NCBI RefSeq assembly: GCF_000559085.1
Contig: NZ_JALN02000001.1
Span: 4,836,001-4,900,000, forward strand
Direction of reading: 5' to 3'
Length of the DNA: 64,000 nt
Source of the DNA: Mycolicibacterium aromaticivorans JS19b1 = JCM 16368
GTDB lineage: Bacteria > Actinomycetota > Actinomycetes > Mycobacteriales > Mycobacteriaceae
The position numbers and the translations under genes are program-made. Shown here piece by piece: positions 1 to 64,000 of the stretch. The notes beneath the pieces were generated by a model. That model saw only the letters and a list, made by a program, of their open reading frames with translations, was not told where the DNA came from and made no database searches. The number at the start of each line of letters is the position of its first letter. The stretch's first letter is position 1.

Positions 1-2358
1 GTCAACTCGATCTCCATGAAGGAGGGCGAGGAGAAGTTCATTCGCGAGGCGCGGCTGTGCCGCAAGTACGGTGCCGCCGTCGTCGTGATGGCCTTCGACG
101 AGCAGGGGCAGGCCGACAACCTGGAGCGCCGTAAGGAAATCTGCGGGCGCGCGTACCGGATCCTGACCGACGAGGTCGGCTTCCCGGCCGAGGACATCAT
201 CTTCGACCCGAACTGCTTCGCGCTGGCGACCGGCATCGAGGAGCACGCGACCTACGGGATCGACTTCATCGAGGCGTGCGCTTGGATCAAGGAGAACCTG
301 CCCGGGGTGCACATCTCCGGCGGCATCTCGAACGTCTCGTTCTCGTTCCGGGGCAACAACCCGGTTCGTGAGGCGATCCACGCGGTGTTCCTGTTCCACG
401 CGATCAAGGCCGGCCTGGACATGGGCATCGTCAACGCCGGGGCGCTGGTGCCCTACGACTCGATCGACCCCGAGCTGCGCGACCGCATCGAGGACGTCGT
501 CCTGAATCGGCGCGAGGATGCGGCCGAGCGCCTGCTGGAGATCGCCGAGCGGTTCAACAGCACGGACAAGGCCGAAGACCCCAAGGCGGCCGAGTGGCGA
601 TCTCTGCCGGTCCGCGAGCGGATCACGCACGCTTTGGTCAAGGGCATCGATGCCGACGTCGACGACGACACCGAGGAATTGCGCGCCGAGATCGCCGCCG
701 CGGGCGGTCGGCCGATCGAGGTGATCGAGGGCCCGCTGATGGACGGCATGAACGTCGTCGGTGACCTGTTCGGCTCGGGCAAGATGTTCCTGCCCCAGGT
801 GGTGAAGTCGGCCCGGGTAATGAAGAAGGCCGTGGCGTACCTGCTGCCGTTCATCGAGGCGGAGAAGGCCGAGAACGGCACGGCCGATTCGAAGGACACC
901 AACGGCACGATCGTGATGGCGACCGTGAAGGGCGACGTCCACGACATCGGCAAAAACATTGTCGGAGTCGTGCTGCAGTGCAACAACTTCGAAGTCATCG
1001 ACCTCGGTGTGATGGTGCCCGCCCAGAAGATCCTGGATGCGGCCAAAGAGCATGACGCCGACATCATCGGGCTGTCCGGCCTGATCACCCCGTCGTTGGA
1101 CGAGATGTCCAACTTCGCCGTCGAGATGGAACGCGCCGGCTTGGATATTCCGCTGCTGATCGGTGGCGCGACGACCTCGCGGGCCCATACGGCCGTGAAG
1201 ATCTCACCGCGCCGCAGCGGCCCGGTGGTGTGGGTGAAGGACGCGTCCCGCTCGGTGCCCGTCGCCGCCGCGCTGCTCGACGACAAGCAGCGGCCGGCTC
1301 TGCTGGAGGCCACCGAGAAGGACTACGCGTCGCTGCGGGAGCGGCACGCGCAGAAGAACGAGCGGCCGATGCTCACCCTGGAGAAGGCCCGCGCCAACCG
1401 CACGCCGATCGAGTGGGACGGCTACACACCGCCGGTGCCCGCCCAAGGCCTCGGCGTGCGGGAGTTTCTCGACTACGACCTCGCCGAGCTGCGCGAGTTC
1501 ATCGACTGGCAGCCGTTTTTCAACGCCTGGGAGATGAAGGGCCGCTTCCCCGACATCCTGAACAACCCCGCCTCCGGCGAGGCGGCCCGCAAGCTGTACG
1601 ACGACGCCCAGCGGATGCTCGACACCGCGATCAAGGAGAAGTGGCTGACCGCCAACGGGGTGATCGGCTTCTTCCCGGCGAACGCCGTCGGTGACGACAT
1701 CGAGGTCTACACCGACGAGACGCGCACCGAGGTGCTGACCACATTGCACAACCTGCGCCAGCAGGGCGAGCACCGCGACGGCATCCCGAATCGGAGTCTC
1801 GGTGACTTCGTCGCGCCGAAAGACACCGGGCTGGCGGACTACGTCGGAGCTTTCGCCGTCACGTCAGGACTCGGCGGCGGCGAGAAGATCGCAGAGTTCA
1901 AGGCCGCGCTCGACGACTACAGTGCGATCCTGCTGGAGTCGATCGCCGACCGCCTGGCGGAGGCGTTCGCCGAACGCATGCATCAGCGGGTCCGCAAGGA
2001 GTTCTGGGGCTACCAGCCCGACGAGCAGCTCGACAACGACGCACTGATCGGCGAGAAGTACGTCGGAATCCGTCCCGCGCCCGGCTATCCAGCCTGCCCT
2101 GAGCACACCGAGAAGATGACGCTCTGGGAGCTGATGGACGTCAAGGAGCGCACCGGTATCGAGCTGACCGAGTCGATGGCGATGTGGCCCGGCGCCGCGG
2201 TCAGCGGCTGGTACTTCTCGCACCCGCAGTCGCAGTACTTCGTGGTCGGGCGGCTGGCCCAGGATCAGGTTGCCGACTACGCCAGGCGCAAGGGCTGGAC
2301 CCTGGCCGAGGCCGAGCGCTGGCTGGCGCCGAATCTCGGCTACAACCCGGAGGACTAG
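1..2358 (+). CDS. metH: Cobalamin-dependent methionine synthase, 5'-truncated by the window edge
   Basis: MetH transfers a methyl group from 5-methyltetrahydrofolate through cobalamin to homocysteine, giving methionine in the cytosol. The frame is open from base 1 ([13 protein letters not shown]), so the homocysteine domain and part of the pterin domain lie outside the window. Visible in order are the end of the folate-binding barrel, the B12 cap (near residue 245, [17 protein letters not shown]), the B12-binding Rossmann domain with the DxHxxG motif (DVHDIGKN) supplying the axial His, and the C-terminal AdoMet reactivation domain ([12 protein letters not shown]). It ends 3 bp before the convergent glycosidase gene and no terminator is visible between them. 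The family assignment is very secure. Confidence 0.97.
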
Positions 2359-2361
2359 GTC

Positions 2362-5016
2362 CTAGCGCCGGAAGTACAGGCTGCCCCGGAACTGAAGCAA
2401 CACAGCGACGGTCGCGGTCCAGCCGGTCTGGTGGCTGGCCCCGAGGCCGCGGCCGGAGTCGCCGTCGAAGTACTCGTGGAACGGGATCAGGTCGCGCCAG
2501 TGCGGGTCGGTCTGGAAGTACTCGTTGGTCCCGAACACCGCGCGCCGGCCGTTCTCGTCACGGACCAGCAGTCCGGTGAGCTGGCGGGCCAACCGGTCGG
2601 CCACCACATGCAGGGTGACCTCGTCGGCCGACCCGGCGGGATCAGGAACGCGGTAGGTATCGCCGAGGAACCGGGCGTAGGAGTTCAGCGCTTGGACGAT
2701 AAGGAAATTGGTCGGCAGCCAGACAGGGCCGCGCCAGTTCGAGTTCCCGCCGAACATCCGGCTGCGTGATTCGGCAGGCTGATAGTCCACAACGTAGTCG
2801 ACGCCGTCGACGTGGTAGGTGTACGGGTGGTCCCGGTGGTACCGCGACAGTGACCGGATTCCGTTGGGGGACAGGAACTGCTCAGGGTCGAGGAGCCGTC
2901 GCAGGATATGGGTGAGCCGGTCCTCGTGGATGACGCCGATCATCAGATGCGTGCCGTCGCCGCCACTCATCACCAGCTTGACATCGTCGTCGGTGTGCTC
3001 GTAAGTCTTGGCCAGCGCTTCGAGGCAGTGCCGCAGGATCGAGGTGACCTCGGTCGCGCTGGTCGGGATGGCGATCGCCGCAAACAGTGGAACGATCGCC
3101 TGAATCGAGAACACCTCCAGCGATCTGCTTGTCCCGTCCGGCATTTCGATGACGTCGTGATAGAAGTTCGTGTCGTCGTTCCAGAAGCTGACCCGGTAGG
3201 TACCCTTCTCCAGCGAGTTGGCCACCAGCCACGCGTCCCACACCCACCGGCTGAACATGTCGGTATAGCTCGGATCTGTTTGGGACAGTTCGATCGCCAT
3301 CTCCAACAGATGGAAGACCAGCGCCGCCATCCACGCGGTACCGTCGACCTGGGCGAGCTCGCCGCCGGTGGGAAGCGGCTCGTCGCGGTCGAACACCCCG
3401 ATGTTGTCCATGCCGAGGAACCCACCGCCGAACACGCCGCGGTTGGTCTCGTCCTTCTGATTCAGCCACCACATCGCGTTGAGGGTGGCTGATCGGTACG
3501 CGGTGGCCAGGAAATCGAAATCGCCGACACCGCTGCGGAGCTGATCGAGTTGGTAGACCTGCCACGCCGCCCAGGCATGCACCGGGGGATTGGTGTCACC
3601 GAACTTCCATTCGTAGGCCGGGATCTGGCCGTGCGGATGTTGTGCGGTGGAGCCGTGCAGGACGAGTACCTGCGCCTTGGCGAACTCGGGATCGATGAGC
3701 GCCATGGCGACACAGTGAAAGGCCAAGTCCCAGGCGGCGAACCACGGGTACTCCCACGCATCGGGCATCAGGATGATAGCGCTGACTGCGAAGTGCTGCC
3801 AGTCGTGGTTGCGTGCGCTCCAGCGTTCGCGCGGCGGTGGCGGCTGCTCCGGGTCGCCCTTGAGCCAGCGCCGGACCGCGTAGTTGTAGAACTGTTTGCA
3901 CCACAGCAGTCCGGCGAAGGCCTGCCGTTGGACCAGCCGTTCGTCGTCGCTCAGGTCCGGTGTCGCGATCGAGCGATAGAACTCGTCGGATTCGCGCTTG
4001 CGCTCCGCGAGCACCGCATCGGCGTACTCGGGCGGACGGACGGTATCCGAGCTCGCGAAACGCACCGTGACGGTCAAGCTTTCACCGGGCTGTACGGTGG
4101 ACGAGACGATAGCGGCGAGCTTGCTGCCCGCGGCGGGGTCGACGGCGCCGGCGATGCCGTCGACCAGGTAGTCGTTGATGCCGTCTTTGGTGGTGGCCGA
4201 GGTGTTGGCCGAGGAGAACAGCAGCCGGTTGTTGGTCTCGTTCTCGCAGAAGACCAGTCGCGGAGTGTCTCCGCAGGAGCTGGTGACCGTATACCACCGC
4301 TGGCCGAGCTTGGGGTGCCAGGTGCGCGCCGCCCCCTCGCCGCAGGCGGTGATCCGCGGCCTGTCCTGGTCGGGATCCCAGGACCAGGTGTTGCGGTACC
4401 ACAGCTGCGGCAGCACATGGATCGGCGCCGCGTCCGGTCCGCGGTTGGTCACCGTGATACGGCAGAAGACGTCCTCCGGCCCGTCCTTGGCGTAGGCCAC
4501 CTCGACGTCGAAATAGCGTTGCTCCAGCCATTGTTGGCGCAACGCTTCGAACAGTTCGTACTCGTCGTCCGCGGGCCCGCGCTGCTGGTTCGTGCGCAGC
4601 AGGTCGTCGTAGGGGAATGCGGCCTGCGGGTATTTGTAGACCAGGGACGCATAGGCGTGGGTGGGCAGGTTGTCGGTGTAGAACCAGTAGTCCTTGACGT
4701 CCTCGCCGTGGTTGCCTTCCTCGTTGGCCACGCCGTAGGGCCGTTCCTTGAGGATGCGGTCGTGACCGTTCCAAAGAGCGACGCCCAGACAGATGGTCTG
4801 CTCGTCATCGCACCAGCCCGCCAGGCCGTCGTCGCTCCAGCGGTATGCCCTGCTGCGCGCGTGGTCGAAGGGAAAGTACGCCCAGGCGTCGCCATCGGCG
4901 CTGTAATCCTCTCGCACGCTGCCCCATGCGCGTTCGCTCAGGTAGGTTCCCCAGCGCCGCCAGGGTGCCACGCCGGTCGTGGCCTCGTCGAGACGGGTCT
5001 GTTCGGCCGTGCTCAC
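2362..5016 (-). CDS. GH63/MGH1-like glycoside hydrolase, putative glucosidase
   Basis: This 884-aa protein looks like a cytosolic (alpha/alpha)6-barrel glycosidase of the GH63/MGH1 group; no signal peptide is visible. The N-terminal half resembles the beta-sandwich of these enzymes. The C-terminal half carries the Trp- and acid-rich barrel with WFAAWDLAFH near residue 430 and EYFDGDSGRGLGASHQTGW near the end, typical of GH63. The GTG start overlaps the zwf stop as GTGA, so it is the last gene of a gnd-zwf-glycosidase operon. That context suggests it releases glucose or a glucosyl residue for the oxidative pentose phosphate pathway. The substrate is not known; mycobacterial GH63 enzymes acting on glucosylglycerate or mannosylglycerate are much shorter. 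Confidence 0.8.
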   Translation of the reverse strand: MSTAEQTRLDEATTGVAPWRRWGTYLSERAWGSVREDYSADGDAWAYFPFDHARSRAYRWSDDGLAGWCDDEQTICLGVALWNGHDRILKERPYGVANEEGNHGEDVKDYWFYTDNLPTHAYASLVYKYPQAAFPYDDLLRTNQQRGPADDEYELFEALRQQWLEQRYFDVEVAYAKDGPEDVFCRITVTNRGPDAAPIHVLPQLWYRNTWSWDPDQDRPRITACGEGAARTWHPKLGQRWYTVTSSCGDTPRLVFCENETNNRLLFSSANTSATTKDGINDYLVDGIAGAVDPAAGSKLAAIVSSTVQPGESLTVTVRFASSDTVRPPEYADAVLAERKRESDEFYRSIATPDLSDDERLVQRQAFAGLLWCKQFYNYAVRRWLKGDPEQPPPPRERWSARNHDWQHFAVSAIILMPDAWEYPWFAAWDLAFHCVAMALIDPEFAKAQVLVLHGSTAQHPHGQIPAYEWKFGDTNPPVHAWAAWQVYQLDQLRSGVGDFDFLATAYRSATLNAMWWLNQKDETNRGVFGGGFLGMDNIGVFDRDEPLPTGGELAQVDGTAWMAALVFHLLEMAIELSQTDPSYTDMFSRWVWDAWLVANSLEKGTYRVSFWNDDTNFYHDVIEMPDGTSRSLEVFSIQAIVPLFAAIAIPTSATEVTSILRHCLEALAKTYEHTDDDVKLVMSGGDGTHLMIGVIHEDRLTHILRRLLDPEQFLSPNGIRSLSRYHRDHPYTYHVDGVDYVVDYQPAESRSRMFGGNSNWRGPVWLPTNFLIVQALNSYARFLGDTYRVPDPAGSADEVTLHVVADRLARQLTGLLVRDENGRRAVFGTNEYFQTDPHWRDLIPFHEYFDGDSGRGLGASHQTGWTATVAVLLQFRGSLYFRR

Positions 5017-6407
5017 TGGTGGTCAGGCAGCCAGGGCTGACGCCAGGCCGGGTATCCCGCTACCAGTTCGTCAGCTCCCTTCGGTCCCCACGAACCCGGT
5101 TGGTAGACCTCGACCGGCGGCGGTGAATCCAGCAGCGGCTCGACGACCCGCCAGGTTTCCTCAACACCGTCTTCCCTGATGAACTGGCTCGAGTCGCCGC
5201 GCATGGCGTCTCCGAGCAGTCGCTCGTAAGGTTCGGGGGCGGTGGCCATTTCGTCGGCGAACACCAGGCAGAGGTTGACGGCGCGGGTGGCGTCGGCGCC
5301 GGATTCCTTGGCTTGGAGCACGAGGTCGACGCCGGGGTTGGGATCGATCCGGAAGATCAGTTCGTTCTGCTCGTCGATCTCCGGCAGGAACGGCAGTGGA
5401 GGCGGTCGCTTGAAGATGACCCGAATCTCGGTTGCCCGCACCGGAAGAGCCTTGCCGGCGCGGATGAAGAACGGCACACCCGACCAGCGCCAGTTGTCGA
5501 TGTACAACTTCAGCGCCGTGTAGGTCTCGGTCTGCGAGTCGGGCGCGACGCCGTCGATGTCCCGGTAGCCGGCGTACTGACCGCGCACGTAGTGCTTGGG
5601 GTCGGCGGGACGGATGGACTTGAACAGCTCGACCCGCTTGTCCCGGAATCCGTCTGGGCCGCCGCTCGATGGTTCGGAGGCGATCAGCCCGATCAGCTGC
5701 AGCAGATGGTTCTGTACGACGTCGCGCAATGCCCCGACCGGGTCGTAGAAGTGGCCGCGATCCTCAACGCCGAAGTTCTCGGCCATCGTGATCTGCACGG
5801 CCTCGATCCGGTCGCGGTTCCAGAGCGGCTCGATGATCGAGTTGGAGAACCGGATGTAGCGGATGTCCATCGCCGGTTCCTTGCCGAGGAAGTGGTCGAT
5901 GCGGTAGATCTGCCACTCCTGTAGGTGCGCGCTCAACTGGTCGTTGAGGGCCTTCGCCGACGAAAGGTCGTGTCCGAACGGTTTTTCCACCACCACGCGG
6001 GCATTGCCGGTCAGGCCGGCGCCGGCGAGGCCGTCCACCACCCGCCCGAACAGTGACGGCGGGATCTCCAGATAGAACACCGGATAGGTGCGTCCTTTGA
6101 TGGCGTCCGCCACCTTGGTGTAGGTCGCGGCGTCGGCGAAGTCGCCGGAGACCATCGACAACCGCGCCGCGAATCGGGCGAACACGTCGTCGTCGACCGG
6201 TTCGCCGGTGGCCTCGATCGCAGCCCGGGCGTGCTCCCGCAGGGTGTCGGCGGACCAGTCGTCCAGCGCCACCCCGACGATCGGGCACCCGAGCAGGCCG
6301 CGCCGCTCCAAGCGGTACAGCGACCGGAACGTCATCTTCCTGGCCAAGTCACCGGTGATGCCGAATATCACCAGAACATCTGCGGCGGATGCGCTTTGAG
6401 CGGCCAT
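5013..6407 (-). CDS. zwf: Glucose-6-phosphate 1-dehydrogenase
   Basis: Zwf oxidises glucose 6-phosphate to 6-phosphogluconolactone and opens the oxidative pentose phosphate pathway. The protein is 464 aa from ATG at 6407. The N-terminal nucleotide-binding motif is GITGDLARK (about residues 15-23) and the substrate-binding signature is RIDHFLGKEP (about residue 165). The frame remains open well upstream, but that extension lies over gnd; the chosen ATG shares one base with the gnd stop (TGATG), typical translational coupling. Length matches the M. tuberculosis zwf1 product as I recall it, where zwf1 also adjoins gnd2. Confidence 0.96.
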   Translation of the reverse strand: MAAQSASAADVLVIFGITGDLARKMTFRSLYRLERRGLLGCPIVGVALDDWSADTLREHARAAIEATGEPVDDDVFARFAARLSMVSGDFADAATYTKVADAIKGRTYPVFYLEIPPSLFGRVVDGLAGAGLTGNARVVVEKPFGHDLSSAKALNDQLSAHLQEWQIYRIDHFLGKEPAMDIRYIRFSNSIIEPLWNRDRIEAVQITMAENFGVEDRGHFYDPVGALRDVVQNHLLQLIGLIASEPSSGGPDGFRDKRVELFKSIRPADPKHYVRGQYAGYRDIDGVAPDSQTETYTALKLYIDNWRWSGVPFFIRAGKALPVRATEIRVIFKRPPPLPFLPEIDEQNELIFRIDPNPGVDLVLQAKESGADATRAVNLCLVFADEMATAPEPYERLLGDAMRGDSSQFIREDGVEETWRVVEPLLDSPPPVEVYQPGSWGPKGADELVAGYPAWRQPWLPDHQ

Positions 6408-7420
6408 CACTTCTTCTCCGCGTGGCCGCCGAATTCGCTGCGCATCGCCGAGCAGATCTTGTCGGTGAAGTCGCCCAGCTGCCGGGACTGGAAGCGCTCG
6501 TAGAGGGCGGTGGTGATGACCGGGGCGGGGATACCTTCGTCCACTGCGGCGAGCACCGTCCAGCGTCCTTCGCCGGAATCCGATACCCGCCCGGAGAACT
6601 GGTCGAGGCCGGGCGAGGCGGCGAACGCGTCTGCGATCAGGTCCACCAGCCAGGATCCGACCACCGATCCGCGGCGCCAGACTTCGGCGACCTCGCCGAC
6701 GTTGATGTCGTACTGATAGGCCCACGGGTCGCGCAGGGGAGTGGTCTCGGCGTCGACCACCCGATCGACCGTGCCTGCGTTGGCGTGCTTGATGATGCTC
6801 AGCCCCTCGGCAATCGCGGCCATCATGCCGTACTCGACACCGTTGTGAACCATCTTCACGAAGTGTCCGGCGCCGTTGGGGCCGCAGTGCAGGTACCCCT
6901 CGGGGGCGGTTCCGGTGGCATCCGCCGGCCGGCTCGGGGTGGGTTCGGCCGTACCGATCCCGGGCGCGATGGTCTTGAAAATCGGATCGAGCCGATCGAC
7001 CACCTCGGTCTCTCCGCCGATCATCAGGCAGTAGCCGCGGTCGAGCCCCCAGACGCCTCCGCTGGTGCCGCAATCGACGTAATGCAGACCACTTTCGGCG
7101 AGCTTCTGCGCCCGGGTGATGTCGTCGCGGTAGTACGAGTTACCGCCGTCGATCACTGTGTCGCCGGACGACAGCAGCGGAACCAGAGCGTCGAGTGTCG
7201 AGTCGACGATCGCGGCGGGCAGCATCAGCCAGATCGCGCGCGGACCGTCGAGTTGTGTGACGAATTCTTCGAGGCTGGCCGCTGCGGTGGCGCCCTCGCC
7301 TTCCAGCTCGCTGACCGCGGCGGGGTTCACGTCATACACCACGCACGTGTGTCCACCGCGCATCAACCGGCGAACCAGGTTCGCGCCCATTCGTCCCAAA
7401 CCAACCATGCCGAGTTGCAT
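6407..7420 (-). CDS. gnd: 6-phosphogluconate dehydrogenase, short decarboxylating form
   Basis: Gnd oxidatively decarboxylates 6-phosphogluconate to ribulose 5-phosphate. It is 337 aa, the short Gnd2/YqeC-type form and not the ~480-aa enzyme. The start MQLGMVGLGRMG places the GxGxxG cofactor motif at residues 6-11; the 21 residues upstream in the frame look like non-coding sequence. Substrate motifs are GGNSYYRDD, CGTSGGVWG and the catalytic GAGHFVKMVHNG with its Lys and Asn. It is the first gene of gnd-zwf-glycosidase. Short-form enzymes are often NAD-dependent; cofactor preference here is inferred. Confidence 0.94.
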   Translation of the reverse strand: MQLGMVGLGRMGANLVRRLMRGGHTCVVYDVNPAAVSELEGEGATAAASLEEFVTQLDGPRAIWLMLPAAIVDSTLDALVPLLSSGDTVIDGGNSYYRDDITRAQKLAESGLHYVDCGTSGGVWGLDRGYCLMIGGETEVVDRLDPIFKTIAPGIGTAEPTPSRPADATGTAPEGYLHCGPNGAGHFVKMVHNGVEYGMMAAIAEGLSIIKHANAGTVDRVVDAETTPLRDPWAYQYDINVGEVAEVWRRGSVVGSWLVDLIADAFAASPGLDQFSGRVSDSGEGRWTVLAAVDEGIPAPVITTALYERFQSRQLGDFTDKICSAMRSEFGGHAEKK

Positions 7421-7498
7421 GACGCCCACCCTAGTGATCCGTCGCAGCAAACTCGCCGGATTCGAGGTCATGGCCTGGTACATGGCACAATCGTGGGC

Positions 7499-8182
7499 GT
7501 GCGAGCGGTGTTATGGGACATGGACGGCACTCTCGTCGACTCCGAAAAGCTCTGGGACGTCGCGATCAACGAGCTGTACACCCGCCACGGCCGGGTGTTG
7601 TCACCGGAGGTCCGCGACGCCACAGTGGGCGGCTCGGCCGACGGGGTGATCCGGATCGTGTTCGCCGACCTCGGTCTGGACCCGCACCCGGGGCACATGG
7701 CCGAGGTCGCGGACTGGATGCACGAGTACGTCGGAGAATTGTTTTCGACCGGCCTGCCGTGGTGTCCGGGCGCCCGGGAACTACTCGACGCGCTACGCGC
7801 CGCTGACGTGCCGATGGCGCTGGTGACCAACACTCGTCGGGGCCTGACCGAGAATGCGTTGAACAGCATTGGCAGGCATTATTTTTCGGCCACCGTATGC
7901 GGCGATGAGGTGCCCGAAGGCAAGCCCGCCCCGGACATTTACCTGCGCGCGGCCGAGCTCCTCGGGTTTGCCGCAGGTGAGTGTCTGGCGATCGAGGACT
8001 CGGTCACCGGCACCGCTGCCGCCGAAGACGCCGGCTGCCCGGTGCTTGTGGTGCCCAACGAGATCTACGTGCCGGCCGCCCCTGGCCGACAGCACGTTTC
8101 GTCGCTCGTCGGGTTGGGCATCCCGCAGCTGCGGCAGATCTACACGGACCTGCGGCTCGGGCTCGGCGAGCGCTCAGCGTGA
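7499..8182 (+). CDS. HAD-superfamily phosphatase (beta-phosphoglucomutase-like subfamily)
   Basis: A 227-aa HAD-fold protein. Motif I is DMDGTLVDSE (catalytic Asp at residues 7-9), followed by a helical cap, motif II around LVTNT, Lys in EGKPAPD and motif III in IEDSVTG. This is the pattern of phosphoglycolate phosphatases, sugar phosphatases and beta-phosphoglucomutases. GTG codons at 7493 and 7499 are both possible; 7499 places motif I near the N-terminus, and a -10-like CACAAT about 7 bp upstream would give a leaderless mRNA. It is divergent from gnd and precedes a sugar permease, so a sugar-phosphate substrate is likely but unproven. Confidence 0.85.
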   Translation: MRAVLWDMDGTLVDSEKLWDVAINELYTRHGRVLSPEVRDATVGGSADGVIRIVFADLGLDPHPGHMAEVADWMHEYVGELFSTGLPWCPGARELLDALRAADVPMALVTNTRRGLTENALNSIGRHYFSATVCGDEVPEGKPAPDIYLRAAELLGFAAGECLAIEDSVTGTAAAEDAGCPVLVVPNEIYVPAAPGRQHVSSLVGLGIPQLRQIYTDLRLGLGERSA

Positions 8183-8269
8183 ACGGCTGACCGATATCGG
8201 CGTGGTGCGGCTGCGACTGTGCAATCGTGGTTGCCACCAGATTTCGCAGTGCTGCGGAAAGGACGCCTC

Positions 8270-9736
8270 ATGGCTGGCCAAGGACCCACCAGCGATTCAC
8301 CGACGGGACTCGAGGACGAGGACTTCTCCTCTGGCGGCACCGCGGTTCGGATAGCCTCGGTAGCCGCCTTGGGTGGTCTGCTCTTCGGCTACGACAGCGC
8401 GGTGATCAACGGTGCGGTTGACTCGATCCAGGAAGACTTCGGCATCGGTAACGCCGAACTCGGCTTCGCCGTCGCGTCGGCGTTGCTCGGCGCCGCGGCC
8501 GGCGCGATGTCCGCGGGCCGAATCGCAGACCGGATCGGCCGCATCTCCGTGATGAAGATCGCAGCGGTGTTCTTCCTCATCAGCGCCATCGGCACGGCGT
8601 TGGCGCCCAATGTGGCGACGGTGGTCATCTTCCGGATCGTCGGCGGCATCGGCGTCGGGATCGCCTCGGTGATCGCACCGGCGTATATCGCCGAGACCTC
8701 CCCACCGCGCATCCGGGGGCGGCTCGGCTCCCTTCAGCAGCTGGCCATCGTCTCCGGCATCTTCCTGTCTTTCGTCGTGAACTGGCTTCTCCAGCACGCC
8801 GCCGGTGGCCCCAACAAGGAACTGTGGCTACACCTCGACGCCTGGCGGTGGATGTTCCTGGCGATGGCGATTCCCGCGGTTCTGTACGGGACATTGGCGT
8901 TCACCATCCCGGAATCGCCGCGGTATCTGGTGGCCAGCCACAAGATACCGGAGGCCCGCCGGGTGTTGAGCATGCTGCTGGGTGAGAAGAACCTCGAGAT
9001 CACCATCAGCCGCATCCGCGAGACATTGGAGCGGGAAGACAAGCCCTCCTGGCGGGATCTGCGCAAGCCGAGCGGCGGCCTCTACGGCATCGTCTGGGTT
9101 GGCTTGGGACTGTCGATCTTCCAACAGTTCGTCGGCATCAACGTGATCTTCTACTACTCGAATGTGCTGTGGCAGGCCGTCGGCTTCGACGCCGACCAAT
9201 CGGCGATCTACACCGTGATCACGTCGGTGGTGAACGTCGCGACCACCCTGATCGCGATCGCTCTCATCGACAAGATCGGCCGGAAGCCATTGTTGTTGAT
9301 CGGCTCGTCCGGCATGGCCGTCACCCTCATCACGATGGCCGTCATCTTCGCCAACGCGACTCTGGTCGACGGAAAGCCGAACCTGCCGGGCGCATCCGGA
9401 GTCATCGCGCTGATTGCCGCCAACCTTTTCGTGGTGGCGTTCGGCATGTCCTGGGGTCCGGTCGTCTGGGTCCTGCTCGGTGAGATGTTCCCCAATCGCA
9501 TTCGTGCGGCCGCCCTGGGCCTGGCCGCGGCGGGACAGTGGGCGGCGAACTGGTTGATCACGGTGTCGTTCCCCGGCCTGCGTAACCATCTCGGCCTGGC
9601 ATACGGGTTCTACGGCTTGTGCGCGGTGCTGTCGGGACTGTTCGTGTGGAAGTGGGTCATGGAGACCAAGGGCGTCTCGCTCGAGGACATGCACGCCGAA
9701 GTCCTGCACGAGGACAAGCCGGCCCGCTCCGGCTAG
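8270..9736 (+). CDS. Sugar porter family MFS transporter (GlcP/SugI-like glucose permease candidate)
   Basis: A 488-aa integral membrane protein with 12 predicted helices. It carries the sugar-porter signatures: GYDSAVINGA in helix 1, the loop RIADRIGRI, and PESPRYL before the central loop. ATG 8270 is preceded by AAAGGA 6 bp upstream, so an extra 17 residues open upstream were rejected. Sugar porters usually take up hexoses by proton symport. The M. smegmatis glucose permease GlcP lies near metH and hisE as I recall, so glucose is a reasonable substrate guess. The neighbouring gnd-zwf operon fits glucose uptake followed by the pentose phosphate pathway. Confidence 0.88.
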   Translation: MAGQGPTSDSPTGLEDEDFSSGGTAVRIASVAALGGLLFGYDSAVINGAVDSIQEDFGIGNAELGFAVASALLGAAAGAMSAGRIADRIGRISVMKIAAVFFLISAIGTALAPNVATVVIFRIVGGIGVGIASVIAPAYIAETSPPRIRGRLGSLQQLAIVSGIFLSFVVNWLLQHAAGGPNKELWLHLDAWRWMFLAMAIPAVLYGTLAFTIPESPRYLVASHKIPEARRVLSMLLGEKNLEITISRIRETLEREDKPSWRDLRKPSGGLYGIVWVGLGLSIFQQFVGINVIFYYSNVLWQAVGFDADQSAIYTVITSVVNVATTLIAIALIDKIGRKPLLLIGSSGMAVTLITMAVIFANATLVDGKPNLPGASGVIALIAANLFVVAFGMSWGPVVWVLLGEMFPNRIRAAALGLAAAGQWAANWLITVSFPGLRNHLGLAYGFYGLCAVLSGLFVWKWVMETKGVSLEDMHAEVLHEDKPARSG

Positions 9737-9742
9737 CCGAGG

Positions 9743-10330
9743 TCAGGGGACGTCGGTGTACACCCAGGTCGCCCCGGTGTTGGAAAAGGTGAACCCATTG
9801 CCGGTCTGTTCGCTCAGGCACGAAATGCCGGTCTGCTGCTGAATATTGCAGCGGAATCCGGCGGCAGCGAGAATGTTGTTGAACGGCAACGTCTTCGGCG
9901 CGCCCGACGGCTGTGTGAACTGGTCGGCTGGGATCGACGCGAACTGGGGATCGCCTTGCGTAGACACCGTGATCGAGTTGGGTGCGACGCTCTGCCCGCC
10001 GGTGTCGGTCACCGTATCCGGCGCGCCGGTCACGCCGATGCGCCCGGTCCCTGAGCTCGACTGGCACCCGGCCCAGGTACGGGGGACGATCACGCAACGC
10101 CAGCTGCCGCTCGGGCTGGTGAAGTAATAGCCCGAGTGGACGTCGTCGGTTCTGGTGTAGAAGTCGAATGCATTGACCAGTTTGTCATTGCTGGGTCGCG
10201 CTGAACTAGTGGCAGCGGGTGGCGGAGCCGTTTGCTCACCGGTCTCTTTGGTGGTGATGATCGGGTTCGAACAGCCGGCCAGGGCCACAATGACGGCGCC
10301 CAGGACGAACAGTGGCCGGGATCCTCGCAC
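9743..10330 (-). CDS. Secreted lipoprotein of unknown function
   Basis: A 195-aa protein with a type II signal sequence: Arg near the N-terminus, a hydrophobic stretch and lipobox LAGC with the lipidated Cys at about residue 21. A Pro/Ala/Ser/Thr linker follows. The globular part has several Cys residues (RCVIV, GCQSS, RCNIQ, SCLSEQ) that could form disulfides outside the membrane. GTG 10330 is chosen because it begins the signal peptide; the much longer open frame upstream runs over hisE and hisG and is not credible. No function recognised. Its 3' end is 6 bp from the sugar permease stop (convergent). Confidence 0.72.
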   Translation of the reverse strand: MRGSRPLFVLGAVIVALAGCSNPIITTKETGEQTAPPPAATSSARPSNDKLVNAFDFYTRTDDVHSGYYFTSPSGSWRCVIVPRTWAGCQSSSGTGRIGVTGAPDTVTDTGGQSVAPNSITVSTQGDPQFASIPADQFTQPSGAPKTLPFNNILAAAGFRCNIQQQTGISCLSEQTGNGFTFSNTGATWVYTDVP

Positions 10331-10359
10331 GAGATGCCAGCCTAGTGGCCGACCGGAAA

Positions 10360-10374
10360 CCGCCGTGACGGCGG
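10360..10374. promoter_or_regulatory. Small inverted repeat upstream of hisE
   Basis: CCGCCG-TGA-CGGCGG is a perfect 6-bp-arm repeat ending 10 bp before the hisE ATG, in the 54-bp gap between the divergent lipoprotein and hisE. It may be an operator or an mRNA hairpin. In DNA this GC-rich it could also be chance. Confidence 0.25.
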
Positions 10375-10384
10375 CTGCACGCGC

Positions 10385-10666
10385 ATGGAACAATCGCAGG
10401 CCGTGAAGACCTTCGAGGAACTGTTCGCCGAACTGGGGGAGCGAGCCCGCACCCGACCGGCGGGCAGCGCCACCGTCGCCGCGCTGGACGGCGGTGTGCA
10501 CGCCCTCGGCAAGAAGATCCTCGAAGAAGCCGGCGAGGTGTGGCTGGCCGCCGAGCACGAGTCCGACGAGGCGCTGGCCGAGGAGATCAGCCAGTTGTTC
10601 TACTGGGCGCAGGTCATGATGGTCGCCCGTGGCCTGACCCTCGACGACATCTACCGGAAGCTCTAG
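10385..10666 (+). CDS. hisE: Phosphoribosyl-ATP pyrophosphohydrolase
   Basis: HisE hydrolyses phosphoribosyl-ATP to phosphoribosyl-AMP and pyrophosphate, step 2 of histidine synthesis. At 93 aa it matches the length of the M. tuberculosis enzyme, and the ATG is kept for that reason. The MazG-like helical fold shows the metal-binding acidic motif [13 protein letters not shown] and a downstream EEISQLFYW. It is followed after 9 bp by hisG, forming a hisE-hisG unit apart from the rest of the his genes, as is usual in mycobacteria. Confidence 0.96.
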
Positions 10667-10675
10667 GTGGCTGCC

Positions 10676-11530
10676 ATGTTGCGCGTTGCCGTCCCGAACA
10701 AGGGGGCGCTGTCCGAATCCGCCGCCGAGATCCTCTCGGAGGCCGGCTACCGGCGGCGCACCGATCCCAAAGACCTCACCGTCATCGACCCGGCCAACGG
10801 CGTCGAGTTCTTCTTCCTGCGGCCCAAGGACATCGCGATCTACGTCGGCTCCGGGCAGCTCGACTTCGGCATCACCGGCCGTGATCTGGCCGCCGAGTCC
10901 GATGCCCCGGTGACCGAGCGGCTGGCCCTGGGCTTCGGCTCGTCCAGCTTCCGGTACGCCGCACCGGCTGGACGGGAATGGACAGTCGCCGACCTGGCGG
11001 GCAAACGTATCGCCACCGCGTACCCGAACCTCGTCCGGAAAGACTTGGCGAGCAAGGGAATCGAGGCCACCGTCATCCGCCTCGACGGAGCGGTCGAGAT
11101 CTCGATCCAGCTCGGCGTGGCCGACGCGATTGCCGACGTGGTGGGTTCGGGCCGAACGCTGCGGCTGCACGATCTGGTGGCTTTCGGTGCGACGCTGTGT
11201 GATTCGGAAGCAGTGCTGATCGAACGGGCCGGCAACGGCGACGATTCCAACCGGGCCGCGCGCGACCAATTGGCGGCCCGCGTCCAGGGCGTGGTGTTCG
11301 GCCAGCAGTACCTGATGCTCGACTACGACTGCCCGCGTTCGGTGCTCGAGCGCGCCACCGCGGTCACCCCCGGTCTGGAGTCACCCACGATCGCGCCGCT
11401 GGCCGACCCGGACTGGGTTGCGGTGCGCGCCCTGGTTCCGCGCCGCGATGTGAACGCGATCATGGATGAGCTTGCGGCCATCGGCGCCAAGGCTATTCTG
11501 GCCTCCGACATCAGGTTCTGCCGCTTCTGA
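10676..11530 (+). CDS. hisG: ATP phosphoribosyltransferase, long form
   Basis: HisG condenses ATP with PRPP, the first committed and histidine-inhibited step of histidine synthesis. It is 284 aa, identical in length to the M. tuberculosis protein when started at [10 protein letters not shown]; a GTG 9 bp upstream is possible but less likely. It has the two-lobed periplasmic-binding-like fold, the PRPP-binding stretch around [13 protein letters not shown], and a C-terminal ferredoxin-like regulatory domain ([19 protein letters not shown]). That C-terminal domain marks the long, HisZ-independent type. Confidence 0.97.
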
Positions 11531-11598
11531 GGTTGGCCCGCCCCTCGGGCGGCTCCGTGTTAGCGTCCCTTTAGTTGCCACCGGCCCGAAGGACCGTC

Positions 11599-12081
11599 AT
11601 GACGCACGCTCTCGTACTGTTGCTGGCCCTGCTGATCGGTGTGATCGCCGGACTGCGCGCGCTGACCGCGCCCGCGGTCGTGGCGTGGGGCGCTTTCCTC
11701 GGGTGGATCGACGTCACCGACAAGTGGTCGGCGTGGGTGGGCAGCTGGATCACCGTGGCCGTGCTGACGGTCCTGTTGTTCGTCGAACTCGTCACCGATC
11801 AGCTGCCGAAGACGCCCAGTCGCAAGACCCCCGCGCAGTTCCTGACCCGCCTGCTCACCGGTGCGTTCGCCGGCGCGGTGATCGGCAGCGCGTTCTTCCA
11901 CACGTTCAGTTCACTCGGCGCCGGCATCATCGGCGCGGTGCTCGGCACCCTCGGGGGCTACGAGGCCCGCTCGCGGCTGGTGGCGGCCAATGGGGGCCGT
12001 GATCTGCCGGTGGCTATCGGCGAGGACGTGATCGCGGTGGGCGGCGGCTTCCTGGTCGCTTACCTGGTCAGTCTGCTGTGA
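11599..12081 (+). CDS. DUF4126 integral membrane protein (Rv2120c-like)
   Basis: A 160-aa membrane protein with four or five predicted helices and a hairpin carrying GLRALTAPAVVAWG, typical of the DUF4126 family. ATG 11599 has GAAGGA 5 bp upstream. In M. tuberculosis a homologue of this size follows hisG, so the position is conserved. The 3' end overlaps the next gene as GTGA, suggesting coupled translation with an oxidoreductase. No biochemical role is known to me. Confidence 0.85.
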   Translation: MTHALVLLLALLIGVIAGLRALTAPAVVAWGAFLGWIDVTDKWSAWVGSWITVAVLTVLLFVELVTDQLPKTPSRKTPAQFLTRLLTGAFAGAVIGSAFFHTFSSLGAGIIGAVLGTLGGYEARSRLVAANGGRDLPVAIGEDVIAVGGGFLVAYLVSLL

Positions 12082-13445
12082 CTCACGTTGACGCGATCGT
12101 CGTCGGTGCAGGGCAGGCGGGCCCACCGCTGGCCGGCCGCCTGACCGCCGCGGGCCAGACCGTCGCCGTCATCGAACGCAAGCTTGTGGGTGGAACCTGC
12201 GTCAACTCCGGCTGCATCCCCACCAAGACGCTGGTGGCCAGCGCGCACACCGCCCACACTGCCCGGCGCGGTGCCGACTACGGAGTGTCGACCGGCGAGG
12301 TGTCGGTCGACATGGCAAAGGTCAAGGCGCGCAAGGACGGAATCGTGCTGGGCGACCGCAGCGGAGTCGAGTCGTGGATCGAGGGGATGCCCGGCGCCGC
12401 TCTGATCCGCGGCCACGCGCGGTTCGAGGATCCGCACGCCATTCGCGTCAATGACGAGGTTCTGACCGCCGACCGGATCTTCCTCAACGTCGGCGGCCGC
12501 GCGGTGGTGCCCGACCTGCCCGGTCTGTCCGACATCGACTACCTCACCAATGTCGGCATCCTCGAACTCGACACTGTGCCTGCGCATCTGGTGATCATCG
12601 GGGGTAGTTATATCGGCCTGGAGTTCGCTCAGATGTACCGCCGGTTCGGGGCGCAGGTCACCGTGCTCGAGCGCGGTCCGCGCCTCACCCCACGCGAAGA
12701 CGAACACGTTTCCGCCGCCATCCAGGACATCCTGACGGCCGAGGGCATCACCATCGTCACCGGCGCATCCGGTTTGCGATTCACCAAGCGCAACAACGGT
12801 TTCGAGGTGATTCCGTACGACGGGGCGGTGCCCATCGCCGGTTCACACCTGCTCGTGGCCGTGGGCCGCAGGCCCAACACCGACGACCTGGGCCTCGACC
12901 GCGCCGGTGTCGAGGTCGACAGCCGCGGCTACATCGTCGTCGACGACCAACTTCGCACCAGCGCCGAGCACATCTGGGCGATGGGGGACTGTAACGGCAA
13001 GGGCGCCTTCACCCACACCTCCTACAACGACTTCGAGATCGTCGCGGCCAATCTGCTCGACGATGATCCGCGCCGAGTCAGCGACCGGGTACCGACCTAC
13101 GCTCTCTACATCGACCCGCCGCTCGGCCGGGCCGGCCTGACCGTCGACCAGGTCCGTAAGTCCGGCCGTCGGGCCCTGATCGGCAAGCGTCCGATGACCA
13201 GGGTCGGCAGGGCGGTGGAAAAGGGCGAGACGCAAGGCTTCATGCAGGTCGTCGTCGACGCCGACACCGAGGAGATCCTCGGCGCGGCGATCCTCGGGGT
13301 CGGCGGCGACGAGGTCATCCACTCGATCCTGGACATCATGTCCGCCAAGAAGCCCTACACCGCGATAGCGCGCACCATGCACATCCACCCGACCGTCAGC
13401 GAACTGGTGCCGACCATGCTGCAGGAGTTGGAACCGCTGGTGTAG
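12078..13445 (+). CDS. FAD-dependent class I pyridine nucleotide-disulfide oxidoreductase (mercuric reductase-like)
   Basis: A 455-aa flavoprotein of the lipoamide dehydrogenase/mercuric reductase/glutathione reductase family. It has the N-terminal FAD motif GAGQAGPPLAG, the redox-active pair in GGTCVNSGCIPTK (Cys41 and Cys46), a central NAD(P) motif IIGGSYIGLEF, and the C-terminal dimerisation domain with the HPTVSELVP His. It lacks the N-terminal HMA domain and C-terminal vicinal Cys pair of true MerA, so mercury reduction is unlikely. The GTG start overlaps the upstream membrane gene by 4 bp. The physiological disulfide or quinone substrate is unknown. Confidence 0.87.
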   Translation: MTHVDAIVVGAGQAGPPLAGRLTAAGQTVAVIERKLVGGTCVNSGCIPTKTLVASAHTAHTARRGADYGVSTGEVSVDMAKVKARKDGIVLGDRSGVESWIEGMPGAALIRGHARFEDPHAIRVNDEVLTADRIFLNVGGRAVVPDLPGLSDIDYLTNVGILELDTVPAHLVIIGGSYIGLEFAQMYRRFGAQVTVLERGPRLTPREDEHVSAAIQDILTAEGITIVTGASGLRFTKRNNGFEVIPYDGAVPIAGSHLLVAVGRRPNTDDLGLDRAGVEVDSRGYIVVDDQLRTSAEHIWAMGDCNGKGAFTHTSYNDFEIVAANLLDDDPRRVSDRVPTYALYIDPPLGRAGLTVDQVRKSGRRALIGKRPMTRVGRAVEKGETQGFMQVVVDADTEEILGAAILGVGGDEVIHSILDIMSAKKPYTAIARTMHIHPTVSELVPTMLQELEPLV

Positions 13446-13590
13446 CGGCCGCCTACTAGCGCGTTCTCCTCACCGGCGCGCTGACCTCCTCGACGAGCAT
13501 GGTCGCCCCAGCAATCGAGGCGATGAGGCACGCAGATGGCCACCGTGTGGCCCCTTCTGGGTTGGGCCCGGCTCTGGCATGCTGTGGGGC

Positions 13591-13992
13591 ATGACTGAGC
13601 CGCAGTTCGGAGGCACCGAGGGCGCACCGCCGCCCAACTACCAGGTTCCGCCCAACTACCAGGCACCGCCGAATTACCCGATGCCGCCGCAGTATCCGGG
13701 CCCGGGTGGCTACGTCGACCCCTCGGCCCCGTTCGGCCGTCATCCGGTCACCGGCGAGCCGCTGTCGGACAAATCCAAGATCGTCGCCGGGCTGCTGCAG
13801 CTGCTCGGATTGTTCGGCCTGGTGGGGATCGGCCGCATCTACCTGGGCTACACCGGCCTGGGCATCGCCCAGCTGCTGGTCGGGCTCGTCACCTGCGGCC
13901 TCGGCGCCGTCATCTGGGGGATCATCGACGGCGTCATGATCCTCACCGACAAGGTGCGCGACCCGCAGGGGCGACCCCTGCGTGATGGGTAG
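13591..13992 (+). CDS. TM2 domain membrane protein (Rv1615-like)
   Basis: A 133-aa protein with a Pro/Tyr/Asn-rich cytosolic N-terminus (NYQVPPNYQAPPNYP repeats). Two hydrophobic helices joined by the short polar turn of TM2 domains follow (GLFGLVGIGRIYLGYTGLGI onward). ATG 13591 begins the TEPQFGG sequence. It overlaps the following DUF2752 gene. In M. tuberculosis the equivalent pair lies between lgt and pyk as I recall, marking the start of the Rv1615-Rv1634-like block. Confidence 0.8.
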   Translation: MTEPQFGGTEGAPPPNYQVPPNYQAPPNYPMPPQYPGPGGYVDPSAPFGRHPVTGEPLSDKSKIVAGLLQLLGLFGLVGIGRIYLGYTGLGIAQLLVGLVTCGLGAVIWGIIDGVMILTDKVRDPQGRPLRDG

Positions 13993-14395
13993 CGTCGACC
14001 AGCCACGGACAACCCGGCTCTACGCCGGGCTGGCTACTGGTGCGCTGGGGATCGGTGCGTTCACCTATGTCGGCATCGTCGACCCGCACCGGCCCGGCTC
14101 ACTGTTTCCGCCGTGCCCGTTCCGGTTGCTCACCGGCTGGAACTGCCCGGCGTGCGGTGGCCTGCGAATGACCCACGACCTGCTGCACGGCGACGTCGCG
14201 GCCGCTGTCGTCGACAACGGGTTCCTGCTCGTCGGTTTGCCCCTGCTGGCCCTGTGGGCGGTCTGGCGGATCCGGCGAGGGGAGCGGGCGTTTCCGCTAT
14301 GGGTGATCAGCGTGATCGCCGTCGCGGCGATCGGCTGGACAGTCATCCGGAACCTGCCGGGCTTCCCGCTGGTGCCCACATTAATTGGGCAGTGA
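13985..14395 (+). CDS. DUF2752 membrane protein (Rv1616-like)
   Basis: A 136-aa protein with three predicted transmembrane helices and the DUF2752 core: PPCPFRLLTGWNCPACGGLR, including the CPxCGGxR signature, followed by HDLLHGD. GTG 13982 and ATG 13985 are both usable; ATG is reported. Its start overlaps the TM2 gene stop by 8 bp, indicating co-translation. Function unknown; the Cys pair suggests metal or redox binding near the membrane. Confidence 0.8.
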   Translation: MGSVDQPRTTRLYAGLATGALGIGAFTYVGIVDPHRPGSLFPPCPFRLLTGWNCPACGGLRMTHDLLHGDVAAAVVDNGFLLVGLPLLALWAVWRIRRGERAFPLWVISVIAVAAIGWTVIRNLPGFPLVPTLIGQ

Positions 14396-14411
14396 TGCCC
14401 ACCCCGCGCTG

Positions 14412-14545
14412 ATACACTCTCAACTGAAAATCATCGGGCCGGTGCAGTCCCAGACATCACACGTCAGACTGCGGTAAAGGCCAATCACCACGCGCATCGC
14501 GCACACCAGCTTTCCGCCGCATGACCGACCGCGGAGGAGCGTGGA
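14412..14545 (+). promoter_or_regulatory. gltB promoter and about 127-nt leader with a possible 11-codon leader ORF
   Basis: A good -10 hexamer TACACT lies at 14413-14418, giving a transcript start near 14425 and an unusually long leader for this window. The leader contains a tiny ORF (GTG 14442 to TAA 14477) reading VQSQTSHVRLR, with two Gln codons. A strong Shine-Dalgarno GGAGGAG at 14533-14539 sits 6 bp before the gltB ATG. A regulatory role for the leader or the mini-ORF is speculation. Confidence 0.4.
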
Positions 14546-17500
14546 ATGCTGTTCTCGGCACTTCCCGAAGCGCAGGGTCTCTACGACCCCAGGCACGAGT
14601 CCGACTCGTGCGGTGTGGCGATGGTGGCCGACATCCAGGGCCGACGGTCACACCAGATCGTCGCCGACGGACTGACGGCACTCGAACACCTCGAACACCG
14701 CGGTGCCGCCGGCGCTGAACCCAACAGCGGTGACGGCGCCGGCATCCTCCTGCAATTGCCGGTCGAATTGCTTTCCGCTGTGGCGGAATTCGATCTTCCG
14801 GAACCAACGCGCAACGGCTGCAACACCTTTGCCGCCGGCATCTGCTTCCTGCCGATGGACCCGTTCGCTCGACAAGCCGCTGTCGACCGGGTCGAGGCAA
14901 TCGCCGAGGAGGAGGGCCTGGACGTCCTCGGGTGGCGGGCCGTGCCGGTCGACCCTGACGGCGCCGAAGTCGGCGCCACCGCGCTGGGTTGCATGCCGCA
15001 CATGTCGATGTTGTTCGTGGCAGCTCCCGAACGAAACGGCCACCGTCTCGGCGGGATCGATCTCGACCGCCTGGTCTACCCGCTGCGCAAGCGCGCCGAG
15101 CAAGGCCCCGACAGCGTCTACTTCCCGTCGCTGTCCAGTCGCACCATCGCCTACAAGGGCATGCTCACCACAATGCAGCTGCCGCAATACTTTCCCGATC
15201 TGCGCGACCAACGGTGCCGCAGCGCGATCGCGATCGTGCACAGCCGCTTCTCCACCAACACCTTTCCGTCCTGGCCGTTGGCGCACCCCTTCCGGTTCGT
15301 GGCGCACAACGGCGAAATCAACACGGTGCGGGGTAACCGCAATCGGATGCACGCGCGAGAAGCCATGCTCGCCAGCACCATGATTCCCGGTGACCTGAGC
15401 CGGCTTTCGCCGATCTGCACGCCCGATGCGTCGGACTCCGCGTCCTTCGACCAGGTGCTCGAGCTGCTGCACCTCGGCGGCCGCAGTCTGCCGCACGCCG
15501 TGATGATGATGATCCCGGAGGCGTGGGAGAACAACGCAACTCTTGCCCCGGCCCGCCGGGCGTTCTGTCAGTACCACGCCTCATTGATGGAGCCGTGGGA
15601 CGGACCAGCCTGTGTGACGTTCACCGACGGCACCGTGGTGGGAGCTGTCCTGGACCGCAACGGCTTACGGCCCGGCCGGTGGTGGCGCACCATCGACGAC
15701 CGGGTGATCCTGGCCAGTGAGAGCGGTGTGCTGGACATTCCGCCGGGCGAAGTGGTGGCCAAGGGTCGGTTGGAGCCCGGCAAGATGTTCCTGATCGACA
15801 CCGCCGCCGGGCGGATCGTCAGCGACGACGAGATCAAGGGTCAGCTCGCCGCCGAAGCGCCGTACGCCGAATGGCTGCACGCCGGTCTGCTCGATCTGGC
15901 GACTCTGCCGGCAAGGACCCGGGTCTCACCGAACCACGAATCGGTGGTGCGTCGCCAGGTCGCGTTCGGCTATACCGAAGAAGACCTGCGGATCATGCTC
16001 ACCCCGATGGCGGCCTCCGGGCAGGAGCCGCTGGGGTCGATGGGCACCGACACCCCGGTGGCTGTTCTGTCCCAGCGCCCCAAGCTGATCTACGACTACT
16101 TCGTCGAACTGTTCGCCCAGGTGACGAACCCGCCGCTGGACGCCATTCGCGAGGAGATCGTCACCTCGATGGCCCGCGTCATGGGCCCCGAACAGAACCT
16201 GCTCGAGCCGACGGCCGCATCCTGCCGCCAGATCCTGCTGCACTGGCCGGTTCTGGACAACGACGAGCTGAACCGGATCGTCCACATCAACGACGACGGC
16301 GAGCAGCCCGGCCTGAAGTCAGCCGTCCTCAAGGCGCTCTACGATGTCGAACGCGGCGGGGAAGGCCTGGCCGAAGCCATCGAGGAGTTGCGCCACCGGG
16401 CGTCCGACGCGATCGCCAAAGGCGCACGCACCCTGGTCATCTCCGACCGCGACTCCGACCACACCCGCGCGCCGATCCCGTCGCTGCTGGCCGTCGCCGC
16501 GGTGCACCACCACCTGGTCCGGACCAAACAGCGCACCATGGTGGCGCTGGTGGTGGAAAGCGGTGACGCCCGCGAGGTCCACCACATCGCGCTTCTGATC
16601 GGATACGGCGCGGCCGCAGTCAACCCGTATCTGGCGTTCGAGTCGATCGAGGACCTGATCCGCGAGGGCGAACTCACCGGCATCGACTCGGGCACCGCCG
16701 TGCGCAACTATCTCAAGGCACTCGGCAAGGGCGTCATGAAGGTGATGAGCAAGATGGGCATCTCGACCGTCGGCTCATACACGGCTGCACAGGCTTTCGA
16801 GGCCATCGGGCTGTCCAAGGATGTCGTCGACGAATACCTCACGGGCACGGTCAGCCAACTCGGCGGTGTCGGACTCGACGTGCTGGCCGACGAGGTCAAG
16901 CTACGGCACCGCCGTGCCTACCCGGAGAACCCCACCGAGCGGGTGCATCGCCGCCTCGAGGTCGGCGGAGAATACCAATTCCGCCGCGAAGGCGAGCTCC
17001 ACCTGTTCACCCCGGAAACGGTCTTCTTGCTTCAGCATTCGACCCGGACCAAGCAGGGCGAGGTGTTCGCCAAGTACTCCGCGGAGGTCAACCGGCTCTC
17101 CCGCGAGGGCGGTACGCTGCGCGGCCTGTTCGGCTTCAACAAGGGTCTGCGGCCACCGGTTCCGCTGCACGAGGTGGAGTCCGTCGAAGCCATCTGCAGC
17201 CGCTTCAACACCGGAGCGATGAGTTACGGCTCGATCTCGCAGGAAGCGCACGAGACCATGGCGATCGCCATGAACAACCTCGGCGGGCGTTCCAACAGCG
17301 GTGAAGGCGGCGAAGACGAAGACCGGCTCTACGACCCGCGCCGGCGTAGTGCCGTCAAACAGGTGGCGTCTGGTCGGTTCGGTGTCACCAGTGACTATTT
17401 GGTCAACGCCACCGATATCCAGATCAAGATGGCCCAGGGTGCAAAGCCCGGTGAGGGTGGGCAACTGCCCGGCTTCAAGGTGTATCCGAACATCGCGAAG

Positions 17501-19108
17501 ACCCGACACTCCACACCCGGCGTGGGCTTGATCTCGCCGCCACCGCACCATGACATCTACTCCATCGAGGACCTGGCGCAACTGATTCACGACCTCAAGA
17601 ACGCCAACTCGCAGGCCCGGATCCACGTCAAACTGGTGAGCTCGGTCGGTGTCGGCACGGTGGCGGCCGGGGTGTCCAAGGCGCACGCGGATGTCGTGCT
17701 GATCTCCGGATACGACGGTGGCACCGGCGCGGCGCCGCTGACCAGCCTCAAGCATGCCGGGGCGCCGTGGGAGATCGGCCTCGCCGACACCCAGCAGACG
17801 TTGGTGCTCAACGGACTTCGCGATCGCATCACCGTGCAGTGTGACGGCGGTCTGCGCACCGCCCGCGACGTGATGGTCGCCGCCCTGCTCGGCGCGGAGG
17901 AATTCGGTTTCTCCACCGCGCCGTTGGTGGTGGCCGGGTGCATCATGATGCGGGTCTGCCACCTCGACACCTGCCCGGTGGGGGTGGCCACCCAAAACCC
18001 GGAACTGCGAGCACGTTTCAACGGCAAGCCGGAGTTCGTCGAGAACTTCTTCCGGTTCATCGCCGAAGACGTCCGGGTGATGCTGGCCGAGCTGGGCTTC
18101 CGCAGCATCGACGAGGCCGTCGGCCACGCGGAGGTGCTCGACACCGACAACGGGGTGGCGCACTGGAAAACCAAGGGCCTGGACCTGAGCCCGATCTTCG
18201 CGGTGCCCACCGCCGCGCACGGCGGTGCGTTGCCGCAGCGCCGGCGGCTGCGGGATCAGGAACACGGCCTCGAGCACGCTCTGGACCAGACGCTGGTTGC
18301 GCTGGCCGAAGGTGCGCTCGAGGACGCCCACCCGGTTCGGCTGGAACTGCCGGTCCGCAACGTCAACCGCACCGTCGGCACTCTGCTGGGTTCGGAGGTC
18401 ACCCGCCGCTACGGCGCCCAGGGCCTGCCGGATGACACCATCCACATCACGCTCACCGGCTCGGCAGGCCAGTCCATCGGCGCATTCCTGCCGCCCGGCA
18501 TCACCCTCGACCTGATCGGTGACGCCAACGACTATGTGGGCAAAGGCCTTTCCGGTGGGCGGGTGATCGTCCGGCCGCCCGACGATGTCCTGTTCCTGCC
18601 GGAGGACAACGTGATCGCCGGCAACACCCTGCTGTACGGGGCTACCTCCGGCGAGGTGTATCTGTGCGGCCGGGTCGGGGAGCGGTTCGCCGCTCGCAAC
18701 TCCGGTGCGCTCGCCGTGACCGAAGGCGTCGGCGACCACGCCTGCGAGTACATGACCGGCGGGCGCATCGTCGTGCTGGGCCGCACCGGACGCAACATGG
18801 CGGCCGGAATGTCCGGCGGCATCGCCTACGTGCTGGGTCTCGACCCGGCCATGGTCAACACGGCGATGGTCGAGCTGCACGCCCCGGACCCCGACGACCT
18901 GGAATGGCTGCACGACGTCGTGGCTCGCCATGCCCGGTGCACCGGCAGCACGCTGGCTCGCTCGGTGCTCTCGGACTGGCCAAGGCGAAGCGCGCAATTC
19001 ACCAAGATCATGCCCACCGACTACCGGAAGGTGCTCGAGGCCACCCGGATGGCCAAGGCGGAGGGGCGTGACGTGGACACGGCGATCATGGAGGCGACAC
19101 GTGGCTGA
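14546..19108 (+). CDS. gltB: Glutamate synthase, large (alpha) subunit
   Basis: GltB transfers the amide nitrogen of glutamine to 2-oxoglutarate, giving two glutamates. The 1520-aa protein starts with a short propeptide; the catalytic nucleophile is Cys22 (DSCGVAMV), exposed after processing. Domains in order are class II glutaminase (about 22-425), central domain, FMN-binding synthase barrel ([28 protein letters not shown]) with the Fe-S cysteines near [15 protein letters not shown], and the C-terminal beta-helix ([21 protein letters not shown]). It overlaps gltD by 8 bp. It sits between the DUF2752 gene and pyk; in M. tuberculosis gltBD is elsewhere. Confidence 0.97.
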
Positions 19109-20600
19109 TCCCACCGGGTTTCTGAAAGTGCCGAAGATCGAGGCCGCCAAGCGGGCCGTCGACGAGCGGATCGGCGACTGGCGCGAGGTGTATGAACGTC
19201 AGAATCCCCAGGAGCGCGCGGGCGAGGTGGCCCAGCAGGCCCGCCGCTGTATGGACTGCGGAATTCCGTTCTGCCACTCCGGAACTGCGGGGTGCCCGCT
19301 GGGCAACCTGATCCCGGAATGGAACGACCTGGTGCGACGCGGCCGCTGGGACGCTGCAAGCGAACGCCTGCACGCCACCAACAACTTCCCGGAGTTCACC
19401 GGCCGCCTGTGCCCGGCGCCGTGCGAAGCGGCCTGCGTGCTGTCGATCGGCGAGGAACAGACCGGCGGCAGCGTGACGATCAAACGGATCGAGAACACCA
19501 TCGCCGACCAGGCCTGGCGGCTCGGAATCGTCGAGGCGCAGCCCGCGGCGATCGGCACCGGCCGCAACGTGGCGATCGTGGGCTCCGGACCCGCGGGACT
19601 GGCCGCAGCCCAGCAGCTGACCCGCGCCGGTCACCACGTCACCGTCTACGAACGTGACGACCGACTGGGCGGTTTACTCCGCTATGGGATCCCCGAGTAC
19701 AAGCTCGAGAAGGCCACGCTGAACCAGCGGTTGGCCCAAATGCGAGCCGAGGGAACGCGTTTCGTCACCGAATGTGAAGTGGGCGTCGATGTCTCGGTCG
19801 AGGAGCTGCGCAGCCGGTTCGATGCCGTCGTACTGGCGGTCGGTGCGTTGCGCGGCCGCGACACCGACGTCGAGGGTCGTCATCTGGCCGGCGTCCACCT
19901 GGCGATGGAGCATCTGGTCCCGGCCAACCGGGAGTGCGAGGGTGACGGGCCCTCGACGCTGTCGGCCAAGGACAAGCACGTGGTGATCATCGGCGGCGGC
20001 GACACCGGAGCCGACTGCCTGGGCACCGCACACCGCCAGGGCGCGGCATCGGTGACCCAGCTGGACTACAACCCGCAACCGCCGGACGTCCGCAACGACG
20101 AGCTGAGCCCGTGGCCCACCTGGCCGCTGGTGCTGCGCACGTCGCCCGCGCACGCCGAGGGCGGCACGGTTCACTATCAGGTCGCGGTGCAGCGGTTCGT
20201 CGGTGACGGCGAGGGCAACCTGCGCGCGCTGGAGATCGCCGAGGTGAAGGTCGAGCGGATCGACGGGCGGCGTGTCATCACACCGGTGGGTGAGGCCATG
20301 GAGATTCCATGCGACCTGGCGCTGCTGGCGATCGGCTTCGAAGGTGTCGAACCCATGACCCTGCTGGACGACCTTGGCGTCGCGTTGAGTCCGCGCGGGG
20401 TCATCAGCTGCGGATCGGACTGGCAGACCGACGCGCCCGGCGTCTTTGTTTGTGGCGACGCCCACCGAGGCGCCTCGCTGGTGGTGTGGGCGATCGCCGA
20501 GGGGCGCGCCGCCGCTCACGCGGTCGACGCATATCTCATGGGTGAGTCGGATCTCCCCGAGCCGGTACGGCCGCACCAATTGCCATTGGCCGTCGGCTGA
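19101..20600 (+). CDS. gltD: Glutamate synthase, small (beta) subunit
   Basis: GltD passes electrons from NADPH through FAD and two 4Fe-4S clusters to GltB. It is 499 aa from GTG 19101, which overlaps the end of gltB. The N-terminal cluster motifs are [15 protein letters not shown] and CPAPCEAAC (about residues 50-110). The FAD site is [14 protein letters not shown] (about 160) and the NADPH site [13 protein letters not shown] (about 295). A second C-terminal FAD motif [11 protein letters not shown] is present. The upstream part of the open frame lies inside gltB and was excluded. Confidence 0.96.
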
Positions 20601-20654
20601 GTGAATACCGTGCCGCCGCCATCTGGATCGGTCGAGATGCCCATGAACCGCGAC

Positions 20655-20671
20655 TATGCTGAGGCGTCGTG
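20655..20671 (+). promoter_or_regulatory. Probable leaderless promoter of pyk
   Basis: TATGCT at 20655-20660 is a good -10 element (TAnnnT) ending 8 bp before the GTG of pyk. No Shine-Dalgarno sequence is seen. In mycobacteria this spacing usually gives transcripts that begin at the start codon. Confidence 0.5.
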
Positions 20672-22087
20672 AGTAGACGCGGGAAGATTGTCTGTACCCT
20701 CGGCCCGGCCACCAGCACCGATGAGTCGGTGAGAGCTTTGGTCGACGCCGGCATGGACGTGGCCCGCCTGAATTTCAGCCACGGCGACTATGTCGATCAT
20801 GAGGCGGCCTACAAACGGGTTCGCCAGGCATCCGATGTGACCGGGCGTGCCGTCGGGATCCTCGCGGACCTGCAGGGACCCAAGATCAGGCTGGGCCGGT
20901 TCGCCGACGGCCCGACGTATTGGGCCAACGGTGAGACGGTGCGGATCACCGTCGAGCACTTCGAGGGCAATCACGATCGGGTGTCGACCACCTACAAGAA
21001 CCTGGCCAGGGATGCTCAGCCGGGTGACCGTCTGCTGGTCGACGACGGCAAGGTGGCGCTCGTCGTCGAACACATCGACGGCGACGACGTGGTGTGCATG
21101 GTCACCGAGGGCGGTCCGGTCAGCAACAACAAAGGCCTGTCACTGCCCGGCATGAACGTGTCGGTGCCCGCGCTGTCCGAGAAGGACATCGAGGACCTCG
21201 AGTTCGCGTTGCGCCTGGGTGTGGATCTGGTGGCGCTGTCGTTCGTGCGCTCACCCGCCGACGTCGAGCTGGTGCACGAGGTGATGGACCGGGTCGGCCG
21301 TCGTGTCCCGGTGATCGCCAAGCTGGAAAAGCCGGAAGCGATCGACAATCTCGAGGCGATCGTGCTGGCCTTCGACGCCGTCATGGTGGCCCGCGGCGAT
21401 CTCGGCGTCGAGCTGCCGCTCGAAGAGGTTCCGCTGGTGCAGAAGCGGGCCATCCAGATGGCCAGGGAGAACGCCAAGCCGGTGATCGTGGCCACCCAGA
21501 TGCTCGAGTCGATGATCGAGAACTCCCGGCCCACCCGGGCCGAGGCCTCCGACGTCGCCAACGCGGTGCTGGACGGTGCCGACGCGGTCATGCTGTCCGG
21601 CGAGACCTCGGTGGGCAAGTACCCGCTGGAGTCGGTGCGGACGATGGCTCGCATCATCGGTGCCGTCGAGGAGAACTCGACGGCGGCCCCGCCGCTGACC
21701 CACGTCCCGCGCACCAAGCGCGGCGTCATCTCCTATGCCGCTCGTGACATCGGTGAGCGCCTCGACGCCAAGGCTCTGGTCGCGTTCACCCAGTCCGGGG
21801 ACACCGTGCGGCGGCTGGCCCGGCTGCACACCCCGCTGCCGCTGCTGGCGTTCACCGCGCTGCCGGAGGTGCGCAGCCAGCTGGCACTGACCTGGGGCAC
21901 CGAGACCTTCATCGTCGGCCACATGGAAACCACCGACGACATGATCCGCGAGGTCGACCGCTCAATGCTGGAGCTGGGCCGCTACAAACGCGGTGACCTC
22001 GTGGTCATCGTCGCAGGTGCTCCGCCGGGCACAGTAGGCTCGACAAACCTGATCCATGTCCACCGGATCGGGGAGGACGACCACTAG
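20669..22087 (+). CDS. pyk: Pyruvate kinase
   Basis: Pyk makes pyruvate and ATP from phosphoenolpyruvate. The 472 aa equal the length of the M. tuberculosis enzyme, supporting GTG 20669. The A domain begins RGKIVCTLGPAT; the active-site Lys lies in VIAKLEKPEAI and the substrate motif in MVARGDLGVELP (about residue 240). The C-terminal domain (from about 345) ends normally. Upstream sequence shows a leaderless-type promoter, and tesB follows after 12 bp, probably in the same transcript. Confidence 0.97.
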   Translation: MSRRGKIVCTLGPATSTDESVRALVDAGMDVARLNFSHGDYVDHEAAYKRVRQASDVTGRAVGILADLQGPKIRLGRFADGPTYWANGETVRITVEHFEGNHDRVSTTYKNLARDAQPGDRLLVDDGKVALVVEHIDGDDVVCMVTEGGPVSNNKGLSLPGMNVSVPALSEKDIEDLEFALRLGVDLVALSFVRSPADVELVHEVMDRVGRRVPVIAKLEKPEAIDNLEAIVLAFDAVMVARGDLGVELPLEEVPLVQKRAIQMARENAKPVIVATQMLESMIENSRPTRAEASDVANAVLDGADAVMLSGETSVGKYPLESVRTMARIIGAVEENSTAAPPLTHVPRTKRGVISYAARDIGERLDAKALVAFTQSGDTVRRLARLHTPLPLLAFTALPEVRSQLALTWGTETFIVGHMETTDDMIREVDRSMLELGRYKRGDLVVIVAGAPPGTVGSTNLIHVHRIGEDDH

Positions 22088-22099
22088 GGGAGAGAACTC

Positions 22100-22966
22100 T
22101 TGGCCAACGCGGACCTCGACGAGCTGCTGGCCATTCTCGATCTCACCCCGGTCGGCGACGACGTGTTCGTCGGTGCGCATCCGCACAAGAACCCGCCGCG
22201 CACCTTCGGCGGGCAGCTGATGGCGCAGGCCTTCGTGGCGGCCACCCGCACCCTTCGTCACGAGATCGCACCGAGCGCGTTGTCGGTGCACTTCATCGCC
22301 GGCGGTGATCCGGAGTCGGACATCGAATACCACGTCGTCCGGCTGCGCGACGAGCGGCGGTTCGCCAATCGGCGCGTCGACGCCATCCAGAACGGCACGC
22401 TGCTCGCCACCGCTCTGGTGTCCTACATTTCGGCGGGCAGCGGCCTCGAACACAACACCCCGATGCCCAATCTGCCGTCCCCGGAGACACTGCCGACGAT
22501 TGACGAGCTTCTCGTCGGGTACGAGAAAGTGGTGCCCGGATTCGTCGAAGCGCTGCGCCCCATCCAGTGGCGCTACACCAACGAGCCGTCCTGGATCATG
22601 CGCGAAAAGGGCGGCACGCTCACAGGAAATCAAGTGTGGCTCAAGGCCGATGGCGCAATGCCGGACAGCCCGACGCTGCACACCGCCGCAATGATCTATT
22701 CGTCCGACACCACGATCCTGGATTCGATCATCACCACCCATGGCCTCTCGTGGGGCTGGGATCGCATCTTCGCGGTCACGGTCAACCATTCGCTGTGGTT
22801 CCACCGACAGGTCGATTTCTCCGACTGGGTGCTCTATTCGACCAATTCGCCCGCCGCTGCCGAATCACGCGGCTTGGGCAGCGGCCACTTCTTCAGTCCG
22901 GCCGGCGACGTGGTGGCCACCGTCACGCAGGAGGGCATCGTCAAGCACTTCCCCGGAAATGCCTGA
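22100..22966 (+). CDS. tesB: Acyl-CoA thioesterase II
   Basis: TesB hydrolyses acyl-CoA to free fatty acid and CoA in the cytosol. It is 288 aa with a double hotdog fold: the N-terminal domain has PPRTFGGQLMAQAF, and the C-terminal domain supplies the catalytic Asp and Thr in YSSDTTILD and a Gln late in the protein. The TTG start is supported by GGGGAGAG about 6 bp upstream. It lies directly behind pyk, as in M. tuberculosis (tesB1). Confidence 0.92.
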   Translation: MANADLDELLAILDLTPVGDDVFVGAHPHKNPPRTFGGQLMAQAFVAATRTLRHEIAPSALSVHFIAGGDPESDIEYHVVRLRDERRFANRRVDAIQNGTLLATALVSYISAGSGLEHNTPMPNLPSPETLPTIDELLVGYEKVVPGFVEALRPIQWRYTNEPSWIMREKGGTLTGNQVWLKADGAMPDSPTLHTAAMIYSSDTTILDSIITTHGLSWGWDRIFAVTVNHSLWFHRQVDFSDWVLYSTNSPAAAESRGLGSGHFFSPAGDVVATVTQEGIVKHFPGNA

Positions 22967-24413
22967 TAGACGGCGTATCGTCGGTCACGTGACCGAACCG
23001 CCGGTTCGGGTAGCGCAGCGCTTGCGCGCCAGAGAACGGGTTGTCGTGAATGTCGACACCCTGGCCGCGCGCTGGGTTGGCGCGCTGGCGTTGTTGATCG
23101 CCGCGAGCTGGCTCACCGTGCTGATGATCCGCGCGCACCGCCACCACACCCACTGGCATGCCGACAGCCGCGTCGCCTGGTCACTGACGATCCTGGCCGC
23201 CGTCGCGTTGATCGCGCGGGGCATCTTCCTCGGCCGCCCGGTGACCGCCGCGCACGCGATCGCCGCCGCGGCGGCGGTGCTCGCCGGATTCGCCGCCCAC
23301 CTATTGGCCTTCGACCTCACCGGCGACGTGTTGATCGCGTCCTCGGGGTTGCTGCTGATGTGGCCGACGACGGCGCGACCGGATCCTTCGCAGCTGGCCA
23401 GAGTGTGGGACCTTGTCGACGCGACCAGTAATGACCCGGTGGCGCCCTTCGCGATGCAGGATCTCAAGAGCTACTTCTTCAGTGCCGACGGCACGGCCGC
23501 GGTCGCCTACCGCACCCGGCTGGGTTACGCCGTGGTCAGTGGTGACCCGATCGGCGACGAACGCCGTTTCGACGAGCTCGTCGGCGACTTCACCGGCATG
23601 TGCCACACCCACGGCTGGCGGGTGGTGGTCCTGGGCTGCAGCGAGCTAAGGCTCGGGCTGTGGCGCGATCCCGCGGTGATCGGGCAGACCCTGCGACCGG
23701 TCCCGATCGGGCGCGACGTGGTGATCGACGTGCCGTCCTTCGACATGGTGGGCCGTAAGTTCCGCAACCTGCGTCAGGCGGTGCAGCGCACCCACAATTT
23801 CGGGATCAGCACCGAGATCGTCGCCGAATCCGAACTCGACGACCGTCGGCTGGCCGAGCTCACCGACGTGCTGCTGTCGTCGGCCAAAGGGTCGCGCACC
23901 GAGCGCGGCTTCTCGATGATTCTCGATGGCACGCTGACCGGTCGCTATCCCGGCATCCTGCTGATCATCGCGCGCGACCGGACGGGCCGGGTGCAGGGAT
24001 TTCATCGTTACGCGGTCGCCGGTGGCGGCACCGACATCACCCTCGACGTCCCGTGGCGGCGGCGCGGCGCCCCGAACGGCATCGACGAGCGGCTGTCCGT
24101 CGACATGATCAACGCGATGAAAGCGCAAGGAGCGCAACGCCTTTCACTGGCATTTGCGGCGTTCCCGGAGATCTTCAACGAGAAGCAGCGGGGACCGCTC
24201 AGCGCGTTCTTTTATACGGCGATCCATCTGGGCGACTCGCTGATCGAGTTGGAGTCGCTGTACCGGTACCTGCGCAAGTTCCACGCCCTCGGCGATCGCC
24301 GGTACGTGCTGCTGTCGCTGAGGCAGGTGTTGCCGCTTCTGGTGGTGTTGCTCTCGTTGGAGTTCTGGCCCCGGCGGCGGGAGCTGCCCCCTACGGCGTC
24401 GGCGTCAAGGTGA
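22959..24413 (+). CDS. DUF2156 membrane protein, phosphatidylglycerol lysyltransferase-like (Rv1619-like)
   Basis: A 484-aa protein with about five N-terminal membrane helices (residues 25-130) followed by a cytosolic DUF2156 domain. That is the GNAT-like catalytic half of MprF-type aminoacyl-phosphatidylglycerol synthases. Recognisable stretches are DPIGDERRF, FDMVGRKFRNLRQAVQR and LSLAFAAFPE. ATG 22959 overlaps the tesB stop; GTG 22989 is the alternative. M. tuberculosis has a protein of this kind at the same place. Whether it aminoacylates lipid is not shown; no tRNA synthetase domain is fused, unlike LysX. Confidence 0.78.
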   Translation: MPDRRRIVGHVTEPPVRVAQRLRARERVVVNVDTLAARWVGALALLIAASWLTVLMIRAHRHHTHWHADSRVAWSLTILAAVALIARGIFLGRPVTAAHAIAAAAAVLAGFAAHLLAFDLTGDVLIASSGLLLMWPTTARPDPSQLARVWDLVDATSNDPVAPFAMQDLKSYFFSADGTAAVAYRTRLGYAVVSGDPIGDERRFDELVGDFTGMCHTHGWRVVVLGCSELRLGLWRDPAVIGQTLRPVPIGRDVVIDVPSFDMVGRKFRNLRQAVQRTHNFGISTEIVAESELDDRRLAELTDVLLSSAKGSRTERGFSMILDGTLTGRYPGILLIIARDRTGRVQGFHRYAVAGGGTDITLDVPWRRRGAPNGIDERLSVDMINAMKAQGAQRLSLAFAAFPEIFNEKQRGPLSAFFYTAIHLGDSLIELESLYRYLRKFHALGDRRYVLLSLRQVLPLLVVLLSLEFWPRRRELPPTASASR

Positions 24414-24936
24414 CGCTGAACTTGTTCTCCACGGATTGCTTGAACTCGTCGGCGCACTGCTGAACCTGCTGCTGGTCCTGGCCGGCCTTCTGCAGGCAGT
24501 CGATGTAGTCGGTGGCGCCGACCTCTTTGAACACCCCGACCCACACGGCGATGAACGCGAGACCGACGATGATCGCCAGAAAACCGAGGATGACGCCGGC
24601 GAGTGCGACGCCGCCGTTGTTGGCTTCACCGCGCTTGACCCGGCCGCGGCCGGCGAAGCCGATGACCACCGCGACGATCCCCAGGATGACGCCGCCGACC
24701 ACGGAGAACGACGACAGCAGTGCGACGATCGCAATAACCAGGGCGGTGACGCCCAGGCCGTTGCGGGGCCCGGTGGGCGGCGGCATGTAACCGGCATATG
24801 GCTGCGGCGGAGCGGGTGGATAGCCGCCGGGATACTGGCCGTAGGAGGGAGCGGGATAGCCGGGGGGAGGAGGCGGTGGTGCTCCGTGCGGGGGCGGGGT
24901 GGGCTGCTGAGGTGCCTGCTCTGGGGGCTCAGTCAT
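24391..24936 (-). CDS. Proline-rich DUF4190-type membrane protein
   Basis: A 181-aa protein. Residues 1-55 are Pro/Gly/Tyr-rich (GYPAPSYGQYPGGYPP), followed by two hydrophobic helices of DUF4190 type (LVIAIVALLSSFSVVGGVIL and VILGFLAIIVGLAFIAVWV) and a Cys-containing C-terminal segment. ATG 24936 starts the natural MTEPPEQ sequence. Its 3' end overlaps the DUF2156 gene by 23 bp on the opposite strand. No function recognised. Confidence 0.7.
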   Translation of the reverse strand: MTEPPEQAPQQPTPPPHGAPPPPPPGYPAPSYGQYPGGYPPAPPQPYAGYMPPPTGPRNGLGVTALVIAIVALLSSFSVVGGVILGIVAVVIGFAGRGRVKRGEANNGGVALAGVILGFLAIIVGLAFIAVWVGVFKEVGATDYIDCLQKAGQDQQQVQQCADEFKQSVENKFSVTLTPTP

Positions 24937-24946
24937 GGATTGCACG

Positions 24947-26551
24947 TTACCCGCCGTCGCCGATCGATAGTCGCGGACAGGTGATGTCGATACCAAGTTG
25001 ATGACTGGCGACCACCACGGTGCGGTGTGCGCCGAGCAGGCTGCCGTCGACCAGCGCGGTCAGGATGCGTCGGCCGTCGGTGGCGTCGAGGTGCTCGGTC
25101 GGCTCGTCGAGGAGCACGATCGGTGCCGGACACAGCAACACCCGGGCCAGCAGCAGCCGGCGGCGCTGGCCTGCCGACACAGCGGCCGCACCGCCCATGA
25201 GCACCGTGCTCAATCCGTCGGGCAGCGCGGCCAGCCAATCGTCGAGGCCCACGGCGGCGAGTGCGTCGGTGAGCTCGTCGTCGGTGCAATCGCCGCGCGC
25301 CACCAAGAGGTTGTCCCGGACGGTGGTATTGAACAGATGTGCGTCTTCGGCGAAATAGCTTATGGTGCTCCGCAATTGAGATTCGGTGAGCTCGGTCGTC
25401 GCTTTCCCGTCGAAGGTCACTGTGCCGTCGAGCGGTGGCAGCAGCCCGGCCAGCGTCATCAGCAGTGCGGTCTTGCCCGCGCCGCTTCGCCCGGTGATCG
25501 CCAGCCGGGCACCGGGTTGCAGCGTCACAGCGAGGTGGTCACCGGTCGGCCCGCCGGGATAACCCGCACGCAGGTCGGCCTCCAGCGCCGGTGCCGTGGC
25601 GAGAGTGGTGAGGACGACGTCGGATTGGACGGCACCCGAGGGCAGCAGCTCGCGCAGGCGCGCGGCGGCGATCCGGGCGCGAGTCAGGGCGACTGCTGCA
25701 CCCGGCAGGGCGACGGTGGCCTCGAACGCCGAGAGTGGCAACAACATCAGCACCGCGAGTGTGGTGGGGGCGGTGTGGGCGGCGATGCCGATGCCGGCCA
25801 CGACGGCCCCGATCGCGCTGGCTCCGATCGCGAGGGTCGGCACGGCGGCCGCCGCAGCCGCGGGTGCGGCCGCGCGGTCGATCGCCGACCCCCAATCCCG
25901 CTGACGCTGTTCGGCTTCGGCGATCAGGGCCGGTAGTCGGCCGGCCACCCGCAGTTCGGCGGCATGATCGAGCGCGGTGACGGCGGCGATGTCGCGGTCC
26001 GATTGTTGGGCGCGGGCGACGGCTTCCTGCGCTCGCGCGGCGCGTGCGGCCAATACCGGTGCGAGCACACCCGCGACGAGCAGGCACACGGCGAGGGCCA
26101 GAGCGGCGGCGGGCGAGATCATCGCGATGACGGCCGTGGCGGCGACGCCGAGCACGGCCGCGACGCCGATCGGGACCGCGGCGCGAACGGCGACGTCGGC
26201 GAGCGTGTCCACGTCGGCGCCGACCCGGGTGAGCAGGTCACCGCTGTGCAACCGCGCCGTGATGTCGGCCGGGCCGTGGGCCAGGCGGCGGTAGATCTCA
26301 GCCCGGGCACCGGCCGCCGCCCGCAGCGCGGTGTCGTGGGACGCCAAACGTTCGCAGTAACCGAACACCCCGCGCGAGATGCCCAGTGCGCGCACCGCCA
26401 CCACGGCGATCGACAGGTCCAGCACCAGCGGCATCTGCCACGCGCGGGTGATCAGCCAGGCGGACACCCCGGCCAAAGCCAGTGCACTCCCCAGCGCCAG
26501 CGTGCCGAGCGCGATGGCAAGCAGCAGCCGGAGTCGGTCAAACGCGGGCAT
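24947..26551 (-). CDS. cydC: Thiol reductant ABC exporter subunit CydC
   Basis: One half of the CydDC exporter, which moves glutathione/cysteine-type thiols (or haem) out of the cytosol and is needed to assemble cytochrome bd. It is 534 aa with six helices followed by an ATPase domain: Walker A GRSGAGKT (about residue 355), signature SAGQRRR in place of LSGGQ, and Walker B IVLLDEPTEHLD. ATG 26551 overlaps the cydD stop by 14 bp. Last gene of cydABDC. Confidence 0.92.
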   Translation of the reverse strand: MPAFDRLRLLLAIALGTLALGSALALAGVSAWLITRAWQMPLVLDLSIAVVAVRALGISRGVFGYCERLASHDTALRAAAGARAEIYRRLAHGPADITARLHSGDLLTRVGADVDTLADVAVRAAVPIGVAAVLGVAATAVIAMISPAAALALAVCLLVAGVLAPVLAARAARAQEAVARAQQSDRDIAAVTALDHAAELRVAGRLPALIAEAEQRQRDWGSAIDRAAAPAAAAAAVPTLAIGASAIGAVVAGIGIAAHTAPTTLAVLMLLPLSAFEATVALPGAAVALTRARIAAARLRELLPSGAVQSDVVLTTLATAPALEADLRAGYPGGPTGDHLAVTLQPGARLAITGRSGAGKTALLMTLAGLLPPLDGTVTFDGKATTELTESQLRSTISYFAEDAHLFNTTVRDNLLVARGDCTDDELTDALAAVGLDDWLAALPDGLSTVLMGGAAAVSAGQRRRLLLARVLLCPAPIVLLDEPTEHLDATDGRRILTALVDGSLLGAHRTVVVASHQLGIDITCPRLSIGDGG

Positions 26552-28142
26552 GGTGATCGGCCTCCACCGCGATGACGTGGTCGGCGATCCGGACCACACT
26601 GTCTCGATGCGCGACCACCACCACGGTGGATCCTCCTGCTGCGCGATCGCGGATCGCTTGCAGCACAGTCTCTTCGGTGGCCTCGTCCAGGTGCGAGGTC
26701 GGCTCGTCGAGCAGCAGTACGGGCGCGCGGGAACCGAGTGCCCGGGCCAGGCCCAGTCGCTGGCGTTGCCCCAGGGACAACCCCACGCCGCCCCGGCCGA
26801 GCATGGTGTCCGGTCCGTTGGGCAGTGCGGCCAACACGTCGGTGAAACCGGCTGCGTCGCAGGCGGCCTGAGGATCGGTGAGCGTGCCGAACAGTGCCAG
26901 GTTCTCCGCGACCGTGCCTGGAATGATCACCGGGCGTTGAGCCAACCAGGCCAGCTGCCGCCACCAGGCCGACCGGTCCATATCGTCGACGTCGAGATCG
27001 TCAACGGTGATCCGGCCGTGGGTGGGACTGACCAGTCCCGCGATCGCGAGCAGGGTGGTGGACTTGCCTGCGCCGTTGGCGCCGGTGAGTACGGTGACGC
27101 TACCGGGCAGTATGCGACCCGACAGCAGGTGCGGTGACATTCCGTCGCGGCCCGCGACACTCAGGGCGTCGATGACGATCTCCGCGCCTGCCGCGTCCAC
27201 GGTGCCGGTGCCGTGCAACGGCGCGGGATTCTGCTGGATCAAGGCGAAAGCTTTGTCGGAAGCCGCCTTTCCGTTCTGGGCGGCGTGGAATTCTACGCCG
27301 ACTCGACGCAGCGGCCAGAACACGTCGGGCGCCAGCAACAACACCGTCAGCCCCGCGGCCAGACTCATTTCGCCGTACACCAGTCGCAGACCGATGCTGA
27401 CCGCGACCAGCGCGACACCCAGAGTGGCGATGAGTTCGAGTACCAGTGCCGACAGGAACGCGATGCGCAGGGTGGCCATGGCCGAACGACGATGGGCGGC
27501 ACTGAGTGTGGTGATGCGCTGTGCCGGGCCGTCGGCACGGCCGAGGGCCCGCAAGGTGGGGATGCCGGCGATGAGATCCAGCAGCCGGGCCTGCAGTGTG
27601 GTCATCGCGGCCAGCGCCGCGGCTGATCGCTCCGCGGTGGCCAGACCGATCAGCACCATGAAGATCGGGATCAGTGGCAGGGCGACGAGGACGATCAACG
27701 CGGATTGAAAATCGTTGAACGCGATCACCACAACGGTGGCCGGGGTGAGGATCGCTGCCAGGAACAGCGCCGGTAGATACGCAGTGAAATACGGCCGCAG
27801 GCCGTCAAGTCCGGTGGTGATCACGGTTGCGGCGTCGTCGTGCTGGGCGTCGCGCGCACCGGGTGGCAGCCCGGTCACCGTCCGCAGCACCTGGCCGCCG
27901 AGGTCGGCGATGACCGCACTGGCGCCCCGCTGACCGAGCCGGCCCTGCAGCAGGAGGATCAGCGCCCGAAACAGCCAGAGCCCGGCCAGGATCGCCAGTT
28001 CGGCGCGCCAGTGGCCAAGGCTGCGGGTGGCCGGGTCGGTGATGACGCCGGCCACCAGATGGCCGAGGATCACCGCGCCGGCGATCGCGCAGCCCGCGAT
28101 CAGCGTTCCGCAGCCGACTGTCGCGACCACGTACCGGCGCAC
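26538..28142 (-). CDS. cydD: Thiol reductant ABC exporter subunit CydD
   Basis: Partner half-transporter of CydC with fused membrane and ATPase domains: Walker A GANGAGKST, signature LSLGQRQR and Walker B VLLLDEPTSHLD. GTG 28142 gives 534 aa. Upstream in the same frame the codons read LDPRLWRASSA, which looks like genuine CydD N-terminus, but no ATG, GTG or TTG precedes it. A CTG at 28202, overlapping the cydB stop as CTGA, may therefore be the real start (554 aa). Confidence 0.91.
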   Translation of the reverse strand: MRRYVVATVGCGTLIAGCAIAGAVILGHLVAGVITDPATRSLGHWRAELAILAGLWLFRALILLLQGRLGQRGASAVIADLGGQVLRTVTGLPPGARDAQHDDAATVITTGLDGLRPYFTAYLPALFLAAILTPATVVVIAFNDFQSALIVLVALPLIPIFMVLIGLATAERSAAALAAMTTLQARLLDLIAGIPTLRALGRADGPAQRITTLSAAHRRSAMATLRIAFLSALVLELIATLGVALVAVSIGLRLVYGEMSLAAGLTVLLLAPDVFWPLRRVGVEFHAAQNGKAASDKAFALIQQNPAPLHGTGTVDAAGAEIVIDALSVAGRDGMSPHLLSGRILPGSVTVLTGANGAGKSTTLLAIAGLVSPTHGRITVDDLDVDDMDRSAWWRQLAWLAQRPVIIPGTVAENLALFGTLTDPQAACDAAGFTDVLAALPNGPDTMLGRGGVGLSLGQRQRLGLARALGSRAPVLLLDEPTSHLDEATEETVLQAIRDRAAGGSTVVVVAHRDSVVRIADHVIAVEADHHARV

Positions 28143-28198
28143 AGCCGAAGAGGCCCGCCACAGACGTGGGTCCAGCGGGCCCGACCGGCGCTGGGAGC

Positions 28199-29242
28199 TC
28201 AGGGCACGCGCCTCAACGGCAGGCCGACGGACTTCGGAATCGACTCGGCGAAGACGCGTTTACGGAACACCCAGTAGGTCCAACCCTGGTAGATCAGCAC
28301 GATCGGAGTGAATATCGCGGCCGCCCACGTCATCACCTTCAGGGTGTACGGACTGGACGAGCCGTTGTAGATCGTCACGTCGTAGGCCGGGCTGATGGTA
28401 GACGGCACCAGGTTGGGGTATAGCGACCCGAACAGCAACGTCACCACCGCGGCGACGACGATCGTCGTGGCCAGGAACGCCCAGCCTTCCCGCGCGGCCC
28501 ACGCCGCCGCGACGGCGGCCAGTTGGGCGATCACGGCGATTGCCAGGACTGCCCAGGTCCACGGCTTCCCGTACGCCAGTTGCGTCCACACGCCGAACGC
28601 GGCGACCAGTACCGTCGCGGGGACGCTGAGCGTGCGGGCCAGCCCGACGGCATCGCCGCGTACCGCACCGCCGCTCTTGAGGGCCAGGAACACCGCGCCA
28701 TGGAACAGGAACAGCGAGCAGGTGGCCAGCCCACCGAGCAAGGTGTACGGGTTCAGCACGTCGGACACGGCGAGGTCTGCAACGTTCTTGTCCGGCCCAA
28801 CGGGGAGTCCCTTGACCAGGACCGCGAACGCGACACCCCACAGGATCGCGGGCAGCCACGACCCGGTCGCGATGCCGATGTCACACCAGCGCCGCCACTT
28901 CGGATCGTCGATCTTGCCGCGCCATTCGATGGCCACGACACGCGCGATCATCGACAGCAGGATCACCAGCAGCGGCAGGTACAGCGTGGAGAACACGGTG
29001 GCATACCAGTGTGGAAAGGCCGCGAACATGGCTCCGCCCGCGGTGATCAGCCACACCTCGTTGCCGTCCCATACCGGGCCGATCGTGTTCAGCACCGCCC
29101 GACGATGAGTCTCGTTATCTCCCTTGCCGATCCGGCCCAGCCAGGTCATCACCATGCCTACGCCGAAGTCGAAGCCTTCCAGGACGAAGAAGCCCAGGAA
29201 GAGCACCGCCACGATCACGAACCAAATCTGTTGCAGCCCCAT
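28199..29242 (-). CDS. cydB: Cytochrome bd ubiquinol/menaquinol oxidase subunit II
   Basis: CydB is the second membrane subunit of cytochrome bd oxidase, which reduces O2 with high affinity without pumping protons. It is 347 aa with about nine helices and the conserved start IWFVIVAVLFLGFFVLEGFD and GPVWDGNEVWLI. ATG 29242 has GAGGAG 6 bp upstream; 35 further residues open upstream are Ser/Arg/Pro-rich and lie over cydA. It follows cydA by 10 bp and overlaps the possible CTG start of cydD. Confidence 0.96.
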   Translation of the reverse strand: MGLQQIWFVIVAVLFLGFFVLEGFDFGVGMVMTWLGRIGKGDNETHRRAVLNTIGPVWDGNEVWLITAGGAMFAAFPHWYATVFSTLYLPLLVILLSMIARVVAIEWRGKIDDPKWRRWCDIGIATGSWLPAILWGVAFAVLVKGLPVGPDKNVADLAVSDVLNPYTLLGGLATCSLFLFHGAVFLALKSGGAVRGDAVGLARTLSVPATVLVAAFGVWTQLAYGKPWTWAVLAIAVIAQLAAVAAAWAAREGWAFLATTIVVAAVVTLLFGSLYPNLVPSTISPAYDVTIYNGSSSPYTLKVMTWAAAIFTPIVLIYQGWTYWVFRKRVFAESIPKSVGLPLRRVP

Positions 29243-29252
29243 GGTTGGCTCC

Positions 29253-30701
29253 TCAGTACGCGAACGATAGGGGTGCGACTTCGTCGTCCCCGGGTGGGGT
29301 GGGCGGTGCCGGCTCGGCGTCGTGCTCGAGCGGGCCCGCGGTGACATATCTGCGGACCAGGTAGAACCAGATGACCGCCAACACGGCGTAAATCAGCGTG
29401 AACGAGATCAGCGACACCCACACCAGACCCGGTCCGTGTAGCGACACGCCTTGCCGGACGGTCAGCCGGACCAGTTGGTCGCCATCGGGGTTGGGCGCGA
29501 CCACCCACGGCTGGCGGCCCATCTCGGTGAACACCCAGCCGGCTATGGCACCCAGGAACGGTGTCGGAATCGTCCACAGCGCGAAGCGGGAATACCACCT
29601 TGTGCCGGGCACCCGGCCGCGGCGCGTCAGCCACAGCGTGGCCAGTGCGAACAGCAGCGGCACCGCCATCAGGCCGATCATCGCGCGGAACGCCCAGTAG
29701 GTGACGAACAGGTTGGGCACGTACCAGCCGGGACCGAACTTCTGTTCGTATTGCTGCTGAAGGTCTTTGGTGCCCTGCAACGTCACGCCGCTGAGCTTGC
29801 CCTCGGCCAGGAATGGCAGTGCGAAGGGCACTTCGACGACGCGAGTGATGCTGTCGCAGTTGTTGTGCGTCCCGACGGTCAGAAGTGACAGTTTGGGATC
29901 GGTTTCTGTGTGGCACAACGATTCGGCGGCAGCCATCTTCATCGGCTGCTGGTGAAACATCAGCTTGCCTTGCACGTCGCCGGTGAAAAACAAACCGACA
30001 CAGGCGACCAGCGCCACCAGCGAACCGAGGATCGCGCCCGGGCGGTACATCGCGACGGCATCCGGGCCGCCTTTGGACCGCACCATCCACCAGGCGCAGA
30101 CAGCAGCCACGAACGTCGCGGCGGTGAGGAACGACGCGGTGACCGCATGCCAGAAAGCCGCGACTCCGGTGTTGTTGGTGAACAACTCGACGATGCTCCG
30201 CAGTTCGGCGCGGCCCGTCTGTGGGTTGAACCGGGTGCCCACCGGGTGCTGCATCCAGGAATTCGCGGTGATGATGAAGAAGGCCGACAGGTTGACCGCG
30301 ATGGCCACCAGCCAGATCGACGTCAGGTGCAACCAGCGGGGGAGTCGGGTCCAGCCGAATATCCACAGCCCGATGAACGTCGACTCCAGGAAGAAGGCAA
30401 CCAGGCCTTCCAGCGCCAGCGGTGCGCCGAACACATCGCCGACGAAGCGCGAGTATTCGCTCCAGTTCATCCCGAATTGGAACTCCTGGACAATGCCGGT
30501 CGCGACACCGATGGCGAAGTTGATCAGGAAGATCTTGCCGAAGAATTTGGTCAGCCGATACCAGGCCGGGTTGTCGGTGATCACCCAGATCGTCTGCATG
30601 ACAGCGATCAGCGGCGCCAGCCCGATCGTGAGTGGCACGAATATGAAGTGGTAGACCGTCGTGATTCCGAATTGCCACCGGGACACGTCAAGAGCGCTCA
30701 T
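29253..30701 (-). CDS. cydA: Cytochrome bd ubiquinol/menaquinol oxidase subunit I
   Basis: CydA carries the three haems of cytochrome bd and the quinol site. It is 482 aa with the N-terminal haem-ligand region SRWQFGITTVYHFIFVPLT, GMNWSEYSRFVGDVFG, and the short Q-loop of actinobacterial enzymes. The Met ligand region lies near KLMFHQQPMKMAAAE. ATG 30701 is chosen over TTG 30716, since the TTG lies in the Shine-Dalgarno TTGGAGAG. First gene of cydABDC; a long inverted repeat lies immediately upstream. Confidence 0.97.
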   Translation of the reverse strand: MSALDVSRWQFGITTVYHFIFVPLTIGLAPLIAVMQTIWVITDNPAWYRLTKFFGKIFLINFAIGVATGIVQEFQFGMNWSEYSRFVGDVFGAPLALEGLVAFFLESTFIGLWIFGWTRLPRWLHLTSIWLVAIAVNLSAFFIITANSWMQHPVGTRFNPQTGRAELRSIVELFTNNTGVAAFWHAVTASFLTAATFVAAVCAWWMVRSKGGPDAVAMYRPGAILGSLVALVACVGLFFTGDVQGKLMFHQQPMKMAAAESLCHTETDPKLSLLTVGTHNNCDSITRVVEVPFALPFLAEGKLSGVTLQGTKDLQQQYEQKFGPGWYVPNLFVTYWAFRAMIGLMAVPLLFALATLWLTRRGRVPGTRWYSRFALWTIPTPFLGAIAGWVFTEMGRQPWVVAPNPDGDQLVRLTVRQGVSLHGPGLVWVSLISFTLIYAVLAVIWFYLVRRYVTAGPLEHDAEPAPPTPPGDDEVAPLSFAY

Positions 30702-30720
30702 CGCCGAACTCTCCAATTAA

Positions 30721-30780
30721 CGCGAAAGGCGCGGATCGCCTATCTACGACAAAGTGTAGTAGTGATCCGCGCCGTTCGCG
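30721..30780. promoter_or_regulatory. Large inverted repeat in the cydA upstream region
   Basis: Bases 30721-30737 and 30764-30780 are complementary at 16 of 17 positions; the core arms GGCGCGGATC and GATCCGCGCC are perfect. The 26-bp centre contains a second small CTAC/GTAG pair. The repeat ends about 20 bp before the cydA ATG and just before its Shine-Dalgarno sequence, with no T-run. It may be a bound operator, or an mRNA hairpin that affects cydA translation or ends the transcript from the upstream HdeD-like gene. Confidence 0.5.
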
Positions 30781-30811
30781 CTAGAGCCTTTTGGCCTTTG
30801 TGACGAGAATC

Positions 30812-31393
30812 CTAGGGCGCTGTGGCGGCGATTCGGTCGCCGAGGTTTTTCGAGGCCTTGCGGATTCCGAAGGAGGCCACCACCTCGAAAACGCCGATGA
30901 CGACCAGCCAGATGCCTACGACGAGGGTCAGTGTGGCCAGCGACGGGAATGGCGACGCCAGCACGACGATGCCGGCGATGAGGCTGATCACGCCGACGAA
31001 AATCTCCCAGCCGCGGCCGGGGGTGTCCGGGTCGCTGATCGCGGACACCGCGGTGGCGACGCCACGGAAGATGAAGCCCACGCCGATCCAGATCGCCAGC
31101 AGCAGAATGGAGTTCTGGATGCTGCGGAAGCAGAGCACCGCCAGGATCAGCGCAGCGGCACCGCTGATGAACAGCATGACCCGGCCGCCGGCCGACACGT
31201 GCAGGGTGAAGGCGTGGAACACCTGCGAGATGCCCGTCACCAGAAGGTAGGCGCCGAAGAAGATCGCGGCGACGAGGATGGAGATTCCCGGCCAGACGAG
31301 TACCAGGACTCCGAGAACGAGCGACAGAACGCCCGACAGCAGGACCGACTTCCACAGATGCGGCAGAAGCGGCGGGGCAGAGGTGGTTGTCAT
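30812..31393 (-). CDS. HdeD-family membrane protein (Rv1624c-like)
   Basis: A 193-aa protein with six hydrophobic helices of the HdeD/DUF308 type, including SVLLSGVLSLVLGVLVLVWP and the repeated GxxxRG-type turns (IGVGFIFRG). ATG 31393 begins MTTTSAPP; 30 residues open upstream look non-coding. It lies upstream of cydA on the same strand, as Rv1624c does in M. tuberculosis. HdeD proteins are linked to acid resistance in enterobacteria; no role is established here. Confidence 0.78.
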   Translation of the reverse strand: MTTTSAPPLLPHLWKSVLLSGVLSLVLGVLVLVWPGISILVAAIFFGAYLLVTGISQVFHAFTLHVSAGGRVMLFISGAAALILAVLCFRSIQNSILLLAIWIGVGFIFRGVATAVSAISDPDTPGRGWEIFVGVISLIAGIVVLASPFPSLATLTLVVGIWLVVIGVFEVVASFGIRKASKNLGDRIAATAP

Positions 31394-31460
31394 GGCCGGA
31401 AGTGTTGCACAGCAGGTAGACAATGGACGCCATTTGAGCACTTCAACGGGTGAATTGACG

Positions 31461-31796
31461 TCAAAGAGTGTCCTCGTCGTCACCGCGTTCGCGCAGCGAC
31501 AGCCAGTACAGCATGGTGATCAATCCGAAAATCAGGAGCGCGGCGATCAGATCGGACCACTGGAACGGGTAGACGGCCCCGTCGATGGACAGCACCATCA
31601 CGGTTTCGGCGACGGCGAAGAACAGAAAGAAGACACCGAGGAACCGGCGGGCCGCCGAACGATGCAACCGGGTCCGGCGGACCTCCACCATCAGGCTCAG
31701 CAGCAGAACCGGCAGCACTTGCGCGAGGGTCGCGGCCGTCGGGCCGTCCATGATGGCGAAGTGGACTCGATTGAGGTCAGGCACGCCAGGCCACAC
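31461..31796 (-). CDS. Small membrane protein, unknown
   Basis: A 111-aa protein from GTG 31796 (ATG 31751 is possible) with three hydrophobic segments: TLAQVLPVLLLSLMVEV, LGVFFLFFAVAETVMVLS and LIAALLIFGLITMLYWLS. A basic loop (RRTRLHRSAARR) and an acidic tail (DDEDTL) are present. It ends 68 bp before the HdeD-like gene on the same strand. No family recognised. Confidence 0.55.
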   Translation of the reverse strand: MWPGVPDLNRVHFAIMDGPTAATLAQVLPVLLLSLMVEVRRTRLHRSAARRFLGVFFLFFAVAETVMVLSIDGAVYPFQWSDLIAALLIFGLITMLYWLSLRERGDDEDTL

Positions 31797-31830
31797 TAGC
31801 TGCGCGTACCTGTGGATCCGCTGCCAGATG

Positions 31831-31929
31831 GTTACGGTGCTACTACTGTTCCGTTACCGGGAGTACAAAACCCGGATGGGGCCATTAGTTTCGGGCAGGA
31901 CGGCCCGGGATGCAGTCGAGAGAAAGAGG
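31831..31929 (+). promoter_or_regulatory. Upstream region of the glutamine-type ABC operon with spaced AC dinucleotides (GlnR-like)
   Basis: Two GTTAC copies lie 22 bp apart (31831 and 31853). AC dinucleotides at 31834, 31845 and 31856 are separated by exactly 9 bases, the AC-n9-AC pattern described for mycobacterial GlnR. A purine-rich Shine-Dalgarno AGAAAGAGG ends at 31929, before the GTG at 31935. GlnR control would fit a nitrogen-source transporter but is inferred only. Confidence 0.4.
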
Positions 31930-31934
31930 CAACC

Positions 31935-32834
31935 GTGCTCACTGGATGGTGTCGCGTAGTTGGAGTGATTGGCATAGCCGGTGCCCTGGCATTGTCCGGC
32001 TGCAGCAGCAAAAGCGACTCTGGCGCAGGGCCGTCGACGGCGACCACGGCGGCCAAGGCGCAGAAGGTCGACGAGATCGCGGCGACGGTTCCCGATGACA
32101 TCAAGAAGTCGGGCAAGTTGGTCGTTGGCGTGAACATCCCTTATGCGCCTAACGAATTCAAGGATTCCAGCGGCAAGATCGTCGGCTTCGACGTCGACCT
32201 GATGAACGCCATCGCCTCCACGATGGGCTTGACCGCCGACTTCCGCGAAGCGGACTTCGCCAAGATCATTCCCTCGATCCAGCAGGGCACCTTCAACGTC
32301 GGCATGTCGTCGTTCACCGACACCAAGGAGCGCCAGCAGTCGGTGGACTTCGTCGACTACTTCAACGCGGGCATCATGTGGGCGCAACGGCCCGGGTCGC
32401 CGATCGACCCCAACAACGCGTGTGGCAAGAAGGTCGCCGTGCAGGCGACCACCACCGAGGAAACCGACGAGCTCCCCAAGAAGAGCAAGGCGTGCACCGA
32501 CGCCGGCAAGCCGGCCATCGAGATCCTGAAGTTCGACGGGCAGGACGCCGCCACCAACGCAGTGGTGCTCGGCCAGGCCGACGCGATGTCGGCGGACTCG
32601 CCGGTGACCGCGTACGCCATCAAGCAGAGCAACGGCAAGCTGGAGGCCGCCGGCGAGATCTTCGACTCGGCGCCCTACGGCTGGCCGGTCGCCAAGGGTT
32701 CGCCGTTGGCCGCTTCCCTGCAGAAGGCGCTCGAACACCTCATCGAGACCGGTGATTACAAGACGATCGCCAGCAACTGGGGTGTCCAAGCCGGGATGAT
32801 CACCAAGCCGGTCATCAACGGGGGGACCAGCTAA
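31935..32834 (+). CDS. Amino acid (glutamine-type) ABC transporter substrate-binding lipoprotein
   Basis: A 299-aa family 3 solute-binding protein anchored outside the membrane. The signal peptide ends in lipobox LSGC (Cys about residue 23), followed by a Ser/Thr/Ala linker. The binding fold begins KLVVGVNIPYAPNEF, with GFDVDLMNAIA and later ADAMSADSPVTAYAI. GTG 31935 follows a good Shine-Dalgarno; the longer upstream frame has no signal-like sequence. Permease and ATPase genes follow directly. Substrate class polar amino acids; glutamine or glutamate is a guess. Confidence 0.88.
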   Translation: MLTGWCRVVGVIGIAGALALSGCSSKSDSGAGPSTATTAAKAQKVDEIAATVPDDIKKSGKLVVGVNIPYAPNEFKDSSGKIVGFDVDLMNAIASTMGLTADFREADFAKIIPSIQQGTFNVGMSSFTDTKERQQSVDFVDYFNAGIMWAQRPGSPIDPNNACGKKVAVQATTTEETDELPKKSKACTDAGKPAIEILKFDGQDAATNAVVLGQADAMSADSPVTAYAIKQSNGKLEAAGEIFDSAPYGWPVAKGSPLAASLQKALEHLIETGDYKTIASNWGVQAGMITKPVINGGTS

Positions 32835-32839
32835 CCGAT

Positions 32840-33760
32840 ATGGCTGTCGACGAGTCGGCTCCACCTGCCATCAACGCGGTACCGCTTCGTCATCCGTGGC
32901 GGTGGGTGGGGGCGGCCGTCATCATCGTCCTGGTTGCCCTGTTCATCTATGGCGCGGCCACCAATCCGGCCTACGGCTGGTCGACGTACGGCGAGTATCT
33001 GTTCAACGACCGGATCATGCTCGGTGTCTTCAACACACTGCAGCTGACGGTGTACGCGATGGTGCTCGGCATCGTGCTCGGTGTGATCCTGTCGGTGATG
33101 CGGCTATCGCCGAACCCCGTATTCGGTTCTGTGGCATGGGTTTTCCTGTGGATCTTCCGCGGCACACCGGTGTACGTGCAGCTGGTGTTCTGGGGGCTCA
33201 TCCCGACTATCTATCAGCACATCCAGTTGGGCGTGCCGTTCGGGCCGTCGTTCTTCCACCTCGACCTGCAGAACCTGTCCATTCCGTTCCTGCTGGCGGT
33301 CATCGGTCTCGGACTCAACGAGGCCGCGTACATGGCCGAGATCATCCGAGCAGGCATCACGTCGGTGCCCGAAGGGCAGTCGGAGGCATCGACCGCGCTG
33401 GGTATGTCGTGGGGAATGACGATGCGCCGCACCGTGCTTCCACAGGCGATGCGGGTCATCATTCCGCCGACCGGCAACGAGGTCATCAGCATGCTGAAGA
33501 CCACATCGCTGGTGACGGCCGTGCCGTATTCCTATGACCTGTACAGCATTGCCTCGCGGGAGATCGCGGCTCGGACATTCGAACCGGTTCCGATGCTGCT
33601 GGTGGCCGCGACCTGGTACCTGGTGATCACCAGCGTGCTGATGGTGGGGCAGTACTACCTCGAGAAGTACTTCTCCCGCGGCATTTCCCGAAAGTTGACC
33701 TCCAAGCAGCTCGAGGCCTTGGCCAAGGCGCAGACCGGTACGGAGGCGGGACACGTATGA
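32840..33760 (+). CDS. Amino acid ABC transporter permease (HisM/GlnP family)
   Basis: A 306-aa inner-membrane permease. An N-terminal helix ([17 protein letters not shown]) is followed by the [19 protein letters not shown] region and the coupling loop [28 protein letters not shown], the EAA motif that contacts the ATPase. It starts 5 bp after the binding protein and overlaps the ATPase gene by ATGA. The Lys-rich C-terminus is cytosolic. Confidence 0.92.
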
Positions 33761-34524
33761 CCGGCGAACCCATGGTGCGCGCTGAGCGGGTGTGCAAGGA
33801 CTTCGGCGCCCTATCGGTGCTCAAGGGTGTGACGCTGTCGGTGGACCCCGGCAAGGTGCTCGTCCTTGTCGGGCCGTCGGGCTCCGGCAAGTCCACATTC
33901 CTGCGCTGTATCAATCACCTTGAAAACGTCAGTGCCGGAAGGCTTTACGTCGACGGTCAATTGATCGGCTATCGCGAGCGTGGCGGCAAACTGTACGAGA
34001 TGGCCCCGCGTGACGCGGCCAAGCAACGCCGCGACATCGGTATGGTGTTCCAGCACTTCAATCTTTTCCCGCACCGCACGGCGCTGGCCAACATCATCGA
34101 ATCGCCAGTACACGTCAAAGGGGTCAAAAAGGCGGCCGCCCTCGATCGGGCACGGGATCTGCTCAATCAGGTGGGCATGACGGACAAGGCCGACGCGTAC
34201 CCGGCGCAGCTCTCAGGCGGCCAACAACAGCGGGTGGCGATAGCCCGCGCGCTGGCGATGGACCCCAAGCTGATGTTGTTCGACGAGCCCACCTCGGCGT
34301 TGGACCCCGAACTCGTCGGCGAGGTGCTGGGCGTGATGAAAAAGCTTGCCAGCGAGGGCATGACGATGATCGTGGTGACGCACGAGATGGGCTTCGCCCG
34401 TGAGGTCGCCGACGAGCTGGTGTTCATGGACGGTGGGGTGATCGTCGAAAGCGGGCCGCCGCGGGAAGTCCTGAGCAATCCGCAGCACGACCGGACGAAG
34501 GCCTTCCTGTCCAAAGTCATGTAG
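33757..34524 (+). CDS. Amino acid ABC transporter ATPase (GlnQ family)
   Basis: A 255-aa ABC ATPase that powers the preceding permease: Walker [10 protein letters not shown] (about residues 43-51), Q-loop [14 protein letters not shown], signature LSGGQQQR, Walker [15 protein letters not shown] and switch His in VVTHEMGF. It is the last gene of the three-gene transporter operon and is convergent with the adenylate cyclase, 2 bp away. Close to GlnQ/GluA; substrate is set by the binding protein. Confidence 0.94.
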
Positions 34525-34526
34525 CG

Positions 34527-35870
34527 CTAACCGGTTGGACTTTCGACCCGCCCGCTCTCTTCGTGGGCGGGTCGATCGCCGTCCGGACTGGTGGTGGCTC
34601 GGCGGTCGACCAGGTACCAGGTATGCATCAGGCCCTTGCCCTTCACGTCGACGTCGCCGCGCTCCTCGAGGACGAACCGGTCCCGCAGCCGTTCGTAGAC
34701 ATCCTGGGGGACCTGAATGCGGCCCTCGGGGTCGGTGGTCTCCATGCGGGAGGCGACGTTGACCGCGTCTCCCCACACGTCGTAGAAGAACCTGCGGGCA
34801 CCGACCACGCCGGCGACCACAGGGCCGGCGGCCATTCCCATTCGTAGCGGCACGAGCTGACCGTTGGGATCGCGCAGATCCCGCACGGCCTTGGCCATGT
34901 CGAGCGCGAGGTTCGCCAGCGCGTCGACGTGATCGTCGCGGGGCTCGGGCACGCCGCTGACGACCATGTAGGAGTCGCCGGTGGTCTTGATTTTCTCCAG
35001 GGCGTGCTTGTCGACCAGGCGATCGAACGTGGTGTACAGCCGGTCGAGGAAGCGCACCAGTTCGGCGGGGGCGATCTGGCTGGCTCGCTCGGTGAAGCCG
35101 GCGATGTCGGCGAACAGGATCGAGGCGTCGTCGTATCGGTCGGCGATCGTGCCGCGGGCCGGGTCTTTGAGCCGGGCCGCGATGGTGGCCGGAAGGATGT
35201 TGGCCAGTAGCGCTTCGGAGCGCAGGTACTCGAATTCCATTGCCGCCTCGGCGCGGGAGACTTCCCGCATGGCGTACCAGACCGTCGCGAAGATCATCAC
35301 ACATGCGGACACCGTGGTGATCACGAAGCCGGCGTTGACCAGCCAGCGCGGCTGTATACCGGTGTCTCCGGGGACCAGGAACTGAGAAGCGATGGTCAAC
35401 CCGGCGCCGATCGCCACCACCATCGAGGCCAGCACGACGTGCTCGACACCGAGCACGAGCACGGCCAGCGACGCCGACACCAGATAGTAGAACTGGATGC
35501 CGGAGTCGGTCCCGACCTGCCAGCCGACGATCGTCAGGGACAAGAACGCGAAGAAGATGAAGGCCAGCGCGGCGATGCTCTCGCCGAAGCGGTGCAGTAA
35601 AGGGATGACCCCGAAGATGGCCGCCGTACCGAGATTGACCAGCCCGATGGTGACCAAATGGTCTGCGGTGATGAATTGCAGGATGCCGATGACGGCGGTG
35701 ACGACGGCAGCCATCGTCGCCGCGATGTTGAGCACGCGCTGACGGCGGGTGATCGACTCGGCCCAATGCAGGTTGCGAGCCGGCGCGCGGCGCTGCATCT
35801 TCTCGCAGTCCGCGCGCTGGGCCGGTCCGTCCGACGGCACCGAACCAGCGCATTTCCGCAGGGTGCCCAC
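34527..35870 (-). CDS. cya: Membrane-bound class III adenylate cyclase (Rv1625c-like)
   Basis: Makes cAMP from ATP. The 447-aa protein has six membrane helices (about residues 45-200) and a C-terminal cyclase domain. All catalytic positions are visible: first metal Asp in FADIAGFTE, Lys and second Asp in EKIKTTGDSYMVV, and the transition-state Asn and Arg in DVWGDAVNVASRM. This is the mammalian-like architecture of Rv1625c, active as a homodimer. The GTG start lies 9 bp after agmatinase, so the two are probably co-transcribed. The Rv1624c-like gene is separated from it here by the glutamine-type transporter. Confidence 0.93.
   Translation of the reverse strand: MGTLRKCAGSVPSDGPAQRADCEKMQRRAPARNLHWAESITRRQRVLNIAATMAAVVTAVIGILQFITADHLVTIGLVNLGTAAIFGVIPLLHRFGESIAALAFIFFAFLSLTIVGWQVGTDSGIQFYYLVSASLAVLVLGVEHVVLASMVVAIGAGLTIASQFLVPGDTGIQPRWLVNAGFVITTVSACVMIFATVWYAMREVSRAEAAMEFEYLRSEALLANILPATIAARLKDPARGTIADRYDDASILFADIAGFTERASQIAPAELVRFLDRLYTTFDRLVDKHALEKIKTTGDSYMVVSGVPEPRDDHVDALANLALDMAKAVRDLRDPNGQLVPLRMGMAAGPVVAGVVGARRFFYDVWGDAVNVASRMETTDPEGRIQVPQDVYERLRDRFVLEERGDVDVKGKGLMHTWYLVDRRATTSPDGDRPAHEESGRVESPTG
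34544..34574. terminator. Inverted repeat at the convergent end of the ABC operon, inside the 3' end of cya
   Basis: CGACCCGCCC and GGGCGGGTCG are perfect 10-bp arms around an 11-bp loop, 20 bp after the ATPase stop. The hairpin would end plus-strand transcription from the transporter while lying in the last codons of the convergent cyclase gene. There is no T-tract, as is common for mycobacterial terminators. Confidence 0.5.
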
Positions 35871-35879
35871 AATCGCAGC

Positions 35880-36848
35880 CTATCGGTTGGCCGCAAGCAC
35901 CGAGAGGAGTTCGTATCCGACGTGGGCCGCGGCGATCCCGGTCATCTCGGCGTGGTCGTAGGCCGGGGCCACCTCGACGATGTCGGCACCGACCACGTCG
36001 AGGCCCACCAGCCCGCGCAACGTGTTGAGCAGTTCGCGCGACGTCAACCCACCGGCTTCCGGAGTTCCGGTGCCGGGTGCGTGCGCGGGATCGAGGACGT
36101 CGATGTCGACCGAGACGTACACCGGTCCGCCCGCGAGACGCTTGCGCATACGCTCCACAATGCTTGTGACACCGTCGAATTCGTAGTCATCGGAGCGGAT
36201 GACCTGGAAGCCCAGAACGGCGTCATCCTCCAGGTCGGTCTTGCTGTACAACGGGCCGCGGATGCCCATGTGCAGCGACCTCTCCATATCGATCAGCCCT
36301 TCCTCGCTGGCCCGCCGGAACGGCGTGCCATGGGTGTAGGGCGCGCCGAAATAGGTGTCCCAGGTATCGAGGTGGGCGTCGAAATGCAGCACTGCCACCG
36401 GGCCGTGGTCGCGGGCCAGCGAGCGCAGGATCGGCAGGGCGATGGTGTGGTCACCGCCGATGGTCAGAACAGTCGAGCCGTCCTTGCGCAGGTCGGTCAT
36501 CGCGGTGTCGATTCCCGCGATCGCCTCCTCGATGTCGAAGGGATTGACGGCGACGTCACCGCAGTCGGCCACCTGCTGAGTGATGAACGGATTGACGCCC
36601 AACGCCGGGTTGAACGGCCGCAGCAGCTTGGAGGCCGCGCGGACGTGCGATGGCCCGAATCGCGCTCCGGGCCGATAGGACACGCCGCTGTCGAAGGGAA
36701 CCCCGACGATGCGAACGTCGGCGCCGGGCACCTCGGAGATCCGCGGCAGCCGCGCGAACGTCGACGGCTCGGTGTAGCGGGGATACTTCGTGGCGTCGAC
36801 GGGTCCGACGATCCCGGAGTCCGGCACGTTGTCGATCTCGGATGCCAT
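35880..36848 (-). CDS. speB: Agmatinase / ureohydrolase family protein
   Basis: A 322-aa Mn-dependent ureohydrolase that would split agmatine (or a related guanidino compound) into putrescine and urea. Metal-binding motifs are complete: GGDHT (His), HFDAHLD (Asp, His, Asp) and [22 protein letters not shown] 36848 has an ideal AGGAGGAAAC upstream. It is divergent from a nitrilase-family gene and followed by cya. Related enzymes use guanidinobutyrate or proclavaminate, so the substrate is open. Confidence 0.87.
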
Positions 36849-36881
36849 GTTTCCTCCTCTGCCGGTTCCTTGCGGCGAGGT

Positions 36882-36896
36882 TAGCCTGCAAGGATG
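36882..36896 (+). promoter_or_regulatory. Probable leaderless promoter of the nitrilase gene
   Basis: TAGCCT at 36882-36887 fits the -10 pattern TAnnnT and ends 6 bp before ATG 36894. That would place the transcript start on the start codon. A short AAGG at 36890-36893 is too close to act as a normal ribosome binding site. Confidence 0.45.
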
Positions 36897-37691
36897 ACCC
36901 GGATCGCGTGCGCCCAAATCGACCCCACCGTCGGCGCGCTGGCCGCCAATCTCGAGCTGTCGACGGATGCTGTCGCTGACGCCGTCGCGCAAGGGGCCGA
37001 CGTCGTGGTGCTGCCGGAGCTGGCCACCTCCGGCTATATGTTCGCCGATGCTGACGAAGCCCGCTCGGTGGCGGTGCGCCCCACCGATCCGGCGTTCGAC
37101 GCGTGGCGCTCCGCCGCCGGCGACGCGATCGTGATCGGCGGGTTCTGCGAGCTCGGTGACGACGGTTTGCTGTACAACAGCGCGATCGCGCTCGACCGCG
37201 ACGGACTGATCGCGACCTACCGCAAGACACATCTGTGGGACCGGGAGAAGCTGATCTTCACCCGCGGCGCCGCGCTGCCTCCGGTGCTGAAGACACGGCA
37301 CGGCGCGATCGCGGTGATGGTCTGCTATGACCTGGAGTTCGGTGAGGTGACTCGCCAGGTGGCCGTTGACGGCGTGGAATTGATTGCGGCGCCGGTGAAT
37401 TGGCCGCTGTTCCCCCGTCCCGAGGGGGAGCGGCCGGGAGAGGTGATCACGGCGATGTCCACCGCACGGCTCAATCGGGTGGTGGTCGCGGTGTGCGACC
37501 GCGCGGGAGTCGAACGTGGCCAGCCGTGGACGCAGGGCAGCGTGATCGTCGACCCCGACGGCTGGGTGGTCGCCGATGCAGGGTCGGGACCGGGGCTGGC
37601 CATCGCCGACGTCGACCTGACCGCCACGCACGACAAGACTCTGACGGAGTATGTCGACCTGCTCTCCGATCGGCGCCTAGACCTCTACTGA
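36894..37691 (+). CDS. Carbon-nitrogen hydrolase (nitrilase superfamily amidase)
   Basis: A 265-aa cytosolic amidase with the full catalytic triad: Glu in [10 protein letters not shown] (about residue 42), Lys in YRKTHLWD (about 107) and Cys in [11 protein letters not shown] (about 143). The group includes carbamoylputrescine amidases, omega-amidases and aliphatic amidases. The divergent agmatinase points to polyamine or guanidino/amide nitrogen catabolism, but the substrate cannot be read from the sequence. Confidence 0.87.
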
Positions 37692-37732
37692 AAAGCCGCC
37701 CAAAAGTTTGCTTGAGCAGTATGCTGCCCTCG

Positions 37733-37761
37733 TTGGACCCACAGCGGTTATCCAGTAAAGT
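37733..37761 (+). promoter_or_regulatory. SigA-type promoter of a small lipoprotein gene
   Basis: A -35 TTGGAC (37733-37738) and a -10 TAAAGT (37756-37761) are separated by exactly 17 bp. The predicted leader of about 33 nt begins with a small GTGGC/GCCAC hairpin and includes AGGAAT before ATG 37801. Confidence 0.55.
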
Positions 37762-37800
37762 GGCCTTTCGCCACTACGGTGTACGCAGATAGGAATTATC

Positions 37801-38064
37801 ATGAGCTCTTGTCGCCTGACTCGTCAGATTGCACTCTTTGCTGGCGGGGCTGCAATCGTCGGGATGGGCGCGTTGACCGCGTGCAGCTCGAACGCGAAGG
37901 AGGCCCCCTCGTCGACGACGACCACTCCGTCGTCCACCGTGGCGCCCTCGCCGACCGAGAAGGCTGTGTCGCCGGGTGGCGCGAACTCGTTCTCGCCGAC
38001 GGTCAACCCCGCGCCGCCGGGAACGGTCTGCAAGCAGATCGTCGGCAACCAGTGCGTCCGGTGA
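37801..38064 (+). CDS. Small secreted lipoprotein, unknown
   Basis: An 87-aa protein with a lipoprotein signal (IALFAGGAAIVGMGALTAC, Cys about residue 28). A low-complexity Ser/Thr/Pro stretch and a short tail with two Cys (VCKQIVGNQCVR) that could form a disulfide follow. It has its own promoter. No family recognised; small Thr/Pro-rich lipoproteins of this kind are common in mycobacteria. Confidence 0.65.
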   Translation: MSSCRLTRQIALFAGGAAIVGMGALTACSSNAKEAPSSTTTTPSSTVAPSPTEKAVSPGGANSFSPTVNPAPPGTVCKQIVGNQCVR

Positions 38065-38098
38065 TCGTGGACCGTCGTTAAGCGGCTGGCGGCAGCTT

Positions 38099-38827
38099 TC
38101 AGACGGTACGGCTGCGGGTCCGCCTCACCTGGCGGCCGTCCTCCGTGTCGTCTCGCCTTTGCGGCCGCGACGTAATGGCCGCAGCACTCAGTGCCACGAG
38201 CGCCCCGCCGAGCAGCATGCCCCCGATGACATCGGTGAAAATGTGAGCGCGGACGTAGAGCGCCAGCCATGCGACGGCAAGGACACCTATCGCGGCAACG
38301 CTTGAAATCACTGCCTTCGCAGCGTGCTTGCGCCCGACGCCTACGCACACCGCGATCGTTCCGAACAGTGTGGCGGCTCCGGTGACATGACCGGAGGGAA
38401 ACGAATTCATGTAATCGAGGTCTGACCAGTCAAGCATTGACCCGTCGCGCAACTGGGCGAGATTTTCGGGCGTTCGCTCGACGATGTGCTTGAGCGCCTG
38501 CTCGAGCACCGCACCCGCGCCGACGGATCCAGTCACGGCAACGAGGCGCATGATCGAACGCGCGTTCACGGCCAGTAGAGTTCCGCTCACCAATCCGGCG
38601 ACTGCCACGTGGATGGGTTGACCGATGTAGTCGAAGATCCCGGTCGAATCGCCCCGCCGATTGTGCGATCGATGCGCGTCGAACCAATTCCAGACCGATG
38701 TGTCGAGCGCTGTCATCCACCAGGAGTTGATCTCGGCAGCCATGTACGCCAGCGCGCCGAACAGGCCCGCGGCGAGCAGGACCAGCGCGAATCGCTGCCG
38801 TCTCGATGTGATGTCGATGTCGCTCAT
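38099..38827 (-). CDS. PAP2-family membrane phosphatase
   Basis: A 242-aa membrane protein with about six helices and the three PAP2 phosphatase motifs: KHIVERTPE, FPSGHVTG with the catalytic His, and YVRAHIFTDVIGG with the second His and Asp. Substrates in the family are lipid phosphates such as phosphatidate, undecaprenyl pyrophosphate or PI-phosphates. ATG 38827 is chosen; ATG 38845 is also possible. GC content is slightly lower than in neighbouring genes and it lies next to the tRNA-associated island. Confidence 0.8.
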   Translation of the reverse strand: MSDIDITSRRQRFALVLLAAGLFGALAYMAAEINSWWMTALDTSVWNWFDAHRSHNRRGDSTGIFDYIGQPIHVAVAGLVSGTLLAVNARSIMRLVAVTGSVGAGAVLEQALKHIVERTPENLAQLRDGSMLDWSDLDYMNSFPSGHVTGAATLFGTIAVCVGVGRKHAAKAVISSVAAIGVLAVAWLALYVRAHIFTDVIGGMLLGGALVALSAAAITSRPQRRDDTEDGRQVRRTRSRTV

Positions 38828-39083
38828 TGTGCCGCAATGGCTCATCTCATCGTTGCGGGTAGTCCAAGGCGCCAATCGGCCGCGATTGATCCGGACCCGG
38901 TCAAGGGAACCCGCCACGGCAAGGGGGGATAAGGGGCCGTGGCGGGCTCGATACGTCAACGGTGGGTGGACCGGAGCAGTTCCCCGACCGCGACACCGAT
39001 GCGGGAGGCGGTATCTGCAGGCGCTTTGCATCTGCGCGCTCCGCAGGCCCCAGCCGCCTGATTGCGGGCGGTACGGATAGCGC

Positions 39084-39133
39084 GTTTCTGGTGCCCTCGG
39101 TGAGATCCGAACTCACACTGCACGGGTTGTGAA
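39084..39133. repeat. Direct repeat copy of the tRNA-Leu 3' half (att-like, left end)
   Basis: This 50-bp block matches 42444-42493 at 48 of 50 positions in the same orientation. It covers the tRNA 3' end (including encoded CCA and 5 bp beyond) through the T arm to the anticodon loop; the 5' half of the tRNA is absent. Such half-tRNA duplications mark the far end of integrated elements. Confidence 0.85.
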
Positions 39134-39707
39134 GGTGTGGATCCTACGTTGTTCCAGCTCACAGCTGTTGGGGCAGGTTGATGACCGTCGGGGACCGGTG
39201 AGGATGAACTACCAGTGCAGATAGGTTTTTTATCGATGTCTCCCGATAGTCCTCGGGTGTCCGCGATCGGTGCCCTGCTTACTGTCTGCTTACTGGAATC
39301 GAGTTGTCCGAAACAGCCTTTCAGCCCGTTCACCCTAGCCATCGCTCCCAAGAATGCGAACTAATTGATAGCTCGAATGACCCGGGGAGTCGACTTGCCA
39401 GTAATTTTCTGACAGTGCTGGCAGGGGAGAAAACCTGTTCCGCACTCCAACCGAATCAGGCGACCTCCCTTGCGCGTCCACTCTTTGGCCCTTGGGTTCT
39501 CACCCCGCGGGGGCAGGTGGGCGGACCCACCTCAGCGCGGCCACGATCCGGTTTTACATCCTGAAGAATATTGAGTTGGGGCGTGCACTTCGGCCACGTC
39601 GGTCGTCGTCGCCTCGCTCGGCGTAGCGATGTGCAGGCGTGGATTGACTCGAGAACCACGACAGTGTGATGGGTACTGCGCACGCGGCGTCGACTCGTTG
39701 TCGGCTG
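39134..39707. other. AT-richer stretch without a credible gene
   Basis: No open frame here has mycobacterial codon bias, and GC is visibly lower (near 50% around 39300-39420) than the surrounding DNA. It holds short inverted repeats (TGCCAG at 39397 with CTGGCA at 39419, and GGTGGG/CCCACC near 39520). Together with the flanking half-tRNA copy this looks like decayed mobile-element DNA. Confidence 0.5.
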
Positions 39708-39828
39708 GGGTCACCGAGACGACGGTGTTGGTGACCGTGGCGATCACCGATACGCCGGTGAAGTAGACGTAAGCGCCGTCGGGGCTGATCGCGACCCCCG
39801 GCTCCGCTGAGGTCGCGGGATGCCGGAG
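39708..39828 (-). pseudogene. YVTN beta-propeller repeat remnant
   Basis: On the minus strand, right after a TGA (39831-39829), about 35 codons read TSAEPGVAISPDGAYVYFTG followed by VSVIATVTNTVVSV. This is one blade of the YVTN beta-propeller family. The reading then becomes unrelated sequence. Mycobacterial surface proteins often carry such blades, so this is a fragment of a lost gene downstream of the glycine-rich gene. Confidence 0.6.
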
Positions 39829-39975
39829 TCATGGGAAATCTGACCCACACTCGGAGCACCCGGGCGGTGATCCGGGGCAGCGGGGTCGGAGTGCGGGCGT
39901 GAACCCTGGGGGCACTCGAACTACGCCTCACATGCACGCCGAATCCGTTGCCGCACAGCAGATTCGCGCGCGAAG

Positions 39976-41400
39976 TTACCCGCCCGCGCCGGTGGTGCCC
40001 GGGCTGCCCGACAGCGCCCCCGCGGCTCCGCCCTTGCCGCCCTCCCCGTCGGACCCGTTCGGAAGCCCACCCTCGCCGGTCCCGCCCGCCCCGCCGTCGC
40101 CACCGTTGCCGCCGTTGCCGATCCGCCCGGCGTTCCCGCCGGCCCCGCCGCCCGCACCGTTCCCGCCGGCGTCGAACGAACCGTTGCCGCCGGAGCCGCC
40201 GGCCCCGCCGGCCCCGCCATTGCCGTACAGGGACCCGCCGGTGCCGCCCTGACCGCCGAGCCCACCGTTGCCCCCGGGAGCATTATTCGGCGGCTGGCCG
40301 TCGCCGCCGGTGCCGCCGGCCCCGCCAACTCCGCCCGTGCCGATCAGCCCGGCATTGCCGCCGGCGCCGCCGCCACCACCGTTCCCCCCTGAAACGCCTT
40401 CAGCGAAACCGCCACCGCCGCCGCTGCCGCCGGCCCCACCGGTCCCGTAGAGCCATCCGCCGTTGCCGCCGTTGCCGCCGGGTCCGCCGTTCCCGCCTAC
40501 GCTGTCGAAGCCGGCCCCACCGGGCCCGCCGGCGCCGCCGGCCCCGATCAGCCCGGCGGCGCCCCCCGCCCCGCCACGTCCTCCGACAACGTTGGGGCCG
40601 CTCCCCCCGCCGCTGACCCCACCGGACCCGCCGGACCCGCCGGCGCCGTACAGCCAGCCGCCGGCGCCCCCGTTGCCGCCGTTGCCGGCGGGCTCGACGT
40701 CACCGCCGGGCGTGGCGTCGCCGCCGGTCCCACCCGCCCCGCCGGTGCCGATCAGGCCCGCGGCGCCGCCGTCCCCGCCGGTGCCGCCGGTGAAACCGCC
40801 GCCGCCGCCCTGGCGGGCGTTCCCGCCGTCCCCGCCGGCTCCAGCACTGCCGTACAGCCAGCCGCCGTGGCCACCGGCGCCGCCATCGCCGCCTGACCCG
40901 GGGACATGTACGTCCGTCGCGTTGCCGCCGTGGCCGCCGCTACCGCCGGCCCCCAACAAGCCCGCGCCCCCGCCGGCTGCCCCGGCGCCGCCGTTCCCGC
41001 CGCCGCTGGTGTTCCCGCCGGCCCCGCCGGCGCCGGCGTCGCCGGTCAACCAGCCGCCGTGCCCGCCTGCCCCGCCGTTGCCGCCGGCGCCCCCGGCGCT
41101 GGAGTCCCCGCCGGCCCCGCCGGCCCCGCCGTTGCCCACCAAGCCGGCACAGCCACCGGCACCACCCGTACCGCCGCTGACCCCGCCGGCGCTGCTGGCC
41201 CCGCCGGCCCCGCCGGCGCCGCCATCCCCGCCCAACAACCCGCCGCGCCCGCCGTTGCCGCCCGCACCGTCGTTGATCCCCGCGACCCCGGCCCCGCCGT
41301 TACCACCCTTACCGAACAACCCGGCCGCCCCGCCGTTGCCGCCGTTGAAGCCGTCACCACCGCCACCGCCGAACAATCCGCTGCGCCCGCCGTTGCACGC
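39976..41400 (-). repeat. PGRS (Gly-Gly-Ala/Asn) coding repeat tract
   Basis: A GC-rich tandem-like tract of GCCGCCGGC-type units encodes the glycine repeats. Units of about 100-130 bp alternate between [13 protein letters not shown] and GWLYGxGGxGG themes. It creates a long Pro-rich antisense open frame that is an artefact. Confidence 0.8.
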
Positions 41401-42078
41401 CACCCCGCCGGTGCAGGTGGCTGCGGTGTAGCTGAATCCGGTGCCGAACAACAACCCGCCGTTGGGGTGCGTTGCGGTGCCGTTGCTCACGAAAACACCG
41501 ATCCACCCCGCGATCAGCGCACCCGGATGCCAACCTCCACTCGTCGGCCCCACCACCGCAATCGGCATGGTGACAGTGCTGGTGCGGCGGGGATCAGCCA
41601 GCGTGGACACCACAGACGCCGCGGTCAGCGCCGCACCTGAGCTGCTACCCGAGGACAGCGGCGACGACGACGTGGTGGGTGTGGTTGGCGTCGTGTCGTG
41701 AGGCGGCGTCGGCGACCCTGCCGAGCCGGTCACGATGGACGCCGAGAGTTTGCTCACCGGAGTGCGGTGCTGATCGCCGGCACTTGCACCCGACCCACCT
41801 GCATGACCAGTCGACGACGACGAGGTCCCAGAGCCCGAAGCACTTGAGGACCCCAACGACGGCGTGTGATGGGTCGAGCCGGCCGGCGACGCCCCCGAGG
41901 CTGCCGAGCCGGCATCCGCCCACGCCACCGCTGGCACTGCCGCGATCCCCACCCCGAGACCCAGTGCGATCGCCAGACCACCGACGCGGCCCATGTACCG
42001 AGACCCATCGGGCGAGGGCGCTACCGGCGACCGATCACGATGGGCGACACGGGTCTGAGACGAGTGACGAGCGACCAT
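39976..42078 (-). CDS. PGRS-type glycine-rich surface protein with signal peptide and no PE domain
   Basis: A 700-aa protein. ATG 42078 follows GGGAG 6 bp upstream. Residues 1-58 form an extended signal sequence with a basic N-region, [20 protein letters not shown] and cleavage site AVAWA-D. Residues 59-200 are Ser/Thr/Gly-rich. A linker resembles the PE_PGRS junction ([20 protein letters not shown]), then about 450 residues of GGxGGxGG repeats run to the C-terminus, with recurrent GLxGxGGxGG and GWLYGxGG units. There is no PE domain, so secretion would be Sec-type and not type VII. It is probably cell-surface or extracellular; function unknown. Confidence 0.82.
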
Positions 42079-42228
42079 TGGCAACTCCCGAACAGCTGAG
42101 GTCCACGAGGCACCGGCACCCCGCAGAATGCCCCGATTATTAACGCAACTGCCCATATCCGCTTGTCGTTTCGATCAAAACAATCGCTCCGCCAGCGCAG
42201 TGCCAGCACCTCACCGCATGCCCTGGAC

Positions 42229-42330
42229 TTACTCAGCGGCAAGAACCCGATAGACCGTGGTGTTCGGGACTCGGAAAATCGATGCTAGGGGCGCTGAGAA
42301 TTGCTCGATGCCGTCGTGCGCGTTTGGCCG
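42229..42330 (-). pseudogene. C-terminal HTH remnant of a serine recombinase (resolvase/invertase)
   Basis: About 33 codons ending in TAA (42231-42229) read FSAPLASIFRVPNTTVYRVL followed by AAE. This matches the Hin-type helix-turn-helix at the C-terminus of resolvases (pattern xLAxxFxVxxTTVYRxL). The catalytic domain is absent: upstream codons run into the tRNA gene. It lies between the tRNA and the PGRS-like gene, consistent with decayed mobile DNA. Confidence 0.5.
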
Positions 42331-42443
42331 TTCTGGCGTAGCTAGTGGCGCGGCGCAACGCTCTGACCTGCGAGCGCGCGGTGCGTAGGACGTACGTAGG
42401 GTGCTTGCATCCGCAACTGCTAGCAGGGCTAACAACAACCGCG

Positions 42444-42493
42444 GTTTCTGGTGCCCTCGGTGAGATTCGAACTCACACTGCACGGGTTTTGAA
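42444..42493. repeat. Direct repeat, tRNA-proximal copy (att-like, right end)
   Basis: The intact-tRNA copy of the 50-bp repeat, in direct orientation with 39084-39133 and 3360 bp from it. It runs from 5 bp beyond the encoded CCA through the T arm, variable loop and into the anticodon loop of the minus-strand tRNA. Confidence 0.85.
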
Positions 42494-42525
42494 TCCGTTT
42501 CCTCTGCCAGTTGGGATACGAGGGC
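42452..42525 (-). tRNA. tRNA-Leu (CAA anticodon loop), 74 nt, CCA encoded at 42449-42451
   Basis: The minus strand folds as a cloverleaf: acceptor stem GCCCTCG/CGAGGGC (7 bp), D arm with TCC/GGA, anticodon loop TTCAAAA giving CAA, T arm GTGAG/CTCAC around TTCGAAT, discriminator A73 and genomic CCA. The anticodon loop is identical to that of E. coli tRNA-Leu(CAA), and A73 fits LeuRS. The variable region is only 5 nt, whereas tRNA-Leu is normally class II. The top pair of the anticodon stem is an A-C mismatch. Leu identity is therefore probable, not certain. Confidence 0.85.
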
Positions 42526-42640
42526 AGGCCGCGTTCACGGCGGTGTCCCACCATAGTGGATGACCGCGCCGGGGGCGCCAACCGGTCGGTCGCAGTGCTG
42601 CGAGGTGGCTGATTACCGCTGACCACGCAACAATGGCCGC

Positions 42641-43258
42641 ATGACGGACGCCGAAGACCGCACATCCCGCCGGGTGCTGATCGCCGAGGATGAAGCGTTG
42701 ATCCGGATGGATCTGGCCGAGATGCTTCGGGACGAGGGCTACGAGGTGGTCGGCGAAGCCGGGGACGGCCAGGAGGCCGTCGAGCTGGCCGAGCAGCTGC
42801 GCCCCGACCTGGTGATCATGGACGTCAAGATGCCGCGGCGTGACGGGATCGACGCGGCCGCCGAGATCGCCAGCAAGCGCATCGCGCCGATCGTTGTGCT
42901 GACCGCCTTCAGTCAGCGTGACCTGGTGGAAAAGGCGCGCGATGCCGGCGCCATGGCGTACTTGGTCAAGCCGTTCTCCATCAGCGATCTGATCCCGGCG
43001 ATCGAGGTGGCGGTCAGCCGGTTCGGCGAGATCGCCGAACTGGAGCGTGAGGTCGCCAACCTGTCGGACCGCCTGGAGACCCGCAAGCTGGTGGAGCGGG
43101 CGAAGGGGCTGCTGCAGGCGAACCAGGGCATGACCGAACCCGAAGCGTTCAAGTGGATTCAGCGTGCGGCCATGGACCGGCGCACCACGATGAAGAGGGT
43201 CGCCGAGGTGGTGCTGGAGACGCTCGACACGCCCGGTTCGGATCCCGCGTCGAATTGA
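42641..43258 (+). CDS. pdtaR: Two-component response regulator with ANTAR RNA-binding domain
   Basis: A 205-aa protein, the same length as Rv1626. The receiver domain has the acidic pocket EDE (residues 16-18), phosphoacceptor Asp61 (IMDVKMP), Thr in LTAF and Lys in LVKPF. The C-terminal ANTAR domain (ETRKLVERAKGLLQ to the end) binds paired hairpins in mRNA to antiterminate transcription. The cognate kinase PdtaS is not in the window. The gene follows the tRNA as an independent unit. Confidence 0.95.
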   Translation: MTDAEDRTSRRVLIAEDEALIRMDLAEMLRDEGYEVVGEAGDGQEAVELAEQLRPDLVIMDVKMPRRDGIDAAAEIASKRIAPIVVLTAFSQRDLVEKARDAGAMAYLVKPFSISDLIPAIEVAVSRFGEIAELEREVANLSDRLETRKLVERAKGLLQANQGMTEPEAFKWIQRAAMDRRTTMKRVAEVVLETLDTPGSDPASN

Positions 43259-43444
43259 CGCGTTAACTTTGCATTTCCTCTGACCGCGCCGTTTACGGCG
43301 ATCCGGAATATGCTCACGGCCAGGCGTGGGCCAACAAGACGCGCTGCGGCCACCGGTTGGTTATGTTCTACCGCAGTGTCGAGAGTGGGCCGGAGAGCGG
43401 TCTGCGATGTCGGCGCCGTGAAACTACTGACCCGGAGGTGAAAC
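43259..43444 (+). promoter_or_regulatory. Upstream region of the branched-chain transporter operon
   Basis: This 186-bp gap holds a -10-like TATGTT near 43366. A strong Shine-Dalgarno GGAGGTGA sits 3 bp before the GTG at 43445. No clear operator was recognised. Confidence 0.35.
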
Positions 43445-44665
43445 GTGCGCGCACGCGCGACACGCAGTGCAATCGCCGCTAGCTCGGCGCTGCTGGCGGT
43501 CATCGGCATCGCCGGCTGCAACCAGCAGTCCCCGTCGAACGGTGGTGGGAACTCCTCGCAGGGCGACCTGAAGATCGTCGAGCAAGTCCAGATCGACCAG
43601 AACGGTGCGGAAGTCAAGCCCGACGCCGGTGCCACTCCGGCCGATCCGGCCGGTGACGGCAAGGCGACGTGCCCGCCGGTGTCGATCGCGATGGCCGGTG
43701 CGCTCAACGGACCAGACGCCGCGCTGGGCATCAACATCAAGGACGGCGTGCAGCTGGCCATCGACAAGCACAACGCCGCCAACCCCGGCTGCCAGGTGCA
43801 GTTGAAGCCGTTCGACACCGAGGGTGACCCGCAAAAGGCCACCGCCATCGCGCCGCAGATCGTCGACGATGCGTTCACGATCGGGCTTGTCGGACCGGCG
43901 TTCTCGGGCGAGACCAAGGCCACCGGCGGGGTGTTCGACCAGGCCGGCCTGGTCGCGGCAACCGCGTCGGCCACCAACGTCACGCTGTCCGAGCAGGGCT
44001 GGAAGACGTTCTTCCGTGGCCTGGCCAACGACGGCGTGCAGGGTCCCTCGGTGGCCAACTATCTGAAGAACACCCTCAACCAGAAGAAGGTCTGCGTCGT
44101 CGACGACAGCACCGACTACGGTGTCGGCCTGGCACAGGCGGTCCGCGAGACCCTCGGCCCGGTCGCTCTCGATGCCTGCAAGATCTCGGTCAAGAAGGGC
44201 GACAAGGACTTCTCGGCCGCGGTCACCCAGGTCAAGGGCCAGTCGCCGGATTCGGTGTTCTACAGCGGTTACTACGCCGAGGCCGCTCCGTTCGTCCAGC
44301 AGCTGCGCGACGGCGGGTACACCGGCAAGTTCGTCAGCGCTGACGGCACCAAGGATCCGGAGTTCGTGAAACAGGCGGGGCAGTCCTCCAAGGACGCCAT
44401 CCTGTCCTGCCCCTGCGGGCCGGCCACCGGCAGCTTCGCCGACGAGTACACCAAGAAGTTCGGTCAGCCGCCCGGCACGTACAGCACCGAGGGATACGAT
44501 CTCGGTACTGTTCTGCTGAAGGGCATCGACGCCGGCAAGATCACCCGCCCCGACCTGCTTGCCTGGGTCAAGAACTACAACGGCCAGGGTGTTGCCCGTA
44601 AGTACCAGTGGACCGACAAGGGCGAACTCACCACTACCCTGATCTGGATCTACAAGGTTCAGTAG
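43445..44665 (+). CDS. livK: Branched-chain amino acid ABC transporter substrate-binding lipoprotein
   Basis: A 406-aa Leu/Ile/Val-type binding protein (Peripla_BP_6). The signal peptide ends in lipobox IAGC (Cys about residue 25). The mature two-lobed fold starts near VSIAMAGALNGPDAALG and includes GLVGPAFSGETKA, FRGLANDGVQG and YSGYYAEAAPF. GTG 43445 follows GGAGGTGA. Four liv genes follow after a hairpin, giving a complete five-component importer. Substrate could be branched-chain amino acids, urea or amides. Confidence 0.9.
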   Translation: MRARATRSAIAASSALLAVIGIAGCNQQSPSNGGGNSSQGDLKIVEQVQIDQNGAEVKPDAGATPADPAGDGKATCPPVSIAMAGALNGPDAALGINIKDGVQLAIDKHNAANPGCQVQLKPFDTEGDPQKATAIAPQIVDDAFTIGLVGPAFSGETKATGGVFDQAGLVAATASATNVTLSEQGWKTFFRGLANDGVQGPSVANYLKNTLNQKKVCVVDDSTDYGVGLAQAVRETLGPVALDACKISVKKGDKDFSAAVTQVKGQSPDSVFYSGYYAEAAPFVQQLRDGGYTGKFVSADGTKDPEFVKQAGQSSKDAILSCPCGPATGSFADEYTKKFGQPPGTYSTEGYDLGTVLLKGIDAGKITRPDLLAWVKNYNGQGVARKYQWTDKGELTTTLIWIYKVQ

Positions 44666-44673
44666 CCGATTCG

Positions 44674-44713
44674 CGAGACGCGTCCGGGACCGCAAGGCTC
44701 GGACGCGTTCTCG
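44674..44713 (+). terminator. Hairpin between the binding-protein gene and the permease genes
   Basis: ACGCGTCCG (44678-44686) and CGGACGCGT (44700-44708) pair perfectly, extended by GAG/CTC with one bulged T, followed by TCTCGTTT. It is placed 9 bp after the binding-protein stop. Such hairpins in binding-protein operons act as attenuators or 3' mRNA stabilisers, which raises binding-protein levels over permease levels. Confidence 0.55.
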
Positions 44714-44744
44714 TTTCAGACACCCAAGGAGGCCGCCGCTAACG

Positions 44745-45782
44745 ATGGTCTACCAGAGCTTCGGCCAGATCACGTATCTCGCCAGTGACATCGGTTTCAA
44801 TATCGACAATCTGCGAGACGGCTTCTGGCAGTTGACCATCGACGGCCTGTCGTGGGGCGCCATCTACGCTCTGGTGGCTGTTGGGTACACCTTGGTGTTC
44901 GGCGTCCTGCGCCTGATCAACTTCGCGCATTCCGAGATCTTCATGCTGGGCATGTTCGGCTCCTACTTCTGCCTGGACATGATTCTCGGGTTCACCCCGA
45001 GCGGTGATGCCTACAGCAAGGGCATCTTACTGACGGTGTTGTACCTCGGCATCGCCATGCTGTTCGCGATGTTGGTATCGGGTTCGGCCGCAATGGGTTT
45101 GGAGCTGGTCGCCTACCGGCCGCTGCGGCGCCGAAACGCCCGGCCGCTGACGTTCCTGATCACCGCCATCGGTATGTCGTTCGTGCTGCAGGAGTTCGTC
45201 CACTTCGTGTTGCCGAAGATCATCAAAGACTACGGCGGCAGCAACGCCCAGCAGCCGATCATCTTGGTGCAGCCGAAGACTCAGTTCGAAGTTTTCGGTG
45301 CGACGGTCTCCAACGTCACACTGGTGATCGTCGCGGCCGCGCTGATCTTCGCGGCGCTGACCGATATCGCGATCAACCGGACCAAGTTCGGCCGCGGTAT
45401 CCGGGCGGTGGCCCAGGACCCGACGACGGCGACGCTGATGGGGGTGTCCCGGGAGCGGATCATCCTGACGACGTTCCTCATCGGTGGTCTGCTGGCCGGT
45501 GCCGCCGCGATGCTCTACACCCTGAAGGTGCCGCAGGGCATCATCTACTCGGGCGGATTCCTGTTGGGCATCAAGGCGTTTTCTGCGGCCGTGCTCGGCG
45601 GAATCGGCAACCTGCGCGGGGCGCTACTCGGCGGACTGGTGCTGGGCATCATGGAGAACTACGGCCAGGCCGTGTTCGGCACGCAATGGCGTGACGTCGT
45701 CGCTTTCGTGCTGTTGGTTCTGGTGCTGCTGATCAGGCCCACCGGGATACTCGGGGAAAGCCTCGGAAAGGCGCGAGCATGA
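44745..45782 (+). CDS. livH: Branched-chain amino acid ABC transporter permease LivH
   Basis: A 345-aa membrane permease with about eight helices. It has the LivH start GLSWGAIYALVAVGYTLVFGVLRLINFAH, and the ATPase-coupling region IRAVAQDPTTATLMGVS. ATG 44745 has AAGGAGG 12 bp upstream, a somewhat long spacing. It overlaps livM by 4 bp (ATGA). Confidence 0.94.
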   Translation: MVYQSFGQITYLASDIGFNIDNLRDGFWQLTIDGLSWGAIYALVAVGYTLVFGVLRLINFAHSEIFMLGMFGSYFCLDMILGFTPSGDAYSKGILLTVLYLGIAMLFAMLVSGSAAMGLELVAYRPLRRRNARPLTFLITAIGMSFVLQEFVHFVLPKIIKDYGGSNAQQPIILVQPKTQFEVFGATVSNVTLVIVAAALIFAALTDIAINRTKFGRGIRAVAQDPTTATLMGVSRERIILTTFLIGGLLAGAAAMLYTLKVPQGIIYSGGFLLGIKAFSAAVLGGIGNLRGALLGGLVLGIMENYGQAVFGTQWRDVVAFVLLVLVLLIRPTGILGESLGKARA

Positions 45783-46969
45783 GCGAGCAGACGCCAGGGA
45801 AGTGGTCGGGCCGGCTGCTCGCCCCCGGCGACGGTCTGCGCGGCTGGTGGTCGGGCCTGAGCCGGGTGCAGAAGTGGGGCTTCGGAATTCTGGGTTTCGC
45901 GCTGCTGGCGTTGTCACCGCTGCATCCGCCGCCGTTCTTCGATACGCCCGGAATCAGCTTCGGCGGCACCATGGCACAGTTCGCCATGGTGGCGATCATC
46001 GCGATCGGCCTCAACGTCGTCGTAGGCCAGGCCGGGCTGCTGGATCTGGGTTACGTCGGCTTCTACGCCGTCGGCGCCTACACCGTCGCCCTGCTCACCA
46101 GTCCGGACAGCCCCTGGAACCAGATAAGCGGCAGCGGGGCGTTCAGCGAGAACTGGGCGTGGCTGTCGTGCGTTCCGCTCGCGATGGCCTTTACCGCGCT
46201 GGCCGGCTTGATACTGGGCATTCCGACGCTGCGGCTGCGCGGCGACTATCTGGCCATCGTCACATTGGGTTTCGGCGAGATCATTCGGTTGCTCGCCGAC
46301 AACCTGTCCGGGATCACCAACGGTTCCCGCGGCCTCAACGGGGTCGCTTACCCGAGGGTCGGTGAGACCGACAAACTGCCCGACGGGGTGTTCTCGAGCG
46401 GTAACTCCACTGGCCATGCGAACTACGGCACCTGGTGGTTCTGGCTGGGATTGATCCTGATCGTCGCAATTCTGCTGCTGGTCGGCAACCTGGAACGCAG
46501 CCGGGTCGGCCGGGCCTGGGTGGCGATCCGCGAGGACGAGGACGCCGCGGAAGTGATGGGCGTCAACACGTTCCGGTTCAAACTGTGGGCATTCGTGATC
46601 GGCGCCGCGATCGGTGGACTGTCCGGGGCGCTGTACGCCGGACAGGTGCAATACGTCGCGCCGCCCACATTCAACATCATCAACTCGATGCTGTTCCTGT
46701 GCGCGGTGGTGCTGGGCGGGCAGGGCAACAAGCTCGGCGTCATCTTCGGGGCGTTCGTCATCGTGTACCTGCCGAACCGCCTGCTCGGCGTGCACTTCCT
46801 GGGCATCAACCTCGGCGACCTGAAGTACTTGTTCTTCGGCCTGGCGCTGGTGGTGCTGATGATCTTCCGCCCGCAGGGACTGTTCCCGGTTCGCCAGCAA
46901 CTGCTCACCTACGGCAAACGCGCCCGCTATCTGTTGCGCAGCGCCGACGAGTCGAAGTCGGCCGCATGA
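45779..46969 (+). CDS. livM: Branched-chain amino acid ABC transporter permease LivM
   Basis: A 396-aa membrane permease, partner of LivH. Characteristic motifs are GLNVVVGQAGLLDLGYVGFYAVGAY and the coupling loop WVAIREDEDAAEVMGVN. An extra hydrophilic loop (residues about 190-215) sits between helices. It overlaps livH and livG by ATGA on each side, indicating tight translational coupling. Confidence 0.94.
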   Translation: MSEQTPGKWSGRLLAPGDGLRGWWSGLSRVQKWGFGILGFALLALSPLHPPPFFDTPGISFGGTMAQFAMVAIIAIGLNVVVGQAGLLDLGYVGFYAVGAYTVALLTSPDSPWNQISGSGAFSENWAWLSCVPLAMAFTALAGLILGIPTLRLRGDYLAIVTLGFGEIIRLLADNLSGITNGSRGLNGVAYPRVGETDKLPDGVFSSGNSTGHANYGTWWFWLGLILIVAILLLVGNLERSRVGRAWVAIREDEDAAEVMGVNTFRFKLWAFVIGAAIGGLSGALYAGQVQYVAPPTFNIINSMLFLCAVVLGGQGNKLGVIFGAFVIVYLPNRLLGVHFLGINLGDLKYLFFGLALVVLMIFRPQGLFPVRQQLLTYGKRARYLLRSADESKSAA

Positions 46970-47835
46970 CGCACGCCGCCCGCGGTCCCACTCAAGACGA
47001 TCCGGACACCCCGATCGACGAGAGTCTGGCCGTCTTCACCCGTGACACCGATGTCGCCGAGGGCGAAACTCTGCTGGAAACACAGGATCTCACCGTGAAG
47101 TTCGGTGGCCTGACGGCGCTGGATTCGGTGAGCTTCGAGATCAAGCGGGGCGAGATCCTCGGCCTGATCGGGCCGAACGGCGCGGGCAAGACCACCTGCT
47201 TCAACGCGATCACCGGTGTGTACCGACCGAGTTCGGGATCGGTGACCTTCGACGGGGCGCCGCTGGGCCGGATCAAGCGGCACCAGATCACCCGACGAGG
47301 GATCGCACGGACCTTCCAGAACATCCGGCTGTGGGGCGAGATGACCGCGTTGGAGAATGTGGTGGTGGGCACCGACGCGCGGCACAAGACGTCGGTGCCC
47401 GGCGCGTTGGTGCGTACGCCTCGGCACCGCCGCGAAGAGCGTTCGGCCATCGAAAAGGCATCTGCTCTGCTGCAATTCGTTGGCATCGCGCATCGCGGCG
47501 AGGAGAAGGCCAAGAACCTGCCATACGGTGACCAGCGCCGGTTGGAGATCGCCCGGGCACTGGCCACCGAGCCGAAACTGCTGTGCCTCGACGAGCCGGC
47601 GGCCGGCTTCAATCCCAGCGAGAAAGCCGCGCTGATCGAATTGATCCGGGCCATCCGCGACGACGGCTACACCGTGTTGCTCATCGAGCACGACATGCGA
47701 CTGGTCATGGGTGTCACCGACCGGATCGTGGTGCTGGAGTTCGGCCGCAAGATCGCCGACGGTCTGCCGGCCGAGATCCGCGACGACCCGGCCGTGATCG
47801 CCGCTTATCTGGGGGTACCCGATGACCAGCTCTGA
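46966..47835 (+). CDS. livG: Branched-chain amino acid ABC transporter ATPase LivG
   Basis: A 289-aa ATPase with a 35-residue acidic N-terminal extension. It has Walker A GPNGAGKTT, a Q-loop in ARTFQNIRLW, the LivG-type signature LPYGDQRR, Walker B LLCLDEPAAGFNP and switch His IEHDM. The start was set at ATG 46966, which overlaps the livM stop; the longer upstream frame lies inside livM. Confidence 0.94.
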   Translation: MTHAARGPTQDDPDTPIDESLAVFTRDTDVAEGETLLETQDLTVKFGGLTALDSVSFEIKRGEILGLIGPNGAGKTTCFNAITGVYRPSSGSVTFDGAPLGRIKRHQITRRGIARTFQNIRLWGEMTALENVVVGTDARHKTSVPGALVRTPRHRREERSAIEKASALLQFVGIAHRGEEKAKNLPYGDQRRLEIARALATEPKLLCLDEPAAGFNPSEKAALIELIRAIRDDGYTVLLIEHDMRLVMGVTDRIVVLEFGRKIADGLPAEIRDDPAVIAAYLGVPDDQL

Positions 47836-48559
47836 CAACGCACCACTGCTCGAGGTTCGCGACGCTGTCGTTCACTACGGCAGGATCGAAGCGCTGCACG
47901 GGGTTTCACTCGAAGTGCGGCAGGGTGAGCTGGTGACGCTGTTGGGCTCCAACGGCGCCGGTAAGACCACGATGATGCGCGCGATCTCCGGCCTGCGGCC
48001 GTTGTCGTCGGGATCGGTGTGGTTCGAGGGCCGCAACATCAGCCGGGTCAAAGCCCATCAGCGCGCCATCGACGGACTCATCCAGGCTCCCGAGGGTCGC
48101 GGCGTCTTTCCCGGCATGACCGTGACCGAGAACCTCGAAATGGGCTGCTACGGACGCAAGTTCGACAGCAAGACCGAGCACCGTGAGCGCCTGGATTGGG
48201 TGTTCGAAACCTTCCCGAGGCTCGCCGAGCGCCGTACTCAGGTCGGCGGCACCTTGTCCGGTGGAGAGCAGCAGATGCTGGCGATCGGGCGCGCGCTGAT
48301 GGCCCGCCCACGGGTGCTGCTGCTCGACGAGCCGTCGATGGGCTTGGCGCCCATGATCATTTCGCAGATCTTCAAGATCATCTCCGAGATCAACGCGCAG
48401 GGCACCACCGTCCTGCTGGTGGAGCAGAACGCCCAGCAGGCGCTGACCCGCTCCGACCGCGCCTACATCTTGGAGACCGGAACGATCACCCGCAGCGGGG
48501 TGGCCCGAGAGTTGTTGGCCGACGACAGCATTCGCGCGGCCTACCTCGGCGTGGCGTAG
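47822..48559 (+). CDS. livF: Branched-chain amino acid ABC transporter ATPase LivF
   Basis: A 245-aa ATPase: Walker A GSNGAGKTT, signature LSGGEQQM, Walker B VLLLDEPSMGLAP and the LivF-specific ending VEQNAQQAL. It starts 14 bp before the end of livG and is the last gene of the livKHMGF-type operon. Confidence 0.95.
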   Translation: MTSSDNAPLLEVRDAVVHYGRIEALHGVSLEVRQGELVTLLGSNGAGKTTMMRAISGLRPLSSGSVWFEGRNISRVKAHQRAIDGLIQAPEGRGVFPGMTVTENLEMGCYGRKFDSKTEHRERLDWVFETFPRLAERRTQVGGTLSGGEQQMLAIGRALMARPRVLLLDEPSMGLAPMIISQIFKIISEINAQGTTVLLVEQNAQQALTRSDRAYILETGTITRSGVARELLADDSIRAAYLGVA

Positions 48560-49042
48560 TCAGTCGGAGAGCTTGGTCAGCAATAGGTAAGCGCTGGTCA
48601 GGCCCCCCACGATCGCGGCGCAGGTGGTGGGCAGCAGCGCGTACGGAGCCCACCGCACACCGGTCAGTAGCAGTAGGCCCGTCACCGCGACGCCGAGTGC
48701 CGTGCTGACATTTGGGTTGACCCGCTTCAAGACTCGGCCCAGTGGGTTCTCGCCGGCGACGTCTCCGGCTTCCTTGTCCAGGAAGATCAGCAGGATCGCG
48801 GCGCCCACAGCGAGCACGATGAGCTCGCCGCCGATCACCCGGTTCGGCTGGGATGGAACAACCAGTACGACCGCGACCAGCAGCAGCATCGTGAACACCA
48901 CCAAGGTTTGTGCTGCGCGTCCGCGGAGGCTGGCGGAGTCGCCGATCTGCTTGGCATGGATCGAGATCGTGACAAACAGCAATCCGACCAGCGCTCCGCC
49001 GACGCCGCCCACTATGACGGCAAAGGAGTCCCAACCAGGCAT
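48560..49042 (-). CDS. Five-helix membrane protein, unknown
   Basis: A 160-aa protein with about five hydrophobic segments and a short polar loop (DKEAGDVAGENPLGRVLKR) between helices three and four. ATG 49042 begins MPGWDSFAVIVGG; the longer open frame upstream is Arg-rich and covers map. Its stop abuts the livF stop. No family recognised. Confidence 0.6.
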   Translation of the reverse strand: MPGWDSFAVIVGGVGGALVGLLFVTISIHAKQIGDSASLRGRAAQTLVVFTMLLLVAVVLVVPSQPNRVIGGELIVLAVGAAILLIFLDKEAGDVAGENPLGRVLKRVNPNVSTALGVAVTGLLLLTGVRWAPYALLPTTCAAIVGGLTSAYLLLTKLSD

Positions 49043-49086
49043 CAGATGACGGTACCGGCCGGAGCCGAGCCGGGCTGGTTGGGTTT

Positions 49087-49857
49087 CTACCCGACCAGAG
49101 TGAGCACGCGCGGACCGTGCTCGGTGATCGCGATGGTGTGCTCGGAATGGGCGGTGTTGGATCCGTCGGCCGCGCGCAGTGTCCAACCGTCCGGATCGAC
49201 GACCAGCTGGTTGGCTCCGCGTCCCCACCACGGCTCCAGCGCCAGCGTCAGGCCGGGTTTGAGGACCATGCCGCGACCGCGCTTGCCTCTGTTCGGCACG
49301 TGCGGGTCCTCATGCATGGTGCGGCCCAGCCCGTGACCGCCGAAGTCGGTGTTGACGGCGTACCCCGCGGCGGCGGCCACGTCGCCGATGGCCGCCGAGA
49401 TGTCGCCGAGCCGTCCGCCCGGGACCGCGGCCGCGATGCCGGCGGCCAGGGCGCGGCGCGTGGAGTCGACCAGCGCGGTGTCCGCGGCGTCCGAGGTGTC
49501 GCCGACCACCACCGTGATCGCGGAGTCCGCCACCCATCCGTCGATCGAGACGGCGAAGTCCAGCTTCAGCAGATCGCCGTCGCGCAACACGTAGTCCCAC
49601 GGAAGACCATGCAGCACAGCATCATTGACCGAGAGGCAGATGACATTGCGGAAGGGGCCGCGGCCGAACGACGGCGAGTAGTCCCAGTAGCAGGATGTCG
49701 CGCCGCGCTCGTCGATCAGCGCCCTCGCGCGGTGTTCGAGCTGCATCAGGTTCACGCCCGGCTCGGCGTCGTGCGCCAGCGCGGCCAGTGTGCGCGCGAC
49801 GAAATCGCCGGTGACGGCCATCTTGTCGATTTCTTTGGCGGTTTTGAGTTCGATCAT
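49087..49857 (-). CDS. map: Methionine aminopeptidase, type I
   Basis: Map removes the initiator Met from new proteins. It is 256 aa with all five metal ligands: Asp in LKLDFAV, Asp in VADSAITV, His in GGHGLGRTMHEDP, Glu in LALEPW and Glu in AHSEHTIAI. The substrate His is in VLHGLP. There is no N-terminal SH3/zinc-finger extension. It is divergent from an XRE regulator across a 50-bp region with a palindrome. Mycobacteria usually have two other map genes, so this may be an extra paralogue. Confidence 0.93.
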   Translation of the reverse strand: MIELKTAKEIDKMAVTGDFVARTLAALAHDAEPGVNLMQLEHRARALIDERGATSCYWDYSPSFGRGPFRNVICLSVNDAVLHGLPWDYVLRDGDLLKLDFAVSIDGWVADSAITVVVGDTSDAADTALVDSTRRALAAGIAAAVPGGRLGDISAAIGDVAAAAGYAVNTDFGGHGLGRTMHEDPHVPNRGKRGRGMVLKPGLTLALEPWWGRGANQLVVDPDGWTLRAADGSNTAHSEHTIAITEHGPRVLTLVG

Positions 49858-49878
49858 CGGAATGCGGCTCCCTGCTGT

Positions 49879-49900
49879 CGGTATTTTTATACCGTATACT
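49879..49900. promoter_or_regulatory. Divergent map/XRE promoter with a perfect operator palindrome
   Basis: CGGTATTTTTATACCG (49879-49894) is a perfect palindrome with 6-bp arms and a 4-bp centre. Read leftward it contains TATAAA, a -10 for map with a 20-nt leader and GGGAG. The adjoining TATACT (49895-49900) is a -10 for the XRE gene whose ATG lies 7 bp later, so that transcript would be leaderless. A repressor bound here would cover both promoters. Confidence 0.6.
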
Positions 49901-49907
49901 CGGCCGC

Positions 49908-50186
49908 ATGGTGCGTGTGCCGCTGACCCCCGAACAGATTCGAGCCGGACAGCGCCTCGGCGCGTTGATCAGGACGGCCCGGGCCGGCCGTTCACCCGAG
50001 CTCGTCGCCAACGATGCGGGCATCTCGCCAGAGACGCTGCGCAAGATCGAAGTCGGCAGGCTGCCCAGCCCGAGTTTTGGCACCGTCGTAAGCCTGTGCG
50101 AGGCACTGGGTTTGCCGTTGCAGGACGCCGTCGACGTATGGCGGGACGACGATGCGGCGCAGGCTAGTCGACGCGAAACCGCTTGA
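49908..50186 (+). CDS. XRE-family helix-turn-helix regulator
   Basis: A 92-aa DNA-binding protein with one HTH_3 domain: LGALIRTARAGRSPELVANDAGISPETLRKIE at residues 18-49, then a helix ending SLCEALGLPLQDAVDVW. No effector domain is visible. It is divergent from map, and the shared palindrome suggests that it represses both. Its 3' end overlaps the convergent DUF167 gene by 23 bp. Confidence 0.82.
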   Translation: MVRVPLTPEQIRAGQRLGALIRTARAGRSPELVANDAGISPETLRKIEVGRLPSPSFGTVVSLCEALGLPLQDAVDVWRDDDAAQASRRETA

Positions 50187-50391
50187 CCCGAGACGTCGCT
50201 CCGGCCGTCAACGTCACGGCGCTGCGCGCCACCCCCAGGTGCTCCGCGAGCAGCCGAGCCGCGGCCTCGGTGGCTTTGCCCTCATTGGCCGGCTCACGTA
50301 CGAAGATCGTCAGCGAGCCGTCGTCGGCAGTCTCGACCAGCGGCCCCTTGCGGCTGCCCGGCTTGACGGTGACGACGACGGTCCGGCTCAC
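50164..50391 (-). CDS. DUF167/YggU family protein
   Basis: A 75-aa protein of the UPF0235 family: VTVKPGSRKGP at the start, then REPANEGKATEAAARLLAEHLGV and a C-terminal GATSRVKRFRV. The family has a small alpha/beta fold and no established function. GTG 50391 starts immediately after the upstream thiolase-like gene (stop at 50392), so they are probably co-transcribed. Confidence 0.85.
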   Translation of the reverse strand: MSRTVVVTVKPGSRKGPLVETADDGSLTIFVREPANEGKATEAAARLLAEHLGVARSAVTLTAGATSRVKRFRVD

Positions 50392-51591
50392 CTAGCGCGC
50401 GACGACCACCGACGAGCCGTGACCGAACAGGCCCTGGTTGGCGGTCACGCCGACCTTGGCGCCCTCGACCTGACGTCCGGTGGCCTGACCCTTGAGTTGC
50501 CAGGTGAGTTCGCAGACCTGGGCGATCGCCTGGGCGGGGATGGCCTCGCCGAAGCTGGCCAGCCCGCCGGAGGCGTTGACCGGAATCCGGCCGCCGATCG
50601 TGGTGGCGCCGCTGCGGAGCAGCTGTTCGGCTTCGCCCTTGGCGCACAAGCCCAGATGCTCGTACCAGTCGAGTTCCAGCGCGGTGGACAGGTCATAGAC
50701 TTCGGCCAGCGACAGGTCCTCGGGGCCGATCCCGGCCTCGGCGTAGGCGGCGTCGAGGATCTGATCCTTGAACACCCGGTCCGGTCCTGGCACCACGGCG
50801 GTGGAATCGGTTGCGATGTCCGGCAATTCGGGCAGGTGCTGCGGATATTGCGGGCTCTGCAGGCTCACCGCGCGTACCGACGGCACGCCTTGTACCGAGC
50901 CGAGATGCTTCTCGGCGAACGCCTTGCTGGCCACGACCACCGCGGCCGCGCCATCGGAGGTCGCGCAGATGTCAAGCAGCCGAAGGGGATCGGAGACCAC
51001 CGGGCTGGCAAGCACGTCCTCGACGCTGGCCTCCTTGCGGTAGCGGGCGTACGGGTTGTTCAACCCGTGCTGCGCATTCTTGACCTTCACCTGAGCGAAG
51101 TCCTCGAGGGTGGCCCCGTAAAGGTCCATCCGGCGGCGCGCCAGCAGCGCGAAGTACACCGTATTGGTGGCGCCGATCAGGTGGAAGCGCTGCCAGTCGG
51201 GATCGTTGCGGCGTTCCCCGCCGACCGGGGCGAAAAAGCCCTTCGGGGTGGTGTCCGCGCCGATGACCAGTGCCACGTCGCAGAAGCCGGCCAGGATCTG
51301 CGCCCGCGCGCTCTGCAGGGCCTGCGAGCCGCTCGCGCAGGCCGCATAGCTCGAGGTGACCGGGATGCCGTTCCAGCCGAGTTTCTGCGCGAACGTCGCA
51401 CCGGCCACGAAGCCGGGGTAGCCGTTGCGGATGGTGTCGGCGCCGGCCACCAACTGGATCTGGCGCCAGTCCAGGCCGGCTTCGGCCAGCGCGGCGCGGG
51501 CGGCGACGACGCCGTACTCGGTGAAGTCGCGGCCCCACTTGCCCCAGGGGTGCATGCCTGCGCCGAGGATGTAGACGGGCTCAGCGGTCAT
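50392..51591 (-). CDS. Thiolase-like lipid-transfer protein (SCP-2 thiolase, Rv1627c-like)
   Basis: A 399-aa thiolase-fold protein. The nucleophile-region Cys is in SSYAACASGSQAL (about residue 89), but the usual C-terminal Cys/His motifs are altered (GHGSSVVVAR), as in non-condensing SCP-2 thiolases that pair with DUF35 proteins as aldolases or lyases. ATG 51591 overlaps the DUF35 stop (ATGA). A KstR-type operator precedes the pair, so a role in sterol or side-chain degradation is plausible. The substrate is not known. Confidence 0.85.
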   Translation of the reverse strand: MTAEPVYILGAGMHPWGKWGRDFTEYGVVAARAALAEAGLDWRQIQLVAGADTIRNGYPGFVAGATFAQKLGWNGIPVTSSYAACASGSQALQSARAQILAGFCDVALVIGADTTPKGFFAPVGGERRNDPDWQRFHLIGATNTVYFALLARRRMDLYGATLEDFAQVKVKNAQHGLNNPYARYRKEASVEDVLASPVVSDPLRLLDICATSDGAAAVVVASKAFAEKHLGSVQGVPSVRAVSLQSPQYPQHLPELPDIATDSTAVVPGPDRVFKDQILDAAYAEAGIGPEDLSLAEVYDLSTALELDWYEHLGLCAKGEAEQLLRSGATTIGGRIPVNASGGLASFGEAIPAQAIAQVCELTWQLKGQATGRQVEGAKVGVTANQGLFGHGSSVVVAR

Positions 51592-52040
51592 TTGGCGATC
51601 TCCCATGCGTAGGTGACGCGCTCGGTGCCGTCGTCGTCGGTGTAGAGCGTCATGGTGGTCAGCTCCACCTCCATACCGACCTTCAAATCAGCGGCCAGCG
51701 TGCCTTCGGCGACCTTGCCCAGCACGATCAGGCCCTCGTCGGCGAGCTCGACAGCGGCGACCGCGAACGGTTCGAACGGGTCCGGCGACGGATACGGCGG
51801 GGGAGGTGCGTAGCGGTTCTCGGTATAGCTCCACACCGTGCCGCGCCGCGAGAGCGCGACGGCGTCGAGGACATCGCTGTCACACGCCGGGTTGGGGCAG
51901 TTGTTGGCCCGCGGCGGGAACACGTATGTCCCGCACTGAGGACACTTGCCGCCGATCAGATGCGGCACACCGGCGTCGTCGTGGTCCCACCAACCATCGA
52001 TCGCCGGTAGTTGCGTGGGGGCGTCTGGAGAAGCTGGCAC
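51588..52040 (-). CDS. DUF35/OB-fold zinc-ribbon protein, partner of the thiolase-like protein (Rv1628c-like)
   Basis: A 150-aa protein with a rubredoxin-like zinc ribbon (CPQCGTYVFPPRANNCPNPAC, four Cys) and a C-terminal OB fold (GTVWSYTENRYAPP, IVLGKVAEG). DUF35 proteins bind SCP-2 thiolases to make active complexes, as in the Ltp2 aldolase of steroid catabolism. GTG 52040 is the first start; a KstR-like site lies about 33 bp upstream. Confidence 0.85.
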   Translation of the reverse strand: MPASPDAPTQLPAIDGWWDHDDAGVPHLIGGKCPQCGTYVFPPRANNCPNPACDSDVLDAVALSRRGTVWSYTENRYAPPPPYPSPDPFEPFAVAAVELADEGLIVLGKVAEGTLAADLKVGMEVELTTMTLYTDDDGTERVTYAWEIAK

Positions 52041-52072
52041 GGGGTCATCGTAAGCGATGCGACCCGCCGAAT

Positions 52073-52086
52073 TGAAACGTGTTCCA
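52073..52086. promoter_or_regulatory. KstR-type operator
   Basis: TGAAACGTGTTCCA fits the KstR consensus TnnAACnnGTTnnA at every fixed position. It lies in the divergent gap between the DUF35/thiolase-like pair (minus) and a 98-aa protein (plus). KstR represses sterol catabolism genes in mycobacteria until a cholesterol-derived CoA ester is present. Confidence 0.65.
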
Positions 52087-52134
52087 GTTCAGAAGTTGGG
52101 ATCGGTAGCCGGCCACGAGAGGTGAAGTCGTGGC

Positions 52135-52431
52135 ATGGGACTTTTCAAGAAACTGAGGGATCCGGCCCTGCTGGGCGGCCCGTCGAACGCGTCGGTGGCC
52201 GACGACGACCCGATCTGGGAACCGATCAACGGCATCTCGTTGGGCAATTACGCCGAACTCGCCCTCGCCGCGCAGAAACGCGGTGTCACCGACGAGGCCG
52301 GCATGATCGCACTCGGTCAGGAACGCGGCTGGGATCCGGCCGACACGAAGGCCGCGCTCGACGGATGGGTGCAGCGGATGGGCCAGTCGATGGCCGTCGG
52401 GCAGCGATTTCGCAAGCTCCTCGGGTACTGA
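52135..52431 (+). CDS. Small conserved cytosolic protein, unknown
   Basis: A 98-aa soluble protein with no signal or membrane segment. It reads as a small helical domain with GISLGNYAELALAAQKRGV and RMGQSMAVGQRFRKLLGY at the C-terminus. ATG 52135 has GAGAGGTGA upstream. It is divergent from the KstR-associated DUF35 gene and 29 bp upstream of polA. No named family recognised. Confidence 0.65.
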   Translation: MGLFKKLRDPALLGGPSNASVADDDPIWEPINGISLGNYAELALAAQKRGVTDEAGMIALGQERGWDPADTKAALDGWVQRMGQSMAVGQRFRKLLGY

Positions 52432-52463
52432 GTGTCGGGGGCGGTGCATAGAGTGATGGCGTG
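52432..52463 (+). promoter_or_regulatory. Probable leaderless polA promoter resembling the RecA-NDp/PafBC class
   Basis: GTGTCGGGG (52432-52440) is followed by exactly 8 bp and TAGAGT (52449-52454). The DNA-damage motif is TTGTCRGTG-N8-TAnnnT. Two of nine upstream positions differ. The -10 ends 6 bp before the polA GTG, so the transcript would begin at the start codon. Confidence 0.4.
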
Positions 52464-55172
52464 ACGGCGAGCGCTACGGACCAGAAACCGACCCTGCTGC
52501 TGCTGGATGGCAATTCGCTCGCGTTCCGGGCGTTCTATGCGCTGCCCGCCGAGAACTTCAAGACCAAGAACGGGCTGACCACCAACGCGGTCTATGGCTT
52601 CACCGCCATGCTGATCAACCTGCTGCGTGACGAGGCGCCCACCCACGTGGCCGCCGCCTTCGACGTCTCCCGGCAGACCTTCCGCAAGGAGAAGTACCCG
52701 GAGTATAAAGAGGGCCGCTCGGCAACGCCGGACGAGTTCCGCGGCCAGATCGAGATCACCAAAGAAGTGCTCAACGCACTCGGGATCACCGTTCTGGCCG
52801 AGCCCGGCTTCGAGGCCGACGACATCATCGCCACGCTGGCCACCCAGGCCGAGCAGGAGGACTACCGGGTGCTGGTGGTCACCGGCGACCGGGACGCGCT
52901 GCAACTGGTCAGCCCGGACGTCACGGTGCTCTACCCGCGCAAGGGCGTGAGCGACCTCACCCGGTTCACCCCCGAGGCGGTCGTGGAGAAGTACGGCCTG
53001 ACCCCGACGCAGTACCCCGACTTCGCGGCGTTGCGCGGCGACCCGAGCGACAACCTGCCGGGCATCCCGGGGGTGGGCGAGAAAACCGCCGCCAAATGGA
53101 TCGTCGAATACGGCTCGCTGCAGGGCTTGGTCGACAACGTCGACTCGGTGCGCGGCAAAGTCGGAGATGCGTTGCGCGAGAACCTGTCCAGCGTCATCCT
53201 CAACCGGGAACTCACCGACCTGGTCAAGGAGGTTCCGCTGGCGCAGACCCCCGACACGCTGCGGGTGCAGCCGTGGGACCGCGACCAGATCCACCGTCTT
53301 TTTGACGACCTCGAATTCCGGGTCTTGCGCGATCGGCTGTTCGACACGCTGGCCGCCGTCGAACCCGAGGTCGACGAGGGCTTTGACGTCCGCGGTGGGC
53401 AACTCGAACCCGGCACGGTGGCGGCGTGGCTGGACGAGCACGCCCGCACCGGCGCCCGGTCCGGTGTCGCGGTCGTCGGCACCCACCGGGTGTACGACGG
53501 TGATGCCACCGCTGTGGCGATCGCCACCGCCGACGGCGACGGCGCCTACATCGACACCGCCGGTCTGACGCCCGACGACGAGGCCGCGCTGGGGGCGTGG
53601 CTGGCCGACGAGAGCGCGCCGAAGGTGTTGCACGAAGCCAAGATTGCAATGCATGACTTGGCCGGCCGGGGCTGGCAGCTGGCCGGTGTCACTTCCGATA
53701 CCGCGCTGGCGGCGTATCTGGTGCGGCCCGGGCAGCGCAGTTTCGCCCTCGACGACCTGTCGCTGCGTTACCTGCGTCGCGAGCTGCGTGCCGACAACCC
53801 TGAGCAGCAACAGCTTTCGCTCCTCGACGACAGTGAAGGCGTGGACGATCAGGCGGTGCAGACGCTCATCCTGCGCGCCCGCGCGGTCGCCGACCTGGCC
53901 GACGCACTGGATGAGGAGCTGGAGCGCATCGACTCGTCGTCACTGCTGGGCCAGATGGAGCTGCCGGTGCAGGCTGTGCTGGCCGGGTTGGAGAATGTCG
54001 GCATCGCCGTCGATTTGGACAAGCTGAACACTCTGGAGCGGGAGTTCGCCGAGCAGATTCGGCAAGCCGCCGACGCGGCGTACGAGGTGATCGGTAAACA
54101 GATCAACCTGGGTTCGCCCAAGCAGCTGCAGGTTGTGCTGTTCGACGAGCTCGGCATGCCGAAGACCAAGCGCACCAAGACCGGCTACACCACCGACGCC
54201 GACGCGCTGCAGTCCCTGTTCGACAAGACCGGACACCCATTCCTCGAGCATCTGCTGGCGCACCGCGACGCCACCCGGCTCAAGGTCACGGTCGACGGGC
54301 TGCTCAAGTCGGTGGCCGCCGATGGGCGCATCCACACCACGTTCAACCAGACCATCGCCGCGACCGGGCGGCTGTCGTCGACCGAGCCCAACCTGCAGAA
54401 CATCCCGATCCGCACCGACGCCGGGCGCCGGATCCGCGACGCGTTCATCGTCGGATCGGGCGGTGGCTCGGCATTCAGCGAGTTGATGACCGCCGACTAC
54501 AGCCAGATCGAGATGCGGATCATGGCGCACCTGTCCAAGGACGAAGGCCTGATCGAGGCGTTCCGGACCGGGGAGGACCTGCACTCGTTCGTGGCGTCGC
54601 GCGCGTTCGACGTCCCCATCGACGAGGTCAACGCCGAACTGCGGCGCCGCGTCAAGGCGATGTCGTACGGCCTGGCCTACGGGCTCAGCGCCTACGGTTT
54701 GTCGGCGCAGCTGAAGATCTCGACCGAAGAAGCCAAGGTCCAGATGGAGCAGTACTTCAACCGGTTCGGCGGCATCCGGGACTACCTGCGCGACATCGTC
54801 GACCAAGCCCGTAAAGACGGATACACCTCGACCGTGTTCGGCCGCCGGCGTTACCTGCCGGAGCTGGACAGCAGCAACCGGCAGGTGCGCGAGGCCGCCG
54901 AACGCGCCGCGCTCAACGCACCCATCCAGGGCAGCGCCGCCGACCTGATCAAGGTGGCGATGATCAACGTCGACTCGGCGATCAAGGAGCGTGGACTGGC
55001 ATCGCGCATGCTCCTGCAGGTGCACGACGAGCTGCTGTTCGAAGTCGCGGACGGCGAACGTGACACCCTCGACGAGCTGGTGCGCGACAAGATGGGGAGC
55101 GCGTACCCGCTGGAAGTTCCGTTGGAGGTGTCGGTGGGTTACGGCCGAAGCTGGGACGCCGCCGCGCACTGA
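52461..55172 (+). CDS. polA: DNA polymerase I
   Basis: PolA fills gaps in repair and replaces RNA primers. The 903 aa include an N-terminal 5'-3' exonuclease (LLDGNSLAFRAFYALP; DDIIATLA; LPGIPGVGEKTA), a central proofreading-like domain without the expected acidic residues (about 320-500), and the polymerase with motif A DYSQIEMRIMAHL, motif B RRRVKAMSYGLAYGLSAYG and motif C VHDELLFEV. GTG start, length as in M. tuberculosis. Its 3' end overlaps the convergent TRIC-type gene by 34 bp. Confidence 0.97.
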   Translation: MTASATDQKPTLLLLDGNSLAFRAFYALPAENFKTKNGLTTNAVYGFTAMLINLLRDEAPTHVAAAFDVSRQTFRKEKYPEYKEGRSATPDEFRGQIEITKEVLNALGITVLAEPGFEADDIIATLATQAEQEDYRVLVVTGDRDALQLVSPDVTVLYPRKGVSDLTRFTPEAVVEKYGLTPTQYPDFAALRGDPSDNLPGIPGVGEKTAAKWIVEYGSLQGLVDNVDSVRGKVGDALRENLSSVILNRELTDLVKEVPLAQTPDTLRVQPWDRDQIHRLFDDLEFRVLRDRLFDTLAAVEPEVDEGFDVRGGQLEPGTVAAWLDEHARTGARSGVAVVGTHRVYDGDATAVAIATADGDGAYIDTAGLTPDDEAALGAWLADESAPKVLHEAKIAMHDLAGRGWQLAGVTSDTALAAYLVRPGQRSFALDDLSLRYLRRELRADNPEQQQLSLLDDSEGVDDQAVQTLILRARAVADLADALDEELERIDSSSLLGQMELPVQAVLAGLENVGIAVDLDKLNTLEREFAEQIRQAADAAYEVIGKQINLGSPKQLQVVLFDELGMPKTKRTKTGYTTDADALQSLFDKTGHPFLEHLLAHRDATRLKVTVDGLLKSVAADGRIHTTFNQTIAATGRLSSTEPNLQNIPIRTDAGRRIRDAFIVGSGGGSAFSELMTADYSQIEMRIMAHLSKDEGLIEAFRTGEDLHSFVASRAFDVPIDEVNAELRRRVKAMSYGLAYGLSAYGLSAQLKISTEEAKVQMEQYFNRFGGIRDYLRDIVDQARKDGYTSTVFGRRRYLPELDSSNRQVREAAERAALNAPIQGSAADLIKVAMINVDSAIKERGLASRMLLQVHDELLFEVADGERDTLDELVRDKMGSAYPLEVPLEVSVGYGRSWDAAAH

Positions 55173-55807
55173 CGGTCCTCGACGGTGGCGGGGTTGACGT
55201 GCAACTCGCGAGGCCCCGTCGGTAGCCGCCAGTGGAACGTGATCGCCGCCAGCCGCAACAGGGTGGCCACGATCGACCCGACGGCCACCCCCAACCACTG
55301 CGAGCCGACCGAATCGATCGCGACGTAGACAACTGCGCCCAGCATGGCCGGCGCCGCATACATGTCGTCGGGACCCATCACCATCGGGACCTCCCGCGCG
55401 ACGATGTCACGCATGATGGTGCCGGCGATCGCGGACACCATGCCCAGCAGTGCGGCGGCGAAATAGCTGGCGCCGTGATCGACCGATATCGCCGCGCCGG
55501 TGGTCGCGAAAAATCCCATGCCGATGGCGTCGAGCACCAGCACGAGTTGGCTCAACTTGATCACCAGCTTGGCGAAAGCCGTGGTCAGCACCGCAGCCAC
55601 GAAACACACCGTGACAGGAGCCCAGTGCTGCAGCGACGCCGGCGGGAACGCGCCCAGTAGCACGTCGCGCATCACATTCCCCCCGATGCCGGTCAAGACG
55701 GCCAGGACGGCGATGCCGAACAGGTCGAACCCCTTGCGGACACCGACCACCGCACCGGATGCGGCGAGGACTGCGATCCCCGCGTATTCCAGGATGTGCT
55801 GGATCAT
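55139..55807 (-). CDS. TRIC-type cation channel family protein (UPF0126/YicG)
   Basis: A 222-aa membrane protein with seven helices in two homologous halves. Each half has the TRIC motif: TGIGGNVMRDVLLG in the first and SAIAGTIMRDIVAREVP in the second. Bacterial TRIC homologues form trimeric K+/Na+ channels. ATG 55807. The hydrophilic C-terminal tail is encoded over the end of polA. Confidence 0.87.
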   Translation of the reverse strand: MIQHILEYAGIAVLAASGAVVGVRKGFDLFGIAVLAVLTGIGGNVMRDVLLGAFPPASLQHWAPVTVCFVAAVLTTAFAKLVIKLSQLVLVLDAIGMGFFATTGAAISVDHGASYFAAALLGMVSAIAGTIMRDIVAREVPMVMGPDDMYAAPAMLGAVVYVAIDSVGSQWLGVAVGSIVATLLRLAAITFHWRLPTGPRELHVNPATVEDRQCAAASQLRP

Positions 55808-55830
55808 GCCCGCGAAGGTAGGAGGCGAAG

Positions 55831-57018
55831 CTAGGAACCGGCTGAAAAGGGCTGCGGACTCAGCCAGTGCAGCACCGGGCCGGCGGCGGCGCGGGCAGCG
55901 ACCACGCCGTCGACCTCCAGCTGCAGTAGCGCGAACACCCTGGCATCGCCGAAACCGCGGTCTATGCGGTCACGGACGAATGCCAGCTCGACAACTTGGA
56001 CTGCAAATTTCTTGACGCCGCGACCGGCCGGGCGCCCACCGAAGCGGGTGGCGGCGGCCACCGCCTCCTTGCGGGTGCGGATCGACCCCAGCCAGCCGGC
56101 CTCGGCCGGGGTCAGCAGGCCTGCGGCGACCATGCCCGGCAGCTTCTCGGCGACGACGCGTTGTTCGCCGCGGCGACTGCGTACGGCCAGCATGACCGCC
56201 AAGAAGAACATCGGCATCATCCACACCACGTACAAGCCGAAGTACGCGCCCGGACCGGCCAGAGAAGACCCGTTCCACAACCCGTGCATCACCACTGCGG
56301 CCAGGTACCCGAGCGTCACACACCCCGCCTTGGCAAACCAATTGCGTTGCTGCAGAGCGAAATGCACGCCGATCGCGGTGAAAGTCGTGAACAGCGGATG
56401 GGCGAACGGGCCCATCACCAGACGCAATCCCGCCGTCAGCAGAGAGTCGCCCAGCGAGCCGCCGTCGGCGATGTAGAAGATGTTCTCCAGCCAGGCGAAG
56501 CCGATCGCCGTCATTCCCGCATAGACCAAACAGTCGGTCAGCGAGTTCAGCTCGGCACGGCGCACACCCGTCATCATCAACAGCAGGAACGCGCCCTTGG
56601 CTGCTTCCTCGATCAGCGGAGCGCCGACCGCGATGGTGAAGGGGCTGGAATCCGAACCGCCGGTGTTCACCGCGGCGTCGAAGACCACCTCGAGGCCCAC
56701 TGACACCACAACGGCCACCGAGGCGCCCCAGACGAAGGCGAACACGAGCAGCCGCGGCGGCTCCGGTTCCCATCGGTCCAGCCACAGATACGACAGCACC
56801 ACCAGCGTCGTCGCTGTGGTGGCCAGGATGAAACCGATCACGGTGCCTGCCGGATTCACCGCGGTCAGCAGGGTCAAGATCAACCCGGCGACGGTGCCGA
56901 GAATGATGATCACCGCCAGCGGGGCGCCGACCTTGCGGACCGGCCGGGGCAACGGTGGCGGGAAGGGGTAGGACACCTGAGCAGGGTATTCGACCAGAGG
57001 CGTCCACAGCGGGCTCAC
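55831..57018 (-). CDS. PrsW-family intramembrane metalloprotease
   Basis: An eight- to nine-helix membrane protein with the PrsW/CPBP catalytic motifs: APLIEEAAKG (EExxxK), ENIFYIADGG, GPFAHPLFTTF and a later VMHGLWNGS His. A cytosolic C-terminal region of about 100 residues follows. PrsW cleaves anti-sigma factors in Bacillus; no target is visible here. The frame opens at GTG 57078; GTG 57018 is used because the first 20 residues look non-coding. GTG 56976 is also possible. Confidence 0.8.
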   Translation of the reverse strand: MSPLWTPLVEYPAQVSYPFPPPLPRPVRKVGAPLAVIIILGTVAGLILTLLTAVNPAGTVIGFILATTATTLVVLSYLWLDRWEPEPPRLLVFAFVWGASVAVVVSVGLEVVFDAAVNTGGSDSSPFTIAVGAPLIEEAAKGAFLLLMMTGVRRAELNSLTDCLVYAGMTAIGFAWLENIFYIADGGSLGDSLLTAGLRLVMGPFAHPLFTTFTAIGVHFALQQRNWFAKAGCVTLGYLAAVVMHGLWNGSSLAGPGAYFGLYVVWMMPMFFLAVMLAVRSRRGEQRVVAEKLPGMVAAGLLTPAEAGWLGSIRTRKEAVAAATRFGGRPAGRGVKKFAVQVVELAFVRDRIDRGFGDARVFALLQLEVDGVVAARAAAGPVLHWLSPQPFSAGS

Positions 57019-57156
57019 AGACCCGGGTTTGTCCAGCGTGTGCCTAGTCGAGTAGTCTCGGAGAGTACCTGTGTGCACTTAGCGGGTACAGCACCACAGA
57101 TACATCCCCGAAAGCACTGTCCCTACGATTAAGCCTGTCCGGAGCAACCCAACAAT

Positions 57157-58611
57157 ATGCCAAGTCCCACCGTCACCTCGCCGCAAGTAGCCGTCAACGA
57201 CATCGGCTCGGCCGAGGACTTTCTCGCCGCGATCGACAAGACCATCAAATACTTCAACGATGGCGACATCGTCGAAGGGACCATCGTCAAGGTTGACCGC
57301 GACGAAGTCTTGCTCGACATCGGCTACAAGACCGAGGGCGTCATCCCCTCCCGCGAACTCTCCATCAAGCACGACGTCGACCCCAATGAGGTTGTGTCCG
57401 TCGGCGATGAGGTGGAAGCCCTCGTCCTCACCAAGGAGGACAAGGAAGGCCGCCTGATCCTGTCCAAGAAGCGCGCTCAGTACGAGCGTGCCTGGGGCAC
57501 CATCGAGGCACTCAAGGAGAAGGACGAGGCCGTCAAGGGCACCGTCATCGAGGTCGTCAAGGGCGGCCTGATCCTCGACATCGGCCTGCGCGGCTTCCTG
57601 CCCGCATCGCTGGTCGAGATGCGACGCGTCCGCGATCTGCAGCCGTACATCGGCAAGGAGATCGAGGCCAAGATCATCGAGCTGGACAAGAACCGCAACA
57701 ACGTGGTGCTCTCGCGCCGCGCGTGGCTCGAGCAGACCCAGTCCGAGGTGCGCAGCGAATTCCTCAACCAGCTGCAGAAGGGCGCCATCCGCAAGGGTGT
57801 CGTGTCCTCGATCGTCAACTTCGGCGCGTTCGTCGATCTCGGCGGCGTCGACGGCCTGGTGCACGTGTCCGAGCTGTCCTGGAAGCACATCGATCACCCG
57901 TCCGAGGTGGTTCAGGTGGGCGACGAGGTCACCGTCGAGGTGCTCGACGTGGACATGGACCGCGAGCGGGTTTCGTTGTCGCTCAAGGCGACTCAGGAAG
58001 ACCCGTGGCGCCACTTCGCCCGCACCCACGCCATCGGCCAGATCGTGCCCGGCAAGGTCACCAAGCTGGTGCCGTTCGGTGCGTTCGTCCGTGTCGAAGA
58101 GGGCATCGAGGGTCTGGTGCACATCTCCGAGCTGGCTGAGCGCCACGTCGAGGTGCCGGATCAGGTCGTGCAGGTCGGCGACGACGCCATGGTCAAGGTC
58201 ATCGACATCGACCTGGAGCGCCGCCGGATCTCGCTGAGCCTCAAGCAGGCCAACGAGGACTACACCGAGGAGTTCGACCCCTCGAAGTACGGCATGGCCG
58301 ACAGCTACGACGACGCGGGCAACTACATCTTCCCGGAGGGCTTCGACGCCGACACCAACGAATGGTTGGAAGGCTTCGACAAGCAGCGCACCGAGTGGGA
58401 GGCCCGTTACGCCGAGGCCGAGCGCCGGCACAAGATGCACACCGCACAGATGGAGAAGTTCGCCAAGGCTGAGGCCGAGGCGGCCGAGCGTCCGGCCGGT
58501 AACGGCTCGTCGTCGTCTTCCTCGTCGAGCTCGGGTGAGTCGGCCGGTGGTTCGCTGGCCAGCGATGCTCAGCTCGCGGCTCTGCGCGAGAAGCTGGCGG
58601 GCAACGCCTAA
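57157..58611 (+). CDS. rpsA: 30S ribosomal protein S1
   Basis: S1 binds mRNA and helps translation initiation. The 484-aa protein has four S1 RNA-binding domains at about residues 36-105, 121-187, 207-276 and 293-362. Each has the GxVxxVxxxGxxVxx pattern (for example GVVSSIVNFGAFVDLGGVDG). A variable C-terminal tail with a poly-Ser run follows. The mycobacterial protein has been linked to pyrazinoic acid and trans-translation. ATG 57157 with GGAG about 17 bp upstream. Confidence 0.96.
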   Translation: MPSPTVTSPQVAVNDIGSAEDFLAAIDKTIKYFNDGDIVEGTIVKVDRDEVLLDIGYKTEGVIPSRELSIKHDVDPNEVVSVGDEVEALVLTKEDKEGRLILSKKRAQYERAWGTIEALKEKDEAVKGTVIEVVKGGLILDIGLRGFLPASLVEMRRVRDLQPYIGKEIEAKIIELDKNRNNVVLSRRAWLEQTQSEVRSEFLNQLQKGAIRKGVVSSIVNFGAFVDLGGVDGLVHVSELSWKHIDHPSEVVQVGDEVTVEVLDVDMDRERVSLSLKATQEDPWRHFARTHAIGQIVPGKVTKLVPFGAFVRVEEGIEGLVHISELAERHVEVPDQVVQVGDDAMVKVIDIDLERRRISLSLKQANEDYTEEFDPSKYGMADSYDDAGNYIFPEGFDADTNEWLEGFDKQRTEWEARYAEAERRHKMHTAQMEKFAKAEAEAAERPAGNGSSSSSSSSSGESAGGSLASDAQLAALREKLAGNA

Positions 58612-58625
58612 GTAATCCACGATTG

Positions 58626-58656
58626 ACGCCCCGGCTCATCCGAGCCGGGGCGTTCG
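58626..58656 (+). terminator. Terminator after rpsA
   Basis: ACGCCCCGGCTC and GAGCCGGGGCGT form a perfect 12-bp stem with a 4-base ATCC loop, 14 bp after the rpsA stop. Only a short mixed TTCGTCGT follows. Confidence 0.8.
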
Positions 58657-58685
58657 TCGTCTCGGGCGCCTGAAAGACTGTTCTA

Positions 58686-59867
58686 GTGCTGCGTATTGGA
58701 CTCACCGGCGGTATCGGCGCCGGCAAGTCGACGGTGTCCGCCACGTTCTCGGAATGTGGCGGCATCGTCGTCGATGGGGATGTCATCTCCCGCGAAGTCG
58801 TCGAACCGGGGACCGAAGGTCTGGCCAAGCTGGTCGACGCGTTCGGGTCACAGATCCTGCTGCCCGACGGCGCGCTGAACCGCCCGGCATTGGCCGGAAT
58901 CGCCTTCAGCGACGAGGATAAGCGGCAGACCCTGAACGGCATCGTCCACCCGCTGGTGGCGACTCGGCGCTCGGAGCTGATCGCCGCGGCAGGCGAGGAT
59001 GCCGTGATCGTCGAGGACATCCCGCTGCTGGTCGAATCGCAGATGGCGCCGATGTTCCCGCTGGTCATCATCGTGCACGCCGACCCCGAGGTGCGAGTCA
59101 AGCGGCTGATCGAATACCGCGACTTCTCCGAGTCCGACGCCAGGGCCCGGATCGCCGCGCAGGCGACCGAAGAGCAACGACGACTGGTCGCCGATGTCTG
59201 GCTGGACAACTCCGGCAGCTCCGGGCGGCTCGTCGAGCAGGCGCGTGAGCTGTGGTACCAGCGGATCGTGCCGTTCGCGCACAACCTCACGACCCGTACC
59301 CCGGCGCCGAGTTCGACCGCGGTGGTGCCCGCAGATCCCAGTTGGCCCGACCAGGCCCGACGAATCCTGGCCCGGCTCAACTCCACCTGCGGGCACCGGG
59401 CGGTGCGGATCGACCACATCGGGTCGACGGCAGTGCCCGGTATGGACGCCAAGGACATCATCGACGTCCAGGTGACGGTTACCTCGCTGGAGGTCGCCGA
59501 CGAACTCGCCGACGACTTACTGCGGGCCGGATATCCCCGCGTCGACTCGATCACCTCTGACGTGCCGAAGGCAGGTACCGATCCGGCCTTGTGGCACAAG
59601 CGTTTCCATGCTTCCGGCGACCCGGGCCGGCCTACCAACGTCCACATCCGAGTGGACGGTTGGCCCAATCAGCGGTTCGCGCTGCTGTTCGTGGACTGGC
59701 TCACGGCCAACCCTGGTGTGCAGGCCGACTACCTGGCGGTCAAACACTCCGCGGCTCGGCACGCAGACATCGGGGCATACGCCGAGGCGAAGGAGCCGTG
59801 GTTCCTCAATGCCTACCGCCGGGCGTGGGAATGGGCCGACACAACCGGCTGGGCGCCGGCCGTCTGA
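58686..59867 (+). CDS. coaE: Dephospho-CoA kinase fused to a GrpB/UPF0157 domain
   Basis: CoaE phosphorylates dephospho-CoA, the last step of coenzyme A synthesis. The 393-aa protein has an N-terminal kinase (P-loop GGIGAGKST at residues 8-16, DGDVISREVV, lid near RIAAQATEEQRR). A C-terminal GrpB domain runs from about residue 205 (DHIGSTAVPGMDAKDIIDVQV; LLFVDWLTANP), a nucleotidyltransferase-like fold of unknown role. This fusion is normal for mycobacterial CoaE. GTG start after the rpsA terminator. Confidence 0.95.
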   Translation: MLRIGLTGGIGAGKSTVSATFSECGGIVVDGDVISREVVEPGTEGLAKLVDAFGSQILLPDGALNRPALAGIAFSDEDKRQTLNGIVHPLVATRRSELIAAAGEDAVIVEDIPLLVESQMAPMFPLVIIVHADPEVRVKRLIEYRDFSESDARARIAAQATEEQRRLVADVWLDNSGSSGRLVEQARELWYQRIVPFAHNLTTRTPAPSSTAVVPADPSWPDQARRILARLNSTCGHRAVRIDHIGSTAVPGMDAKDIIDVQVTVTSLEVADELADDLLRAGYPRVDSITSDVPKAGTDPALWHKRFHASGDPGRPTNVHIRVDGWPNQRFALLFVDWLTANPGVQADYLAVKHSAARHADIGAYAEAKEPWFLNAYRRAWEWADTTGWAPAV

Positions 59868-60320
59868 CTATCGGAACGCTCGGCGCCGTTCCAAGATCAG
59901 CAACGGGATCTCGCGGGGCGTGTTGCGCTGATAGCCCGCATATCCCTTGTAGGCCTTGACAACTCGCGGCCACAACTCGGCTCGCTCTTCTGTGCTGGCG
60001 GTGCGGGCCAGCATCGGAACAGTCGCGCCGTCAACGGTCACGCCGACGTCCGGGTTGGCGATCGCGTTCTTGTACCAGTCGGGGTGATCCTGGTGGCCGC
60101 CCTTGGATGCGACGACGACGATGCGGTCCTTGTCGTGAACCGGAGACGTCAACAGGTTGGCGTACGGCTTCCCGGATTTGCGGCCGACGGTGTGCAACTC
60201 GACGGTCAACATACCCATGACCGTGCGTGGAAAGCGCCCGCCGGTGAGTGTGAGCATCATCCGGTGGCCGTTTTCCAAGAGCCAGGCGCCGGCCTCGGCG
60301 ACACGATCGGGTTTCTGCAC
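59868..60320 (-). CDS. Deazaflavin (F420)-dependent nitroreductase-family protein
   Basis: A 150-aa split-barrel protein of the DDN/DUF385 family, whose members reduce quinones, nitro compounds or other substrates with F420H2. Characteristic stretches are VELHTVGRKSGKPYANLLTSPV and ASKGGHQDHPDWYKNAIANPDV. GTG 60320 starts VQKPDRV; the longer upstream frame is not supported. Its stop abuts the coaE stop (convergent). Substrate unknown. Confidence 0.87.
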   Translation of the reverse strand: MQKPDRVAEAGAWLLENGHRMMLTLTGGRFPRTVMGMLTVELHTVGRKSGKPYANLLTSPVHDKDRIVVVASKGGHQDHPDWYKNAIANPDVGVTVDGATVPMLARTASTEERAELWPRVVKAYKGYAGYQRNTPREIPLLILERRRAFR

Positions 60321-60349
60321 GTGCCCAGAGTATCGGCGATCGCGGACTT

Positions 60350-60886
60350 CTACGTCGTCGGTTCCGGCGCCGGGGCGGGTGCGGGCGGGGGCGCGGCGCT
60401 CGGGGCAGGGGTGTCCAGCGGCGCGCCGCACTGGATGGTGCCGTAGAGCGGGTCGTCCTTGGGGCGGAACAGTCGGGGGGCGATGAACTGGTCCGCCTGC
60501 GCCACGATCTGGTCGTCCACCAGGATCTCGCAGTGCAGATTCGATCCGTACGGCCACTGGATGGACAGTTCCATGCCGGCCTTTTTGGGATCGTGCAGAA
60601 CCGTGTTGACCTCGAAGGTCATTCCCGGTAGCAGCGTGGGTTGGTCGCTGTTGACGTTGTTGTCGTCGATCTTGTATGCGACCACGGCGCCGCGTGAGGT
60701 CCCGTCCGCCCGGGCCCGGTAGGTGATGTTGTGCAGCAACTGCGGGTTGGCGTCATCGGCGGCCACGGGCGTCGGTGGGGGCGCGGGATCCGGGTCGGCC
60801 AGCGCGGTCGCCGCCGTTAACTGAGAACCCACGACCAGAGTGGCCGCGGCGACGATGCTCAGCCATCCGCGCGTGGTGGAGCTCAT
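60350..60886 (-). CDS. Secreted protein, unknown
   Basis: A 178-aa exported protein with a Sec signal peptide (LSIVAAATLVVGSQLTAATALA, cleavage before DPDP near residue 31). A compact globular domain with two Cys (HCEIL and QCGAP) and a Pro/Ala-rich C-terminal tail follow. No domain recognised. Confidence 0.7.
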   Translation of the reverse strand: MSSTTRGWLSIVAAATLVVGSQLTAATALADPDPAPPPTPVAADDANPQLLHNITYRARADGTSRGAVVAYKIDDNNVNSDQPTLLPGMTFEVNTVLHDPKKAGMELSIQWPYGSNLHCEILVDDQIVAQADQFIAPRLFRPKDDPLYGTIQCGAPLDTPAPSAAPPPAPAPAPEPTT

Positions 60887-60947
60887 AGCTAGGCAGACTA
60901 CCCGTCCGGTGGGGCACTGCCGATTCGTTGCCCCGCCCGAAGGAGGC

Positions 60948-61454
60948 TCAGCGCCAGGTCAATGTCATTCCCTCGGCGGAAAGCCAGGCATTGAGGTCGT
61001 GGTCGTGACGGGCGAGGCCGGCCACGGCGCCGACAACGCACTGCAGGGCGGCCTCCGCGGTCTCGGTGGGCAACAAGCCCTCGCGGTGGGCGGCGAACAG
61101 CTCGTCGGTGTCGATGAGGTCGGTGCGGTCACCGGCGTAGACCACCAGGTCGAGGTAGTGGTCCTCGGTATGCCAGGCGGTGTCGCCGACAGTGATCATG
61201 CCGATGTCGAGGTAATAGTCCTGCGGCCGCTCGTAGCCGGGGTTGAAGTGGAAGACATTGGCCCGCAGACCCAGCGACGGCAGCAGCCACGACTCCAGAT
61301 AGTGGAACTGGGCGCGGCCCGGGGTGGGCCGGGCCATGTACAGGCCCCACGGGGTGAGCACGTAGTCGTCCACCGCCCGCACGAAGCCCTTCGGGTCGGT
61401 GTTGGTGTACGCGACCAGGTCGAACGTCTCCTGCTTGGGCGGATGGACCGTCAC
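60948..61454 (-). CDS. DUF402 family protein
   Basis: A 168-aa protein resembling DUF402: the sequence HFNPGYERPQDYYLDIG and the acidic EDHYLDLVVYAGD match the family's proposed phosphatase core, but identity is moderate. GTG 61454 is chosen; the open frame extends over uvrB. Divergent from uvrB, sharing a 69-bp promoter region. Confidence 0.7.
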   Translation of the reverse strand: MTVHPPKQETFDLVAYTNTDPKGFVRAVDDYVLTPWGLYMARPTPGRAQFHYLESWLLPSLGLRANVFHFNPGYERPQDYYLDIGMITVGDTAWHTEDHYLDLVVYAGDRTDLIDTDELFAAHREGLLPTETAEAALQCVVGAVAGLARHDHDLNAWLSAEGMTLTWR

Positions 61455-61494
61455 CGCGTCAGCGTAACGAGGGCCGGCGTCACGAGGAATGAAT

Positions 61495-61526
61495 GTGTCG
61501 GTGGGGACGCTTAACCTGGGGACATG
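61495..61526 (+). promoter_or_regulatory. uvrB promoter, RecA-NDp/PafBC class, probably leaderless
   Basis: GTGTCGGTG (61495-61503) differs at one position from the mycobacterial LexA-independent DNA-damage motif TTGTCRGTG. It is followed by the required 8-bp spacer and TAACCT (TAnnnT, 61512-61517). The uvrB ATG lies 6 bp later, so transcription probably begins at the A of ATG. Confidence 0.7.
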
Positions 61527-63695
61527 GCATTCGCTACCGAACACCCGGTGATCGCGCACTCGGAGTACCGACCTGCCGCTGACGCTGTGGACGGCCTGGT
61601 GCGCACCGGCGCCGAGTTCCAAGTGGTCAGTGAGTACGAGCCCGCCGGTGACCAGCCTGCCGCGATCGAGGAGCTGGAACGCCGGATCAGGGCGGGGGAG
61701 CGTGACGTCGTGCTGCTCGGTGCGACGGGCACCGGCAAGTCCGCGACCACGGCGTGGCTGATCGAACGGCTGCAGCGGCCCACGCTGGTGATGGCGCCGA
61801 ACAAGACGCTGGCCGCCCAGCTGGCCAACGAGTTGCGGGAGATGTTGCCGCACAACGCTGTTGAATACTTCGTCTCGTACTACGACTACTACCAGCCTGA
61901 GGCATACATCGCCCAGACCGACACCTACATCGAGAAGGACAGCTCGATCAACGATGACGTGGAGCGGTTGCGCCACTCGGCGACATCGAGTCTGCTGTCC
62001 CGACGCGACGTTGTCGTCGTCGCGTCGGTGTCGTGCATTTACGGCCTGGGCACCCCGCAGTCCTACCTCGACCGGTCGGTCGAATTGGAGGTGGGCACCG
62101 AGGTGCCCCGCGACGGCCTGCTGCGGCTGCTCGTCGACGTCCAGTACACCCGCAACGACATGTCCTTCACCCGTGGTTCCTTCCGGGTGCGCGGCGACAC
62201 CGTCGAGATCATCCCGTCCTACGAGGAGCTGGCGGTTCGCATCGAGTTCTTCGGCGACGAGATCGAGGCGCTGTACTACCTGCACCCGCTCACCGGTGAC
62301 GTGGTCCGCCAGGTCGACTCGCTGCGGATCTTCCCGGCCACCCACTACGTGGCGGGTCCGGAGCGGATGGCGATCGCCATCTCGACGATCGAGCAGGAGC
62401 TGGCCGAGCGGCTGGCCGAGCTGGAGAACCAGGGCAAGCTGCTCGAAGCCCAGCGGCTGCGGATGCGCACCAACTACGACATCGAGATGATGCGTCAGGT
62501 CGGCTTCTGTTCGGGCATCGAGAACTATTCGCGCCATATCGACGGCCGGCCGGCCGGGTCGGCGCCGGCGACGCTGCTGGATTACTTTCCCGAGGACTTC
62601 CTGCTGGTGATCGACGAGTCACACGTCACCGTCCCGCAGATCGGCGGCATGTACGAGGGTGACATGTCCCGCAAGCGCAACCTCGTCGAGTTCGGCTTCC
62701 GGCTGCCGTCGGCGGTGGACAATCGGCCGTTGACCTGGGAAGAGTTCGCCGATCGGATCGGCCAGACGGTGTACCTGTCGGCAACGCCCGGGCCGTACGA
62801 GCTCAGCCAGACCAGTGGTGAGTTCGTCGAGCAGGTCATCCGCCCGACCGGCCTGCTCGACCCGAAGGTCGTGGTCAAGCCGACCAAGGGCCAGATCGAC
62901 GACCTGATCGGCGAGATCCGGGCCCGCACCGAACGCGACGAGCGGGTCCTGGTCACCACGCTGACCAAGAAAATGGCCGAGGACCTCACGGACTACCTGC
63001 TCGAAATGGGCATCCGGGTGCGCTACCTGCATTCCGAGGTCGACACCTTGCGTCGGGTCGAGTTGCTGCGGCAGCTGCGCCTCGGCGAATACGACGTGCT
63101 GGTCGGTATCAACCTGCTCCGAGAAGGTCTGGACCTTCCCGAGGTGTCCCTCGTGGCGATTCTGGACGCCGACAAGGAGGGGTTCCTGCGCTCCACCCGA
63201 AGCCTGATCCAGACCATCGGCCGTGCGGCGCGCAACGTGTCCGGTGAGGTGCACATGTACGCCGACAAGCTCACCGATTCGATGAAGGAAGCCATCGACG
63301 AGACCGAGCGGCGCCGCGCCAAGCAGATCGCCTACAACGAAGAGCGCGGCATCGACCCGCAGCCGCTTCGCAAGAAGATCGCCGACATCCTCGATCAGGT
63401 GTACCGAGAAGCCGACGACACCGAAGCGATCGAGGTCGGCGGCTCGGGCCGCAATGCGTCCCGGGGCCGGCGGGCGCAAGGCGAGCCGGGGCGTGCGGTG
63501 AGCGCGGGCATCGTCGAAGGTCGTGACACCGCGAACATGCCGCGCGCCGAACTCGCCGATCTGATCAAGGATTTGACTGCGCAGATGATGGCGGCGGCAC
63601 GCGACCTGCAGTTCGAGCTGGCCGCCCGGATCCGCGACGAGATCGCGGATCTGAAGAAGGAGTTGCGGGGGATGGACGCGGCCGGGCTGAAATAG
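61524..63695 (+). CDS. uvrB: Excinuclease ABC subunit B
   Basis: UvrB verifies DNA lesions after UvrA delivery and recruits UvrC for nucleotide excision repair. It is 723 aa with Walker A GATGTGKS (about residue 68), the beta-hairpin Tyr region [10 protein letters not shown], the DEAH-like box VIDESHVT, helicase motifs V/VI ([22 protein letters not shown]), and a C-terminal UVR domain ([20 protein letters not shown]) that contacts UvrC. It is about 25 residues longer than the M. tuberculosis protein, partly near residue 20. Confidence 0.98.
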
Positions 63696-63705
63696 CCGGG
63701 CGCGC

Positions 63706-63745
63706 TTGAACTCAACCATGGTTGAGCCTTTACGGTGATGCCATG
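63706..63745 (+). promoter_or_regulatory. MerR-type promoter with palindromic operator before an MFS gene
   Basis: A -35 TTGAAC (63706-63711) and a -10 TACGGT (63731-63736) are separated by 19 bp, longer than the usual 17. The perfect palindrome CTCAACCATGGTTGAG (63711-63726) fills the spacer. This is the layout of MerR/SoxR-controlled promoters (SoxR box also has CTCAA-N6-TTGAG). ATG follows 6 bp after the -10. Confidence 0.6.
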
Positions 63746-64000
63746 ACCGAGACGACCGCATCGGCCGCAGGCAGCTGGCGCGAGCTGCTGGGTCGCGACT
63801 ATCTCGGCGCCGTCATCGTGCTGGCCGGTGGCGTGGCGATCTACGCCATCAACGAATTCATCACCATCAGCCTGCTCCCGAGCGCCGTCGCCGACATCGG
63901 GGGTGAGCGGCTCTACGCCTGGGTGACCACGGTGTACCTGGTCGCGTCGGTCACCGCGGCGACGACGGTAGGCCCGGTTCTGACCCGATTCGGCCCGCGC
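63743..64000 (+). CDS. MFS drug-efflux-type transporter, cut by the window end
   Basis: The first 86 residues of a major facilitator protein. Helix 1 is YLGAVIVLAGGVAIYAINEFI, followed by ISLLPSAVADIGG and helix 2 (YAWVTTVYLVASVTAATTVG), as in DHA2-type exporters of the Rv1634 kind. It follows uvrB, as in M. tuberculosis. The preceding MerR-type promoter would fit an inducible efflux pump. Confidence 0.8.
   Translation, partial: MTETTASAAGSWRELLGRDYLGAVIVLAGGVAIYAINEFITISLLPSAVADIGGERLYAWVTTVYLVASVTAATTVGPVLTRFGPR

Follow-up and report, generated by a model that had tools for sequence, protein, structure and literature searches.

The window, as we call the whole 64,000-nucleotide stretch of DNA analysed here, contains an intact tRNA-Leu(CAA) gene and, next to it, an island that ends in a second copy of the tRNA 3′ half (Table 1). 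The host of the island is an environmental mycobacterium. The two copies form a direct repeat of 50 nt with 48 identical positions (96%) and a spacing of exactly 3360 bp, and span the region between the anticodon loop and a point 5 nt beyond the tRNA 3′ end. An initial sequence-only reading had proposed such a half-tRNA repeat with att-like borders, and this was confirmed. Positions 39070–39160 found two matches at E ≤ 1e-3 in their own 6.30-Mb genome, themselves and the tRNA (E 9e-17). Therefore, the repeat is neither due to chance nor a common repeat of this genome, as could have been objected.

Table 1. Features of the tRNA-Leu(CAA) locus (positions in the window)
Feature	Position	Strand	Remarks and basis
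Flanking PAP2 phosphatase gene	38099–38836	minus	borders an unoccupied site in some relatives
Second att core, displaced original tRNA 3′ half	39084–39133	minus	direct repeat; ENV421 comparison
Island (cassette)	39134–42443		3310 bp; absent from ENV421, whose joined flanks align over the junction
Putative arm-type integrase sites, far end	39275–39295	plus	CTGCTTACTG twice, 11-bp spacing; 10/10
Scrap with similarity to parts of other mycobacterial genomes	39718–39799	minus	short DNA matches
Scrap of LysR-type regulator gene, C-terminal tail	39845–39893	plus	matches in other genomes
PGRS-like gene	39976–42078	minus	700 aa from ATG at 42078; ORF open from 42156
Shared non-coding cassette end	42348–42440	minus	nhmmer; model R1
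CTGACCTGCG motif within shared end	42363–42372	plus	alignment A1
Putative arm-type integrase sites, tRNA end	42381–42401	plus	degenerate pair GTGCGTAGGA/GTACGTAGGG, 11-bp spacing; 8/10
att core at tRNA (tRNA 3′ half + 5 nt)	42444–42493	minus	direct repeat; phage records
tRNA-Leu(CAA), intact	42449–42525	minus	ARAGORN
Flanking ANTAR response regulator	42641–43258	plus	Pfam

Gene content of the island

The island contains one long ORF (39976–42156), and its PGRS-type repeats agree with the PGRS-like gene first noticed there. The encoded protein has a signal-like N terminus, a Ser/Thr-rich linker and GGxGG repeats; no Pfam domain and no non-repetitive C-terminal part were found in it, and PADLOC returned nothing for it. 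Its N-terminal part matched nine further places in eight ORFs of the same genome, and relatives of the gene were found in the comparison with other genomes. Outside this gene the G+C content is 61% vs 66.5% for the window, i.e., the island DNA is AT-richer, as had been stated.

Among the gene scraps, the one at 39718–39799 had been read as a YVTN remnant, a name that Pfam does not confirm. This assignment is weak: there are short DNA matches (70–87%) in other genomes, and the two ORFs scanned at this place belonged to no Pfam family. The proposed recombinase HTH remnant was not supported: the corresponding ORF (42229–42483) had no match in Pfam (E ≤ 1), NCBIfam (0.1) or PHROGs (0.01). Consistent with the claim that an intact integrase is missing, tblastn and HMM searches detected no Omega-type integrase in the island. 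Among the island ORFs scanned with Pfam there was no recombinase match and no recognisable conjugation relic, and the combination of an integrase with a capsid or packaging gene that marks phage-inducible chromosomal islands (PICIs) was not recognised among the scanned ORFs either. On the other side of the tRNA, the flank with the ANTAR regulator, which we take to be PdtaR-like, had a match in 388 of 396 genomes.

Empty sites in related genomes

Among the relatives, Mycobacterium sp. ENV421 comes closest to the window in its flank, and its site is empty. With 3360 bp removed, the window flanks align to ENV421 without a break over the junction (365/404 positions, 90%; mostly non-coding DNA). 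The 3′ half of the intact tRNA lies on the element side of the junction, and the second att core differs from the ENV421 tRNA by two substitutions. Eight more loci have one tRNA copy only (G321, G312, G285, G009, G292, G314, G004 and G136), and near relatives of the window and of the carriers G053 and G301 described below show a single copy. An empty site with one tRNA 3′ end had been predicted, and near relatives including ENV421 show it. Nor is the segment common to all mycobacteria, the outcome named as contrary to an island: the DNA on both sides of the PGRS-like gene was missing from the other 197 genomes searched, short matches aside. The locus thus shows both marks of a tRNA-integrated island: each border has a directly repeated copy of the tRNA 3′ end, and relatives have an empty site.

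Omega-type integrases at the same tRNA gene

Cluster J (Omega) mycobacteriophages have a matching attachment core, and 49 phage records contained 44–48 bp from this region or from its margin. These phages integrate at the tRNA-Leu gene Msmeg_3245 through a 44-bp core that starts from the anticodon loop, and the Omega system has paired arm-type sites with the consensus TGCATAC (PMC3706429).

To survey the site, 121 loci were examined: the window, 40 loci chosen for a second half-tRNA copy, for a PAP2 gene, for a well-matching tRNA or for a close flank, and 80 selected by flank similarity. Four were dropped for want of a full tRNA match (G130b, G067b, G018b, G039); the remaining 117 loci represent 116 genomes, with G109 included twice. 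The survey misses elements longer than about 14 kb. Among the 80 flank-selected loci, 79 had the tRNA, four a second copy (G253, G304, G034, G199) and eight an integrase match. The 16 loci with a second copy include G183, although its 19-bp match was disregarded as evidence; in G171, G034 and G199 the copy spans only 24–26 bp.

An Omega-type integrase ORF was present in 20 of the 117 loci, among which occupied sites are over-represented and six served as HMM seeds. In all 20, one end of the ORF lay no more than 170 bp from the first tRNA base. The expectation of integrase-bearing elements at this site in other species was therefore borne out. Some of them carry phage genes as well (integrase plus capsid gene in G021 and G109; integrase, terminase and portal gene in G304). 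The integrase is broken in G110, G123 and G112, and scraps of it remain in G175 and G199. In G253, an integrase-bearing element stands in tandem with a 2.6-kb segment that is closed by a third half-tRNA copy.

A related island end in four other species

The tRNA-proximal, non-coding end of the island is related to the ends of islands in four other species (G053, G043, G301 and G175). An nhmmer model trained on these four ends alone recovered the window end with E 1.2e-8 (84 bp, 42354–42437) and matched none of 112 other loci at E ≤ 1. Model R1, which includes the window itself, scored 66.6 bits over 42348–42440. Across 396 genomes the shared end was found in five, all previously known, plus a marginal match in G079, with search filters that lose weak matches. 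By flank similarity, all five carriers rank within the top 25 genomes. The far end of the window island gave no clear alignment with the far ends of the other islands.

In the islands of the window, G053, G043 and G301 no integrase was detected, and the fifth, G175, keeps a scrap of 71 residues adjoining the shared end. As this end is common to integrase-less islands, the absence of the integrase may be characteristic of the lineage. The cargo varies among the five: ApeA-like genes, restriction-like genes, pentapeptide repeats and, in the window, the PGRS-like gene. A Pfam scan of two smaller window ORFs and six from the other four islands found nothing, and PADLOC found nothing for two ApeA_NTD1 proteins, both G043 proteins and the G175 proteins. 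Some of the cargo at tRNA-Leu(CAA) is probably anti-phage.

The similarity of the ends is at odds with the relatedness of the flanks. Window and G053 share 95.0% identity in the flank vs 49.0% in the end, window and G043 85.2% vs 68.5%; the islands therefore probably arrived separately. In the other four islands the att copies were identical over the 43–48 bp aligned, in local alignments that favour identical stretches, and this may reflect recent arrival without an integrase.

Putative arm-type sites

Pairs of 10-bp repeats at 11-bp spacing lie inside both ends of the window island and resemble the arm-type integrase sites of Omega, a role we propose from this likeness; their motif deviates from the published one (TGCTTACTG vs TGCATAC). 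In shuffle tests of such pairs, made on 30 ends and uncorrected for that number, the perfect far pair was reached in none of 1000 shuffles, and the tRNA-side pair was equalled by 9.5%, so that the latter is weak alone and draws support from its position. Not significant by shuffles were the G301 tRNA-side pair and the G175 far pair. In G053, which has no integrase, the tRNA-side pair fits the published Omega consensus exactly and the far pair has one mismatch in each repeat. When repeated 10-mers common to both ends were sought without a set motif or spacing (eight elements, eight shuffles each), the window did not stand out; with the spacing fixed at 11 bp it did. With at most one mismatch, the far-pair pattern (39276–39295) occurred once in its own genome and in none of 286 others, vs 3 of 287 genomes for the reversed control. 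A chance match of an arm-motif pattern is possible, as these control hits illustrate.

Search for a helper integrase

No helper with the window arm motif was found in the 286 other genomes or in IMG/VR. Elsewhere in the window's own genome there were two matches to an Omega-type integrase, with 37% identity over 354 residues and 33% over 79. For the former, ARAGORN found no tRNA in the surrounding 17 kb and no 11-bp-spaced pair exceeded 6/10 in the two adjoining stretches tested, and we do not argue that it is the helper. The G053 end had no match to phage and plasmid records at E ≤ 0.01. Two IMG/VR patterns led to eight contigs, which were rejected as chance: their best end-model score was E 0.014, and the DNA analysed from them contained no tRNA match (E ≤ 0.1) and no integrase match (E ≤ 1e-5).

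Discussion

We consider it probable, with moderate confidence, that 39134–42443 is an integrase-less, att-bounded cassette of a small family that was inserted by an integrase from elsewhere, similar to a cis-mobilizable element (CIME). An Omega-type tyrosine integrase of the kind encoded by cluster J phages, and not by the cassette, would act on the att core of the cassette, recombining it with the tRNA-Leu(CAA) 3′ half. The incoming DNA would supply an equivalent 3′ half to the tRNA, and the original half, pushed off by 3360 bp, would drift there. The cassette would retain what the integrase needs in cis, namely the core at both junctions and a putative arm-type pair inside each end, the tRNA-side one within the shared non-coding end. 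Members of the family would differ in unrelated cargo, here a gene for a PGRS-like, presumably secreted protein. The integrase could act in trans or in tandem by cis-mobilisation, and the cassettes may still be mobile, with the window copy probably old and immobile.

Decay in place is a serious alternative, although we regard it as less likely. In this view every island arrived as an entire Omega-type prophage or satellite that encoded an integrase, and later lost the integrase and phage genes, leaving cargo between the att sites. Decay fits the integrase-bearing elements at the same site and the graded states from broken integrases (G110, G123, G112) via scraps (G175, G199) to none found (G053, G043, G301, window). 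The sequence-only reading had likewise taken the island for a decayed element. This agrees with its att borders, the undetected integrase, the gene scraps and drifted att copy of the window, and the G175 scrap beside the shared end, but overlooks that the tRNA-proximal end is related to those of four integrase-less islands. Integrase ORFs occupy this end, and independent losses would have to spare it each time. Moreover, in all islands but that of the window the att copies are identical over the aligned stretch, which would leave little time for full loss, with the same caution about local alignment.

A single ancient insertion in the ancestor of the clade, followed by vertical descent, cargo exchange in place and precise loss between the 50-bp repeats at the empty sites, is very unlikely. 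The clustering of all carriers among similar flanks suits it, and deletions of this kind, between short direct repeats, are documented for E. coli (PMC5426353). However, the end of the window island has diverged from that of G053 far beyond their flanks, vs 90% identity over mostly non-coding DNA at ENV421, and only one tRNA copy is present in near relatives of G053, of G301 and of the window. That a partial tRNA duplication or rearrangement set the half-tRNA beside a local PGRS gene is hardly credible, even though PGRS-type genes are repetitive and multi-copy in this genome, because the insertion vs ENV421 has exactly the repeat period, which is decisive, and because the borders are a known phage att core with the same geometry alongside integrases in other species.

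The favoured reading, a cassette moved by an integrase from elsewhere, has parallels in known systems. CIMEs are integrated segments with attL and attR and without integration genes, described as elements stripped of the integration and transfer genes of ICEs or IMEs (PMC5704250). The window island likewise has the core at both borders and no Omega-type integrase, with a significant far pair and a weak tRNA-side pair. The tandem in G253 shows the geometry of accretion, and no more than that geometry; the window island stands without a tandem partner. Different are the occurrence in several species, the related but discordantly evolving ends, the varied cargo and the phage-type integrase site. 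With the Omega system the island shares the tRNA-Leu and the core from the anticodon loop, and its repeat pairs resemble the paired arm-type sites in spite of their deviating motif, but it has no recognised integrase or phage gene and measures 3.3 kb vs 106–117 kb (PMC3706429). The microcin H47 island of E. coli is also small, has direct repeats and no recombinase of its own, and reportedly excises and integrates by outside functions; it differs in its 13 kb, its extensive imperfect repeats and in being one system, and its abstract mentions no arm-site pairs or end family (PMC3191183). Candidate mycobacterial PICIs are small elements, some at tRNA genes, whose definition requires both an integrase and a capsid gene (PMC10654092). 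G021 and G109 have this pair, and G304 has an integrase with a terminase and a portal gene; in the cassettes neither integrase nor capsid gene was found. In the open-licence literature, mostly at the level of titles and abstracts, we found no report of integrase-less cassettes at the mycobacterial tRNA-Leu.

Integrase-less islands are commonly dismissed as decayed. The related att ends in five species, with different cargo and discordant with the flanks, suggest instead travel on an integrase from elsewhere. More tentatively, the cassettes might parasitise phage integrases: keeping an att end and arm-site pairs, they could ride cluster J-type phages or satellites into and out of tRNA-Leu and exchange cargo, including ApeA-like and restriction-like genes, which are likely anti-phage, and the PGRS-like gene, whose surface product might itself hinder phages. 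The 3′ end of tRNA-Leu(CAA) is a hotspot for cargo and offers a route by which a gene for a PGRS-like surface protein can enter a genome; if our reading is true, such cassettes would be a compact route for moving single operons among mycobacteria.

Insertion at tRNA-Leu(CAA)

The sequence-only reading had described a direct repeat of half a tRNA, and this repeat was found again, with 48/50 identity at a spacing of 3360 bp. The displaced copy starts within the anticodon loop. A query over it against the organism's own genome (6.30 Mb, 6 contigs; E ≤ 1e-3) matched only itself and the tRNA, so the repeat is not common elsewhere in the genome; commonness had been named as a point against an island.

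The window flanks were spliced in silico without the 3360 bp and aligned with relatives. With Mycobacterium sp. ENV421, whose tRNA-side flank is 96% identical to the window (the best among 395 other genomes), the spliced sequence aligns unbroken over the junction (365/404), and ENV421 has a single intact tRNA, the kind of empty site that had been predicted for relatives. Among the seven next-best flanks (ENV421, or G024, and G053, G292, G321, G314, G004 and G136), a second copy of the tRNA is present in G053 alone. The window segment is an insertion. The tRNA sequence is kept in ENV421, and therefore it is the displaced copy that acquired both differences; such drift is expected of a sequence that has ceased to belong to a gene. 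A PAP2 gene comes next in ENV421, G321, G312, G285 and G009; no PAP2 match was found beside the tRNA in G292, G314, G004, G136 and G093. The window's PAP2 gene is patchy in distribution (25/297 genomes, including its own, match at E ≤ 1e-20), and from the empty site to PAP2 in ENV421 (locus L063) ~340–360 bp are missing from the window, which breaks the flank alignment.

Features in and around the window island
Feature	Position	Strand or orientation	Remark
PAP2 gene	38099–38836
Displaced half-tRNA copy	39084–39133	direct
Scrap resembling DNA of other mycobacteria	39718–39799		beyond PGRS-like gene
Scrap of LysR-type regulator C-terminal tail	39845–39893		beyond PGRS-like gene
PGRS-like gene	39976–42078		700 aa; ATG start, GGGAG before it
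Window match of the island-end model	42354–42437		non-coding
att-like repeat at tRNA	42444–42493		tRNA 3′ half plus 5 nt beyond; direct repeat partner of 39084–39133
tRNA-Leu(CAA)	42449–42525	minus	sole tRNA gene in window

The window cargo is the PGRS-like gene, which has no stops in its own frame and 4 to 11 in the five other frames. Its product has a signal-like N-terminus and then a block ahead of glycine-rich repeats. Nine proteins match it at E ≤ 1e-5; by eye, the N-terminus and pre-repeat block resemble those of P0001, P0002, P0003, P0006 and P0009, which run on into non-repetitive C-terminal parts, whereas the window protein stops with the repeats. An influence of such a glycine-rich surface protein on the adsorption of phages is speculative. 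Of 197 other genomes, 31 match the 836 bp beyond the gene, none over more than ~100 bp, and the 361 bp before it match one genome over 36 bp. The LysR-tail scrap recurs in many mycobacteria.

A phage-type integration hotspot

As described in PMC3706429, six cluster J phages including Omega integrate in tRNA-Leu Msmeg_3245; their att core measures 44 bp, has its left end in the anticodon loop and is flanked by putative arm-type sites, which come in pairs and have the consensus TGCATACg/tPuPy. By megablast, 49 of 50,697 phage records match the 3′ half of the tRNA over 44–48 bp at 95–99%; all 49 are Mycobacterium phages, and Omega's own record is not in that set. An integrase HMM, built from phages Baka and WXIN and six elements found in this analysis, matched an ORF in 20 of 117 loci, a sample enriched for occupied sites and in which six of the 20 match by construction. 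One ORF end lies ≤170 bp from the first base of the tRNA in all 20. The integrase is broken or a mere scrap in at least four loci (G110, G123, G112 and G199), and the occupants include G021 and G109, each with a capsid gene, and G304, with a terminase and a portal gene. Given these integrase ORFs and phage-like occupants, the 3′ end of tRNA-Leu(CAA) is an integration hotspot, and integrase-bearing elements, foreseen as possible for other strains, do occur at this site in other species.

The last three elements (G304, L168; G021, L068; G109, L069) measure ~11 kb, carry an Omega-type integrase besides these capsid or terminase/portal genes, and are candidate phage satellites; mycobacteria are already known to have such candidates at tRNA genes (PMC10654092). 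Elsewhere in the window's own genome, Omega-type tyrosine integrase matches lie at G000:C1:881485-882486 (L232, L234; 37% to WXIN), with no tRNA found in the surrounding 17 kb, and at G000:C1:700020-700253 (L233; 33% to WXIN).

Integrase-less islands with related ends

A second half-tRNA copy was present at 16 of the 117 loci, six of which gave no integrase HMM match: the window, M. rhodesiae DSM 44223 (G053), M. vinylchloridicum CECT 8761 (G043), G301, G175 and G183, the last being put aside with a second copy of just 19 bp. Pfam searches of the larger and some smaller ORFs found no recombinase in G053, G043, G301 and G175; a tblastn search did reveal an integrase scrap of 71 residues in G175.

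These five islands have a common non-coding end of ~110 bp directly after the tRNA. An nhmmer model from the other four picks up the window end (E 1.2e-8). Training islands and window apart, it gave no score at E ≤ 1 in the remaining 112 loci, whether these bear an integrase or are empty. Pairwise blastn of the window end was significant with G043 only (E 4e-5) and marginal with G301 (0.02) and G175 (0.07). Searched under strict filters against 396 genomes, a sequence-only model of all five ends returned the same five and a marginal partial match in G079 (E 0.0079); among 61 genomes around G301, a partly overlapping set, it returned G301 alone. Phage attP arms score weakly (E 0.13–0.55).

The cargo of G053 comprises an ATPase-domain and an ApeA_NTD1 protein together with a protein of 287 aa; that of G301 a Hypoth_Ymh and an ApeA_NTD1 protein together with one of 219 aa; that of G043 two large proteins with no Pfam match; and that of G175 a pentapeptide-repeat protein. 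The G053 ATPase-domain protein resembles BbrUII/HgiDII-type restriction enzymes, far under the NCBIfam cut-off (76 vs 550 bits). In PADLOC it likewise came out as restriction-enzyme-like, and the Ymh protein of G301 came out as PD-Lambda-3-like; the ApeA_NTD1 proteins were not recognised. The small proteins of G053 and G301 (287 and 219 aa) both match PHROG 8440, and each adjoins the ApeA_NTD1 protein (L064:6578-8863 and L107:3501-5590); the pair is perhaps a two-gene anti-phage module that PADLOC does not recognise.

Putative arm sites

Scanning G053 with the published Omega consensus revealed a pair with 11-bp spacing inside each end: the tRNA-side pair (TGCATACTGT/TGCATACGGT) fits exactly and the far pair (TGCATACAGC/TGCATACAAT) has one mismatch each, yet no integrase was found there. 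A further test, independent of any motif, took the highest identity between two 10-mers at offset 11 and compared it with 1000 first-order shuffles at both ends of 15 elements (30 tests, shuffle fractions uncorrected for their number). The window far end holds a 10/10 pair (0/1000 shuffles); its tRNA end is weak, with an 8/10 pair reached by 9.5% of shuffles. Corresponding fractions at the tRNA and far ends were 0.6% and 4.4% for G053, 5.1% and 5.6% for G043, 57% and 7.1% for G301, and 0.8% and 98% for G175. Seven of ten other elements, with integrase or remnant, stayed below 2% at both ends (exceptions G110, G109 and G199); at the G288 tRNA end and the G253 far end, the best-scoring pair differs from that picked by eye. 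The window far pair begins ~140 bp inside the core, likewise in G288 and G304 (145 in G109). With ≤1 mismatch allowed, its 20-bp pattern occurs once in its own genome and in 0/286 others; the reversed control was found in 3/287 genomes. From position, spacing and the consensus in G053, we infer that these pairs are integrase arm sites.

Probable separate arrivals and a possible mechanism

A single inherited insertion should give end identities that follow those of the flanks. The ranking is the opposite, which argues against it: window and G053 share 95.0% over 1 kb beside the tRNA and 49.0% over the ends, window and G043 85.2% and 68.5%. The flank tree groups the window with empty ENV421 (support 0.94), G301 with empty G312 and G285 (0.96), G053 with G321, G292 and G314, which have no second copy (0.81). 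The partners of G043 and G175 in this tree, G288 and G018 respectively, carry integrase-bearing elements. The five islands thus probably arrived separately. Among them, the window's is probably the oldest insertion, because its att copies differ at 2/50 and those of the other four are identical over the 43–48 bp aligned, local alignment favouring identity.

Behind the integrase-bearing element of G253 (L134, ~12127–14861) lies a second segment of 2.6 kb with a third half-tRNA copy at its end; it holds a MmyB-like regulator and an alpha/beta hydrolase and gave no integrase match. G043 (L065, ~1427–1533) has a second partial cassette end, which nhmmer places ~200 bp deeper inside (E 5.4e-15), perhaps from an earlier insertion. 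Both structures are as expected for accretion.

Insertion at tRNA-Leu, att geometry, searches that found no integrase, related ends, the perfect far repeat pair and the discordance of ends and flanks are direct observations. An Omega-type integrase from another element may have carried out the recombination, the incoming copy would have replaced the tRNA 3′ half, and the integrase would have been lost or absent before arrival. Strongest against this reading are the few members and the G175 scrap, from which it follows that an integrase was once present here in at least one of them. The nearest category for the window island, by the definition in PMC5704250, is the CIME; for the microcin H47 island, small and recombinase-less, PMC3191183 reports excision and integration by experiment. 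As far as the literature searched tells, islands at one tRNA that combine related integrase-less ends with exchangeable cargo are new.
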